Assembly (NCBI GenBank): GCA_022497155.1
Contig: MU385751.1
Span: 372,001-436,000 of the forward strand
Direction: 5' to 3'
Origin: Whalleya microplaca
Taxonomy: Eukaryota > Ascomycota > Sordariomycetes > Xylariales > Xylariaceae
DNA: 64,000 nucleotides
A program made the position numbers and the translations under genes. Below are positions 1-64,000 of this stretch, in pieces (the stretch's first letter is position 1; each line of letters starts with the position of its first letter). Under the pieces are notes generated by a model. That model saw nothing but the letters and a program-made list of their open reading frames with translations. It had not been told where the DNA came from and ran no database searches.

Positions 1-3000
1 GTCGCCAGATATTCAATACCACCGGAGTAAAATGTACTATTCTACGCATTGCACATAGCAGCAGATTGAATGGACATGATCCGTAAGATGAAGTTTTCTC
101 CCCAAGACCAAGAATCTAGATACCATCGATAATCCATGACTTTCATCTTTCGTCATCATGAGTAATATCCTACCAGGAACTTCTGAATTGATGTTAGCGG
201 GCTATATACGTACGGTCTGCAACTAGTAAGTTCATTCCTCATTCGTTTTTCAATTCATTGGGAGCCATAGCATAGTAGCACCATCACCAGTGCCGATTTT
301 ACCCTCTCCCTAGGATTGCAAGACCATTTCAACCGAGATAGAACATATCATCAATACCCAATCCCGCTGCTTTCAAGTCACTCGATTGCTTTTGCCTTGT
401 TTTGTACCAGCCTCGTCGGCACCCCTCAGCTCTAATCCTTCCAGGCACAAGTAGTTGCTCACCTTACAGTACATCACTTATCCCCAGTTGCTCAACCAAA
501 TACTATTTCGCGCTGACTAGTTCCTACTTCTATGCCGTCTTCGTACGAGAATTACCTTCTGAAAGTAATTTGTCACATCGTAACATCAGCCTAGTAATGC
601 ATCATCAATCTTCTGCAGTTGCGTTTCATCAATTCCATTCCTTTCAAGTTCAAGCGTCGTTCACATCGAGAGTACTGCGCTATTCAGAAGTAAGAGACAC
701 TCCAGAAGCTAACCACCGATTTAATATTGTATCAGGTGCAACGAAACACAAAAGCCGGTAGGGTATTCATAGCAATACCAAACAATCAAGTTTAGGCGGT
801 CTAGTTTCCAGCATAGAGGAAGGCACTGGGCATACCGTCCAAAGCCATAGAGCTAGCCACGAGAGCAACACAATCCCGACCCCGATGCCGAACATAAAAA
901 GGGGGTCAAGAACCAGCAGAGACGTCTGAGCCGTTTACCAGGCTTAAGGCCAGTGTAGCTAGCGAGAGGACTTGATTGAACCCTTGTGACGCCAACCAAC
1001 AGGTAATATTCCCGGGAGATAACATATGTCACCGCTCTAGGCTCAGGGGATGCTTCAGGGGTTTATACAGGAACTGTTATAGGGATCCACAGGGATTAAC
1101 AGTTATTCCGAAGCTACATTGGGGTATAGCCAGCTTCCACACACACAACTAACCTAGTAATTAGTTTTTCCTGCTCCTTAGATCCTACAACTTCAATACA
1201 GACCTCATATTCAAAGCTGTGCGCGTGCCTATTAGTTGTAAGTGTGACAGCATGACGTTTGGACTGAAGGCTCCACATGATCAACTCTGATTAAGGTTCG
1301 GTCCGCTCCGGCGATTAGCGGAGTTAGGCTGCATCCCTACATTGAGATGCAGCTACTCCAAACTGCCAGTCGCATATCACTAAATCCTGCGTTCAGATAC
1401 AACTAGGACAAATCAGGGGGGTCGGGCGTATAGGCAGAATTAACGGATAGGTATTCCAATGACATCTTCATTGCAATTGGCTGATGATTACGGCCAGCAT
1501 AAGACGCAAGCGATCAAGCCAAATTCTCCCAAAAATGCCACCAATATGTAATGATTGTCGCCATACATGAATCCTTAGTGGGATGAGGATAACATGTCTT
1601 CTATCAATGAAATACCCGAAGATACCGCCATGCTAAGAGTGAAGTGTGAAGAAGACGTGAGGGGTTGGATCAATAGCGTAGGCAATGAAAGCTTACAAAT
1701 AGCGGAATACTACCTATTATGCAGTTTCCGTCACACCTGAAACGCCTTCAACCTAGTACCTCTCACATGTGTATAAAGAAAGTCATGCATATGCACGTGG
1801 GAGAAATGCGGCAGTCTTATTGAAACGACACCGCTAAGTGACCGGGCGAAATTGATGATACCACCATGCAATCCTACATCGCCACTAAAAAGAGCAATTA
1901 TGACCTTGATTAAGGCTTGAATGGGCAAGTCTGCACGTCGGGGTCAGGAAACATTGCAACATAACCAATCCTGCTCGAAACATAATACCTTGTTTTGGTG
2001 ACAGCTTTCCAGGAAGCTGTGAGCCCTATGCAGCTTCTCTCGAGTGTGGTTACAGCGACCATACTATACAGGTAATAATGCATGTATATTAATGACCCCG
2101 AAATAGGACGAGAGGAAGCAGACCATCACATCATTCCTCGTTGGTTGATGTACGATTAATATTCCCCGGTGGTGTGTCTGAGGTTATGCAAACTCCAGTT
2201 AAGGCAAGCAAGTAGCCACTTACGTTGCCCTAATCGTGGAGCTTTCAGGAACAGCAGTACTCAAGATGTGGAGCAATCTGTTAATTCTCTTCAATATCTG
2301 GTCTCAAGTCATCAAATGATGTATTGCGAATGCTTCAATGTACTACAGAAAGCAGTTGTTTCTATCTAGCTTTACGTCGGCGACTGCAGTGCCCGGCAGC
2401 CAAAGTTGCATATGCAGTCGAACACGGACAATCGTAATCTCAATTTCAGGCGAGACAACATGAAGACAGTCGCATTTTGAAATATGCAGCTTAATGCGTG
2501 CTCACCAAATTTTCCGGGTGAGCTAGGTACGTGCCGTAGAGCCGCAGGGTAATGAGGCTCATATGCTTCGTGACTTCACGGATGATAATGAGTTACTCCA
2601 TCTGCACGGAGTCCGTGTTTCACTGTTCAAGCAACTAAGCGATAGTGCCTCGAGACGTGTTGATGTTGCAGAGTGCCGACAACTGACTACCAAGAATATT
2701 ATAAATATTCGTTTGATCATATTAATTGTGATTAACCCAAGCGTATACTAAATACGTACATGAATGATTTCATTGTTACTATTCCATATCCAAGCAAGAC
2801 CAAAGTATAAAGTTGTCGTTGCCAAATCTGTGTAATAAATCAAGTAAAAGTGCAAATGTGCCAGGCAAAGGACTGTATATGTTGCGTCTTGGATCAACCA
2901 GAGAACATAATGGTGTGTAAAACTTACAAAGTTGGTGTAAAAGCCTGATTCAATTAAAAGGAGTGTAGAAGAGCAAGAAAAATAGTAAAGAGTTTTAACT

Positions 3001-3004
3001 CGTG
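1..3004. other. Gene-free stretch
   Basis: I see no supportable gene here. The open frames are short, several lack an ATG, and none shows a recognisable motif or a run of frames joined by plausible splice sites. Composition is mixed, without long simple repeats. It lies downstream of the P450 gene, whose stop codon is at 3005, so the right edge contains that gene's 3' untranslated region. Confidence 0.6.
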
Positions 3005-4739
3005 TCACTCCCTAACTCGAAACCTCAAGTCCAACCTGCCGGGCGCGGCAGTGAACTGATCTCTCAAATCACCGAATAACCTCTCACCCCTATCATTGCC
3101 CCAAAATCCGACCTCGAACTTTTTGATTAACAGAGCGATGACAAATCGCATCTCACTCATCGCAAGGGACTTGCCAACGCAGTTGAAGCGGCCCTGAGAG
3201 AAGGGCGCAAACCCTCGTGCATCCTTGACCATTTCGGGTCGCGTTGTCCACCGCTCAGGAATGAACTGGTCAGCACTTTCGTAAGAGGACTCGAGGCGGG
3301 CGAGAGAGTACCGGGGTGCAACAAGCGTTACATTTCCTGGGATATATGTATCATTGATCCTCATACCCGACGGCGGGGTTTGGCGATAGCCACCCGTAGG
3401 CACAGGTGGGTGCAGGCGCAAGGTTTCGTTGATGATGGCGGTGAGGTGAGTGCAGCGCTGAAGCTGGGCGCGGTCATAGATGTCTATGTCTCCCAGTTCC
3501 GATACCAGCTTATCTTGATGCGATGGATTGCGAGCAAGCTCGTAGAAGGCAAAAACAAGGGTTGGGGCGATAGTGTCGCTATTAGTCAGGGTTAGGGGGG
3601 GAGTGTGTAGTACAACAGAGCTTTGGAGAGATCTAACCTCCCGGCGATGATAATAGTAACAGCGTCGCCGTTCAACCAATCGCGATCGGCTTCCAGAGAG
3701 CCTTTCTTCAATGATGCGTCGATGAGCCAGTGTGACACATCGGGCTTCTCGACTTTCCTCTGTGGCCTGATTAGCGAGGGGAAGGGCGAGGACTGGAGTT
3801 AGTCACCTGTATGCGTTCGCCCATGCGGTCCCTACACCACTTCATCATAGAAAGCCAGTCCCGAACAATAATCATCCAGGGAGTGATATAGAATGCAATC
3901 TGAGCGGTCCAGGGCACTGGGCTAAATGGCCCTAGCAAGCTCATAGCCTTCCTCAACAGTTGCACCGCGAAGTGCCACTTCTCATCTTGCAGCATTCCGA
4001 AGGAACGTGCAAATGCAAACTCACCCATAACATCAAATGTGAACCAGTAGAACCAGTCTGAAACATTGACAGGGACCGCATCATGAGCAAGCTCTTCGAG
4101 TCGCGCTGCAAGCGTCTCCGCGTATTCGACGACGCGTTCGTCGTAGACGTCGAGCGCCTTCTTGCTAAAGCCCCGGTCCCAGATACGCCGTCGGGCATCG
4201 TGATCCTTAATGCTCCGCGTCGTATTCACTGCGATTTCGGGGAGCAAAAAATCGTACCACACAGCTTTGGTACAAGGTTTGCGAGGCCCGTCGATGGCCA
4301 GTGGGACAGCAGCGTCAATGATGGTCAACTCCTCCGGCCCGGTCCGGATAACGGGCCCGTACTGCTTGCGCAGCTCTTCGAGGACGAGATAGTTCTTCCC
4401 TGTGCGACATTGCCACACGTGCCAAAATTTAGTGAGTCCAGCTGCCCAAGGGCCGGAGAAATGGCGCAGGCGATGGAAGTATTTCCGGTATATGAGGATG
4501 CTAGTGAATAATCCAGCTGCATACGAGCTTACCACAAGTCCCGTCGTCCTCAGACTGCTGTGGACGTCTAACCCAAGGCAACATTCGGCTAAGGAGAACG
4601 TGAATGCAAGAAAAGAGTAAACCTTGACTAGTGTGGGTGCCTGCATATGCCATTCTCCTCGGATGAAGATGGCATGGTGGGATACAACTCCCAGAATGGC
4701 AGCCCCTAGACAAAGATGGCTTCGTGCTGTGAACGACAT
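3005..4739 (-). CDS. Cytochrome P450 monooxygenase
   Basis: A haem-thiolate monooxygenase, probably anchored in the ER membrane and oxidising a product of the neighbouring terpenoid enzyme. Exons are 4739-3807, 3759-3638 and 3578-3005 (introns of 47 and 59 nt), giving 542 residues, a normal length. The N-terminus carries several hydrophobic segments instead of one, as in the tryprostatin B 6-hydroxylase-like fungal P450s. The I-helix reads AGSDTIAPTL across the second splice junction, the K-helix has ETLRLHPP, then PERW, then the haem loop FSQGRFNCVG with Cys at about residue 485. The ATG at 4739 was chosen because the protein then begins just before the membrane segments; a longer open frame reaches 5018. 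It is divergent from the UbiA-family gene. The substrate cannot be read from sequence. All core motifs are intact. Confidence 0.9.
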
Positions 4740-5189
4740 GCTACCAGATGATACTAGGATAAGTCTTCGGAATGTATCAGTAGAGTTCAAAGGCGGTGGG
4801 AGAATAGGTATTGTAAGAAGTGCTATAAATGAAAGCAGGTGTAGGAGAACGAGGCATATCCGGCGAGTTGATATGAAACCTCCCGAGCAACGAACTATCA
4901 TCTCTTGATCTTGCCACAGAGTAACGCATTCCGTAGGATTACCTGTTTCTAGCCAAGCCCCAACACGTAATCGGTAGGAATACGTATCTGAAATGGATAA
5001 CGCTGAAAGATACCACATACTAAACAGTCGAAATAATGCATGTATGGGTGTAGATCACGTATATATGGGATATATTGCGCAGGAGTACAAAAGAGGTGGC
5101 AGTCAGTCACGAGGAAGCCTACGAGACAGGTCTACCAAAGGTTTACTCCGATTCAACCATACCAAGATAACCACACACACTCGAGAAAC
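4740..5189. promoter_or_regulatory. Divergent promoter, P450 / UbiA-family gene
   Basis: These 450 bases separate the start codons of two oppositely transcribed cluster genes, so both must use it as promoter and 5' leader. This arrangement suggests co-regulation. I could not identify a specific operator with confidence. Confidence 0.5.
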
Positions 5190-6208
5190 ATGCGTCCTGC
5201 ACCTATCAACTCAGTAAGTTGGCACTCGTACGATGCTGCCGCAAGAAAGCTCACCCTTACCTGGCTAAGGTCTTGCGTCGTATCCAAAGTAGCACGTGCC
5301 TTTCCCATGCCTACTCGATATGGCTGTTTACGTTTAGCGACCTCAAGACGATCGTGGTCCCCCAGACCATATTTGGTATTCTCAATGCTCTGGCGCTTTC
5401 ACTGGACCAGCAAGGGCCTCTTAAATGGCTCAAGATACTACTTCGACTCCCCGCGGTGGCCTTCGTTGTTTGGATCAACCTGCTCCCCTTCGCCATTGAC
5501 AATCAGCGACAGCCAAAGGCTATCCTCGAAGACAAGCACAACAAGCCATGGAGGACGATGCCCTCTGGCCGAATGTCGGAGACACAGGCCAAAACTCTGA
5601 TGCTCGTTCTTTACCCGGTGGCGTTCTGTGCTAGCTTGTGGCTTGGAGGCGTCAGGCAGTGTCTTACCCTCATGGTGCTCGGATATGGATATAACGACCT
5701 CAACTTGGCCGACTGGAGCTGGGTCAGTCGAAACGCGATTAACGCGCTCGGTTTTTGCTGTTTTGCCTCGGGAGCCCTAGAAGTAGCACTCAATGCGCCA
5801 CTATCTAGAGAGCACCGTATCATGCTTGAGTGGCTCGGTATCATCGCCGCCGTGGTATTTACAACAGTACAAACACAGGACATGGCCGACCAGGTAGGTG
5901 ATCGCATGCGGGGACGAAGATCGCTGCCCCTATCAGTAGGCGACGGCATGGCACGCTGGTTAACTGCAACGCCCATGATGATATGGTCGGTGGTCTGCCC
6001 CCTCTATTGGGGGGTTAGCATTGGTCTGCATACGCTGGTCGGAGCCCTTGGGCTAGGGATTGCATGCAGGACGGTCGCGTTTCGTAGTGTCGAGGCTGAT
6101 AAGCGAACATTTCGGCTTTGGAACGCGTGGATGGCATGCCTCTACGCGCTTCCGTTGCTAGCCAGCATGGAGTTACATCGACAGCCCTTTGCAAGCATGG
6201 AGTCTTAG
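5190..6208 (+). CDS. UbiA-family membrane prenyltransferase / terpene cyclase
   Basis: An integral membrane enzyme of the UbiA superfamily, 320 residues, mostly hydrophobic helices. Members either move a prenyl group to an acceptor or, like Fma-TC of fumagillin biosynthesis, cyclise farnesyl diphosphate. Exon 1 is only 5190-5213 (MRPAPINS); a 56-nt intron ends at 5269 and exon 2 runs 5270-6208. The small exon is inferred because the long frame has no early ATG of its own. The first metal/diphosphate motif is NQRQP (residues 86-90) followed by ED (95-96) and NKPWR, so an Asp of the classical NDxxDxxxD is missing. The second motif, DMADQVGD (Asp212, Asp215, Asp219) then GRRSLP, is canonical. 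Its neighbours (P450, hydrolase, methyltransferase) support a role as the scaffold-forming step. Whether it cyclises or transfers a prenyl group is undecided. Confidence 0.85.
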
Positions 6209-7036
6209 AAGGATCAACGGTTTCGGTCCCGACCAGCAGGGCTGGCATGGTTTCGAGCGATCCGCAGTTTTTTATACGCTATACAGAAATGAAGTTTACC
6301 GCGGTCTGAGCTTAAATGAAACTTTAAACTATCGGCCTCTTAGATCGCAAATGTCCCCCCTATTTACGGCACATCAATGTTACATTGTTTGCCGTGATCC
6401 TTTACCAACTCATAGTCATCAGTGGTTACAGATGTGATGTACCAAGCTTGAAGATATCCAGCGTACGTGTAGAAGGTCTACCAAAGCGCATTTTATACCC
6501 AAAGGAGGTAGGTATAGTACACAAGTGCGATAGTACAAAATGATGCTGAAACAGATACCAAATCGGCCCCCTCGGAATTCTTATTCTCTATTAGTACGCC
6601 AGCGAGGTCATCGCCTTACATAAGCAAGGGGGCTTGCGAATAAGAAAATCGACGCTCTGATCCAGAGGACAACCTGACGTAGCTCATGCAACGTCAGTAT
6701 AATGTTTATATCATATCTGTTTCAAGCAAGGGATGGCGGGTGGAGGAGCCCGGCAGTCCGGGAAGCAACGGGAAGTGGTTGAGTGGCGCCGCTACTGCAT
6801 CCATCACCTGCAGGAGGATCTATCTAACGTACAGTGTCTGTACTTCAGCGGTTGGGGGCTATTTGTCTTCTTTGGTGCTCCAACTATGATATATGACATA
6901 TCTACTCGTTAGTTACGTCGCCAAATTTAGAGGCAAACGAAGAAGTTCGTTCAAATGCCCCCCCTGCATAGCTCAAACAGCGTCCTCGAGCATTCATCCC
7001 TACCCCCTATCTTCCTATTCTGCCTGTTAGCAGACA
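6209..7036. other. Intergenic, UbiA gene to hydrolase
   Basis: About 830 bases holding the 3' end of the UbiA gene and the promoter of the hydrolase. Short open frames such as 6686-6889 show no family resemblance. I see no other feature. Confidence 0.5.
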
Positions 7037-7852
7037 ATGTCTAAGCCAGTCTTCGTCCTTCTCCACGGCGCGTGGCATAGCCCTCGGTGCTGGAACAACG
7101 TCGTTGCCGCACTCGACAAGGCAGGCTACTCAACGGTCGTCCCGGCGCTGCCCTCATCCGGGTCCACCCCACCCACGCCCGACTGGTCAGAAGACGTCGA
7201 GACGATCAGGAAGACTGTCCTCGACCTCGTCCTAGAGAACGATGTCGTTGTGGTCATGCATAGCTTCAGTGGTACGACTGGCGGCACCGCCCTGGAGGGT
7301 CTGGACAAGCCGAAATGCGCATCGATGGGACTCAGGGGTGGGGTCATAAGGCTGGTCTATATCGCAGCCTTCATTGTGCCCGCGGGGTTCCAGCATTCCC
7401 CGCATGGCACGCGCGACAATATGGTTCCCGAAATGAGAACCAATTTTGACGTTCGTTTAACCTCAAGTTTCCCCTAGTGACATCTGACCAGTTTATCTCA
7501 GGCCGGTGTCATCACCGTGGCACCCGAGCACCTAAAAGGCATGTTCTACCAAGATCTGGACGACGAAACCATCGCCGAGCTAGGCAAGGACCTGCGGCCG
7601 CAGAGCCTGGGTGCTTACTGGAGCACCACCACGCACGCTGCTTGGCGCCACATCCCGACCACGTATGTCCTGTGCACGGGAGACAGGCCGAGTACTGTGG
7701 CTGCGGCGCAGTATCTTGTTGACACGGCGAAAGCAAGTGGAACGCACAAGATCGACAACATCATCAAAATTGATACCGGCCACTCGCCGTTCATCAGCAA
7801 GCCGGAGTTGACAGCCGAGATCCTCATCAAGGAGTCTAGTCGGCAAGTCTAG
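7037..7852 (+). CDS. Alpha/beta hydrolase
   Basis: A small soluble alpha/beta-hydrolase-fold enzyme of 254 residues. Exon 1 is 7037-7450 and exon 2 is 7502-7852; the 51-nt intron starts with the less usual GTTCGT and carries CTGAC before its TTTATCTCAG end. The N-terminus has the oxyanion-hole signature HGAWHSPRCW (residues 10-19). The nucleophile is most likely Ser76 in HSFSG, with Asp199 in CTGD and His232 in DTGHSP completing the triad. This family includes esterases, lactonases and tailoring hydrolases and is common in secondary-metabolite clusters, but the substrate cannot be predicted. It converges on the methyltransferase, with 167 bases between the stop codons. The catalytic residues are complete, so it is probably active. 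Confidence 0.88.
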
Positions 7853-8019
7853 ATTTGGATGCTAGTAATGAGAGTCTCATTCACGTTCAAACGCAAAGCA
7901 GCAACAGCATGTTGTTCCAGATGTAGTTCATATCAACCCTAATTATTGCGCGCCGCCTTGCCAATATTAAAAAATTTTACTATGTATACTGTTTAGATGT
8001 ATGTTGCCACATCTGCCGT

Positions 8020-9078
8020 TCATTTGAGTGGCCGCTGTCCGATGACAGTCAATCGACCTACGCTATAAGCGAGTTTCTGCCTATCTCTGAAGACGCGTGA
8101 AATCAAAGCCCGACAATGATCACCAGAGCCGTTGCGCATGGGATCCAAGGCCTTGTAACTCACTTCCTCAGAAGCCATCAATGCTGTGTCCAGCTGGAAA
8201 GCCAGCAGCTCCAACGGGAACAGAAGATTGTCTGTTGCGATGTTCACGAGTCCGTTCTTCTCAAAGAACTCGGGTAGTCGAATTGGCCAACTGCGAAGGA
8301 TTCAAATCAGTATCAATGTATTACTTCAACATGTGCTACTCACTCATCAGTTGTCCAGTTAGGCCTCGTTCCGCCCAATGTGCCTATCATCTCTAGGAGC
8401 GGGGTCAAGTTATCCTCAATGTCTTTTCCTTCTTCTGTCCGTACGATCTTCCAGTTGCTATAGTCGATCTCTCCCCACGAAATCCATCCTCCGGGTTCTG
8501 TGGCGATAGTAAGCATATGTATACAGATAGGCAAAGTACGTTTATGAGAGGCATACTCAGTAGTCTAACCAGGTTGCGTATGATGGGTGCGGGATCATTG
8601 TTGTGTACCGCAAGGTGAAACAACTGGACATGAACGATGTCGTATTGCCCTAGCAAATGCTCCGGCAGTGGTGCTAGGCAGTCGACATTGTGCAGGGACA
8701 CGTTCAGGGGTAACCACTCTTTTGGAGGGCTCTGCGTCAAGTCGACGTCAAATCCGTCGATATGAGCAGAAGACGGTAGATGACGCGCCAGGTCAACAAG
8801 CCAGATCCTAGATAGTTCACGTTTCAGTACGGTTGTTGGGGATCATGTAATGGGGGACGAGTACCCAGTGCCGACACCGATCTCCGCCACGCGTAGATTA
8901 TCAGTATTCGCCGGGATGTTCGGGTGCAGTGTAAAGCCGCCATCCTTCCAGAGGAAGAATTGCAGGTTCAATCTGGATCGTACCTTAGCTCACTAGGTAG
9001 CTGAAATGCAAGAAGGGATTATAGGTACCTCGCATTTGCCGAGAAGCTTCTCCCCAGAATGTACGCTTCTTGCTCCAT
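8020..9078 (-). CDS. LaeA-like SAM-dependent methyltransferase
   Basis: A class I SAM methyltransferase of the fungal LaeA/UMTA type, 277 residues in this model. Exons are 9078-9029, 8972-8865, 8807-8557, 8497-8344 and 8290-8020; all four introns are 53-59 nt and all phases agree. After the first junction the protein reads RLNLQFFLW, typical of the family. The SAM-binding motif I is EIGVGTGIWLVDLA, followed by DGFDVDLTQSPP, the YDIVHVQ strand and LLKPGGWISW. The start at 9078 (MEQEAYILGR) is the first ATG in frame, but the in-frame sequence just upstream (ILNYTFTNIW) also looks coding, so a further 5' exon is possible. In its place in the cluster it may methylate the terpenoid product; LaeA-like proteins can also act in regulation. 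Function here is inferred from context. Confidence 0.85.
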
Positions 9079-9746
9079 CCTATCAGACCAGATATTGGTA
9101 AAGGTGTAGTTCAGGATTCTTGGTGACGGTAGGCAGAAGTTGCTGGCTGCTTCTCTCCCGCAGTCAGGATCAGGAGAGATGATGGGGTGGGATTGATAAA
9201 AGTCCCGACTGGATAGTCGTAGGCCCAGCGTTATATATCATGCTATGTAACCTTGGAGGAAGCATTGCATGACGGCTCGGCAACGCTGTACCCTACACCA
9301 TTCAAATAAGGTTGTGGCTTGAAGGATCATCACGCAGATCTGTACTTTGGGGTAGGTAACGGAATCCAACCTATAGGCAACGACCTCGCACGCACTTATA
9401 GTCGCAAGCTGTATCGTGCTTGATGTATTGCACCCACGGTCTGCTCCATGTTATCAGATGCTAGATGCGGCAGTCTGAGTGTGAGAGGATGATCCTTATA
9501 CCTGTTTTGGTCATAAGTGATCAGCAATGGTGTTTCGTTTCGTTTCCTTCCAGCTGCAGTCTATCGTAGCTCGCATATGTGCCGAGTTCATCACAATCGG
9601 CTCCGAGACGGACGAGAGGCCGATAGGTGAGTTCAAAGGCTTCGGGTCCCTCCCAAAACATACGCCCAATTATCATTGATGGCCATCATAACTATCATTT
9701 TGTCTTGTCTATTGGCAAACTTAAATTTTTCCGTTTCATCGCAAAG
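9079..9746. promoter_or_regulatory. Divergent intergenic, methyltransferase / rhodopsin-domain protein
   Basis: This 670-base stretch lies between two divergent genes and must contain both promoters. Its left 100 bases may still hold coding sequence of the methyltransferase. I see no defined operator. Confidence 0.4.
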
Positions 9747-11157
9747 ATGGCACCCTACTCTGCGACAATGGAGTTTCCTACCGCCGTACTTGCGGTTAAT
9801 AGTGGTGGTCTCGTTCTCTCCTTTTCGGCTGTTGCCATGAGATTATGGTCTCTCTTCCTTCGCCGGGTTCCCATGAGACTGTCAGACTACATGATCATTA
9901 CTTCATGGGTGAGTAAGATTCCATGATATTATATGCCGCAGGAACGTAATTAACAATATGTTTCAGGTCTTTACTCTGGCCCTTGTTATTAGTGAAAACT
10001 ACTGTGTTACGCGTGGGGGCGTCGGTCAAAAAGTAACGAATGTTACTGAAGAGGAGTTGCTATTCTCAACCAAGGTATCATCTAATTACTTATTTTCTCT
10101 CTCTGCGCGAGCATCTTGTAACACGAGGCGCAGCAATTCGTACCCATCGGGGTGTTCGGGTCGTTGGCAGTGGCCTTCGTCAAGATTTCAATCCTTGACT
10201 TTCTCCTTTCCCTTTTCTCAACTGAGCGCCGCTTTCGCATCGCGGCCTATGTCTTGATGAGCCTTACCACCGGGTACGGACTGAGCTTCGCTATCGTCTC
10301 ACTGGCGGGCTGTAGACCTTTCGAAGCCAACTGGGACAAGACGTCGTATCCGGACTACTATTGCATTAATACATCGCACTTCTATATCTCGCAGGCAGCT
10401 ATCGGCACCACGCTGGACTGTCTCATCCTCCTGCTGCCAGTCCCGATAGTTTGGAACCTGGCGCTGAAGACAAGCAAAAAGATTGCTCTGACTGTCCTCT
10501 TCACCATCGGTATCTTGTAAGTTCCGGATTCATCGCCAGCACTACGCGATATCGTGTGCGCATGGCACCTGGCTTACCAAGTGAAACAGGATCTGCGCCG
10601 TCTCAATAACCCGGCTGGCCTACAACACGCAGGAGACCTGGATGCTCGCGCACTTCACGGAATACGCCGGCGTCACCGCCATCCTCGGCGCGCTGGAAGC
10701 CAATCTGTCCATCGTCTGCGCGTGCCTTCCCGCCTTCCCGACCCTGCTGGCCTTCCTAGCGGAAAAGATCAGGATGACTCTCGGCTCCAGTAACGACAGG
10801 TTCAAGATGCTGCTCAACAACTCGCCTTTCGGGTATCGCAGGACTGCCCCCGGCACCGTCAAGCTCAGCTCCTCGACCGACAGGCGAGGGACCTCGTCCA
10901 CTAATGGTGATCTGGAGAGCCTCAGGCTCCAGGAACAGCAGATGAATATGTATCCGCTGAACATAGCGACTGCGACTCGCACGAGTCCAAGTGAGGGAAT
11001 CGGGTGGGTGGACCCGAAAAGTAAAAGCTCTACCGAGGGCGATTCCACGATCTCCTGGAGCATGGCTGAAGCTCTGGAGATGGCGCGACTTGGAGACACC
11101 GTCGAGCCGTATAATAATATCAGCGTGACAAAGACTTGGGGCGTCGACCAGAGCTGA
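9747..11157 (+). CDS. Fungal rhodopsin-domain integral membrane protein (PTH11-like)
   Basis: A predicted seven-helix membrane protein of about 408 residues, of the large fungal family with a conserved rhodopsin-like core found in PTH11-type receptors. Exons are 9747-9908, 9967-10074, 10128-10516 and 10590-11157; the second intron could also end at 10133, removing two residues. Family signs are the hydrophobic helices, the VKISILDFLLSLF helix, the extracellular loop CRPFEANWDKTSYPDYYC with two cysteines, the helix LDCLILLLPVPIVWNLAL, and the last helices starting at ICAVSITRL. The C-terminal 130 residues form a polar Ser/Thr-rich cytoplasmic tail. No CFEM domain is present. It borders the terpenoid cluster and may be a member or only a neighbour; ligand and role are unknown. 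Confidence 0.82.
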
Positions 11158-12218
11158 TATCGGTTCGTGATTTCCCGTCGCAAATACTTACATATATACC
11201 TCTATCATATGTTTGGTTTAAAAAAAATCTAATTCACAGTGTTTGGTTTGATCTCCGGATGGTTTGAAGGTCAGGGTATCGGGGCTGGAGTAATTGTAGG
11301 TATAGTCAAGATTGACAACAAATGGGCGAGGAATCCAAGACTAATGGCGGATGGAGTTTAGGAATATCGGACGCAAAACACTTGTGTTTCCTATTGACGT
11401 TTATGCTTTCCAAGTGTTACATATTAAGTTTGGAGGTGGAATTACTTCAACAGTGTTATTGATATATTTTAGATATAATTAGTGTTGCCCCTTCAAGGCA
11501 TCATGTATAATAAAATAATATCGAATACTACCTAGTTGGTTTTGCGAGAAGCCTTCAGTCCCATGATCCCTCGTGAATCTATTGACTTATTATCCTCGAG
11601 TTTTTCAAAGTTCATCAGCAGCTACTAGTCTCCGGAGGGTAGCACACGCAGTCCTAACGCAAATCTCATTGCTCAAGAGTAGTGATGCGTAACATTCACC
11701 AAACTCGTCGCTTTTCAAAGTCTCCCAGGCACATTAACCGCTATGAACTCATCATACATATAGATATATACAGCCAAGTCCCCTATCTCTAATTAAATAG
11801 CCCCTAATATGGGATACCTGCAGGCGACCCCTAATGTCTGACTATTTGAGAAAAGGGGTAAAACTAGCTTTCGCATTTGCTACAGATGAATGCTATGCCC
11901 TTACAATCGAGTGCGTTCTCATATAAAGACCATTATTGTATATATATATATATATCCTATTCACGCTTCACCCTAACATATCCCGATTATGGCCACGAAC
12001 CAGATGCGACTACGACAGCATGACACGCATATCTAAGCAGCAGTTTGGTACTCAGTTGATGGCCTCGGCTTACAGAACCAAAATATATGTATAGCATATT
12101 TGAACAGATTTCATTCATTTGACAACTAAATACAGCAGTACTCCTAACAACGTATTTCTTATCTCAGCCGATATCCATCGACGACATCCACACTCCAAAT
12201 ATAGCAAAAATTTTATCC
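11158..12218. other. Intergenic between convergent genes
   Basis: About 1 kb between the 3' ends of the membrane-protein gene and the carbamoyl-phosphate synthase gene. It is AT-rich and includes a (TA)n tract near 11938-11955. I see no coding sequence. Confidence 0.6.
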
Positions 12219-13718
12219 TCAGGCAGCTGTGGCCAGAGGTTCAGGCTGAACACCGACCCGCTCCTTGCTGAGAATATCAAGCATGAACTGGGACGGGCGG
12301 TTGTCCTTGTAAACAGCCTGGCAGGACTTGAATGCCGCGACATCCTCGATGTACTTGTCAAATAGATAAGCACTGTCCATCGGGCCGCCTCGGGCCTCGG
12401 GATGGAACTGAGTCGAGAAGATCGGGCGGGATGTATGCCGCATACCTAGTACCACGTCAGCTAACTTTAATCACACTACACATGAGTATGTGAAAACCCA
12501 CCTTCGTTACTGCCATCGTTAAGGTTGATGAAGTACTCCTTCCATTCATTTGACAATGTAGTAGCGTCAACAGCGTAGCCATGATTCTGGCTAGTAATAT
12601 GGCACTGCCCAGTGGTCATATCCAATGCGGGAATGTTATGGGCACGGTTGCCGTATTTCAGCTTGATGGTCTTGGCCCCGGCAGACAGAGCAAGCAGCTG
12701 GTGGCCCAAGCAGATACCCATAATAGGCACCTGGGAGGTCTCCATCAAGACCCTGAGGTTATGTACAGTATCCTGGCAATGAGTGGGGTCGCCAGGGCCA
12801 TTAGAGATGAAAACACCGTCATAATTGTCGGCCACCTTCTGAATCTTGAAGTCGTACGGGAACACCGTCACGCTGGCGCCTCGGCTCACCAAGCTGCGAA
12901 GGATGTTCTCCTTGACACCGCAGTCGATCAATGCGATGTGATACTTGGGGTCATGAGCCTCCACCACGAAGGGAGCCTTCGTGCTGACCCGCTTGACGAG
13001 ATTGATCTGGCCCGGGTCAAGGAAACTTTCGTCCTCGTCTGCATCGTACTCGTCGCCAACCGAGATCCTAGCCAGAGACGAACCTTGCTCACGCAGGTAG
13101 GTCACAATAGCGCGAGTATCAACACCCGAGATCGCGGGAATGCCTTCCCGCGCGCACCACTCACTCAGACTCTCCACAGCAGTCCAGTGGCTATACCGTT
13201 CGGCAACGTCGGCCACAACAATTCCAGCGCACTGAATATGAGGCGATTCGAAATGTCGCAATAGATTGAATTCGTCACGATGAGAGGAAGGTACGCCGTA
13301 GTTTCCAATCAGCGGTTGGGTAAAGACTAAAATCTGGCCTCGGTACGAGGGGTCGGTCATCGACTCGGGATATCCAACAAGGGACGTCGTGAAGACAGCT
13401 TCGCCGGAGATGTTCGAGTTCGCGCCAAAGGCCGTTCCGTGGAAGACCGGACCATCCTGAACCTAGGTCAGTACAGAAGCAGTCGAGAGGGTTGCGCCAT
13501 TGCTATAAGCATACCCGGAGGGTTAGAGTAGCCTCGATGCCGGAGACAGGAGCCGTGGGACGGTATAGGGATTTGGGCATCTGCCTGCCCTGACTACCTG
13601 GGATAAGCCCATTCTTGGAGAGGCTGGCGGTCGTTGAGAGGAATCGGGCGTTGGGGGGGAGCCCGTGAGCAGCAAAAGCCGCGGGCCTCGCGGCCTTGAA
13701 GGCCAATCGGGAGAACAT
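12219..13718 (-). CDS. cpa1: Carbamoyl-phosphate synthase, arginine-specific, small (glutaminase) subunit
   Basis: The glutamine amidotransferase subunit that supplies ammonia to the large subunit for arginine synthesis, acting in mitochondria in filamentous fungi. Exons are 13718-13515, 13462-12502 and 12445-12219, giving 463 residues. The N-terminus ([17 protein letters not shown]) is basic and free of acidic residues, as expected of a mitochondrial presequence. The family start [13 protein letters not shown] follows the first junction. The class I amidotransferase core has NGPGDP, the nucleophile Cys319 in GICLGHQ, and HPE at 403-405 in [12 protein letters not shown], completing the catalytic residues. 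The start codon at 13718 has G at -3. It lies 59 nt past the stop of the attenuator-peptide uORF, which makes this the arginine-regulated isoform (N. crassa arg-2, yeast CPA1) and not part of a pyrimidine multienzyme. The assignment is firm. Confidence 0.96.
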
Positions 13719-13777
13719 GTCTTTGCGTAAAGTTGTAAAGGGAATATTGAAGCTATAGGGATTATTCAATGGCCCCC

Positions 13778-14126
13778 CTAAGCGGAGAGAGCCCGCCACA
13801 AGTGGTCTGGATTATGTTAGTGCCTGTTGGCGGTGAGTCAGTTCGTATAGAGAGAGTAAGACGGACCAGAGATATAATCCTGCAGAGATAAACTGTTAGC
13901 AAATGCCATGACTAAATACCAAGTTCCAGAAAAAGTAAGAATTCCCATAATTGAGGCAGTGGTTGAGGCCAATGGCGAGGGACAAGCACTCAGACAGAGA
14001 GAGTGGAACATTCAAGAGGAATGAGATCATTGTGCCAAGCAACCAGGAACGCAATGGGACGGTTCAATCATATGCAAGTAAGATGCAACATACCTGTGAT
14101 GTGAAGGCTGACGAGCGCCCGTTCAT
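13778..14126 (-). CDS. Arginine attenuator peptide (AAP) uORF in three exons
   Basis: A 24-codon upstream open reading frame of the cpa1 mRNA. In Neurospora and yeast this peptide stalls its own ribosome when arginine is abundant and so blocks translation of the main frame. The exons are 14126-14094 (MNGRSSAFTSQ), a 13-nt microexon 13879-13867 (DYIS plus one base) and 13806-13778 (DHLWRALSA, stop). The introns are 214 and 60 nt; the second starts GTCCGT and carries CACTAAC before CCAG. The conserved features of the known peptide, MNGR, FTSQDY with the essential Asp12, and SDHLWRAL, are all restored only by this splicing. The ATG has C at -3, a weak context that would allow leaky scanning to the main start. 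The only uncertainty is whether every transcript uses both introns. Confidence 0.93.
13834..13840. promoter_or_regulatory. Possible Gcn4/CPC1 site TGAGTCA in a leader intron
   Basis: TGAGTCA fits the general amino-acid control consensus TGA(C/G)TCA exactly. It lies inside the second leader intron of cpa1, a gene known to be under this control in other fungi. A 7-base match can arise by chance, and I saw no equally good copy in the nearby upstream region, only TGAATCA at 14643-14649. Confidence 0.3.
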
Positions 14127-15748
14127 AAGGGCAACTGTATTAGTTTCAACCAGAATAGGTAAAGAGAAATGAAGCCGAGTCTGGATGAGAGAGTCGGGGA
14201 GTGTGGAAGAGATCTGGCGGGTGAGCTGCTAAGATATAAAAAGGTGTGTGACTGTTGTTGAGTTGGAGGAAGGGAAGAAAAAAAAAAAAAAAATAGTCAA
14301 TTTTAGTGGGGGAAAATCGCATTCAATTCGCAGGCATCCGTACGTAGCTTATTTACTGCCCGCAGTCTGCTGCTACCTATCATCGGAACCCTGGCAGCCC
14401 TAGCAGCCTGGCTGCCTGGGAAAATTCTCAAGCTAAGCGGTGTGCCCCGCCAGACTGCCAGAGTGGTCAAAGGCTGTGCCCCAATCACAGTCGACCCATT
14501 TCTAGCAATTAGCAGGTTCCGAAAGCGGCTCAGCATGCGGAAAACGGTTTAGGAAATGCAAAGCATGCCGAATTGACAGACACCCGCCATTCATGGATCA
14601 TGTACCACCTGCATACCCCATTGAATATTCGTTCTTTAACTTTGAATCACTGATTATATAGATTGTTCACCTATGAAGGCTTTATGAAGCGTTTACTGTT
14701 GAGCGAATAGCTGCATGAGACCATATGTGGAAATCTCATTTACCTAAGGCTGAGCAAGGCCTGAAGAGCATACCTTTCCCATGAGGAAATCCTTCTAAAA
14801 CTGTAGATCTTTTTAACCTAGGGCTTACCTCATACCTTAGGCGCTTAATCCTTCAGCAGTCTGCTATTATGAATCTGCGTTCCAGGTAGTATTGACTTAC
14901 CATTCTCTCATTAGGCAAGACTATGGTACCATATCTTGACACTTTTTATAAGAGCTATCCCATTAATATGTGTCATCGAGCAGCACCTCGTACCGACTCA
15001 CATCCCCCCTAGCCTAACACCAAATCCTTCCTTCAAGGCGAACCTGTAGTATAATGAAACGCGTCGATGTTGCGGTGAGATACTTGCAGCTGAGATGAGA
15101 ATATAGCGGCAGTTGATGTACAATGCCTGCTGGGATTGCTGATCGGCGGACGACCTAAGTCTCCTTGACACTCATCAATGGTGTTGAATTGAGGGTCAAG
15201 GACTGGTACAGAACACGGCGTATTACTAGTAGCATTGTGTATATATAAAAGGCCGTCTGCCAATCTAGAATAGCCGAACCTTAAGTCAATCAAGTCTCAT
15301 TAACCCTGTATGTCAACAAATGGGATACTCTTCGCTATTTAGACTACCAATGAAAGGATACCTAGGTAGAGAAGTAACAGCTAGGTAGTTGTAGACTAGT
15401 AAGGTGTGTACATGTCTATGCACTACGCTTGACTGTATATTCAATGCATTGCTCCGTTTTTGCTACTTTCGTTTTACAGATGGATTCATCTATTCCGTAT
15501 GAACAGTTTGTCTACCTCCTTCTCTACAATACCCCAGATAGAGTCATAGCTGTGTCTTAACCACTTCCAATATCGTACCCCATGCTAGTTCATAATACAC
15601 CTAGCACGTATATCTCACGTAGTCAAACAACAATGGCCAGGTATAGAGTCCCCAAAGTCGTCTCGGCCTACTCAGTGACGGCCCAGCACCTGATAGCTAT
15701 TTTTCCAAGCCATTCTCGTTGATTCAGCGTACACCGAGTATTCATGCT
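14127..15748. other. Intergenic: cpa1 promoter side and ETF-beta 3' side
   Basis: The left part is the promoter and leader of cpa1, including a 16-A run at 14278-14293. The remainder holds no gene I can support; a short frame at 15033-15293 has no family resemblance. The right edge is the 3' region of the ETF beta gene. Confidence 0.55.
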
Positions 15749-16760
15749 TTATAGCGCACCCAGTTCCTTCAACTTCGAGATGAGCCCGTCGACGTTCTCG
15801 ACCTTGCCACCGCCCTTTCTCGGCGGCGGTTCTACAGTAGAACACTAGTTAGCACACCGAACCTGCGTAACCGGAGGAACAACAGCATCATAAACATCAT
15901 AATCGTAGAAAAGAGGGTTAGTAACATACCCGTGACCTTAACAACCTTCAACCGCCTCTCATTCGTCACGCCCAAATCGCTCAAGCTCAGCTTCACAAAC
16001 GGCTTCTTCTTGGCCTTCATGATATTCGGCAAGCTAGCATAGCGGGGCTCATTGAGCCTCAGATCGGTGGTAATCACCATGGGCAGCTTCGCCTTCACCG
16101 TCTCGACACCCCCATCGACCTCCTTCGTAACAATCACCTGGTCGTCCTCGCCGAACTTGACCTCGCACGCCTGCGTAGCCTGCGGCCAGCCCAGCAAGCC
16201 CGCGAGCATCTGGCCCGTCTGCGCGGCGTCGTCGTCGATGCTCTGCTTGCCGAGGAAGACGAGGTTCGACCCCTCGCGCTCGACGGCGGCGCGCAGGAGC
16301 TTGGCGACCGCCAGCGGCTCCAGCCCGCCCGCCTCCTCCGCCTCCGGCACGTCGACGTGCACCGCGCGGTCCGCGCCCATCGCCATCGCCGTGCGCAGCA
16401 CGTCCGCCGCCTTGGGCGGCCCCGCCGAGATCACGCAGATGTCGGACACGCCGCCCGGCGCGGAGTTCTTCTCGCGGATCCGCACCGATTCTTCTACTGA
16501 CAGCTCGTCGAACGGGTTCATCGAGTGCTTGACGGCGGCCGTCACGACGCCTGTCTGGGTGCTGTTGACGCGGGGTCGGATCTGGTAGTCCAGGGGATTT
16601 CTTCGTTAGCTAACTGGCCGTTCGTTCGTTCGTTCATCCCGTTTATCCCGTATGCTTGTAGGTCTTCATAGGAAAAGCGGGAGCGGAAGAGCTTGCAATT
16701 GGGACTCACCGTATAGTCAATTACCCGCTTGATGGGTACTAGAATCCGTAATGCAGACAT
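15749..16760 (-). CDS. etfB: Electron transfer flavoprotein beta subunit
   Basis: The beta subunit of the mitochondrial electron-transfer flavoprotein, which passes electrons from acyl-CoA dehydrogenases to ETF-ubiquinone oxidoreductase and binds structural AMP. Exons are 16760-16710 (MSALRILVPIKRVIDYT), 16581-15930 and 15831-15749, giving 261 residues, close to the usual 255. After the first junction it reads IRPRVNSTQTGVV, then KHSMNPFDELSVEESVRI, and the AMP-site stretch MGADRAVHVD. The family signature VITTDLRLNEPRYASLPNIM precedes KAKKKP. The last exon encodes a Lys/Gly-rich tail ending in KLKELGAL. Intron 2 is 98 nt. The gene is compact and GC-rich with no sign of damage. Confidence 0.95.
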
Positions 16761-17356
16761 GGCGACTTCCTGCTGCGAGTGCGCGTGCGAGCTCTGCTAT
16801 TGGCAACGGATCGGAAAGGCAAGAGAGCGTTGGCTTACTGCTCGAGAACGTCTGGCTCGGCCGAGGTCGGTTCAATGACGCAGGGGAGAAAAGTTGTTAG
16901 CGACACCGGCACTAGCCGCCCCTAGTCGGCCGAGGTCGACCACCCCGCCACGTGATAGCGATTCAACAAATATTGCAGTACGATACTCGAAAACGAGATA
17001 TTTCGATCAGTCATACAATAGGTAATTTATATAGCTAGGAGAAAATGCATGTTCGGGATCCTTTCGTCGTTTGAGCAAGCTGGTAAGTAGAAAGGCCAAA
17101 TACGAAGCCTCAGAGATCCCCAATGTATAATCAAATTGAAAAACCTGCATATATGATACTTCAAATAGATCTAATAGATACAAATATATACGCTACCCAG
17201 AACTCCAGCTAGTCGTACAACATGGCTTCATGTCTATTTAGAGCTTGTCACGTATAAAGTCTACAACATAACCTCTTCACCTCTTCACCTCCCCACCCGT
17301 CTTGACAACGACACCCCCCAATCCCCATCCCCTCCCCCAAATATCACCCATCACTA
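16761..17356. other. Intergenic: ETF-beta promoter and ArfGAP 3' side
   Basis: About 600 bases with the promoter of the ETF beta gene on the left and the 3' untranslated region of the ArfGAP gene on the right. I see no further gene. Confidence 0.5.
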
Positions 17357-18736
17357 CTACCAGTCATCCCACTCGTCGTCCTTCTTCGCCGGCGCCGCGC
17401 TCTTGTTGCCGCCAGCCTTGCCCATGGCCGAGGTGCCCACGGAGGCGTACTTGGGGCCCGTGCCGTGCCGCTGGTCGGCGGCGGCCGCGAAGTCGTCCCA
17501 GAACGCCCGCTTGCTCTCGTCGATCGGCGACTGCTGCCGGCGCGTGCCGTCGGGGCCCTCGACGAAGCCGCGGAAGCGCTCCTGCGCGCTCGTGGCGCCC
17601 GCCTGCGCCGCCTTGCCTACGTTCCCCGCTGCCAGCCTGGCCTGCGCCGCGAAGTCGGACTCCGAGAGCTGTTGTAGTAAGTGCGTCGTTAGCGACCGTC
17701 TTGTCTTAATGAATGTGTGTGTGTGTGTGTGTGTGTAGATGGGTTCAGTGTTCAAGGGCCGGAGACGTTAGTGTTAGGACCCACCTGCTTGGCCGTAGGC
17801 TGTAGGAAGTCGTCATTGAACCCCTTCGCCGTCCTGCCCACGGTGCTCGTGAACCAGCCGAAGCCCTTCGTCAGCGCGGCCACGGGGTCCTTCTGCACCT
17901 CAGTAAAATCCGGCAAGGCGCCCCCATTGCCGTTGCCCTTCGCAGGCATCGGCGTGTTTCCGAACCCGGCATATTTCCCTCCCTGGTTCGGTGGCAGGTC
18001 TTCCGATCTCGAGGCATTCTCCTCTCCCAGCCGGGCAAAGTACTTATCGTCGACCTTCGCTTTGCTACCGGACAGGCTCGGGCTTGCCGTCCGGCCCCCG
18101 CCGGTGGTGACGCCCTGCAGCGGCGTCCCGGTCCGGCTGGTCTGCTTGGACGACGGTTTCGTGCCGCTGGGCGTGGAGGACTTCCGCTCGCCGGGCACGT
18201 ATTCCTTGCCTTCGACCTTGGCGCTCAGCCTCTCCTTCCACTCCTCGCCGACCTCGCCGCTGTACCGCTCGGAAATGGTGGCGTCGTCCCAGCTCAGGCC
18301 GCGCATCTTGGTGTCCTCGTGCTCCTCGAAGAAGGTCCGCCAGCCCTGGTTGCCGCCGAGTCGCATGCGCTCTATCTCGGCCTGCTTGAAGGCGTCCATG
18401 GTGACGGAGCGGACGAAGGAGATGTGCACGCCGAGACCGCGGTGGACGCCGGCGCAGGAGAGGCAGATGAACACACCGAACTTGGGTGAGGCCCATTGCG
18501 GATTCGGGGCGTTGCAATCGCAGCAGTTGTTATTGTTGTTCGTTTTCTGAATGGCCAGGAGCTAAAGTCAAGTCAAATCAGGGGGTCAGCATATATGTCT
18601 ACGGGCCAAGCGAGATCCAGCACAATTTGGTTTAGCAAACTGGGGTTTAATGATATGTAACAATAAGCAGAACCATGGTAGTGCGCACCTTTGATCGAGT
18701 CTCGGGGTCGACCTCCCACATGGCTTTGGAGGCCAT
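17357..18736 (-). CDS. gcs1: ADP-ribosylation factor GTPase-activating protein (Gcs1/ArfGAP1-like)
   Basis: A zinc-finger ArfGAP that stimulates GTP hydrolysis on Arf1 and so drives COPI coat release at the Golgi. Exons are 18736-18689, 18561-17785 and 17668-17357, giving 378 residues. The zinc finger begins [17 protein letters not shown] and continues [18 protein letters not shown] with the catalytic arginine in HRGLG, then [17 protein letters not shown], the standard ArfGAP core. Further on, FGNTPMP and a stretch with bulky hydrophobic residues ([17 protein letters not shown]) resemble the amphipathic membrane-curvature sensors of the ArfGAP1/Gcs1 branch. The C-terminus ends DDEWDDW, a coatomer-binding type acidic-tryptophan motif. 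The last intron, 116 nt, carries a (CA)n microsatellite (TG on the + strand). Gcs1 is favoured over Glo3 because of the tail. Confidence 0.92.
17714..17736. repeat. (TG)n microsatellite in an ArfGAP intron
   Basis: About 11.5 TG units lie inside the last intron of the ArfGAP gene, upstream of its 3' splice site. Length polymorphism here could alter intron size. Confidence 0.9.
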
Positions 18737-19288
18737 GGCGGCGTAAAGCTACCAATATTGCTACGTGTAGCGAACAACTTGATGCGGTTGATAGGAAACG
18801 CGAAGAAATTGCGGCGCCGGCCTAGGTTGTAATTGCGCCGAGCCGGTGTGGGCAATTACAATTGAATGTTCGAGGTGAGTGGTGGTTCAAGCGTCGAAAT
18901 GAGGGAGGTGAATATCGCCGTCGGAGCTCGTATTCACGGAGTAGCTAACCTAGCTCGTAGCTGGTTTAGGTGTTGTTGGGCGGTATTTGGTGTTGTTATG
19001 TGAGGTTGGAATAGGAGATCGGAGGCCAATTCTCCACGTTGCCCTGAATTGATGAATTGGCACGGACAGACAGAACCTTGGAAAAAGGCACAAGGCAATA
19101 AAAAGATCTAGATCCCAATTTAGCGCGGCCTTGCGCGGCACAACCTGTGTACTTTAAGTACCATATAAGTACTTAGATCAACGTGGCTAATTGTATGCAG
19201 GTCAAAGTACCCATTTACCCCATGGAGACTCGTTGACTCGAGCTGTTTGGCCAGAACACACAAGAACACCACCAGAACCCGTCCAACA

Positions 19289-19319
<31 letters not shown>

Positions 19320-21100
19320 GTATGTGTAAGTAAGTGAACCGCAGGTTTGCCCGAAATCTCTTCCGTTCCAACACCATTAATTATGTCTTTATCAACTGCA
19401 GTTCTTTCTCTCTTCTCCCTCTCGTCCCACAAATACTTATACCTACGTCACCGCCATTGATACACCTTTGTACCACATAGATGAACTATAACAAGCCAGC
19501 TATGCATCACGCATCTATCGTAATTGAAGTATACCATGAGATTAAAGATATCCTATGTTGCAATCTAGCTCGATTAAATATAAAGGCCAGAGGCGAAAGT
19601 GCAGTTTATACAGTATTAACTCGAGTACAAATAGACTACAGTCGGTCATGACTTAAATGCAACCTCAGTAACCTAAACCCAAGTAAGTGGCCATGTCGAT
19701 TCAAGCCCGCCGAAGTAGATGGAAAATCGAAAATAAAAACAAAAAGAGGCATAGTTACTTGAGGGTTTGATTGTTGTGAGTAGGAAGATATGCCTAGTTA
19801 GATGGCGGGCTTCATGCGGCTCTCATCGGGACAAGCCAGTATCCAGGATCCTGGAATCCTATAATGTATCTAAAAGAACAGAATCTCGTTCAGTTGTCAG
19901 TTGGTGATGTGGCATTCAGTAGTACTTCATAGGTGTAGGCTTCGAGGCTCTATATATATTTACTACCTCTATAATGCCAATATTAATATCTTACCGGGAT
20001 GCTTGTGTATCTTTCTCCAAATCCAAGGGCAAGTTGAGAACATAATCTAAACTTGCCTCCACCACCCAGAAAGATCAAATCTTTCCATGTCAATGTCTTG
20101 CTTATACTTCAGAATCTTACCTCATATGTCGAGGTTGCAACGAACCGCAAGCGCAGCTAGATGGTAATGCTAGATAACTACATATCCAATAAGAACTATA
20201 TTCAGTATCACGAAGTTAGCTTATACTACGATATATCCATCATATTAAAGGCTTGTAGAGTCTGCATATCGCAAAGACCTAGACAAAAGGCCTAATACAC
20301 ACCCATTGGTCCTTGATACCATAGGTACACCAAACAAGTGACGATCTTTCGGGAAAACAACCTCCAAATGCATGTGATAGGCAATGATTTCCACTGTTCA
20401 GCGCGTTCGTAAGGACAACGGCATCATTGTCGTATCAAACACAACATCACCGAAGCGTTAGACAACTACTTACTGAGGAAAATCTACTATGAAGTCCAAT
20501 TCCCATTCCTAACATTTCCAAGAATATAATCAAGAACTTACGGCACACAAGCATACTTCTACTACTATCGCAGGATACCTACACCAGCAGAGATCTGTAA
20601 ATGGTACAGCTAGGAAAATACAGCACGATAGAAATCACATTTTGGGCACATTCACAAATTTCACTCATCATCAGCAGGCAGTTCTTCGTAATCAATCGTG
20701 TCTCTATTGTGCGCTCAGTACTTTTCCGAGTCCACTGTAACCCGACTCCGGCGTCCAGCTAGTGTACAAACCGAAAGATGCATGAGGCGACTGAGAATAT
20801 CGTTCAGGGAATTAATATGTGTGCCAAAAACCACAACATCATGACCTAGGCGTCAGTCAGAGAAATGCAGTGGCGAACGCCACAACAGCTTGCTGCTGAC
20901 ATATCCGAAGCCATATCTGCTGCCGCCTTAGGAAAGTTGCGCATCTGAAATCAAGCCGATCATCCGACGCTGCTCATTGTCTCGACCAACGCACAAGACT
21001 TGATGATAAGATGTTTCTCCGTAGTAGTAGCAATGATTGTCTGGATCCATCTCTCATCGGGAATAAGCTTGTACTGTCGGCAAGGAACACTAAAGATGAT
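18737..21100. other. Long gene-free stretch
   Basis: About 2.4 kb between the ArfGAP gene promoter and the 3' end of the RRM protein gene. It contains a (CATA)8 microsatellite at 19287-19318. Beyond short, unsupported frames I see no gene; part must be the long 3' untranslated region of the RRM gene. Confidence 0.55.
19287..19318. repeat. (CATA)8 microsatellite
   Basis: Eight CATA units are followed directly by TGTATGTG, so the end forms a small palindrome CATACATATGTATG. Confidence 0.9.
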
Positions 21101-22584
21101 CTAAGCGGTGGCAGCAGCAGCCTCTTGGCCCTCACCCTCGACCTCCGGAGGGATGTTGGCCTCCTCGTCGGTCTTGTCGGGGCTGTCAATGGCAACCTTG
21201 ACAGCGATCTCACGGCCCTCGATCTCCTTGGCGTTCATCTCGGCAACGGCCTTCTGCTGCAGCTCCTCGGAGGCAAGAGTGACAAAGCCGAATCCACGAC
21301 CCTTGCGGGGCTCACCACGAGCCTGAAGCTTCTTGATCATGAATCGGGGAATAGGTCGTAGGGCGATCTTGGCAGAGGAAGGCTCGTAGTCCTTGAAGAG
21401 GTCCTTGAGCTACAATAGGGTGTGAGTAGATGTTCACTTAATGTCTAACGAGTACTTACCTTTTCCTCAGTCAGGTCGTAGGGTAGGTTAGCAACCATGA
21501 CCTTGTTCTTGGAGGGGATGCCATCAGCTGGCGGTCCACGTTCACGACGCTCGCGTGCTGGACCCTTCGCGGGGGCTTTCTTAGCATTCTTTTTATAGTT
21601 GTCAGTATCGACTTTGTTGGTGATGTCGGTCAAAGGTAAAACCTCAGTGGAGTCGGGGGCAGCGGTAGTATCTGCGGCCTCCTCATTAGGACCATCGTCC
21701 TTTCCATTATCCTAGATGAACATTAGCTTTCCTGATGACCATGACCATAGGGCTCAGATAGGACATACACTTCTTCCACCACGCTGGCCGCGACCAGCAC
21801 GACCACGGCCACGGCCACGACCGCGACCAGAAGCTCGGCGTCGAGAGCCTTCGGCACCTGCTTCGCCGTTTGTAGCTCCCTCGGTCTTCTCACCAGCAGG
21901 CTGGGGAGTGCGAGCAAGCTGGACAGAGACCTTGCGCTCAAGGATCTCCTTGCCAGAGAGCTCACCGATGGCACGCTCGGCCTCGGTGGGGGTGGAGAGG
22001 TCAACGAAGGCATAGCCAACGGGACGGTCGGTGCGAGGGTTCTTGGGAATGGAAACGGATTCACTAATTAGCAACACATGTTAGTAGCAACCCCAACATG
22101 TAAATATGGGATACTTGGGTTTCAAATAGTGGAGAACTAAAGTAGAACCAAGTAGCTTGGCAACATTCCACGATGCTTGAATACGAAAGACCCTAAATGT
22201 GCTGTGCTCGTTGTCCCAAATCGCCCCCATGACCGTGAAGTGATCAGCAGCGCAAGCATCGGTGAGATACAGGGTGGTACAAGGCAACCAAGAGTTCCAG
22301 CATGATTAATCAACCAAGTACAGGGAGGAGCCTCCCAGCATGTAGCAGCAAAGTTCGGAAGAAGTCAGGATGAGTACTTACACAAGGTAACCTTTGAAGA
22401 ATTCTTTCAACTCCCCCTCAGTTGTCGCATACGCGAGGTTGCCGATGTACAGACGGCGGCCCTCAGCGGCACTGGCATGGACGGCATCCTTGTTCTCGTC
22501 CTTGCCGGTGAGAGAGGTATTGCTCAGAGCGTTGGTAACGTCGTTGACGGCAGCGTCAGCTACTTTCTCCACGGTGCTGGCCAT
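21101..22584 (-). CDS. RRM-RGG-RRM RNA-binding protein (Sbp1/Rnp1-like)
   Basis: A 352-residue RNA-binding protein with two RRM domains flanking an Arg/Gly-rich linker, the arrangement of yeast Sbp1, an mRNA-binding translational repressor associated with P-bodies. Exons are 22584-22382, 22063-21769, 21711-21460 and 21409-21101. RRM1 has RNP2 LYIGNL (45-50) and RNP1 GYAFVDLS. The RG-rich segment, residues 141-166, contains repeated GRGR and QRGG. RRM2 has VMVANLPYD and GRGFGFVTLA. The tail is acidic and Ala-rich. The first intron, 318 nt, interrupts RRM1 and is far longer than the other introns (50-57 nt). Identity as the strict Sbp1 orthologue is not certain; fungal annotations often name such genes RNP domain protein. 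Confidence 0.9.
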
Positions 22585-25500
22585 TTTGTCTGGTGGTTTC
22601 GGGATGGGAGATTAGTTCTAGGTTGATAGACTTGACGGAAGGTGATGGTGGACGTTAGAGGACGTTCGGGTTTGGGTTCAGAATTGAACTCTTGAACAAT
22701 TTCGGGGGAGGATCAGGGTGGCTACGTGCCCTAGAGAGATTGAGAGAGCTGGGGATTTGGGTCGACTTGTGACACAAGAACGTGCTTGAGATTGATGTGG
22801 ATTGAGAGGTGTGAGAAGGGGAGAGAAGAGAGATGTTTGAGGTCGCGCCAGAATTTTTTAAAGGCTTGTTTCTTGTGTGGGTCATCCAGAGGAAGGTAGC
22901 GCCACGAGTGGGGTGGGGGAATATATAGGTCTGATCTTGGGTAGGGACAATGGGCCAATTAGAGTTAAGCAAACAACAGGTACGTACCTCGTGCCTGCTG
23001 CGAAATCCAGGTAGGTACCCAGGTAGGTGGTTAGGTGCACAGTAGGCGAGCAGGAGCTAAACAAAGCGCAGGGACAAAGCAGTTGCGTCCTGATGATTTA
23101 CTGCAAGTGGATGCAGGGGCTTGTAGCTTATTGGGTAGAGCTGGATCCAGGTAGGTTAGGTAGGTGTCTCTCAGGCAAGTTGTAGAGAGGTAGAAGTCGC
23201 AGGTAACAGGTGGGAGGTGGGAAGTGGAAGGCAGGTAGAAAGGTACAAAGAAAAAAAGCAGAAATCTCGAGCAAAATGTACACACCTGCTGAAATGCGAG
23301 TGCCTTAAGAAATTGAGATGACGTTAGGTTGTTTCCTCTTTACAATAAAGAAAGGCAGGCAGGTGCAGGAGGTTGGCTAGAAGAGTGTGCAGTTGCTTTG
23401 TTGCAGATGACCGAGCTTGGGTAGGTAGACTAATCATTCAATAGGCTTTCGGAAACGGTATTGTTTCGAAATATTGGATACCTACACTGATCCATTCACT
23501 CATTCTTCCTTATTATTCATTCTTCTGCCTAGTATTCACCCAAATGCTAGGAAATACCACGGCTAATCCTAAAGTCAGAACCTTCGCAAACGTACTGCAT
23601 TGTTGCGTATAATATTGATTTGCATTGTACAATACAATATTGGAGGTCATATAGTATTATCCGTACCTACATTATCTACGATAGATATATAATTCGACGT
23701 GCAGATGTCGTGTCCGTTTGCAAGCCTCATCATCCCATAATCATCATATTGTTTGAAGTAAAAAGCTGGTGACATCATTCTCTTAAGATCATTCAGATCA
23801 TCCTTTTCTCACATATACTAAAGCGCCCAGTTGCAATCAGACACAAGAGGTGTTGCTACATACATACATAGTATGTATGCTACCCCCTAGCTAACTTCAA
23901 TGTGGCTAGCTTGATAAGTAGTGGATGACGTGTGTGTGGCTGGTCAAATAGCTTAATTGCTATAGATGTTCTAGGACAAACAGTTCCCTACCGTGTAAGT
24001 ATTGATATTCAATACGGACGAAAAATGGCCTTGGGTTTATAGTATTAAGCTATTGTTTAAAATAGTCTGAGTATAGGTATATGCAGTGAGATAGCAGCAG
24101 CAAATACTAATACCCAGCCATATTGCGCAAGGGGGCGGTGGATAGACACGGGGAACGGGAGAGAGCAGCATAGTGGTACGAGAGCGGCAGGACGCTTTGA
24201 TTGTTAAGATTGAATTTCGGAAAACTAGTGCGGGCGCATTGAAAACAATAAATTGCGCCATCTTGCCATGGCGAAGCTTGTCTCCTTTGTCAGCTGAAAA
24301 TCGCATTCAGAGAATTCTCAATTGTGGATGATCAGCCGCTTTGTGGATTGTAGGGGTTGTACAGATCACAGACTGTATGCATCATTCGCCAAGAGTGGTC
24401 GGATTCTCATAGTCACTCGGTCTGACTGACACTAGAAGTCGAGTCCAACTGGATGAGTGGTGAACAGCTAGTTGAAGTAGTGACAGGTAAGGGTGAGAGG
24501 ACCTACCTATCAGCCTATCTATTCTATGGTTGCGTTGCATTCTGGAAGCTTGAAAGAAGTTTCGGGGATTTCAAGCCCTGTTCATTCAGCCATTCAGATC
24601 GTGATAGACAGGGGCATCACTAAGTTGACACCATCCTGATTACTACTAACCGTCAATAGCACAGGATGTATAGCACAGCTTTCAAAGAATTTCAAAGAAT
24701 TTCAATTTCAATTTCCTCCCCCTTTTCGTCTTACCCCTTTCCTGCTAAAAAAAGATATACTACATACATATCCTCCAATTATCGGCATTATTGATACAGA
24801 GTATTTACAAACACATGAAATATAGGTATACAGATTATTATATATTTATTTTCTTCTTCATGTGTATTGTCATCATTTAAGCTTACCTTTGCCATGACTC
24901 ATTCCCCGGCTTGTGGATTAAGTGCTCCATTAACTATGGCAGACTGCCGATGGCTGTGGTGACTTCAGGCCTAAAGATTCCTTATTAGTTTGGTGGCTCC
25001 TTAGTTCGACTTATCCATGCATGTAGCCAAAATAGCACGCAGCCCTACCAAACAGCTATAATAGGCAGAGAAAAGTATACATACCTATCCCTACTAGGAT
25101 GTGCTTTTCTAAGGTGAGTAGAGTTCATATAAGGTTATGCTGCAGCTTGAGGGGCGCATCATAGGTAGGTATAATTGTATGTGTGCATGTATCACATGTA
25201 TGCCTATCAGGCTGCTGATTGTTCTCATGGATGGGTCCCATCAAGAGCCTCAATCATCACATGCATGCACACAACAAACCTAGACCATTCATATACAGGC
25301 AAGCAGGTGCCCAATCTGCCTACATGTAGACATGAGGTAGATACAAGGTGTAAGCAGCTTATCTTGTCAACCAATATAATCTACATGTCGGTCTCTTCTG
25401 CATACATTGGGCCTGACAGCTTCGGAGCTTACCTTAGGTACTGTGTAGGTTAGGTACCAACTGAGAGGGTAGATGAGCTGACCTATGGCCCATTTTAGGT

Positions 25501-26672
25501 AGCCACAAAAACTGATCAGTGTAGGAGGTCGGCCGACCTGTGAATGACCTCCGATACCTCTGAACTTGTCAAAAATTGAATTCACTAGTCAAGTCATCTC
25601 AGGTTTATCGATAACGCCGAAGTAGAAAAGACAAAGCTTTGCTAGCAATTGCCGCTAGTTCAGAGGTATATTACACTTGCGGTCGCAATTCAGATCTATT
25701 TCAAAAACTATCCAAATATATTTCGCCGTATACGTATTTAAGTCAAATCGCCGTCTAATAACCCATTCCAATTGAAATAAAAATTCAGAAAAATTAATAC
25801 ATTATCTTATCGCAATTACTTTATAGGTACTAAAATCTGGGTGCAGGACTTTGAAGTAAGGGATCAAGATGTTGTGATTGGAGGCGAATTAGAAGTTGTA
25901 TTGAAGGTGGAGTGTGTACTCCAGCTAGCTGAGAAAATTACGCATTTGACCATAAGGTCACGTGCCCAGCCCACAACTTATACAATTATTAGTACCTTAA
26001 AAGTGAACTTTCCATAGGTAAGGTGAACCTCACCCACGGACGTTTTCAGTGGCTCCTAAACTGGGCCATAGGTCAGCTCATTTACCCTCTCGTACCAACT
26101 GATTCCACTCTATAGTTACGGAAGGTACGTACCTGTGTGGTGTGCACGGACCACCTGCTGCTACGTACTCCCGTATGTCAATCGGCAACGGTACGGCAGA
26201 ATGGTTACCGCCCGGCGGGGCACCCGGCTTAAGTTTTTTTAAGCAATTCCCATAGTCCGAAATAGCTTTCCTCCCCATCTATCTGTAAATATACAATTGG
26301 TACCCATACTAGAGTCCTGCCTCTAGCTATAGTAGTCCATCCGTGAGTTCTATCAAGCGATCTAAGCTTAGGCGTTTGCCCTATTCCGCCAGTAGAAGCT
26401 ACGCCCTACGCAAAATCTGTAGCGCCACATCCACCCCGCATCTGCCCGCAGCCTTGGGAATTGGAGCAGTTGCGGCTTTTCTAGTGGACACGGACAGGAA
26501 CCTACTCCGATGTTTGTACCTACATCCTACCTATTTTTCAGAATGACATAACAACTCGATCGACGGCGCTTTTTTCTTTCTCTTTTCGCATATCTGTGAT
26601 TCAACTCTAGGCGGCCACGTGCCTTGTCTACCCTGGCCCTTCTCTACCTATCCTGTACCTTAATTTCTAATC
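22585..26672. other. 4-kb gene-free stretch
   Basis: This is the region between two divergent genes, so both promoters lie at its ends. It is rich in TAGG/TACC words (especially 22976-23230 and 25440-25500), has small palindromes such as the one at about 23853-23878, and several AT-rich parts. I found no coding exon or RNA gene I can support. Confidence 0.55.
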
Positions 26673-29139
26673 ATGGCCACGGAGCAAGACAATCCTGTAA
26701 ATACTGAGGATGTACGGCTGGAGAATAGACGTCTGCTCGTTCTTTATGGTTCCGAGACCGGGAACAGTCAAGACTTGGCTGGTGAGCTTGAGCGCCTTGC
26801 AGAAAGGCTGCACTTTAAAACATGGGTCTATGAGATGAACGATGTTGAACTTGTAAGTCTACCTACAATATCACATATTCATTTTCTTCCCCTGTATCAT
26901 CCTACTGGATGGACCCTGCCTATCTTGAAATATTGTCTTTAGATACCCTGTTTCCTAATAGTTGTTTGCATTGGCTTACATGGCTCGCATGGCTCTGTCT
27001 ATTGTTTGTTGGTTTCGCAGAGCATCAACTCCATGCAGGCGGATACATGCAAGTTTCCCCCTAGGATGAGCAAGCCAATAACATAATGTGCCTTGTTTAG
27101 AATACTCTATTGCAATATCCTTTGGTTATATTCGTTATTTCCACCACTGGTCAAGGCGATGTGCCTAAAAATGCCGTCAAGTTTTGGAAGAGCCTCCTGC
27201 GCAAACGACTGCCTCCAAGTTGTCTAAGGCCTGTCAGGTTCACCACCTTCGGTCTGGGCGATAGCTCATATTTAAAGTATGTAGTTTCCTATTTTCGACT
27301 TCATTATTGTCACCTGTGACTGCAAACTCTGGAGACTCATCTCTTTCCCTGGCCATACAGGTATAACTGGGCAGTCAGGAAACTTCACAAGCGTCTTGAA
27401 CAGCTAGGTGCGATCGAATTTTATCCAAGGGGAGAGGCAGACGAATGCCATGATGACGGGTAGGTACTGAATCAGATGTCTTTCGACTTCATATCTCAGA
27501 ATAGCCCTAAACTCATTTGCTCGCTAGCATTGATGGTGCTTTTTTGCCTTGGTCGTTAAGCCTTCGCACACATATTTTAACACAATATCCTTTACCGGAG
27601 GGCTTGTCACCTATACCGCCGGATATACAACTTCCTCCCAAGTTTACGATTGAGTTAATTCCAAGTATGGATTCCGATCAGAAGCAGATACTTTCGAAGC
27701 GGCGTATGCGGGCGCAGAGGCTGACGACCCATGACTTCTGTTATCCTGTCCGCCCACCAGAGGCCTCAGACAAGATGTTCAAGGGGGGTAGAGCAGACAT
27801 TTTGGATCGAGCAAATGTATTAAGAGATGACCCTCTGAAATACTCCCTCGAAGACACGGCCAATAATCAGGAGGCACCACCTCCTCCGGACCTTCTTCCG
27901 ATACCTGAAGGATGGGCTGCCACCGTCCTCGAGAACCGTCGCGTTACCCCTGCTAGTCACTGGCAAGACGTTCGCCAAGTCACATTCGAGGTCTCTAAAA
28001 GGGAGGCTTCCACAAAGGATGGGAGCGAAGCTGCGACTATGATTGAGGATACTTTTTCCTACGCACCTGGGGATGTGGTCGTCTTATACCCCAAGAACTT
28101 CCCTAGGGATGTTCAGACCTTGATCGACCTCATGGATTGGCAAGACGTGGCCGATCAACCATTCAAACACCATCCAAAACAACCATACGCTCTATCTTCA
28201 CACCCGAAAAACTGCCATCCGCTCCCTTGTACCACATTGCGGGAGTTATTACTTCACAATTACGACATAAATTCGATCCCCAAGCGCTCGATTTTCACCG
28301 AACTCTCTTTTTATACTGATGATCCCATGCACCAAGACCGTCTTCGAGAATTTGCAAATCCCGTTCTATCAGATGAGTTTTATGATTACACATCTCGCCC
28401 GCGGCGTTCTATTCTAGAGGTTTTACAAGACTTTCCAACTGTTAAGATTCCCTACCAGCATGTCCCGTCTGTCTTTCCAGTCATACGAGGTCGAGAGTAC
28501 AGCATCGCAAGTGGGAGTCCACATCCTACTCCTAAAGATGCACTATATGGAGTCCTCCCACGAGTGGAACTTCTAGTGGCGTTGGTGAAGTACAGGACTA
28601 TTCTGCGGAAGACCCGCCAGGGACTCTGCTCTCGTTACTTAGCTTCACTGAAACCCGGAACTGATATCGTTATATCTCATAGACGATCTACAGGCCTAGA
28701 CCCGAGTACTTACAGTAAACCGATCATAGCTATTGCCCCTGGCACGGGGATAGCGCCTATTCGTTCCCTCTTATGGGATCGGTCTTCGGATCCAAAGCAT
28801 GGAGACGCTGTCCTCTTTTTTGGAGGCCGGAATCGTGATGCTGACTTCTATTTTCACCCCGAGTGGGAGCATTTAGGCGTCAAAGTCTTCACTGCATTTT
28901 CCAGGGATCAGAAAGAAAAGATTTACGTCCAAGATCGCATCCGTGAACAGGCTCAGCTTGTCTGCGATCTAATCACAAGGGGCGCGATGATCTGCATATG
29001 TGGGAGCACGGGGAAGATGCCTACGGCAGTGCGGGCCGCTCTCGTTGATGCTATTATCATGGGGAAGCTAGCTCCTGATCGCAAAGTTGCCGAGCAGTTG
29101 TTGGTGGAAAACGACCGCATGTGGGAGGAGGTTTGGTGA
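26673..29139 (+). CDS. tah18: NADPH-dependent diflavin oxidoreductase Tah18
   Basis: The diflavin reductase that passes electrons from NADPH through FAD and FMN to Dre2 in cytosolic iron-sulfur cluster assembly. Exons are 26673-26852, 27101-27276, 27361-27459 and 27528-29139, giving 688 residues, longer than yeast Tah18 (623). The flavodoxin domain has LYGSETGNSQDLA, VISTTGQGD and FGLGDSSY. The ferredoxin-reductase part has the FAD motif REYSIASG, GTGIAPIRSLLW and the NADPH motif FFGGRNRDADFYF, then CGSTGKMP and a terminal Trp. The family pattern is complete. Intron 1 (248 nt) is long but gives a clean phase-0 junction, EL to NTLLQY. Codon use is visibly more AT-rich than that of the genes at 52-62 kb. 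Confidence 0.94.
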
Positions 29140-29779
29140 ATGGGTTGGCCACCACTATCTAGCGGTTTTACTAGCCAGAAGACTCTAATGGTCTCTGATT
29201 ACGGTTCATCGTGTCCTCGTCAAGAGATTATATAACCATTTGCGGCTACGATGCTGTGCAGGCTTAGATATAGGCATGGCCATTTTCAATACAACCACAT
29301 AATAAATAGAGTAGAAATCGCTTGACTCTTTACATGGCAAGGCAGAAATCCCAGAGACAGTAGATATATAGTCTATTCACTATATCTCTTGTGACAATGA
29401 ACCCACAGATCCTGGATGCGATATATATTCAGATTAACTAGGAGCACAGCTTTACTAATAACACCCATGAGCATCATTAAACTATTTATGAAGGTGCCTA
29501 GACGAGCATGCAACAACATATGAGAGGATCGCATCCCAATTTGCTCTCTCGCTCAGGATTTTGCCTACTATACAGAGGGAAGAGAGAGAAACATGGATTT
29601 GAACCTTTGTTTTAGGCATGAATCTCGATCTGTTTGATTACCGGGTAGGGCGTCGGGACCTAGTGTTATTAGCAGACATATCGCTTTGCACTGGGCACCT
29701 GTGGAATGGGCTTTATCTGAAAGCCCCGAGGTATACGTTGCTGTAGATACATACATATTTATGTGATATATTAGACTTT

Positions 29780-29798
29780 GGGGGGGGGGGGGGGGGGG
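29780..29798. repeat. Poly-G run of 19
   Basis: Nineteen consecutive G bases downstream of Tah18. Such runs can form G-quadruplexes and are also prone to sequencing length errors. Confidence 0.85.
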
Positions 29799-30734
29799 AT
29801 ATCAGCAAGGAGGACATGACCCATCCCTAGCAGCCCCTATTAATCATATTACATAGGAACTAATAAACACCCGAACACTACAACCAGCTCGCCTACTAGC
29901 TTAGAGCCAGTGCTCACATAAATGATGTATGTACAACCCGACAAGCTGCGTCGAGCAGAGAGTTTGTTGATGATTTATGCATGATCTCTATCCGGCGTGA
30001 GTACGGCCAATGCGGTTCTCCTGGATAAGCCATAAAATGTGAAGGGGAAAACATGGAGGGGAAATATATATTAAAAGAAGAGTCAGCTAGTGTCAAAATC
30101 AACACTGCTGGGAAGCTATAATTTAAAATAGACAGTTCGGTATATATGTTGAATATTCCTATATCACTGGAAACTGAATGAAACCCGGTTGCCCCTTAAA
30201 TCTGGGATATTATGCAGAGCATCACGTTCAATCTCTGAGTGTCTCAACTGTCATTTACGAGGCCGGTTAAGCAGTCGCTAGCTCGGCTTTCCACAATACT
30301 AAGCAGCATACAAGTAGGATCATTCTCGGAATGCTAGGTTGTATATAGCTGTCTGTGGTGAGATTGATTAATGTCTCTTCTACATATTTGGCAAAACATG
30401 AGCTTCATATCTTCAGCAGCATTGGTAAAGGTATAATTTGATGTTCACAGCCTCTCCAGACAGGTCATATAAGCAGATCCTCTCCAGTTAAATGTCATCT
30501 GTAGAACAAGAAGACTCGGTGATTCTGTCCTTCAAAGGTCCGGCTAGAGGCCGACGAAACCGGGTTGAGGCCACGGCAACTATTGCCAAAGAGACGGAGA
30601 CAGGTTGTGATGTTCACATGTTAAATGATGGTTCCGTTCGGGGCCGAGTCTACACTACAACATCAACCCCTGATCTGGCAGTCTATCTGTCTGGGCGCTC
30701 CGCTCACTTGCTGTAGCTGGCCGGGGCGGACTAG

Positions 30735-30754
30735 GATCCTCGGGCCCGAGGATC
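30735..30754. repeat. Perfect 20-bp palindrome
   Basis: GATCCTCGGGCCCGAGGATC reads the same on both strands, with no spacer. It stands in a gene-poor region; no function is evident. Confidence 0.85.
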
Positions 30755-31485
30755 GATAGCAACTTTATCCCCTCAAAGCGCCGGTCCTTGGCGAGAGTGA
30801 CATCGGAGAGCGTGCGTGCTTGATCCTCCAGCGATCATTGGTTTCAGAGATCGAGGGGTAAGTTGGCAATGGATAGCGTTCCTGCAGTAACTATGTCTTC
30901 CTAGATTTCGCAGTAGTCAGAACCACGTGGTAACGCATGCATTTCCCACCATTGCGACGATCACTAAGGCGCCATTTACTCCTACGCCTGACCCATGCGA
31001 TAACGTCGTCTCGCAAGCATTCAAGTTTAGAGAGAGTTTTATTCATCTCTGCCTCTCATGTAAGTCGTGCCGTCTTCACCTAGAGAACATGGGCCAGGTG
31101 CAAACTCTCTGCAAGCCCCACGACGATCTGTCCCACTCCATCATAGCCCTACCTATGATCCTGTATCCCTGAAGGAACGCAAATGCCTACTGACGTACTG
31201 CAAGGCTGGTGAAATCCTATGGAGCCATCCTACGGCACAGCAAGAGACCCTGAATCCCACGTTTGAGACTTAAATACGTCATGGACAGCGTACACATCGT
31301 CCCTCGTCACGTATGTGGATGCAATGCGAGTGGCTCAATTGATTTCTGTTCAATGGAGTGGGAGCGTGTTCAGGAATCTTGATATGACATTTAATATAGT
31401 AGTTCTAGAGTAGAAGCTTATATCTTTCCCTTTTTCAAAGAAGATAAAGAGCCGTGTTACTGGTCTGAAGCCTCTTCTCGACTGC

Positions 31486-31668
31486 TCACCTTGGTACAGC
31501 AGGATCCGTCCCATGATAGGGTTCGCACTTCAGAGTATCCGGGTTGCCGGCATAAGGATTCCTTCTAGCCTTGCTGATGAGCTCTGCCTCAAACAATGAC
31601 ATCAGGCTGGGCAACCATAAGCTCTTTTCCAGGAACACCATCGCTGCACGGTTATTGATCATTGTCAC
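31486..31668 (-). pseudogene. Possible exon or gene relic
   Basis: This minus-strand frame of 60 residues (starting MTMINNRAAMVFLEK) has protein-like composition and is followed near its end by a donor-like CCAAGGTGAGC. I found no continuing exon on either side and recognise no family. It may be a decayed gene fragment or chance. Confidence 0.2.
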
Positions 31669-32536
31669 TGACAGTCGCTCAATGAGATACCCATGGACTA
31701 CGGATACTCATCTTACGAACGACAGGCTGACGAAGCTAGAATAGAATACAGTGATTTGCCATGCAAGCTATCACTCAACAGCAGTCGTAGCTGTACATGC
31801 GTATGCGCGATACTTTGAAAGGTGACTAGGTATGCAGGGGACGACACATGGCATGTAGAAGCCACATGGTATTAGACCAGAACTTACGAAAATGGTCTAG
31901 CTGGGTTCATTAGTGAGATAGAATTCGCACGTTATACGTGTACGAAATAAGCCACGCCAGACCCCAGCGCTGCATCGGTAGGATTATAAGGGTATATCCA
32001 AGCGTTTATGTGCCAGGATATCTCTCCTATCCGCAGCTAGTTATTACGGGGTGCATCCAATGGCACCACGATTTCTCGCCATGGCCGTTTGTCAGCTCGA
32101 ACACGTGCTACGTAGTAATCTCACTAGATATCGATCATTCTAGCATACTTCTCTTGCATGTCGTCAAGCTGTCAAATCGTAATATACATACTACTATAAG
32201 GCATGGAGCCCTTGAACCATCGTCCCAAACGCGAGATTGCTAGGCCCTAGCCAGGAACGATTGACAGGAGATTTGACGAAGAAGGAAGCCTCTAGGCTGA
32301 TCGACAGAATTTTTCTTCATTGAATTCCAAGTTGTACTTTCGCGCCCCGTATCGCATGCTCGAAGTATCTCCCATAGCTATGTGACATGTAATCATACAT
32401 AATTTTCGTCGAGTAGCCTCTCCAGTAGCCTACTACGTTGACGCGTCCATAACGCGTGTATCCTGGGTATCGTGACATCGTTTCTTCCCCGTATCCTACC
32501 TGCCCTATTAGAACAGTCCCGGACAGACTAGATGTG

Positions 32537-34636
32537 TCAAAACCAGAAGAGCCCTTGTCCTAGACACCCGGCGCCGATCGCTATGCATAACATCATGACA
32601 AATCCCTGGCCCCGGCCTACTCGCAAGGCTGGCCCGCTATTCTCTGCTGATTCTGTCGCCGCTGGAATCGTCAATGCAGCATTGTTGTTTGGCCTTATTG
32701 TCGTAGTCGATGCGTACGGCGCCCCGAGGGTCCAAGTGGACATCGCCACTCCGTCGGGTCCTATCGTTAGGGTTTCGCCGCCGACTACGGTAGTTACTGT
32801 CGTCGAAGCATAAAAGCCGAGCCGATATTCCGTACCCTCTATAAGCACCGCGGTCAAGCCCATCCGTGTAATTGTTGCTCCACCCACAATCTCGTATGTT
32901 GTCTCAGTGGGCGCTGCTGTTATTCCTGCCAAAGTCTCACCGTGGACAAGAACGCCGGACGGCCCAATCAGAATCGTGTCGCCATCAATGACGGTTGTGG
33001 TTGTGTCAGAATCAGGCCCGTATGTAACTGTTGTGCCTTCAATGACCACCTTATCTGGCCCAATAGCTGTGATCAACTCTCCTCCCACAACGGCTACCTC
33101 TGTTGGGCCCGGTCCTGGAAAGACAGGCAGAGTTTGGCTCGGAAAGATAATGCCTGCGGGTCCAAGGATAAGTGCCTGTCCTCTGACCACGGCTGATGTC
33201 GGCGTAGGTCCGATAGTGAATATGGTGCCATCTACAGTTACAGCTGATGGTCCATATACTACTCCCAAGCCCCCGATCGTAGTCGTTGCTGACGTGGGCA
33301 TGAATATGCCACCAATCTTTGAAGGTCGGTTGACAGTAGCACCAGCTCCTACTACTTCTGACGGATTGATCACGAATGTATTACCGCCTACTACGACAGT
33401 AGATGTCTTCTGCACCGCATTATCGGCGATTGTCTGGTCGTTAATGACCACTCCGCTAGGCTGCACCTCCACCGTCACCGGAGTAGTGACTAGACTGATG
33501 CTCGCAGCTGTAGTCGGAGGCAGCTTGGCGGGCTCGGGAGTAGCTGTTATCATGCCATATTCAGGAGTGGTAAAAGCGATATCTCCTACTGCAGTTCGGT
33601 GACTATATGGACTGGAGGTTGATCCACCATAGTCCGGTGGCATTTCACTCGTGAAAACTACAGCAGGGTTCTTGTCTGTTGTAACAAAAGTGACTATCTC
33701 CGTTGGCTCCGCAGTCGGATCAGTTGCAAATCCAGTCACACTACCATCCGTCGAAGTGTCCGTCGTAGTATGGACTAAGGAGCAGCTCTTTCCCGTGCCA
33801 TCGCACACGGAAATTGTGAGCCGGCCAGTGGGACTCGTTCTGGGAGTACAGTCTATTGGTGTACTTATAGGGGGGAACGGCGGTGTATAGTCGGATGGAT
33901 CTCCCGTCCACGTTGTCGTCGAAGTGTAGACAATGGAATAAGAAGTAACAGTGATTGGTCCGGTCCCCTCAGTTGGACATTCACTAGGTGCATTCGTACT
34001 CGAGGTCAGTGTTGGCGGGGTCAACGTCACAGTGGATACTGGCGGAGACGTTGAATTGGCGGTGGAGTTCCAACTCCATGGTTTTGAAGTTACATTCAAA
34101 TAAGCTGATGAGGTAGTTAAGGGGGGTGGATTAACATTGCTTGTATTGAGAGCGCCGGAGCCACTGACACCTGGTTGCACATGGGCCCCAGAGTTTCTAC
34201 TCGTGGATGTCTCTGAGTGACTAGCAGATGGTCTTACCAATGGTGGCCTAGAGATCGTAGTGATACTGCCCAGGTCCAACAAAGAGTGCCAAACGTCAGG
34301 GCCCGACGGCAGGGCACTGTCTCTCAAGGGACTTGCAGCAACATGAGATGTATCTTTTGCGAATGGGGTTGTCGGGTTCGAGTAAATATCTAGGAAACCG
34401 ACTGCCGTACGACTGGGACTAGTCATATGAAGCAAGCTGGACGCTATGGCGGTTGCGGAATTGTTATGTGGTGATATCATTCCATTAGAGCGACTGATAG
34501 TATAATCTATCATTGGATTAGCTCCGTGTGCACCTAGAACGGAAGATGCCATCAATGACTGACCCGCGTTGACCAGCTCCACGCCATTACTCGAGAACAC
34601 CACGACACATAGCAGTACATTTATGATAATGAGCAT
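32537..34636 (-). CDS. Thr/Ser-rich repeat protein, probably GPI-anchored cell-wall protein
   Basis: An intronless gene for 699 residues, family not recognised. A hydrophobic N-terminal segment (MLIIINVLLCVVVFSSNG) looks like a signal peptide. Residues about 50-390 are rich in Ser, Thr and Pro, expected to be O-glycosylated. Residues about 390-640 hold degenerate repeats of roughly 30-45 residues with the theme TVVxGxTLxIGPxGV then a second GPxxV strand: VVGGNTFVINPSEV (416-429), VVRGQALILGPAGI (483-496), VIDGDTILIGPSGV (549-562) and VVGGETLTIGPDGV (617-630). The C-terminus ends in an uncharged hydrophobic stretch (GFVMMLCIAIGAGCLGQGLF) after a small-residue region near ENSG, as for GPI attachment. 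These traits suggest a wall adhesin or structural mannoprotein; this is inference from composition. Confidence 0.8.
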   Translation of the reverse strand: MLIIINVLLCVVVFSSNGVELVNAGQSLMASSVLGAHGANPMIDYTISRSNGMISPHNNSATAIASSLLHMTSPSRTAVGFLDIYSNPTTPFAKDTSHVAASPLRDSALPSGPDVWHSLLDLGSITTISRPPLVRPSASHSETSTSRNSGAHVQPGVSGSGALNTSNVNPPPLTTSSAYLNVTSKPWSWNSTANSTSPPVSTVTLTPPTLTSSTNAPSECPTEGTGPITVTSYSIVYTSTTTWTGDPSDYTPPFPPISTPIDCTPRTSPTGRLTISVCDGTGKSCSLVHTTTDTSTDGSVTGFATDPTAEPTEIVTFVTTDKNPAVVFTSEMPPDYGGSTSSPYSHRTAVGDIAFTTPEYGMITATPEPAKLPPTTAASISLVTTPVTVEVQPSGVVINDQTIADNAVQKTSTVVVGGNTFVINPSEVVGAGATVNRPSKIGGIFMPTSATTTIGGLGVVYGPSAVTVDGTIFTIGPTPTSAVVRGQALILGPAGIIFPSQTLPVFPGPGPTEVAVVGGELITAIGPDKVVIEGTTVTYGPDSDTTTTVIDGDTILIGPSGVLVHGETLAGITAAPTETTYEIVGGATITRMGLTAVLIEGTEYRLGFYASTTVTTVVGGETLTIGPDGVAMSTWTLGAPYASTTTIRPNNNAALTIPAATESAENSGPALRVGRGQGFVMMLCIAIGAGCLGQGLFWF

Positions 34637-37600
34637 TGCGTACTCTCGAAGACTTTTACAGCTAGCTCTATCTTTCGACCTAGAGCTGCGCGTGCTGTCT
34701 CACTCTAACGAACAAAGGACAATACACATGATGCCTGAACAGCGTAGAACATCGTGGTACCGACACTTGTTTCTATTCGATACAATACTGAAGCAGTTCA
34801 GGAATACTAAGTGCCATAGCTTCAAGTGGAGTATGGAGAAATATTAAATGGTAAAAGTCTAAGGTAAGTCTATCGGCAAGTGCGTCCAAGTGCCTTAACG
34901 AGCTCGAATATGAGACGTAAGTTATTAGGTACATAGAGGCGACGGTCTGTAACAACAAGAGGCTGATTAGTACCATTACGGTCGATCGACTCGTTTGGGA
35001 TGTCGCCTAATAAGGGAAAATGCCGTCCCGGCACAGGATAATCCTTGAGTACGAGAAGGGATGAGAGTAGTTAGTACTCTTAGCATCAACGGCTAGGCGG
35101 CTTGCCATATATTAGGTTATGTGAAAGCTCATATTGCGCGTGCAACTGTTGCATTATTTTCGTATATCAGGCTTGATTGTGAGTTCTTATATATACTAGG
35201 ACTTCGTATCATTCTCACTTATACAATATAAAAATAGCGCCATATCTAAGCGAAGGGGCAAAAGATGCGAAGACAGGCACAAAGAAGGATATTTTCTTCA
35301 GAAAGGCCAAAACTAGCATATTGCAGACATTATCCCCGAGGCATCTTCTTTTAGATCTGATGTCGAAAGATGTGTCCACAGTGAAGGGGCGCTGGGATTG
35401 ACTCCAATGGGGTCGTCGGGTTGCAGTCGAAAGTAGATATAACACACAGTCTCTGAGTAATTGATACTGTATTTCATCAATCATCGGGTCTTGCCAGGCG
35501 GTTCGGGAGTACCCATACGTACTATAATAGCGCACTCCAACTTACCCCTAAATACGTAATCCATGTTCCTATGTAGATGTGGTTCGACCCTAACATACTG
35601 CGTATAGAACGTTAGTGTAAATATATCGCCGCACTGTGAATTGCCTAGACGACCTTCAGCCATAATGAGTACGGAGCAAGTAAGCTTTGTAGGTACTACA
35701 ACGTGCTTACGTAGTGGTTGAGAGTACTCAGATGCAAGGCCATCGAAGTCGTATACACAGTACTAAAATATATTTCTCCCGGTCAGTTAGACCTGATGCT
35801 CAGTCTAGCCATGCTAGGGGTTTGAATGATATGAAAAATGATATAAATCAGTACAAGATCTGTATATATCAAAATCTACCTAACAAAGTCTACATGTGTC
35901 AAGTTCATTTCCTCTCATTTATTTATACAACTTCCGCCATCTGCTAGTTTAGTTCAACTCGTAGGATACAATAACTTATACGGATGGGCTATAGTTGCTT
36001 TGCATCCCTCTGTGTTTCAATCGCAACACGAAACTTCAGTCTAATAATAAGTAGAAGATATCATAGACATACGAACACAACAATGCGACTAGGAACTGAC
36101 ATGCGCAGGCCATGCATTCGAGACTTTGCCAATGGAAATTACGTGCAGATAGTTGCAGATAGTGAGAAAAATCTCGGTCAGTTTTATTATGTGTAACTGA
36201 GGGGAGACCGATGGTTGGCACGATGAAGCTGATTCCTGCCGGAGCGATGTATCATTCACCATGTGCTGGGAACTTTCAATTTCGAATTTGGCATGGGAAG
36301 ACAGGGAAGTTAACGGCCAGGCGAGGCCGAGGAATCTCGCTTCAAGAAAGTACCGACAGATGGTGTGCTGAGATTAGTATACTCCAAAAATCACGGAAGT
36401 AAATATCCGCGGGCTAGGAATGTAGGTACGATACTATGTACGTATGGTGCACGGTCTTGATAGGGCTGTAAGCACGCTTGAATGCGATCTTATAATTGTC
36501 CTTTTGTCAATGAATTCGGTCATGTTGTGTCCTTCCCATTTGAGATACGCCATGGATTACCTAGGATTGCTTACATAGTGTTATAATTACGGCGACCCAC
36601 TGGTCTGGCCCCAAACACGTTCCTTCAACTGTTCGTCTAATTCTTGTCCTTGACAACCTCTTGAAAGCGAAAGGGAGAGAGAAACCGCGGGCCCTTATAC
36701 TCGGTGAGACACGGACAATTGATGGAGTGTTCATCGAGGGAGTTCTCCGCGCATCTCATATATTACATTAACTCAACCTGTCGGCAAAAACAAACGAGCT
36801 TGGTTGTCTCATTTATCCAGAGCAATCGGGTTCACTCGTATTGCCACTGTGGCTCTCCCAATTCAAGTCTCCTGCATGGTCCCTGAATTGCCCCATACCA
36901 AGCTTCTAAAGAAGACCACTACTGCGTAGTGCTGGCGCTATGTAGTTAAGGTTACCGCCATTTACAACATAGACATGGGGCTCAATTACATGTATGTAGG
37001 ATAGCTGTCTACCATGGGCCAAGGGTTCATATCAAATCTCAATCGTCATCCGGCGGAGACATAAGCGCGGCAATCGACGCCGTAATTCGCGCCCCACCTA
37101 GAATTCCCTTCATGATTTCCTAGAATTCCCTTTACCCACTTAAGTACAGGGCTGTTATACGCTGACATAAATGCCCAGCCAGACTAGTACGGAAATTAAT
37201 GTCTAGCCGTGTCGATCCGTGTAAATCCAATATACCGAACTACGATCCGTGGATATCGGGTTATGTAGCTATTTTATACCTTATTAAAACTATTTACGTA
37301 CGATCTTAAGGTAAATAGATAGCCTCCTTTCGATATTATCGCTTAATAGCTATTTAATCTTACGCTATTTAGAAAAAATCGAATACTTATATAAAGAAAC
37401 ATTATACGCGGCCGGTCGGTTACAAAAATACGCGACAGGTACCTTCAGCGCGTATATATGTTGTCAACATCTCATCTATATACCCTAGGCAGATACTAAT
37501 TTGGAGGCTGTGGAGAAAGGGAATTGTAGGTGGGGCGGTAATTCGCAACAAGTCACTTACTAGGTTAGTCGTGTACTTAGTAAACGGATCCGACCAGTTG

Positions 37601-37994
37601 GACTCTACTAGTATGTACAGTATCTTTACACAGTACCTAGGACTGTTTAAGGGTCCCTGGGGTTGGGTCGCATTCACATCCTCACGCGAAAGATTCGCAG
37701 GGGTAATGGCAAGTCAAGAAGCAACGCGAGATGAACAAGGTAACCATACTATAAGCCAAGACAATTACATATAAACGAATTCATTTGTCGTTTGTTTCCC
37801 ATTCGCATACACGTACGCAGTACGTATAACTAACCTGTTGCTGAAGGATTTTGCTAACTTCGTACGGTTGACGAAGACAGTTGTTGGTATAGAATTCGCT
37901 TGCAAGATTGGCATAGTCGAGTGGATCTCCATAGTTTGTGGGAGAACGAAGTAACTCTTTCATTTACTGTGGCATGACAGCATGAGCATCTTTA
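34637..37994. other. Gene-poor, partly AT-rich stretch
   Basis: About 3.4 kb upstream of the wall-protein gene. The part at 37180-37420 is strongly AT-rich with repeated TTAATAGCTATTTAAT-like words, as in decayed repeats. I see no supportable coding region. Confidence 0.5.
37180..37420. repeat. AT-rich decayed repeat (RIP-like)
   Basis: The segment has many TA steps and the near-duplicated words CGATCCGTGTAAATCC / CGATCCGTGGATATCG and AATAGCTATTTAATC. Such sequence is typical of repeats mutated by repeat-induced point mutation, but no element can be named. Confidence 0.35.
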
Positions 37995-38562
37995 TTAGCA
38001 GTTGGTCTGCCGCATCAGCGATAAGCTTGAATTTCCCTTTACGGCATCGTAGTACAGCACTAGCTGGGTATCCTGGCCCGCGGATCCCAGACCGTTGAGA
38101 AGTCTCGTGCAGATGGCGGGCCCATGCCCCTGATGAACCAGCTGACCTGCCTGCACTTTAGCCACAACATATCCCTGCTCACCACGCAGAACGCTTGCCG
38201 ATCTTCGACTGAGTGACAGGCTGACAGGCATGGCACTGGGCAGTGTACACAAATCTTTGGAACCATCCAGGAGGCCCGCTACTGACGGAAATCTGCCTGA
38301 TGGCTGGTTGCTCTGCAGGATTTCCGAGCGTAGTTGATCTGTAATCTTTTTCTCTTGTACTTCATCCGTGCCAAAGACCGGCTCGTCCAAACGCTTGCCA
38401 TATCGAATCAGAAGCACGTCGGCAAAGATATGACAACATCTGCGATCGTACCGAGCCTCGCCGATCTACGAAATTGATGGAATTAGGTGAAACTTACGTC
38501 GCCTCTTCTGTGAGCTTCATGAGGCTTTGGGAGAGAAGGAAGTGGTGACCTCGCCGCGCCAT
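37995..38562 (-). CDS. Hypothetical small protein
   Basis: A two-exon model of 169 residues: exon 1 38562-38498 (MARRGHHFLLSQSLMKL...), a 58-nt GTAAGT...GCAG intron, exon 2 38439-37995. The junction reads TEEATCCHIFADVLLIRYGKRLDEP, which keeps the frame and a protein-like composition. I recognise no domain; there is no clear signal peptide or membrane segment. Its start codon is only 23 bases from that of the oppositely oriented pseudoprotease gene, so the two would share an extremely short promoter or overlap in their leaders. That tight spacing makes the model less certain; it could be a fragment. Confidence 0.4.
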
Positions 38563-38585
38563 TGTACGACCGTAACGGCCGGACA

Positions 38586-41249
38586 ATGTTGACGTATTTT
38601 CTTGTGACTATCGTCGGGACGCTGCTCGTACCCGGTCTGGTCAACGCCGACGACTTAGGTGCTTTCTGGATCGAACCGTCGCAAAAATGGCACGTTGAAA
38701 TCTACTCCTTAAGATGAATAGGGAATTAATTTTTGGCTTAGGTACGGTATCGATGGTAACTGGTCATCAATTGGCCTGTTCGTGGGTGAACCAGCCCAGG
38801 AAATCGACGTCACCGTGAGCACGAGCCTATCTGAGATCTGGGTGGTTGAAAAGAGCGGTTGCGATAACAGTAAGTATAATACTATAATTCAACCTAGCGG
38901 TGCTAGACTATAAACATGAGTTAGGCATTAGGACACTAATATATCTCAGATGCTCTTTGTACCGCTGCTCGTGGAGGTGTGTACGATACCAGCGCCTCGG
39001 AAAGTTGGTCGCCGCTCGGCGCTTGGCAACTCGGTACAGAGGATCTCGGGCTCGACGGCAATGGCGATTATGCAATGGAGACGATTACCGTAAATGGAAG
39101 TGTAAAACAGTCGCAAACTTCCTTCAGACGACAAGTTGTGGCTGGCATCAACGACACCGACTCGTACACCGGCTTCTTTGGTCTAGGTGTCACGCCCGGT
39201 CGTTTTAAGGATTACGTTGCACAGAGTCCCATTGCCTCGCTAGTTGAACAAGACGGCATCATTCCCAGTCATAGCTACGGTTACACTGCCGGGGCATACT
39301 ATGGTAAGTACTCAGATGCAACTAGAGTTTGTGAGAATATCTAATCAATAATAGGCGGCTCGAGAGGAACCCCATTATCGCTGACGCTGGGTGGCTACGA
39401 TGCCAATCGATTTGAGCCTCACGACACTAAATTCAGCTTGAACTCTACCACCAGACAGCCGGAAGTGCTCGTGAGAGCCATCACTGCATCGGTCTCTGAC
39501 GTGGAGAAAGCTCCGACTTCTTGGCCGTCGACATCAATGCCATTGTGGCTTTATAACGAATCCACAACGGCTGTGCTTGATAGCTCGACTCCTTACCTAT
39601 GGCTCCCGTCGGCTATATGTGACCAATTTGCTACTAGCCTTAATCTCACATGGAACGAGACATTTGGGTTGTACTTGTTCCCAGACAATGACAACCTCGA
39701 CCGCTTCAAGTCCTCGCCGGATCTCTCATTCACCTTCTCACTATCCAGTGCGGATAATCGGGATGATTTTGGGCAACCACTCGAAGTCCCGGGAGTTACG
39801 AACATTACTATCTCGGCTAATGCTTTTGTCCAGAGCCTTCGCTACCCATTCATGAATATCATCGAATATGGCGCCCCTGCAGTGCCATACTTCCCTTTGA
39901 AGCGGGTTGACGACGGTGACCCAGTTATCATTGGAAGAACCTTCTTCCAGGAGACATACTTGATCATGAACTACGAAACCAGCACTTTTTCGGTTCATAA
40001 AGCCAAATTCCCGGATAACCCGCTGAGCGATACTTCAATCCAAACCATAGCATATTCCGCGAACAGTCCATACCCGGGGCCTAACCGGCCGAATGGATCC
40101 GGGCCTCTGACACAGGGCCAAACCGCGGGTCTCGCAGTAGGTCTTTCTTTTGCAGGCATCGCTGCCCTTCTTGGATTTCTATTCATGCGCCGGAAAAAGA
40201 AGAAGCAACCGGTACCAGACCGAACAGAAATGGACTACAAGGACAATGCGTCTTTGACTGATTCAGAACCACCCAAGACCCCAGTGAGCCGTATGGTTTC
40301 AATGATGTCGAGGAATTGTCCGATCAAGAAAAAGCAAGCTGCGCAAGCTGCCAAGAAAGGGAACGGGCAGAACGTGTATGAATTTGCTGTGGATCTGAAT
40401 CACGAGCGCTACGAGATGCCAGGTTCGGGAAAACCAGTCGAGCTGGATGCTGCCAACAACGCGTCAGGCTTCGGGACTGCGGATGTCGACCGAAGGGAAA
40501 CACACAGGACAAGTGCATACGAGTTCGAGCGGCAGCAACTGGAGAGGCAGAGACAAGGGTTGATGCCTGAGTACGTGCCTCGTGCGGTGGTCCCATTAGC
40601 CCCCATATATCAGGGTATTAGTTCAGCGGCACACTACCCGCCGTCAGACCATGTTAGCCAAAGCCGATCTTTAGCATCTAGTCCGGCGCACGATGATTTA
40701 AGCCGCAACACACCTTCTCCAATGAGTCCTCAAAGCGACTGGACCAACCGGATTCCCGAACTTCCCTCTTCCATGGGATTTGTCCCTACTCGGACACTCT
40801 CCCACTCTATTTCAAACCCAAGCTTTACCTCCTCGCCAACCTCAGTGACCACCCCTGGCTCCGCCACACTCAACCGCTCCGCCTCAACCGCTGGATCGAA
40901 CTCGTCATCTACCCACCCTTTAATATCACCTCCAGCCTCGTATCAGAAAACACCAATAGACCCATCCCGGGTGATCTGCCTTGGACCCTTGCCCGATAAT
41001 GTTCGGCCGCCATATCCGCCGTCAACATATCGAGCCCCTGGCCTCAACGACCGCACGCCCGCTATGCCTACAATCCCGTCTCGCCGTGTTTCTACAGCCG
41101 ACACCCTAGGTAGCAACTACACTGTCGAAGAGGAGGCACACGCAGCCGCGGCACGGGAGGCGTCACGTGCCTTCGGTCGAATAGATGGGGTGGATATCGT
41201 TCACATACCTCAACCAGCACAAAGGCGATATAGCTGGGAGGAACGGTGA
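38586..41249 (+). CDS. Membrane-anchored pepsin-like protein, first catalytic Asp missing
   Basis: An 826-residue type I membrane protein with a pepsin-fold (A1 family) ectodomain. Exons are 38586-38689, 38742-38869, 38950-39303 and 39355-41249. A signal peptide covers residues 1-22. The first active-site strand reads VTVSTSLSEIWVV, with Ser61 in place of the catalytic Asp and no DTG. The second reads AVLDSSTPYLWLPS; Asp271 remains but not DTG/DSG. GFFGLGVTPG and VIIGRTFFQETYLIMNYE confirm the pepsin fold. One transmembrane helix lies at about 452-473, followed by RRKKKK and a 350-residue Ser/Pro-rich cytoplasmic tail. The first intron appears to be GC-AG (starts GCACGT at 38690), the only choice that keeps WYGIDGNWS in frame. 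It is probably not a protease; a surface sensor or binding protein is possible. Confidence 0.88.
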
Positions 41250-42834
41250 CACCCCCAAAAACGCAGAATCTATGGCGCGCATAAAGAGATCCCACTACAG
41301 TTTACGGTCTTTTAATCATACCACTCACCTTGCTTGACGCATTTCTTTCTTTTACGTACTTTGGGATCTTATTACATATATTTACACCAGCGATGGAGTT
41401 GAGGATACAGGGATGCATTGTTTTATACATACATATATACGGAGATGCTTGCCTCCCCTCTGTGGTAATGAAAGACACGGATTTGGTTACCGTGCATTTT
41501 CAATGGCGTTCTAGTGGGACTGGGGAAGGGGAGTGGTATTGAGTCCCATGCACACAAGATTGATGATGCACGTCAGGTGAAGAGGAGCATTATGACGAGC
41601 TGCAACTCGATATAGCAGATCTAATGAGAAGGTGAGAAGACTGCGTGGCTTCACAGCAGTATGTAAGGGCTTTTAGGAGGCTATACCAACGGTCAGATGT
41701 GGGAAAATATGTTCATGGCGCCACAAGACATGACTTCTGCATTTGGTATTTACGTCTATATAGACAAGTATATATTCAGAATAAATAACTAGAATCTCCC
41801 AAATTTCGTTGCGCCTGTTCAGTGCCCGTGATAATAACTGCCATAGACAATAGCAGCTACAGCTATCATCAGGAAGCTAAGGTTTTTAATAAATTGTAAT
41901 ATATAGACATAGACACAATTGCCTATGTGCAACAGCTCTTCCCAATGATCTATACTATTTCCTATGGCAAGGAGTCATCTGGCAGCGTTAATTGCAGTTC
42001 TACTATCTAAGCATCGTTCGTCTCGTCTACAAGTAATCAATCCTCCAGAGTTATTATATTATACAGACTCACTAAACGAAGTCGAAGCACTCGAATCCTT
42101 TTGACCGACAGGTTAGATGCCAGATTCTAAAGCATGACTCATGTCCTCCTCTACCCAGGAGCAGTTGCTGATGGAAAACACCACCCTGTATTACCACGTA
42201 CCTAGGGAAAACGGGAGAGATGAGGCACATCAACTCTAGTGACAGCACAGCATCTCAGCCGGACAAAGCAAGGACCCAAACAATGAACGTCAGAAACGTA
42301 CAACACCAGGGACTTCTTGGTCGTCACTAATCCAGGAACTAACCCAACGGTATAGGCAATTATCTGTGAGGGCTGGGAGTGTGTGCCTGAGTCAACAGGG
42401 CATGACTGCTAATAGTTGCGCGATGACCTCTCTAGCTACTCAGCATGTACTCCCAACTACAGTGTTAGACAGCGGTTTGCATTGCAAAAAAGGAGGTTGT
42501 GTGTATTGGAAACGAGCAACTCAAGGGAAAGGCGATTCCTGGTTACATTAAGTTGTACAACTGTGACATATCTATCACAAGGGCTCAGTATAATGAGTCC
42601 TTATGACAATATCTCGACCATGGCCTGCTTAGCAAACTGAATTAGATGATCAGCTTCATGAGTCCGGCCCTCGAAGAAAAATATAAATACGCAGACCGTG
42701 GGCAAAGACATTCAGCAAGACAATTTCCACTACACCCAGTCTCTTCATCTTACATTATTTACTAATTACCCTCACAACCAACCAACCTCGCTTTCACCAT
42801 TGCGATCCTTTGATCGATCATCTAGATCAACACC
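41250..42834. other. Intergenic
   Basis: About 1.6 kb between two genes on the same strand. The right end is the promoter of the next gene, with an AAATATAAATAC TATA-like element near 42679. A TGAGTCA word occurs at 42388-42394. I see no gene. Confidence 0.5.
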
Positions 42835-43561
42835 ATGACCACCGCCGTCCTCCCCTACTCCGTCCAACACTACAACTCGTTGCCGGACATCGAGGATGCG
42901 GGCAACAACCTGAAGCCTGAGGACATTTCTCTTTTGACTACGGCTATCGGGCAGGTGTTCATCGGGCATAAGGTTCAGAAACTCTTCGGGCTTACTTTAC
43001 TGTACAACAATTTCCCTCTCGATGAGGACGAAATGCTCGTCAACACTGGAGATGTATCTATTCCTTGGAAGACTTCGGGCCTTGATGCAAAGCTCCGCGT
43101 CGTCAAGGGCAGTGCATGGCGCTTCACAGAGCAAGGTCTTTTTCCGTACGAATTTGCCTTCGATGGGACTCGGCGTGCTGATATCAACAGCTTTCAGCCA
43201 TTTCTTTCTGAGTTGGGAGATCTTCTCAAGTGCTTGGGTTTAATGGAAAAGTTCGGCGTCTGTAGCTTGACTAACGGAGACATAAATTCGGCTCCCAAGG
43301 TCGAATCCCCTCAGGGCCGTGACAGCGTCACTGTGCCTTTCGACGCTGCTCCCGGGGACGGACCGGACCGTCTCATTGAAACGGTCTGGCAATTTGATCT
43401 TGCCCCTGAACTAGGCAGCGAGACTCGTAAGTAGACAACTTCATCGTGATAATTACATCAAATACTGATCACACAAGATAGTTGACGAGACCACACTAAG
43501 TCCTCTTGTCCTTAAGAAATGCAAAGTCGCCTGCAACATTGGGCCCAACCCGGGGCACTAG
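42835..43561 (+). CDS. Hypothetical protein, probably lineage-restricted
   Basis: Exon 1 is 42835-43426 and exon 2 is 43482-43561 (55-nt intron, GTAAGT to GATAG), giving 223 residues. Without splicing the frame stops four bases past the donor. With it, the protein continues LDETTLSPLVLKKCKVACN and ends GPNPGH, which reads as a natural C-terminus. I recognise no domain. The protein is mostly soluble in character, with alternating hydrophobic and acidic stretches, no signal peptide and no membrane helix; several cysteines lie in the last third. A TATA-like element stands about 150 bases upstream, suggesting strong regulated expression. It borders the AT-rich decayed region on its right. Confidence 0.7.
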
Positions 43562-44710
43562 GGAAAGCACTTGCAAATAAAAAAGTAATGCATGTACCAG
43601 AAAGAGCAGCATCCAAGCAGGAGAAGATTAAGAGTCAATGTTACCTTTGTGACTTTTTCTTGTCAAGCATAGGGGAAGCTGTATCTATTATTAGATAGCG
43701 TTTCCAACAATTCAGTTAACTGATTGACTCCATTTCACCTGATTCATGATATGTGAAGCTAGAGGAAGGAGACATAGGATACTATGTGTCAACTAGCTAA
43801 ATACATTTGTGTCACGATAATAGGGGTATTAGTTATAATACCTTAAGCCTACGGATCTAGGAGTAGTTTTTTCTCCGAGATCCCCGTGGCTTAAAAGGTA
43901 TCTTCTAAGCTATCAAGAATCCTTTAGACCTTTATATAATTCTGTTTAGTTAACTAGAGTGATTATGGCAGCACCTAAATGATTATTGCCTGCACTGTAA
44001 CTGTGATAGTTTCTTTCTTTTTTTCTTAGTAGTTAATTATAAATAAAACTATGCTTTATGCTACTGCCTTTTTTAAAGCTAACTACTATTATATCTATAA
44101 ACCTCGAAACGTTTATAACGACTGTGTTCGACTAAAAAATGAAGGACCTTATACCGCGGTACATTTTACTAATAAATAGATGTATAGCTTTTACACTTTG
44201 AATATTTATACGCTATATTAGGGGCTATAGACATTTATAACCTCCTTAAATTACTCCTTGCCGGCGCCGTTTATAAATCGCCAAGCTATGTATTATTCGC
44301 CGCATTTATCTCCCTAAACTTAACTGGAAGCTAAACTATATACTATTGTAAATGAGTTCGTCTTTCACGATAGCTGCAATAACAGGTGGTATTATTAAAA
44401 AAAGAATGTAAATTTCCGTACTAATAGAAAAGCTACTTGCGTTTATTGATAAAATGTATCGTGGGGTAAATATGTGCTCTGTGAAGTGACACAGTCGTTT
44501 TAGCTATGGACATAGTCGTTTTAGACGTTTCGGTGAACCTCCTTGGACAATTTTTGCTATGTCATGTCGTTTATTAAGGTTTAGAGATAGGGTATTTCAG
44601 TTAACTTATCACTTCATTTGGTAGATGTCGTCAATTCAAAGCGAAGTCAAAATAAAATCAAGCGGACTCAATTAATGATGAAAACGTTGCCTTTCTAGTC
44701 AGCGTTCGAT
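43562..44710. repeat. AT-rich decayed region (RIP-like)
   Basis: This 1.1-kb segment is the most AT-rich of the window, with many TA steps and no open frame of note. Fragments in 44040-44350 look like heavily mutated former coding sequence of a repeat, but no transposon domain is readable. A hairpin lies at 43839-43900. Confidence 0.45.
43839..43900. repeat. Imperfect inverted repeat (hairpin)
   Basis: The left arm TACCTTAAGCCTACGGATCT followed by AGGAG pairs with the right arm starting CTCCGAGATCCCCGTGGCTT and ending AAAAGGTA, around a TAGTTTTTT loop. There are a few bulges and mismatches. It could be a miniature element end or an RNA hairpin. Confidence 0.7.
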
Positions 44711-46191
44711 CTAAGTCCCATCTCCATTCATTTCACGCCTTACACCATCCCAGAAATCAGTAAGCTCGCGCAGACTGATACGCTCGTTCGGGTCATGCTT
44801 AAGATATCTTTGGATCACATGCTTCCAATGTGCTGGGATGTCCTCTGACGACTCCCAATCCTCGACTACTTCCTCTGTGCTTTCTATGTCTTCGAAGGCG
44901 ATCATGTCCGGCTGTCGTAATAGCATCCACATGCAGCGGCCCAAGCTAAACACTTCAGCCAACTCTAGAGCCTTGGGACACTGCTCGCTCCACACTAAAA
45001 AGACGTTCCATGTGTTCCAGCCACTCTCGCCTGGAGTAGTCAGGGGCATGTTGCGTCGATCCGGTCCAGTGTATTTTGTGTACCGAAGGGTAGTGGTTTG
45101 ATCTTCTGGTATTTCTTCTACGTCCCAAGTACCATCAATCTCAGGGGCTGCCGTAGAAATAGGGGCATCGCATTGCTCCCAATCAATGAGCACAAGATTT
45201 GAATCTGCATCGAGCAAGAAATTTCCAGGTTTAATGTCCATGTGGTAGGTATGGGCAACGAAGTGAGTATGTGCAAGAGCTGCGGCCATCTGATAGCACC
45301 ATTTGGCTTTGCACGACAGTGGTATTCGCTCGCGGGATTCGTTGCTCCTCTCGATATGCTTATCAAGGCTTCCGTTTGGGAGGAGCGGATAGAGACTGCC
45401 ACACACAAATGGCTTGTCGTCGCCAGGTTTGCAGATAGTTACTAAAGTCTGCGCTGGAGGCATAATATTGGGATGGCGTGGCATCTTGCTAACCAGCTCC
45501 AGAGATCGATAGTATATTTTAACCTCCTCCTGAATATGCTCACTTTCGTAGTTGGTCAGAAAGGTCCTGAAGTCGATCCCTTTGAACACAACTTCAGAGA
45601 AGGGTTCCGATGGAGTGCATACAAGAGTAGTGCAGCCTCTTCCGCCGAGCGAACCCAGTCGTGTTAAACTTTTGAAGTCCACCGTATCCATCGGTTGCTC
45701 GACGGAAAGCTGGCTGGGTGGCAAAAGCAGATCGACATAGTCGTTGAATATGGGCTCATGATAAATACTATACGAGACATCCGGGAGAATACCGGTCGAC
45801 GCGTGGTCGAAAATATCGATGATAACATCTGGGTCTTTAACTGTAGGTTGGTCGCTACACTCGGCCCATATTGTAGCAATCGCAGACCATATCGCCCTCC
45901 GCATGGAGGCTCGATCCTGAAACGTTGCGCTTTTGTCGTCAACCGGCAGACCGTGATAGCAATTCACAACCCGTGTCGGTAGAGACTCCAATCGTTGGGA
46001 ATTATCTAGCGTAAATTGAAAGATCAGTGTCTTCCCATGCCCAAACGCCTAAATTAACATTAGTTGTTAATCTNNNNNNNNNNTTGCATCAAATATATAT
46101 TTACCTGAGCGAACACCGCTGTCTCATTGTCATCACCCCAGATCCACTCGCCCGATACGCCGAGTACGGTCAATGCAGCTTGTTCGCTCAT
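44711..46191 (-). CDS. Atypical protein kinase-like protein
   Basis: A 474-residue protein with a kinase fold in its C-terminal two thirds. Exon 1 is 46191-46105 (MSEQAALTVLGVSGEWIWG...), exon 2 is 46048-44711. The glycine-rich loop reads LGSLGGRG, and Lys185 in VVFKG is the likely ATP-anchoring lysine. The catalytic loop is HMDIKPGN (Asp300, Lys302, Asn305), with Met replacing the Arg of HRD. The metal-binding DFG is DWE (Asp318). The N-terminal 150 residues match no domain I know. Such HMD/DWE kinases occur as expanded accessory families in filamentous fungi. Activity is plausible because the key Lys and Asp residues remain. The intron (46104-46049) contains the run of Ns, so its true length is unknown. 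Confidence 0.85.
46074..46083. other. Run of 10 N (assembly gap)
   Basis: Ten undetermined bases lie inside the intron of the kinase-like gene. The round number suggests a placeholder for a gap of unknown size. Confidence 0.95.
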
Positions 46192-48213
46192 TTTTAATGA
46201 AGAAAACGAGGATATGAAGTGCAAAAGCTGCTTCTGCTTATGCATAACGCCCGCCGGCTGCTGGTTGGGGCTTCTAGGTCTTTGCTGTGACTTGATTTCC
46301 AAACGTCGTTGATGTCAGTATACTGGCTTCATGAAAAAGCAGAATAACGTCTAACTATTCGGTATGAAAAAGAGTAATAGAAGGAGTGTGACCGGGGGTG
46401 GAATTGAAGTTGTATTCTAAGTGGAGATCTGGCTAGCGATAATCCGGGGAAATGTCAGAACTAGTGGTCAGGGCTGTCAGTTCCACGTGGCGAGCATGGT
46501 TTCCCCTTATGACATACTGTAGGTACATACGGCGTCCGCCCCACAGGTACATACAGTAACCATTCAGCAGAAGCTGCCTTTGCGACTCACCGAATAGCCT
46601 CTATGAATGGAACTGTAAAGGAAGCGCGAGGTGAATTAGATTATGACTTAGATAGTGAGTAAGGTTCAGGTATCTCTCAAACAACGTGACTCGAGAATGG
46701 CCTGGCTCCAATTAGTAACTCGCGAAGTTTCATCTATCAAAGCTCATTCAATTGTATAACAACTAACCTGTCTGTAAGTGCACAAATATATCCGTAGCTG
46801 CACAACATCATCATACCGAGAAAGCGTGTAGCTCTTCAATCGAAATACTTTTGTCAGTCCCTAGTGTTGCCGAAGATATGTAAGACAGCGTAGCGATATG
46901 AGGGACACTGGTATATTCGCATTAGTTTGTGAAATGGGTTTGTAAGTTGATATGACTACCGACGAATCTCTGCCACACCCAGTTCCCACAATATTGTGAC
47001 AAGGAGTGGCCAACATTGACTTTGTGTGTCTGATCCCCTTCCCCAAACATTTCGGGAGCATATAAAGGCGGCTGCTGGCAAATACCACAGTAGATATTGA
47101 TATAGTTGGATTGCAGAATGGTAACACTTGATGGCCTCGCTCACCGCCAGACTCACTTCGACTCAGGTCGGGCGTCATGGCTAAACAAGAGAACTCCCTC
47201 CCGTAACAAGCGCATCTCTTGCCCTACTTCAATCACCAAAGGTATCAGAGTCATGAGAAAAAGCCCAAGCCTCAACGGCCACGTCTCACAGAAGATATCA
47301 CCTGATAGCTTTTCATTGTCTTCTCGTTTGTGCATGCGGCAGAATTGCAACCCTCGCTAAACCGTGTAACGCCGCGCAGAAGCAAGCTCACCTGGGCACT
47401 TGTCCCTATCGTAGCTAAGAATCCGGCCGAAACAGCTTCTATGGGCTGCTCGTAACGTGCGGTCCGATCGAAACTTGAGTGAAAGTTGCAAGCAGTCTCA
47501 AAACCAAGAGCCCCGCAAAACCTCAAGGTGTATTGAAGAGACAGAAAGTTCAGTCGGATGTGCAGACGTTCATGTCTTCCTTGCGCTCCCTTACGTATTC
47601 TTCGCAAGCTATGTTTGATGTGCACCCTCGACATCGCCTAAAGGGATGAGCATCTGAAGACTGCGGTTTGATACTGGTGTATATTGTTGACCCAATAAGA
47701 CATTCTCCCAGCGGTGGAGTTGTCTCTTTTTAGTTCAAGAAAAGAATAGGTAGCATCATGATCAGGATGGCTAATTGATCGAGCGGACGGGACCTCGAGT
47801 TATCCAGTGGCTGCAGCAAAATTTCCCACAATCAAGTTGGCGTGACAGTGACTTTTCCCACCCCTCGATCTGAGCACCTATTTGTCTACCTCTCAGTGGT
47901 TTTGCAGTGTGTATACGCGCTTGAAGTATTCTACCGGCGGTGCTCTAATTCTCGAGACTGGCAGGAAGACAGACCTCACGATCGTCCCAACGAGACAAAC
48001 GTGAGATTTGTTAGTCAGCCCAGCAGATTTAATTCAGCTCCTCACTGCCTCACGGCGAGAAAAATTTATAAATTCGAAACTCAAAATCAAAATTCAACGT
48101 TCATAAAAGTACATGCTAACTGATTACACCCCAAGCATGGGCAAGAAGAGAACAAACAACACAGATATCAAGAACTGAACGTGCCACCGAGAACTCAACA
48201 CCTCAACTTCGCT
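46192..48213. other. Gene-free stretch
   Basis: About 2 kb upstream of the kinase-like gene and downstream of the F-box gene. Frames at 47272-47634 (-) and 47842-48123 (+) have no recognisable features. I see no RNA gene or repeat worth naming. Confidence 0.5.
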
Positions 48214-51200
48214 TCAAATCGCCTTCCCCTTCCCCTTCCCCTTTCCACCAACCGCCATCAGCGGGGGAAACTCATCCTTGTCATCATCCGGCGTAGCCGA
48301 ACTGGACCGCCTGCCCTCGGCCTCCGCCTGCGCTAGACTGAGCTGGATCGCGAGCTCCAGATCGTCGTCTGCGATAGGGCTGGTGGGAATCGCGCTCGAG
48401 GAAGAGGCTCCCGCGACCATGGGCGTGTGGCTCGACAGCTGCGAGTTGGACGAGGACCTCTTGCCTCTTTTCTCCTTGAACGTGATCGGCGCGTCGTAGT
48501 CTCCGGAGCTATTGCTTCTGGGCGATCTGCCCATATCGTTGACGCCCTCCAGGAGAGACAGGCGGATCGCCGCTTGGATCTGGAGCTCGTAATCGCTCTC
48601 GTCGGTCGCGTCGGCTTGGGTAGCGCTAGACGTGGCCACAGGTGGGCTCAGGTCCGTCACGCTTGGGTCGGGCGTGATCGTGTCCATGCTGCCGGTAGTA
48701 GACGTAGTATCGAAATCCGCAGCCGAGCCTGTGTCACTAGCACTCGTTCGACGCTGCTCGTCAAGGAGGAAAGACTCTTGAGACACCATTTCAGCATAGC
48801 GCAGGGCTTCTTCTTCTGTCAGATTGCCAACGCCAAAGCGAGACCGAAGACGGGATTGTTCGCGAGCCCTGTGCTGTTGTTCATTGCGCAGCTCTTCAGC
48901 TTCCGCAGCAATATAACCCTTCACGCCGCCACCGTGGCGTCGACTAGCAGCGCGACCGTGTATATCGGAGTGGCGCAGTCGGCGTTTGCGACCAGTGGGG
49001 TGATTTGAAGAGCTGTACGCCCAATACCGCACGAAAGTTCCAAAAGCTACTACTCCGTGAAGGACGGTGGGGTCGGGGTCCAAGAATATGGCTCCGACGG
49101 CCGAGAAATTTGCATTACGCAATGCAGGATTGACCATGAGCAGATGCCGAGGCATTCGACTGGGAGACCGTGAGTTGAGGGTCCGAATCGGATCTGACGT
49201 CGACGCGAGAGGATCCCAAGCTTGGACAAGTCCGTCACTGCCACCGTGAACAAGATAGAGGGCAGATAGAGCTAGACACGATATCTGCGGAGAGTCCGTC
49301 TGAATAATTCTTACCGGGTGCACAACACCATCGGTACTTGTCTCTCGCATATTCCAGAGCAAGACTTTGCCGGTATTTGTACCCACACCAAGCATTCTTG
49401 CTCGCCTGCCAGGGATATCTGATGGCGCCTGCCCTGTTGGTGTAGCTGGGCCACTCGAGGCGGTTCCCGCAACATCTTTCAAGGGATCTTCAAAGGCCGT
49501 GATCAGAGCAAGCAGCGAAGAGTCTACACTGCTGGCTGTTATTTGTAATTTGCCTAGCTCCTTGGAAGAGAACGACATTTCGAGCCAATCATCGACCCCT
49601 GACTTTGCGGCGCTCGAGATACTCGGCGGGGACGACTTGCCTGAAGATGACAAAACCCGCTTGAGCAACGGTGAACCGGACGAATTCGGGGACGGAGATC
49701 GAGCAGTCCCACCACCAAATAGAGAGGGTACAGGAACGACCTCTGTGGGCGGCTCCGAAGTAGATTCAGATTGCCCGCCTGGCTGATGACCGCTGGTGAT
49801 AATTCTGCTGAAACGTTTGATAGCGGGAGACTGGTCGTCTTCTAGCCCGCAATCGATGACGAACACACTTTCACCAGCACCGTGCTCGTCATCGATAGCG
49901 AAGTCTACTTCAAGCCTTCGACGCATATCCCATCCATCACAAACCTTACGGAAGTGAGCGGGCTTATAACGAAGAAACTTCTCGATCTCGCGGGCTTCTG
50001 CAACCATTTGGTCCTTCTTCAAATCCATCGTGTTTGAGGGAGATCTCGGTGAATATGTGCCGCGGACGGCATTCCTGCCTGACTCATCTGGACGAGCCCG
50101 TCGTCGGGTGCCTTCTACTAGGTGCCAGTAGGTTGAGCGACCAGCATACCATGCGGACTTCATGCTGTCATCGGCTTTTGATTTGTTCGGGAGAGGACTC
50201 GGTGGTTGAGTCAGATAATAGACTTCACCCAGAGCATTCAAAGCAACGGCCAACACTCGGTTGAGAGTCCTCCGCTTTTGGCTGTAGCTATCATCGACCT
50301 TGAGGGCAATAATAGGTACGCCAGGGCTTAATACCCAGCGAGCGCTGACTTCACCATTGTTATATCGTGGACCGGAGGGGTCATAACCTAGTGCATAGGT
50401 CGTTACAACACCTAGCGAAGACCCGACCATCATTCCGACCATCGACTGAGTCATAAGGGGAACAGACGACGACTTGGCGATCCACACGGAGCAGATACCC
50501 TCAGAGAGCTCTGGGATCTTCGGAATGTCAGGGTGAGCCTCGATGAGACCTGCTTCTTCACCAAGATACTTGCCACGGAACTCGCCAGTCGGGCGATAGA
50601 AGACACGACCACCAGGAAAGCCTTCTCCGCCAATCAGTCCATACGGCTGACTAGCGTCCATGACATTAGGGACAGCAGCAGGACCTTCCCCAACTCCATA
50701 GGGGAGAAGATGCGGCACAACCTCATCCAATTGAGCGAAAACGACCGGGTCGTCAAGTCCCCATTTCTCGACTTTCCCGCTAGTAGGATCACTGACACTA
50801 CCGACACCCATGTCTGCAGCACCATGAATTGCTCTAGGCGACTTCTTTCCGCCAGGCTTGAAGGAAGCATGGACGTGGGTCACCATGGATGGGAGTTTCG
50901 TGTTATAGGTCAAGACCGCGCTTGCCTTCTTGCTAGACTGGTCAGTTCTAGAGGAAGAACCGATGCCTCCAGAGCTCGTTCCCGGTTTGCCTCTAGCGAG
51001 ACTGCGGAGGAGACGGGTTCTCAAGAGATATTCACTGCGCCACGAGGCACGCGGCGTGAGACGCGTAAAATATCGAACTTGCGAGCGCACGACATCTGAA
51101 TCATCTTGTTCCCATGCTTCGCCTCGAGGTTCGCGAGGTGCAACCAGGGCATCCTGCCCAGGAAAGAATCGCTGGAATGCCATGCGCCATGCGTGAGGGG

Positions 51201-51758
51201 TGGTGACCAAAGAGTAGAACCGCTTTGATACCAATGCCACGGACGCATGGGAATCGGGGTGCAAATGGGACAAGATATGCGTCAAGATCTCTGTTTCCGA
51301 GTAAGATTACGTAATTCACATATTAGACACCATAACATACCGTTAGGAAAATCGGCGAGGTGAACACTGTCAGGCCGCGAATCGGCGCGTCTGATGACCT
51401 GGAATCCAAGAGCGCGTCTTGGAACAGACGGTGTCAATGCACTCTCATATTCCGATATTCGTTGGCCCAGTGGCTTGGGCCGTGCAGCATTCTGCTGGTC
51501 ATGGACGTTCAGTCCGCGCAGTCGTTCTTCGAGGCTATTCGCATTGACGCCGCCCTCGTCATCACCAGCGCTGGGGTCGCGACCGCCGCCTGCGACAGAT
51601 CGCGGCGACATGCTGAGGGGCGACCGTTGGTGCGGAAGGTGATGGGCTGGGCCATTTGGCTCGTGGTCTCGAAGGCCATGGTGGAAAGAGGATTTGGGGG
51701 ATTGGGTGGTGCTGTCCTGTTGAGTCTGTTTTGAAGTCTCAGGAAGCTCTGGCTGCAT
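48214..51758 (-). CDS. F-box protein with WD-like region and UIM motifs (Ufo1-like)
   Basis: A large F-box protein, 1164 residues in this model, most like yeast Ufo1, a substrate receptor of the SCF ubiquitin ligase whose C-terminus carries ubiquitin-interacting motifs. Exon 1 is 51758-51341, exon 2 is 51290-48214. The F-box, about residues 134-182, reads LADFPNEILTHILSHLHPDS then SVALVSKRFYSLV. WD-like strands follow, for example GTNTGKVLLWNMRE and YLVHGGSDGLVQAWDP. The C-terminus has two clear UIMs, YELQIQAAIRLSLLEG (about 1040) and LELAIQLSLAQAEAE (about 1115), and an earlier degenerate one, EEEALRYAEMVSQES. The end is a Gly/Lys repeat (KGKGKGKAI). A start at 51824 is equally in frame; 51758 was chosen because the sequence before it looks non-coding. 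Confidence 0.88.
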
Positions 51759-52912
51759 ATAAAGGAGTGCTAGAAACTGGTGGGAAATATTTTCTGACTG
51801 TGCGATATCAGATGGCACAGTCAATGTTCAGGTCGCTGGAGGCTTTGCAGGAGAGAAAAGACGCGTTGAGTGGTTTATGGCGTTGTATCATCAGCTTTGA
51901 GGTTAGGGAAATTGAGGAGGAAAAGATTGGGTACTTTTCTATCGTCACAGGCGCTGCGGGTGTTGTCATGACTGACTCTGGTTTAGCTCCGAGGATTGTC
52001 CGGCATTAAGTAAACGCCGCCGCCAAGCTCATATCTAATTTACGTGATCGCCTACTACTACGGACGAAGACTACGGAATACATATAGTTATATACTATTC
52101 GAAATGCAGTAGATCGTATTACACCAGGTAACTAGTCGCCAAGGTATAGTAGTACATGAACTCTATAAACAGAGAATTGTTATTTCAAATAGTAGTACAT
52201 AAACTATTTCAATAAAATATATAGTTACCTGTCAGGCCTGTCAAACAGAAATGATTACACACTGGCAATACGCACTAGAGATGCCAAAGTCGGGCGTTAA
52301 ACTCTAGTACGAAGTGTCAACTACCAAACGCACATGAAGGCTGTATCTAAACCTTAGTCTAAGACGTCCAATATCTCAAGCCCCAATGTCTTGCCTCAGG
52401 TTGTATGCATTATGTACCTACAAAACATAATATCAATACTAACACCACTCCATTAGAACCGGCTAATCCAGACAAGAGCCATTTATGTACATATTACAAA
52501 TCTTCCCATACAAGAAATTCACACATACCCAAGTTACAACTGATACCATGGAAGTACAGGAATTACACAGAAATTCATATACGCTGTTTGTTATATTGAT
52601 TGATTCCTGCGCCTAACACCAGCCTATTACCACCACCACCACCACCACCACCAGTCACCAAGCAAGGGAACAACCTGTGATATACCTAATCCACATCATC
52701 TCAAGTGCGCACGCATCAGTCTCAAGTAATCCGTCTTTCCCGACATTCGATGTCCCGCTTAGACCAGATCAGAAAGACCTAATAATAGGTAGACAGCAGG
52801 TAGGTAGTTTAGGTAGGTAGCTACGGCAAAAAGAAAATCATCCCATCCCCTTCTTCCCCTCGATCATGTAATTTAATTTAGCTTAATTGAAACTACCTAC
52901 TAGATCAACCAC
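51759..52912. other. Intergenic: F-box gene promoter and nucleoporin gene 3' side
   Basis: About 1.1 kb. It contains an (ACC)8 microsatellite at 52629-52652 and TAGG words at 52795-52825. No coding region is seen apart from the possible N-terminal extension of the F-box gene up to 51824. Confidence 0.5.
52629..52652. repeat. (ACC)8 microsatellite
   Basis: Eight ACC units lie downstream of the nucleoporin gene's 3' end, outside any coding exon I can define. Confidence 0.9.
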
Positions 52913-55900
52913 TCAGTAAAACCCCATAGACCCCCTCCCCACCCCCGGGTTCACAACAAGCGCCTCGACATTCCGACGGACCTCCCTAAGATTCCGCTGC
53001 AGATCGCCGGGGTGCGCGCCCCCCTCATTACCACCCCTCGCAATCAGATTCAGGTTCGCGGTCACCCAGGCATCGCACTCAGCGACGAGCTCGCCGACCC
53101 AGGGCTCAAGACGCGCGGCCTCGCCCCCAGGCCTCCCGCCGTGGCGGGAGAGGTCGCGCACCCATTGCGCGACCGCGAACGCGATCCACTGCGCCACGCG
53201 CGCGCGTCCGCCGCCGCGGAACGGCACCTCCTGCGCCTCGAAGGCCGCCTCCAGCACCCGCACCACCAGGTCGTGGCTGACGCCCAGGCTCAGGAACGCC
53301 GCCACCGGCCAGTTGGCGTCGGCGCCGATGCGCCCGTCCTGCCCGTTCTCCAGCGCGTACCGCCCCACCTCCGGCAGCAGCGTCGGCACGGGGAAGATGA
53401 ACGAGTCGTTGCTCGCCCGGTGGCAGATGTCCTCGATCTGCGTCACCAGCTTCTCGTACGGCTGCGGCGGCGACTCGCCCACTTGCGCCCCGCGGCTGCG
53501 GCGTTCGGCGTTGAAGGCGGTCCACTGCTCTGCGATCTCGTCGTGGGTTTGCTGGATGAGGTTGCTCCATGTCTGAGAAATGGTGGTGGAGTTTCGGAAG
53601 TCGGCGACGTGGTAGATGATGAGGCAGAGATCGTAGTAGCCAGCCTGATCAGCGTAGTTGTTGAAAAGCTAGGTAGACTCGTGTCATTAATTGTGTCTTA
53701 CGACATCATAAATCAGGGAGAAGGAGGCCGGGAGAGAAATTGGTTGTAGCTACTCACTTCAGACAGAGCTTGGATCTTGCCATCCAAGGCGCTCTCAATC
53801 TCGGGTTGACGCTCTTCGGGGATCCGGGGATCCGCCTTCAGTCTTTCCAGGAGGTCATCTTGTATATGCGCGACTTCCAAGAGTTCGGTGACCTCGTGAT
53901 TGAGGAGCTGCAGTTCTTGCCGGCTAACACCAGGGGTCATAACACTAGCGTTGGTCTTTGCTTTACTGAGCAGCGTAAGGCGATCTTTGATGGAGATGGG
54001 GAAGTCGGATTGCGCCAGGCTGGCCTGCACTTTGGCTGCGTCGAAGTATTGATGGCGCATCGTATAGAACCTGCAGAGGAGGTCCGCATGCACGACGTCT
54101 TGCGACGCCAGCCGGCTGAGGAAGGCCGTGACGTACTGTGAATTGATGCTGAGGAGGCGATCGGTCCACCCTTGCTGTATATACCATTCATATAAATCAA
54201 AATGAAAAACTTCATCTGTTGAGCCGCTGACAACTTCATACGCCTCGGCGCGTTTAGTAGACATTAATGACGGCTTCCCATCAATAAGCGGCTCCTGCTC
54301 TCGACTCAATACAGCATCTAATTCCTGGAGGATGCCATGGATCAAGCCGTAACAAGCTCTGCGCTCATTAAAGGCATTCTCTCTGGGGTCATTCGGAGGC
54401 TTTCCATCATTGATCCATGAGAGCGCGGAATTCCCGCGGTCCCTTTCATGGGCAACTACCAAGCATAGCTGTATGGCTCCCGCATAGTATCGCAGGCCGA
54501 CGTACTGTTCAACTGCAATTTGTAGGTTATTTTGGGTGAGGCTCCCCGCTACCCTCTGGAAAAGCTTCAGACTCTCGTGGAGGAGAGTGCGGGACGTGTT
54601 GGGGTTCAAGGACGGCTCCGACGCTTTCTTGAGCTGCTCCTGGGCCTTGAAAATGACGACGTCGTCAGGGCTGCAGAAGCTGCCGCACTTGCGTCGGAGC
54701 GCATCCGCCACGGTCTCGACATTAGATCCGTTTTCGATATTTCGATTGACGATGGCCTTCACCAAGAGTTTCGCGAGGTCCTTACCGGAAGTCTCCGAGA
54801 AGAGGCGTTCGTAAGTGAGTTCCCTAAACTGCTGTCTTGACTCTTCGCTGAGGCTGAGATAGATATCTGCGACGCGCTCCTCGAAGAGCGTCGTGACAAA
54901 CGATATACCCTCCGTTATGCCCGTCATCAAAAGTTCTACGGCGTGCATAGCCTGATGCTCACCCTGGAAGGCGACCTCCTCCTGCTTGCTTCCGGCTTTC
55001 TTAAGGTCGGCGGCACCGGAAAGACCTTGGATGAAAGCTCGGTTGGCCTCAAGGAAACTTCGCAGACTCTCAATGCTCTCTTGCACTGTCCTAAGCTTCC
55101 CCACATCAATGACACTCTTGACGGTCAATGCGCCATTGGCATCACTAGAGGGGGCGATAACCTTCATCTTCCAGAAAGATCGAACCAGTCGACTGAGATA
55201 TAGAGTTAGAGCGCCATGACGTGACGAAGGCCTCACCATCTCGATTGTCGCTTGTTGTCCATCCTGCTCAGGGAGTGTGGGATTCCCACCGTAGTTGATA
55301 AACACCTGTTTCGCACGGTCTTGAGTTGGTTGGTCGATGGCGCCACGGCCCATGCGGCCATTATCTCCGGGACGGCATGCGACAGCGAGCGCGGCTGTGA
55401 TAGTTTCGACGCGGCCGTAGGCACTCTGGAACTTATTGATTTCCGCCTTGAGACCCTCCTCGCCAGCGACACTCCTAATGACGGAGGCGAAGATGTCGAC
55501 AAGCCTTCTGCGTCGGATGGTGTGGACCCCGGTATTCGTGAGGATGGCGAACTCGCTACCGCCGGGAAGATCAAACTGAACGGCGAGCTCGTTCCCGAAA
55601 CCGGTCGGGTGGTTGGATGCCGCGAATGGCTTCGACACGAGGCCAATATCTTCAGCCCTACTCTCGATATTGATCCAGTTGGCATGTTCATAGAACCGCA
55701 TGTTCTGTGTATGGACGCCGTTCTTTATGCGTCCGCTGTCGGGAGCTGAGACAAACAAGCTGTCGCCTCTGGGTTGATCGGCCTTACTAACAAAATCCAG
55801 GAAGTATCCGGGGGCAAACCGGACCCCACGACGGCTCGTTTCGAGAATTCTAGACTGCACATCGACAGGCTCAACAAGACCACCGAACGGGTCGGACCTG

Positions 55901-57338
55901 TGTCTGCGTTGCTGTCCAGGCGGAGGAAATTTGATGCATTGGAGCTGCATGCTTTGAGGAGCGCGACTCGAAGAATTACCATATATATACGATGAGGCGC
56001 TAGTAGCGTTCATGAATAATCGGCATCCCGTGTTCGTCAAGGCCATGAGATGGACCTTTGTATCCTCGGCGGCAGAGATGGGGCTGATGGACACAATATG
56101 CATGCGTTCATGCAGCAAAGGTGAAGTGACACTCATGGCGTGCGCGATATCGCGTAGGAAGTCATCCCTGGTCTTCTCAATGCACTTGGTAAGCTTCTTA
56201 GGGGCCTCGATATGATAAGTGCGCACGGTGGAGGTGGTGGAGAGGGCGTAGAGCAGGTTTCTGCTATCATCTATGACGAGATCCACGATCTGTTCCCCTG
56301 CCGTTTTGCCCCAAAGCATTTCTTTGGGGGTTGTAACTACGCCCCAGCTGGGATTCGTATGGTTGATCTTGCCCGTCCTGCTCGAAAACCACTTCTCCTC
56401 CTGCTGATAGTACAGCTCATAGATGTCGCTATCAGTCTGGCCGGAGAAGAATATGCGCCCATCGGCGGAACCGACGATGACATGCGCCTCGGTGCCTCGC
56501 AAAGGCAGCGACATCCTCGTGCCGTAAAGTTCAACGGTCTGGCCGCCACTCTGGGCGGTGTGGGCGGCGACTCCTAGGAGAAATATTTCGGAGGTAGTGG
56601 CGACGACCAAGATGTGAGTGATAATAGGGTTGAAGACACCGGGCTTCGGGGCGACTAGCTTGACAGCGGTGATACTATGTTGGCTGTCTTCGTAGCCGAT
56701 CAGCTCGGGGTTCGGGTGTGTGTAATCCCAGAGGTAGAGACAGTTGTCCATGGTGACCCAGGCATGGTTCAGCTCGGCGAACAACCCCATCATGGTAGAG
56801 ACTTCGGCCCTGTTATATTGGGCCAAAACGTTCTGCGGGATGGGATACGTCGGCCCCTTTTGGAAAGGCGCCCAGGCGGAATCGGCGCGTGTAAGGTCGT
56901 ATTCGGACGAGCTTTCTAGTTCCAAGGCCAATTAGTACGGAGAGCAAGGGCGCATCGGGGTATCAGGGTATCGGGGTAGGGCAGTGAAGACTCACGTCTG
57001 CAGTAATTGTCAAGCTCGGGATAGTTGTCGTCCTTAGTCAAGGCATTATTAATGTAGCTGGCCGCCTTGGCCAAGGGAGGCAGCGGAGGCTGGGGAGGTA
57101 ATACGGGTTGGGCCTGCAGATCTCGCATGGCCTGGTCGGCGGCGTTCGTAGTAGGAGCATCGAGACCCATGCCCGGCTGGGGAGCGAATCGGGGGGGTTG
57201 ACTGGCGGATGAAGCTGGGGTGTCGGTGAACAGGCGTCGGCGGACAGGATCTTGCTGGGCATTGAAGCGCGATGCGACGGCGGGAGTATGTAGAAAGGCG
57301 CCTGGTAGAGCTTGCGACGGCGTCTGTGGGAAGGCCAT
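52913..57338 (-). CDS. nup170: Nucleoporin Nup170 / Nup155 family
   Basis: A structural nucleoporin of the inner ring of the nuclear pore, 1418 residues, the expected size of the Nup155/Nup157/Nup170 family. Exons are 57338-56996, 56915-53758 and 53668-52913. The N-terminal 100 residues are Pro/Gln-rich and disordered, followed by YINNALTKDDNYPELDNYCR, a conserved family start. The beta-propeller begins near PTYPIPQNVLAQYNRAEV, with LWDYTHPNPELIGYED typical of the family. The C-terminal half is an alpha-solenoid, for example VEQYVGLRYYAGAIQLCL. The third exon is very GC-rich and encodes the last 252 residues, ending MGFY. All three junctions keep frame and restore family sequence (CRQSSSEYDL; ALSELFNNYADQ). 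I am confident of the family; yeast's two paralogues correspond to this one gene. Confidence 0.95.
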
Positions 57339-58408
57339 GATGGGCGAGGGCAAAGGCGAGGGCGAGGGCGACCAATGTGCCTTTTATCAGGACCGAAGGC
57401 CCAGCGCCGGACCTCGAAGCTCGAAGCTCGAGCCTCGGGGTGTATCGCAAAGAGGAAGAGGATGGTCAACGACCGAAGAAAGGGGTATCCGCCCAGTGGA
57501 GGCGGCAAGGCACCTCGATGTTATCGGATCATCAACGGTCATCAACAGCGCCGTCGAGTTAATTCTAATACAGGAGTTTCTTCTATACGAATCAACAGCT
57601 GCTTGCGGGCGGGATCTGGCAGGAATCTGGCGCGGAGGAACCGACGTAAGATGTATCCTTTGTACTGTTGTACAGTTCGATGGAACAGGTTGTCTTGTCC
57701 TGTCGTGTCTTGTCTCGTCTCGTCTCGTGTCGGTCGGTATGTTGTTGATTGTTAGATGCAGGTGCTGCGCAGGTGTTGCATGTTTAATCGAGGGCTGGGA
57801 TTATTTTTTTAGGCCGTTGAAGGGAGCTTGGACACTTTTGCAGGCGCGTCAGTTCCTGGGGTGGGCTAGCGCGATTCAATTGCGCTAATCCTAATTAAGC
57901 TACTAGCTATATGTACGTACCTTTTCTTACTTAAGGTAAGGTACCTTATGCATCTACTCCGTACATAATTAAGCTTACCTAATGCGATAGCTCCCTCGAC
58001 TCAACACATTCACACAGAACAATGAATACCTACTCCGATACTCTATGTGTAGGTGTTGTCAAAATACCTACCTGGGTAAGGTGGGTTTTACTAATTAATG
58101 CTGTATACAACCGTGCCCGACTCAGATGTATCCATCAGACATACACCTCCGTAGACATAGATATGTAAGGTTAGTTGTTAAAATCCACCAACATGATCCT
58201 CTGCATATGGCCTCATACCCCTGGCTGAGGCAGCCCTCACGTACGTATCCTACCCTAGCGATATGTATTTCTGGTATTGCTGAGGATGAATTTTCTCATC
58301 GAGTTCCTCATCTGCTCAACCCTAGCCAATTACTTGCCCCTTTTCATTATCTTTTCTTCATCTCCAGCCCCCTCGTCCCTTCACTTTCTAGTCTCGTAGC
58401 CTCGTTCC
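57339..58408. other. Intergenic: nucleoporin promoter and IFA38 3' side
   Basis: About 1.1 kb. The left side is the nucleoporin promoter, with TGTCTTGTCTCGTCTCGTCTCG-like pentamer repeats at about 57700-57730. Palindromic TAAGGTAAGGTACCTTA-like words occur at 57930-57950. I see no gene. Confidence 0.5.
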
Positions 58409-59507
58409 TCAGTTCTTCTTAGCCTCCCTGGCAGCCTTCCTCAACGCCCTGTTCCGGATATCCACGTGCATCTTGAGATTGACCCAGATGGCCAGCGAGT
58501 GGCCGACGCCGATGGTGTTCTCGATGGCCCACGCCATCAGCGCGTGGCTCCAGTACGGCGTGTACGTGGCCGCGGTGCCTTGCCAATCTCCGGAGCCGAC
58601 TTTCCCCAGCGCGGCGCGCACGAACGGCCTCGGCGACGGGATGAGCAGGCTGGGGCGGCGCACCTTGCTCATGGCCGTGGTGACGAGGTAGCTGAGGCAC
58701 AGCTGCACGTCGACGCCGCTCGGCTTGAGCTCCGCCGCCAGCGCCGACGACCAGTGCTGCAGGAACGCCTTGCTGCCCGAGTACGTCGCCAGGTACGGCG
58801 TCGGCATCCAGCCCCCGAAGCTGCCCATGGTGAGCACGAGCCCGCGCTTGCGCGTCTGCATGCCCGGGACCACCACCCGCGTGACCTTGAGCGTGCCCAG
58901 GCAGTTGATGGTGACGATGTTCTCGAGCTCCTGCTTCTCGGTGAGGGCGAAGGGGACGGGGATGCTGTGGCTCTGGCCGACGTTGTTGATGAGGATGCCG
59001 ACGTCGAGACCGTTGATCAGTTCGGCGAGACGGGTGTAGTCGGCGTCGTTGTTGGCGGAGAAGTCCATGTCGAGCACCTTCGTCTCTAACCCGGAGAACT
59101 TGCTCTCGAGTTCGTGGGATAACGTCTCGAGTTTGGACAGGGTGCGGGAGACCAGGACGAGGTTGAAGCCCTTGGAAGCAAGCTGAGTTGCGAACTCCTT
59201 GCCGAGGCCATCGGAGGCGCCGGTCACTATAGCCCAGGTGCCCTTCTTGCCATATTTTCGGAGCTATATTGTATCACATACAAATGTCAGAGAAGACTTG
59301 CTCGTGCTCTCTATAGATAATACCGTCATTTTGGAAGGTGACTAGACTTACATTGGTGCCGCTGAGGACGAAGACGTTCAAGAACAAGCTGACGAAGCTC
59401 AGAACTTTATCGGCTAAGAATACAGCTCCTAACCCAGCGAGTACCAATTGAACGCTCCGAGGAACGGCCTCGAGATAAGCCTCGACGGCCTTGATACCGT
59501 TATCCAT
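58409..59507 (-). CDS. ifa38: Very-long-chain 3-oxoacyl-CoA reductase
   Basis: The NADPH-dependent 3-ketoacyl reductase of the ER fatty-acid elongase, needed for very-long-chain fatty acids and sphingolipids. Exons are 59507-59352 and 59263-58409 (88-nt intron), giving 336 residues, close to yeast Ifa38. Residues 20-47 form an N-terminal membrane helix. The short-chain dehydrogenase core has [12 protein letters not shown] (from 66), [13 protein letters not shown], the catalytic Ser at about 200 (MGSFGG), and YSGSK with Tyr213 and Lys217. The C-terminus ends KAAREAKKN, a dilysine-type ER-retrieval tail. The gene is GC-rich. It is divergent from ERG28, with 437 bases between start codons. Confidence 0.95.
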
Positions 59508-59944
59508 GTTGACGAGACGATCTGACTTCGCGATGGTGCTGCTCTGGTACAATTGCAAGAATTCGGATGGCAAGTGTTGATCTCGGATGTGGTAGACTTT
59601 TCGGACTTGCAGGTCAACAAATATCTATGCGTAGACCGGGGGTTAAAGCTGGTTATCTGCATATGCGGCGCGGACTAGTAGATGCTAGCACCGACGCTAC
59701 GTATGTACCTAGGTATTGGAGCCTGATGGCTACGTAGGTACCTTAGGTAGCTGGTAACTTATAGTAGCTTGTAGGTACCTCTCCTCTAACCTAGCAGAAC
59801 TCAATTGCCAGCGATATCGAGTCAGGTCAGGAGAGCTCCCGTCTCCAACTCTCGATCTTTTCAGCTCCAATTGTCTTTGGGGGAGATGCCATTGTGAATG
59901 ACATCAAAGCTTGAATTTTTCAGTAACAACTGAGAACCGCTACG
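59508..59944. promoter_or_regulatory. Divergent promoter, IFA38 / ERG28
   Basis: These 437 bases are the shared promoter of two ER lipid genes. The middle is dense in TAGGTACCTA-type palindromic words (59697-59780). CCAATTG/ATTGG words occur near both ends. No sterol-regulatory element was identified with confidence. Confidence 0.55.
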
Positions 59945-60570
59945 ATGGACGCCCTCACAGCCTACCTCCCGCCCGCCAAGGGCTACCTGCCTTACTACAT
60001 GCTCGGGGTACGATTCTCTTACCAGCTCTTCACCAAGCTTCCAAGCTTCCAAGCTCCTCACTACCCAGCTAACCTCTGCGCACACCTCACCAGCTCTCCA
60101 TAATCGCCGTCGGCAACTCGCTGCAGAACTACCTAACGCTGCACTACTCGCGGCGTCTGTACAACGGGCAATTCACCCCCGCCACAAACCTGCCTCCGAA
60201 ATCCGCCTCCTTCGACCCAGCGGACTCGCCCTCCAAACTCCAGCCCGTCTCCCCCTCCTCCCCCTCCTCCTCCTCCTCCACCAAGGAGGGGAGGGTGCAG
60301 GACCAGGTGACGCCGCTCGCGGCCCGCCTGTTCGGCACCTACACGCTGATCTCGGCCATCGTGCGCATCTACGCGAGCTACCACCTGGCGGTCGCGCCCG
60401 TCTACCACCTGGCGCTGTGGACGTACGTCGTCGCGCTGCTGCACTTCGGGTCGGAATTTGCGGTGTATAAGACCGCGAGGCTGGGGGCGCCCGTGCTGTT
60501 CCCGTTTTTCTTTGCGAGCGTGGGCATTGCGTGGATGGTGAGTCAGTATGGGTTCTACGTCGAGGCGTAG
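59945..60570 (+). CDS. erg28: Ergosterol biosynthesis scaffold protein Erg28
   Basis: A small ER membrane protein that tethers the C-4 demethylation enzymes (Erg25, Erg26, Erg27) of ergosterol synthesis. Exon 1 is 59945-60007 (MDALTAYLPPAKGYLPYYMLG), exon 2 is 60094-60570 after an 86-nt intron; 179 residues. Family features are SIIAVGNSLQNYLTLHYSRRLYNG, LAARLFGTYTLISAIVRIYASYH and the final VGIAWMVSQYGFY. Several hydrophobic helices span the membrane. An insertion of about 35 Ser/Pro-rich residues (including a run of serines from CTCC/TCC repeats) separates the first two helices, making it longer than yeast Erg28 (148). Divergent from the elongase reductase gene, another ER lipid enzyme. Confidence 0.94.
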
Positions 60571-60591
60571 GAGTAGCGAGAGTGAGTGAGA

Positions 60592-60628
60592 GAAAGAAAG
60601 AAAGAAAGAAAGAAAGAGGGGGGGGGGG
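60592..60628. repeat. (GAAA)n tract followed by poly-G
   Basis: About six GAAA units (60592-60617) run into an 11-G run (60618-60628), just past the ERG28 stop codon in its 3' untranslated region. Confidence 0.85.
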
Positions 60629-60823
60629 AAGGGAGGTTGTTGCTAGGATGTAGGAACTGAAAAGGATAATGTGGTCGAATATTCGCTTGGAGGAGTATAT
60701 AATGCGGGAGCTACTAGATGAGTTTTTTATATATAGTATTTTGAAGACTCTATATCTAACCCTGTACCCTCTCCTATCCCTCGAGTAGATACATAGTAGC
60801 AACAAGCGTTCCTCGCTGCCGGC

Positions 60824-63394
<2,571 letters not shown>

Positions 63395-64000
63395 ATGGGT
63401 GTCATCCGCAAGAAGACCGCTACGCGGGGTGGCGAAGGCGGCGTCAAATATGTTTGCGACGTGTGCTCTGCCGATATCACATCAACTGTACGTCTACCCT
63501 ACGCGGGATCGTCTTCTTCTACTGCTTCTGCTGCGCCTGTTCGGCCGGAATCCCCACGCGCCGCCATCAGCCGCTTCAGCTTCAGCCTTACGTGAACTAG
63601 ACCGGCCCATCCAACCCCACAACATATCACATCACCACACACAGCTTCACTGAAGTAGCCTTGTCGCTAACGTTACTACAACATCACAGGTACGGATAAG
63701 ATGCGCCCACCCAGCGTGCAACGAATACGACCTGTGTGTCCAATGCTTCTCTGCTGGCGCCGCGAGTGGCTCTCACCAGCCTGCCACTCATTCCTTCAAA
63801 GTCATCGAACAGAACTCCGTTCCTATATTTGACCCGGATTGGGGTGCGGACGAGGAACTGTTGCTACTCGAGGGTTGCGAAACATACGGGCTTGGATCAT
63901 GGGCCGATATTGCAGACCACATCGGCGGCTACCGCCACAAGGACGAGGTTAGGGATCACTACCTCAAGACGTATGTCGACTCGCCCTGTTTCCCGCTCCC
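63395..64000 (+). CDS. ada2: Transcriptional adaptor Ada2 (SAGA subunit), 5' part
   Basis: The N-terminal part of Ada2, which joins the Gcn5 acetyltransferase to the SAGA coactivator and stimulates histone acetylation. Exon 1 is 63395-63487 ([20 protein letters not shown] and on to SADITST); a 202-nt intron ends at 63689; exon 2 starts at 63690 and runs past the window. The ZZ zinc finger spans both exons: CDVC, then [19 protein letters not shown], and the two His in [11 protein letters not shown]. It is followed by the SANT domain, [20 protein letters not shown] then [15 protein letters not shown]. These two domains in this order identify Ada2. About a quarter of the protein is present; the SWIRM end lies outside. 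Confidence 0.94.

What the first reader, a model, noticed from the sequence alone, without database searches (positions are those of the whole stretch)
13778..14126. Arginine attenuator peptide encoded over three exons with a 13-nt microexon
The peptide parts MNGRSSAFTSQ, DYIS and DHLWRALSA only appear when 214-nt and 60-nt introns are removed. The known N. crassa and yeast peptides share MNGR, FTSQDY, and SDHLWRAL. A regulatory nascent peptide that depends on correct inclusion of a 13-nt exon is a striking layout: splicing could set the arginine response.
Basis: partly seen in the sequence, partly recalled or inferred. Interest (0 to 1): 0.75.

Follow-up and report, generated by a model that had tools for sequence, protein, structure and literature searches.

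The report
Intron-split arginine attenuator peptide leader
In front of an arginine-making enzyme gene, a fungus encodes the well-known ribosome-stalling arginine attenuator peptide in three small exons, the middle one only 13 bases long; the peptide is familiar, while its split gene layout is unusual and still needs RNA evidence.

Summary
On the minus strand, exons 14126-14094, 13879-13867 (13 nt) and 13806-13778, with 214-nt and 60-nt GT-AG introns removed, give MNGRSSAFTSQDYISDHLWRALSA*. It is 20 of 24 identical to PDB 2xl1, named arginine attenuator peptide (E 9.6e-11). A spliced alignment scores 111 of 130; 28 of 28 shuffled windows reach at most 41. The uORF ends 59 nt before the ATG of the arginine-specific carbamoyl-phosphate synthase small subunit gene (best relatives Xylariales, 88%). 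So this is an AAP uORF of a Xylariales-type fungus, and arginine-dependent stalling is the expected mechanism. In 6 of 6 other splice outcomes that I translated the SDHLWRAL end is lost, so AAP needs correct splicing. That splicing sets the arginine response is untested. Two facts leave room for it: a rare 5' site (GTCCGT) after the microexon, and two complete 3' ends in intron 2, 17 nt apart, only one of which yields AAP. I could get no related fungal DNA and no RNA data, and the key comparative paper (Hood 2007) is not held. Known peptide, unusual layout, modest interest.

The parts
14094..14126 (-). AAP uORF exon 1 (33 nt, codons 1-11, MNGRSSAFTSQ)
   Evidence: matches 2xl1_A
13880..14093 (-). 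uORF intron 1 (214 nt, GTATGT...CTAAC-16-CAG end)
   Evidence: the 5' hexamer is in excess before CTAAC..CAG in this genome
13867..13879 (-). 13-nt microexon (codons 12-15, DYIS, and first base of D16)
13807..13866 (-). uORF intron 2 (60 nt, GTCCGT...CTAAC-10-CAG end); a second complete 3' end (CTGAC, CAG ending at 13824) would give a 43-nt intron
   Evidence: GTCCGT shows no excess before CTAAC..CAG in the genome
13778..13806 (-). AAP uORF exon 3 (29 nt with TAG; rest of D16, then HLWRALSA)
13515..13718 (-). arginine-specific carbamoyl-phosphate synthase small subunit (arg-2/CPA1) exon 1, ATG at 13718, 59 nt after the uORF stop
12502..13456 (-). arg-2/CPA1 exon 2 (intron 13514-13457, 58 nt; 3' end placed by the IRDGPVF reading of relatives, LRDGPVF here)
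   Evidence: (6 of 8 printed N-termini; the other two are cut before it)
12219..12445 (-). arg-2/CPA1 exon 3 with stop (intron 12501-12446, 56 nt)

Best explanation
This is the arginine attenuator peptide (AAP) uORF of the arg-2/CPA1 gene of a Xylariales-type sordariomycete, split by two spliceosomal introns so that codons 12-15 and the first base of codon 16 sit in a 13-nt microexon. Shown: the sequence anatomy, the 20/24 match to AAP, the downstream gene, and that the six other splice outcomes examined lose AAP. Inferred from the known family: after both introns are removed, mostly constitutively, some scanning ribosomes start at the poorly placed uORF ATG; with high arginine the nascent peptide stalls the ribosome at the stop codon, blocks scanning to the enzyme's start codon 59 nt further on, and promotes nonsense-mediated decay; with low arginine, leaky scanning makes the enzyme. 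Also inferred: the microexon is too short to be recognised as an exon, so short intron 2 is probably removed first by intron definition and long intron 1 second.
For: Exact spliced ORF; E 9.6e-11 to PDB 'arginine attenuator peptide'; 111 against at most 41 in 28 of 28 shuffles. Downstream gene is a CPSase small subunit, PF00988 E 8.1e-45, best relatives 88% and 87% over 100% of the query. The other of 2 PF00988 matches in the genome is followed, in another frame and presumably after an intron, by amidotransferase and large-subunit-like sequence; I read it as the pyrimidine fusion enzyme, so the window holds the arginine-specific copy. No ATG lies between 14322 and 14126, and none between the uORF stop and the enzyme ATG. 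Start contexts GCCCTTATGAA (uORF, C at -3) and AAAGACATGTT (enzyme, G at -3) fit leaky scanning. Literature passages: arginine stalling and lowered initiation at the arg-2 main ORF (PMC5640933; PMC11550727); reporter repression by, and NMD of, the orthologs (PMC7049704).
Against: No RNA, ribosome-profiling or reporter data for this organism. Intron 2's 5' site is a hexamer with no detectable genome-wide excess. Intron 2 has a rival 3' end. Intron 1 is long next to the two enzyme-gene introns of 58 and 56 nt. The transcription start is unknown; ATGs at 14383, 14337 and 14322 would precede the uORF if the mRNA began above them.
Confidence: 0.85

Rival explanations
1. Splicing is itself a control layer: a fraction of transcripts skip the microexon, retain an intron, or use the upstream 3' site at 13824, and so carry an inert uORF instead of AAP; changing this fraction tunes how strongly arginine represses the enzyme.
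For: Rare 5' site GTCCGT after the microexon: GTCCGT..CTAAC..CAG 54 places (this intron among them), 82 with a decoy branch motif, 109 for the reversed pattern; GTATGT..CTAAC..CAG 305, decoy 172, reversed 134. Two complete 3' ends in intron 2; the upstream one gives a 35-aa uORF without SDHLWRAL that ends 43 nt before the enzyme ATG. Precedents in held papers: N. crassa SAM decarboxylase leader splice forms with or without two uORFs (PMC5640933 passages), and a 20-nt glucose-controlled microexon in Trichoderma virens Xlr2 (PMC11121469 passages).
Against: No transcript evidence. Decoy and reversed counts are rough, and a rare 5' site can still be used constitutively. The 43-nt intron would be short. 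Relatives could not be compared. [quoted passage not shown]
Confidence: 0.12
2. A decaying or unused uORF: transcription usually starts below 14126, or splicing usually fails, and the peptide is a relic.
For: The 5' site of intron 2 is rare; a long intron 1 could hold a later transcription start (not tested).
Against: 20 of 24 residues kept; the four differences are at positions 5, 7, 14 (Ile for Leu) and 23. Start and stop intact; a 71% pyrimidine, ATG-free stretch of 171 nt lies just upstream.
Confidence: 0.03
3. Chance assembly of AAP-like codons from unrelated GT-AG combinations.
For: None beyond the freedom to choose splice sites.
Against: Score 111 against at most 41 in 28 of 28 shuffles; lies 59 nt before the expected gene.
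Confidence: 0.001

Closest known systems
Neurospora crassa arg-2 AAP uORF (peptide taken as that of PDB 2xl1; the species is recalled, the entry is named only arginine attenuator peptide)
   Same: 24-codon peptide, 20 of 24 identical; sits before the arginine-specific carbamoyl-phosphate synthase small subunit
   Different: Here the coding sequence is split by 214-nt and 60-nt introns with a 13-nt middle exon. Whether the N. crassa or other AAP coding regions carry introns I could not check: Hood, Spevak and Sachs 2007 is not held.
Saccharomyces cerevisiae CPA1 AAP uORF
   Same: Same gene and control principle, including NMD (PMC7049704 passage)
   Different: Peptide more divergent and uninterrupted (both recalled, not looked up).
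Trichoderma virens Xlr2 microexon switch
   Same: Microexon in a sordariomycete gene whose inclusion decides the product (PMC11121469 abstract and passages)
   Different: 20 nt, in a main coding sequence, with RNA evidence of glucose control; here 13 nt, in a leader uORF, without RNA evidence.
N. crassa SAM decarboxylase leader (SDC motif)
   Same: Leader splicing changes which uORFs an mRNA carries in a metabolic gene (PMC5640933 passages)
   Different: Two splice forms were seen there by RT-PCR; whether they are regulated was left open by the authors; no AAP.

Membership tests
Fungal arginine attenuator peptide uORF | Peptide with the AAP sequence | tested here: met
   20/24 identical, E 9.6e-11 to 2xl1_A, after removing two introns
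Fungal arginine attenuator peptide uORF | Located in the leader of the arginine-specific CPSase small subunit gene | tested here: met
   Stop 59 nt before the ATG; PF00988; 88% relatives
Fungal arginine attenuator peptide uORF | uORF start is the first AUG of the mRNA, in a context that allows leaky scanning | tested here: inconclusive
   No ATG between 14322 and 14126; C at -3; transcription start unknown
[quoted passage not shown]
   Needs translation assays or ribosome profiling
Fungal arginine attenuator peptide uORF | uORF present in the mature mRNA | not testable with these tools
   GT-AG and branch-like motifs present; no RNA data
Regulated microexon | Condition-dependent inclusion shown by RNA | not testable with these tools
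   None available for this organism

The most novel reading that the evidence does not exclude
Alternative splicing of the uORF (microexon skipping, or the two 3' ends of intron 2 fed by separate branch points) makes two classes of mRNA, with AAP and with an inert uORF, so that a splice choice sets the share of transcripts able to sense arginine: a nascent-peptide sensor gated by a microexon.
Probability: 0.1. Interest if true: 0.65.

Novelty: new member of a known kind. Interest (0 to 1): 0.35.

Why it matters
It shows that a textbook ribosome-stalling leader peptide can be hidden from ORF scans by introns, which bears on how AAPs and other conserved uORFs are counted in fungi. If splicing is incomplete or controlled, it would join splicing and nascent-peptide sensing in one short leader that is easy to test by RT-PCR and reporters.

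Tried and rejected
Chance was rejected. A search for fungal relatives' DNA failed: viral contigs with relative P0001 gave 5 pattern matches and 0 confirmed; an AAP codon pattern in viral contigs gave 0; genome contigs gave 85 pattern matches and 2 confirmed loci, both titled as bacterial MAGs. So conservation of the exon layout is untested. Of the 120 relatives of the enzyme that were listed (of 3401), 0 carry an AAP-like motif in the annotated protein. A narrower AAP codon pattern had 0 matches in the own genome, but it assumed TAC for Tyr 13 and an uninterrupted reading, so it could not have found this copy. Rfam: 0 matches at gathering score in the window. Searches gave sequence, ORF lists, 5S genes, locus lists, junction trials and taxonomy only. 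My first model of the enzyme (463 aa) placed the 3' end of its first intron 6 nt too early; relatives read IRDGPVF (6 of the 8 N-termini printed), so the intron is 13514-13457 (checked) and the protein 461 aa by arithmetic; the search used the 463-aa version.

Literature (listings unless said otherwise): 'arginine attenuator peptide' with 'intron' gave 19 papers, with 'splicing' 25, of which 20 were listed, with 'Aspergillus' 7. I read passages of PMC7049704, PMC2075485, PMC11550727, PMC9604717 and PMC5487733; none of the passages shown describes introns inside AAP. Phrases for a uORF with an intron gave 0; peptide strings gave 0; other listings are. Passages of PMC4288187 were read and not used. 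Nine papers asked for by id were not held. Because the central comparative paper was not readable, I make no claim that the layout is unpublished.

Full report
What is there. The minus strand holds ATG at 14126, an 11-codon exon to 14094, a 214-nt intron, a 13-nt exon 13879-13867, a 60-nt intron, and a last exon 13806-13778 ending in TAG. Spliced, this is 75 nt and reads MNGRSSAFTSQDYISDHLWRALSA. A protein search of solved structures, up to E 10, returned one sequence, 2xl1_A, named arginine attenuator peptide, aligned over 24 of 24 residues with 20 identities, E 9.6e-11.

Chance. I searched both strands of the window for any ATG, two GT-AG introns of 45-300 nt and a stop giving 24 residues, scored with BLOSUM62 against the 2xl1 peptide. 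The minus strand's best is this peptide with these junctions, 111 of a possible 130; the plus strand's best is 39. In 28 dinucleotide-preserving shuffles of the window, both strands, the best score was 41; the floor of that search was 30.

Surroundings. [quoted passage not shown] The genome (48.1 Mb, 114 contigs) has 2 matches to PF00988. The other match is followed, in another frame and presumably after an intron, by amidotransferase and large-subunit-like sequence, which I read as the pyrimidine-pathway fusion enzyme. The best relatives of the window's protein are from Xylariaceae sp. FL0255 (88%), Diatrype stigma (87%), Pseudomassariella vexata (88% over 94% of the query) and others at 82-84% with Xylariales-type names, then other Sordariomycetes mostly at about 72-80% (120 best of 3401 listed, from 7999 scored candidates). 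So the organism is most likely a member of Xylariales; the taxonomy of that order is, the placement is inference. The relatives read IRDGPVF (6 of the 8 N-termini printed; the other two are cut before it), which sets the enzyme's first intron at 13514-13457; its second is 12501-12446.

Splice signals. Distances are counted from the branch A to the intron end. Intron 1 begins GTATGT and has CTAAC at 16; intron 2 begins GTCCGT and has CTAAC at 10. In the whole genome the pattern GTATGT-CTAAC-CAG occurs 305 times, 134 times reversed; with a decoy branch motif 172 times, 100 reversed. GTCCGT-CTAAC-CAG occurs 54 times, 109 reversed; with the decoy 82 times, 68 reversed. Overlapping matches were counted more than once, and the decoy itself may differ in background frequency. 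So GTCCGT shows no excess and looks like a rare 5' site here, though this does not show that it is unused. Intron 2 also has CTGAC at 14 from another CAG ending at 13824, a complete second 3' end. Both enzyme-gene introns have CTGAC at 11.

Consequences of mis-splicing. I translated six other outcomes: microexon skipped, intron 2 ended at 13824, both of these together, intron 1 retained, intron 2 retained, both retained. In 6 of 6 the SDHLWRAL end is lost. Two of them (skip, and the 13824 site) give uORFs of 25 and 35 codons that end 43 nt before the enzyme ATG.

How it most likely works. Held papers state that arginine makes ribosomes stall at the arg-2 uORF and lowers initiation at the main ORF (PMC5640933 passage; PMC11550727 passages), and that the AAP uORFs of orthologs repress reporters, and that the yeast and N. 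crassa mRNAs are NMD targets (PMC7049704 passage). The poor uORF start context (C at -3), the better enzyme context (G at -3), and the lack of other ATGs between 14322 and the uORF start and between the uORF stop and the enzyme ATG fit leaky scanning; three ATGs at 14383, 14337 and 14322 matter only if transcription starts above them. The enzyme's first exon junction lies 263 nt after the uORF stop (arithmetic), a position that would favour exon-junction-dependent decay where that operates; this is inference. Removal of short intron 2 before long intron 1 is also inference.

What remains open. Partial precedents are the N. [quoted passage not shown] There is no transcript evidence here. The one TGASTCA site between 12000 and 15800 lies inside intron 2 at 13834 (8 in the window); it recalls the Gcn4/CPC1 site (recalled) and may be chance.

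Verdict. A real, new member of a known kind: an AAP uORF, with an unusual three-exon layout. Whether the layout is already in print I could not determine.

Noticed in passing
13834-13840: The only TGASTCA (Gcn4/CPC1-like, recalled) motif between 12000 and 15800 lies inside uORF intron 2 and overlaps its upstream branch-like CTGAC.
   Followed up: partly
3774-6205: A cytochrome P450 piece (minus) beside a UbiA prenyltransferase (plus), possibly a secondary-metabolite pair.
   Followed up: no
53716-56931: A 1072-aa open frame with both Nup133-type nucleoporin domains in one uninterrupted stretch.
   Followed up: no
P0075, P0095, P0104 and others: Several Claviceps orthologs of the enzyme are named 'Amino-acid acetyltransferase, mitochondrial', and some others 'Multifunctional pyrimidine synthesis protein CAD', apparently misnamed in the source records.
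   Followed up: no
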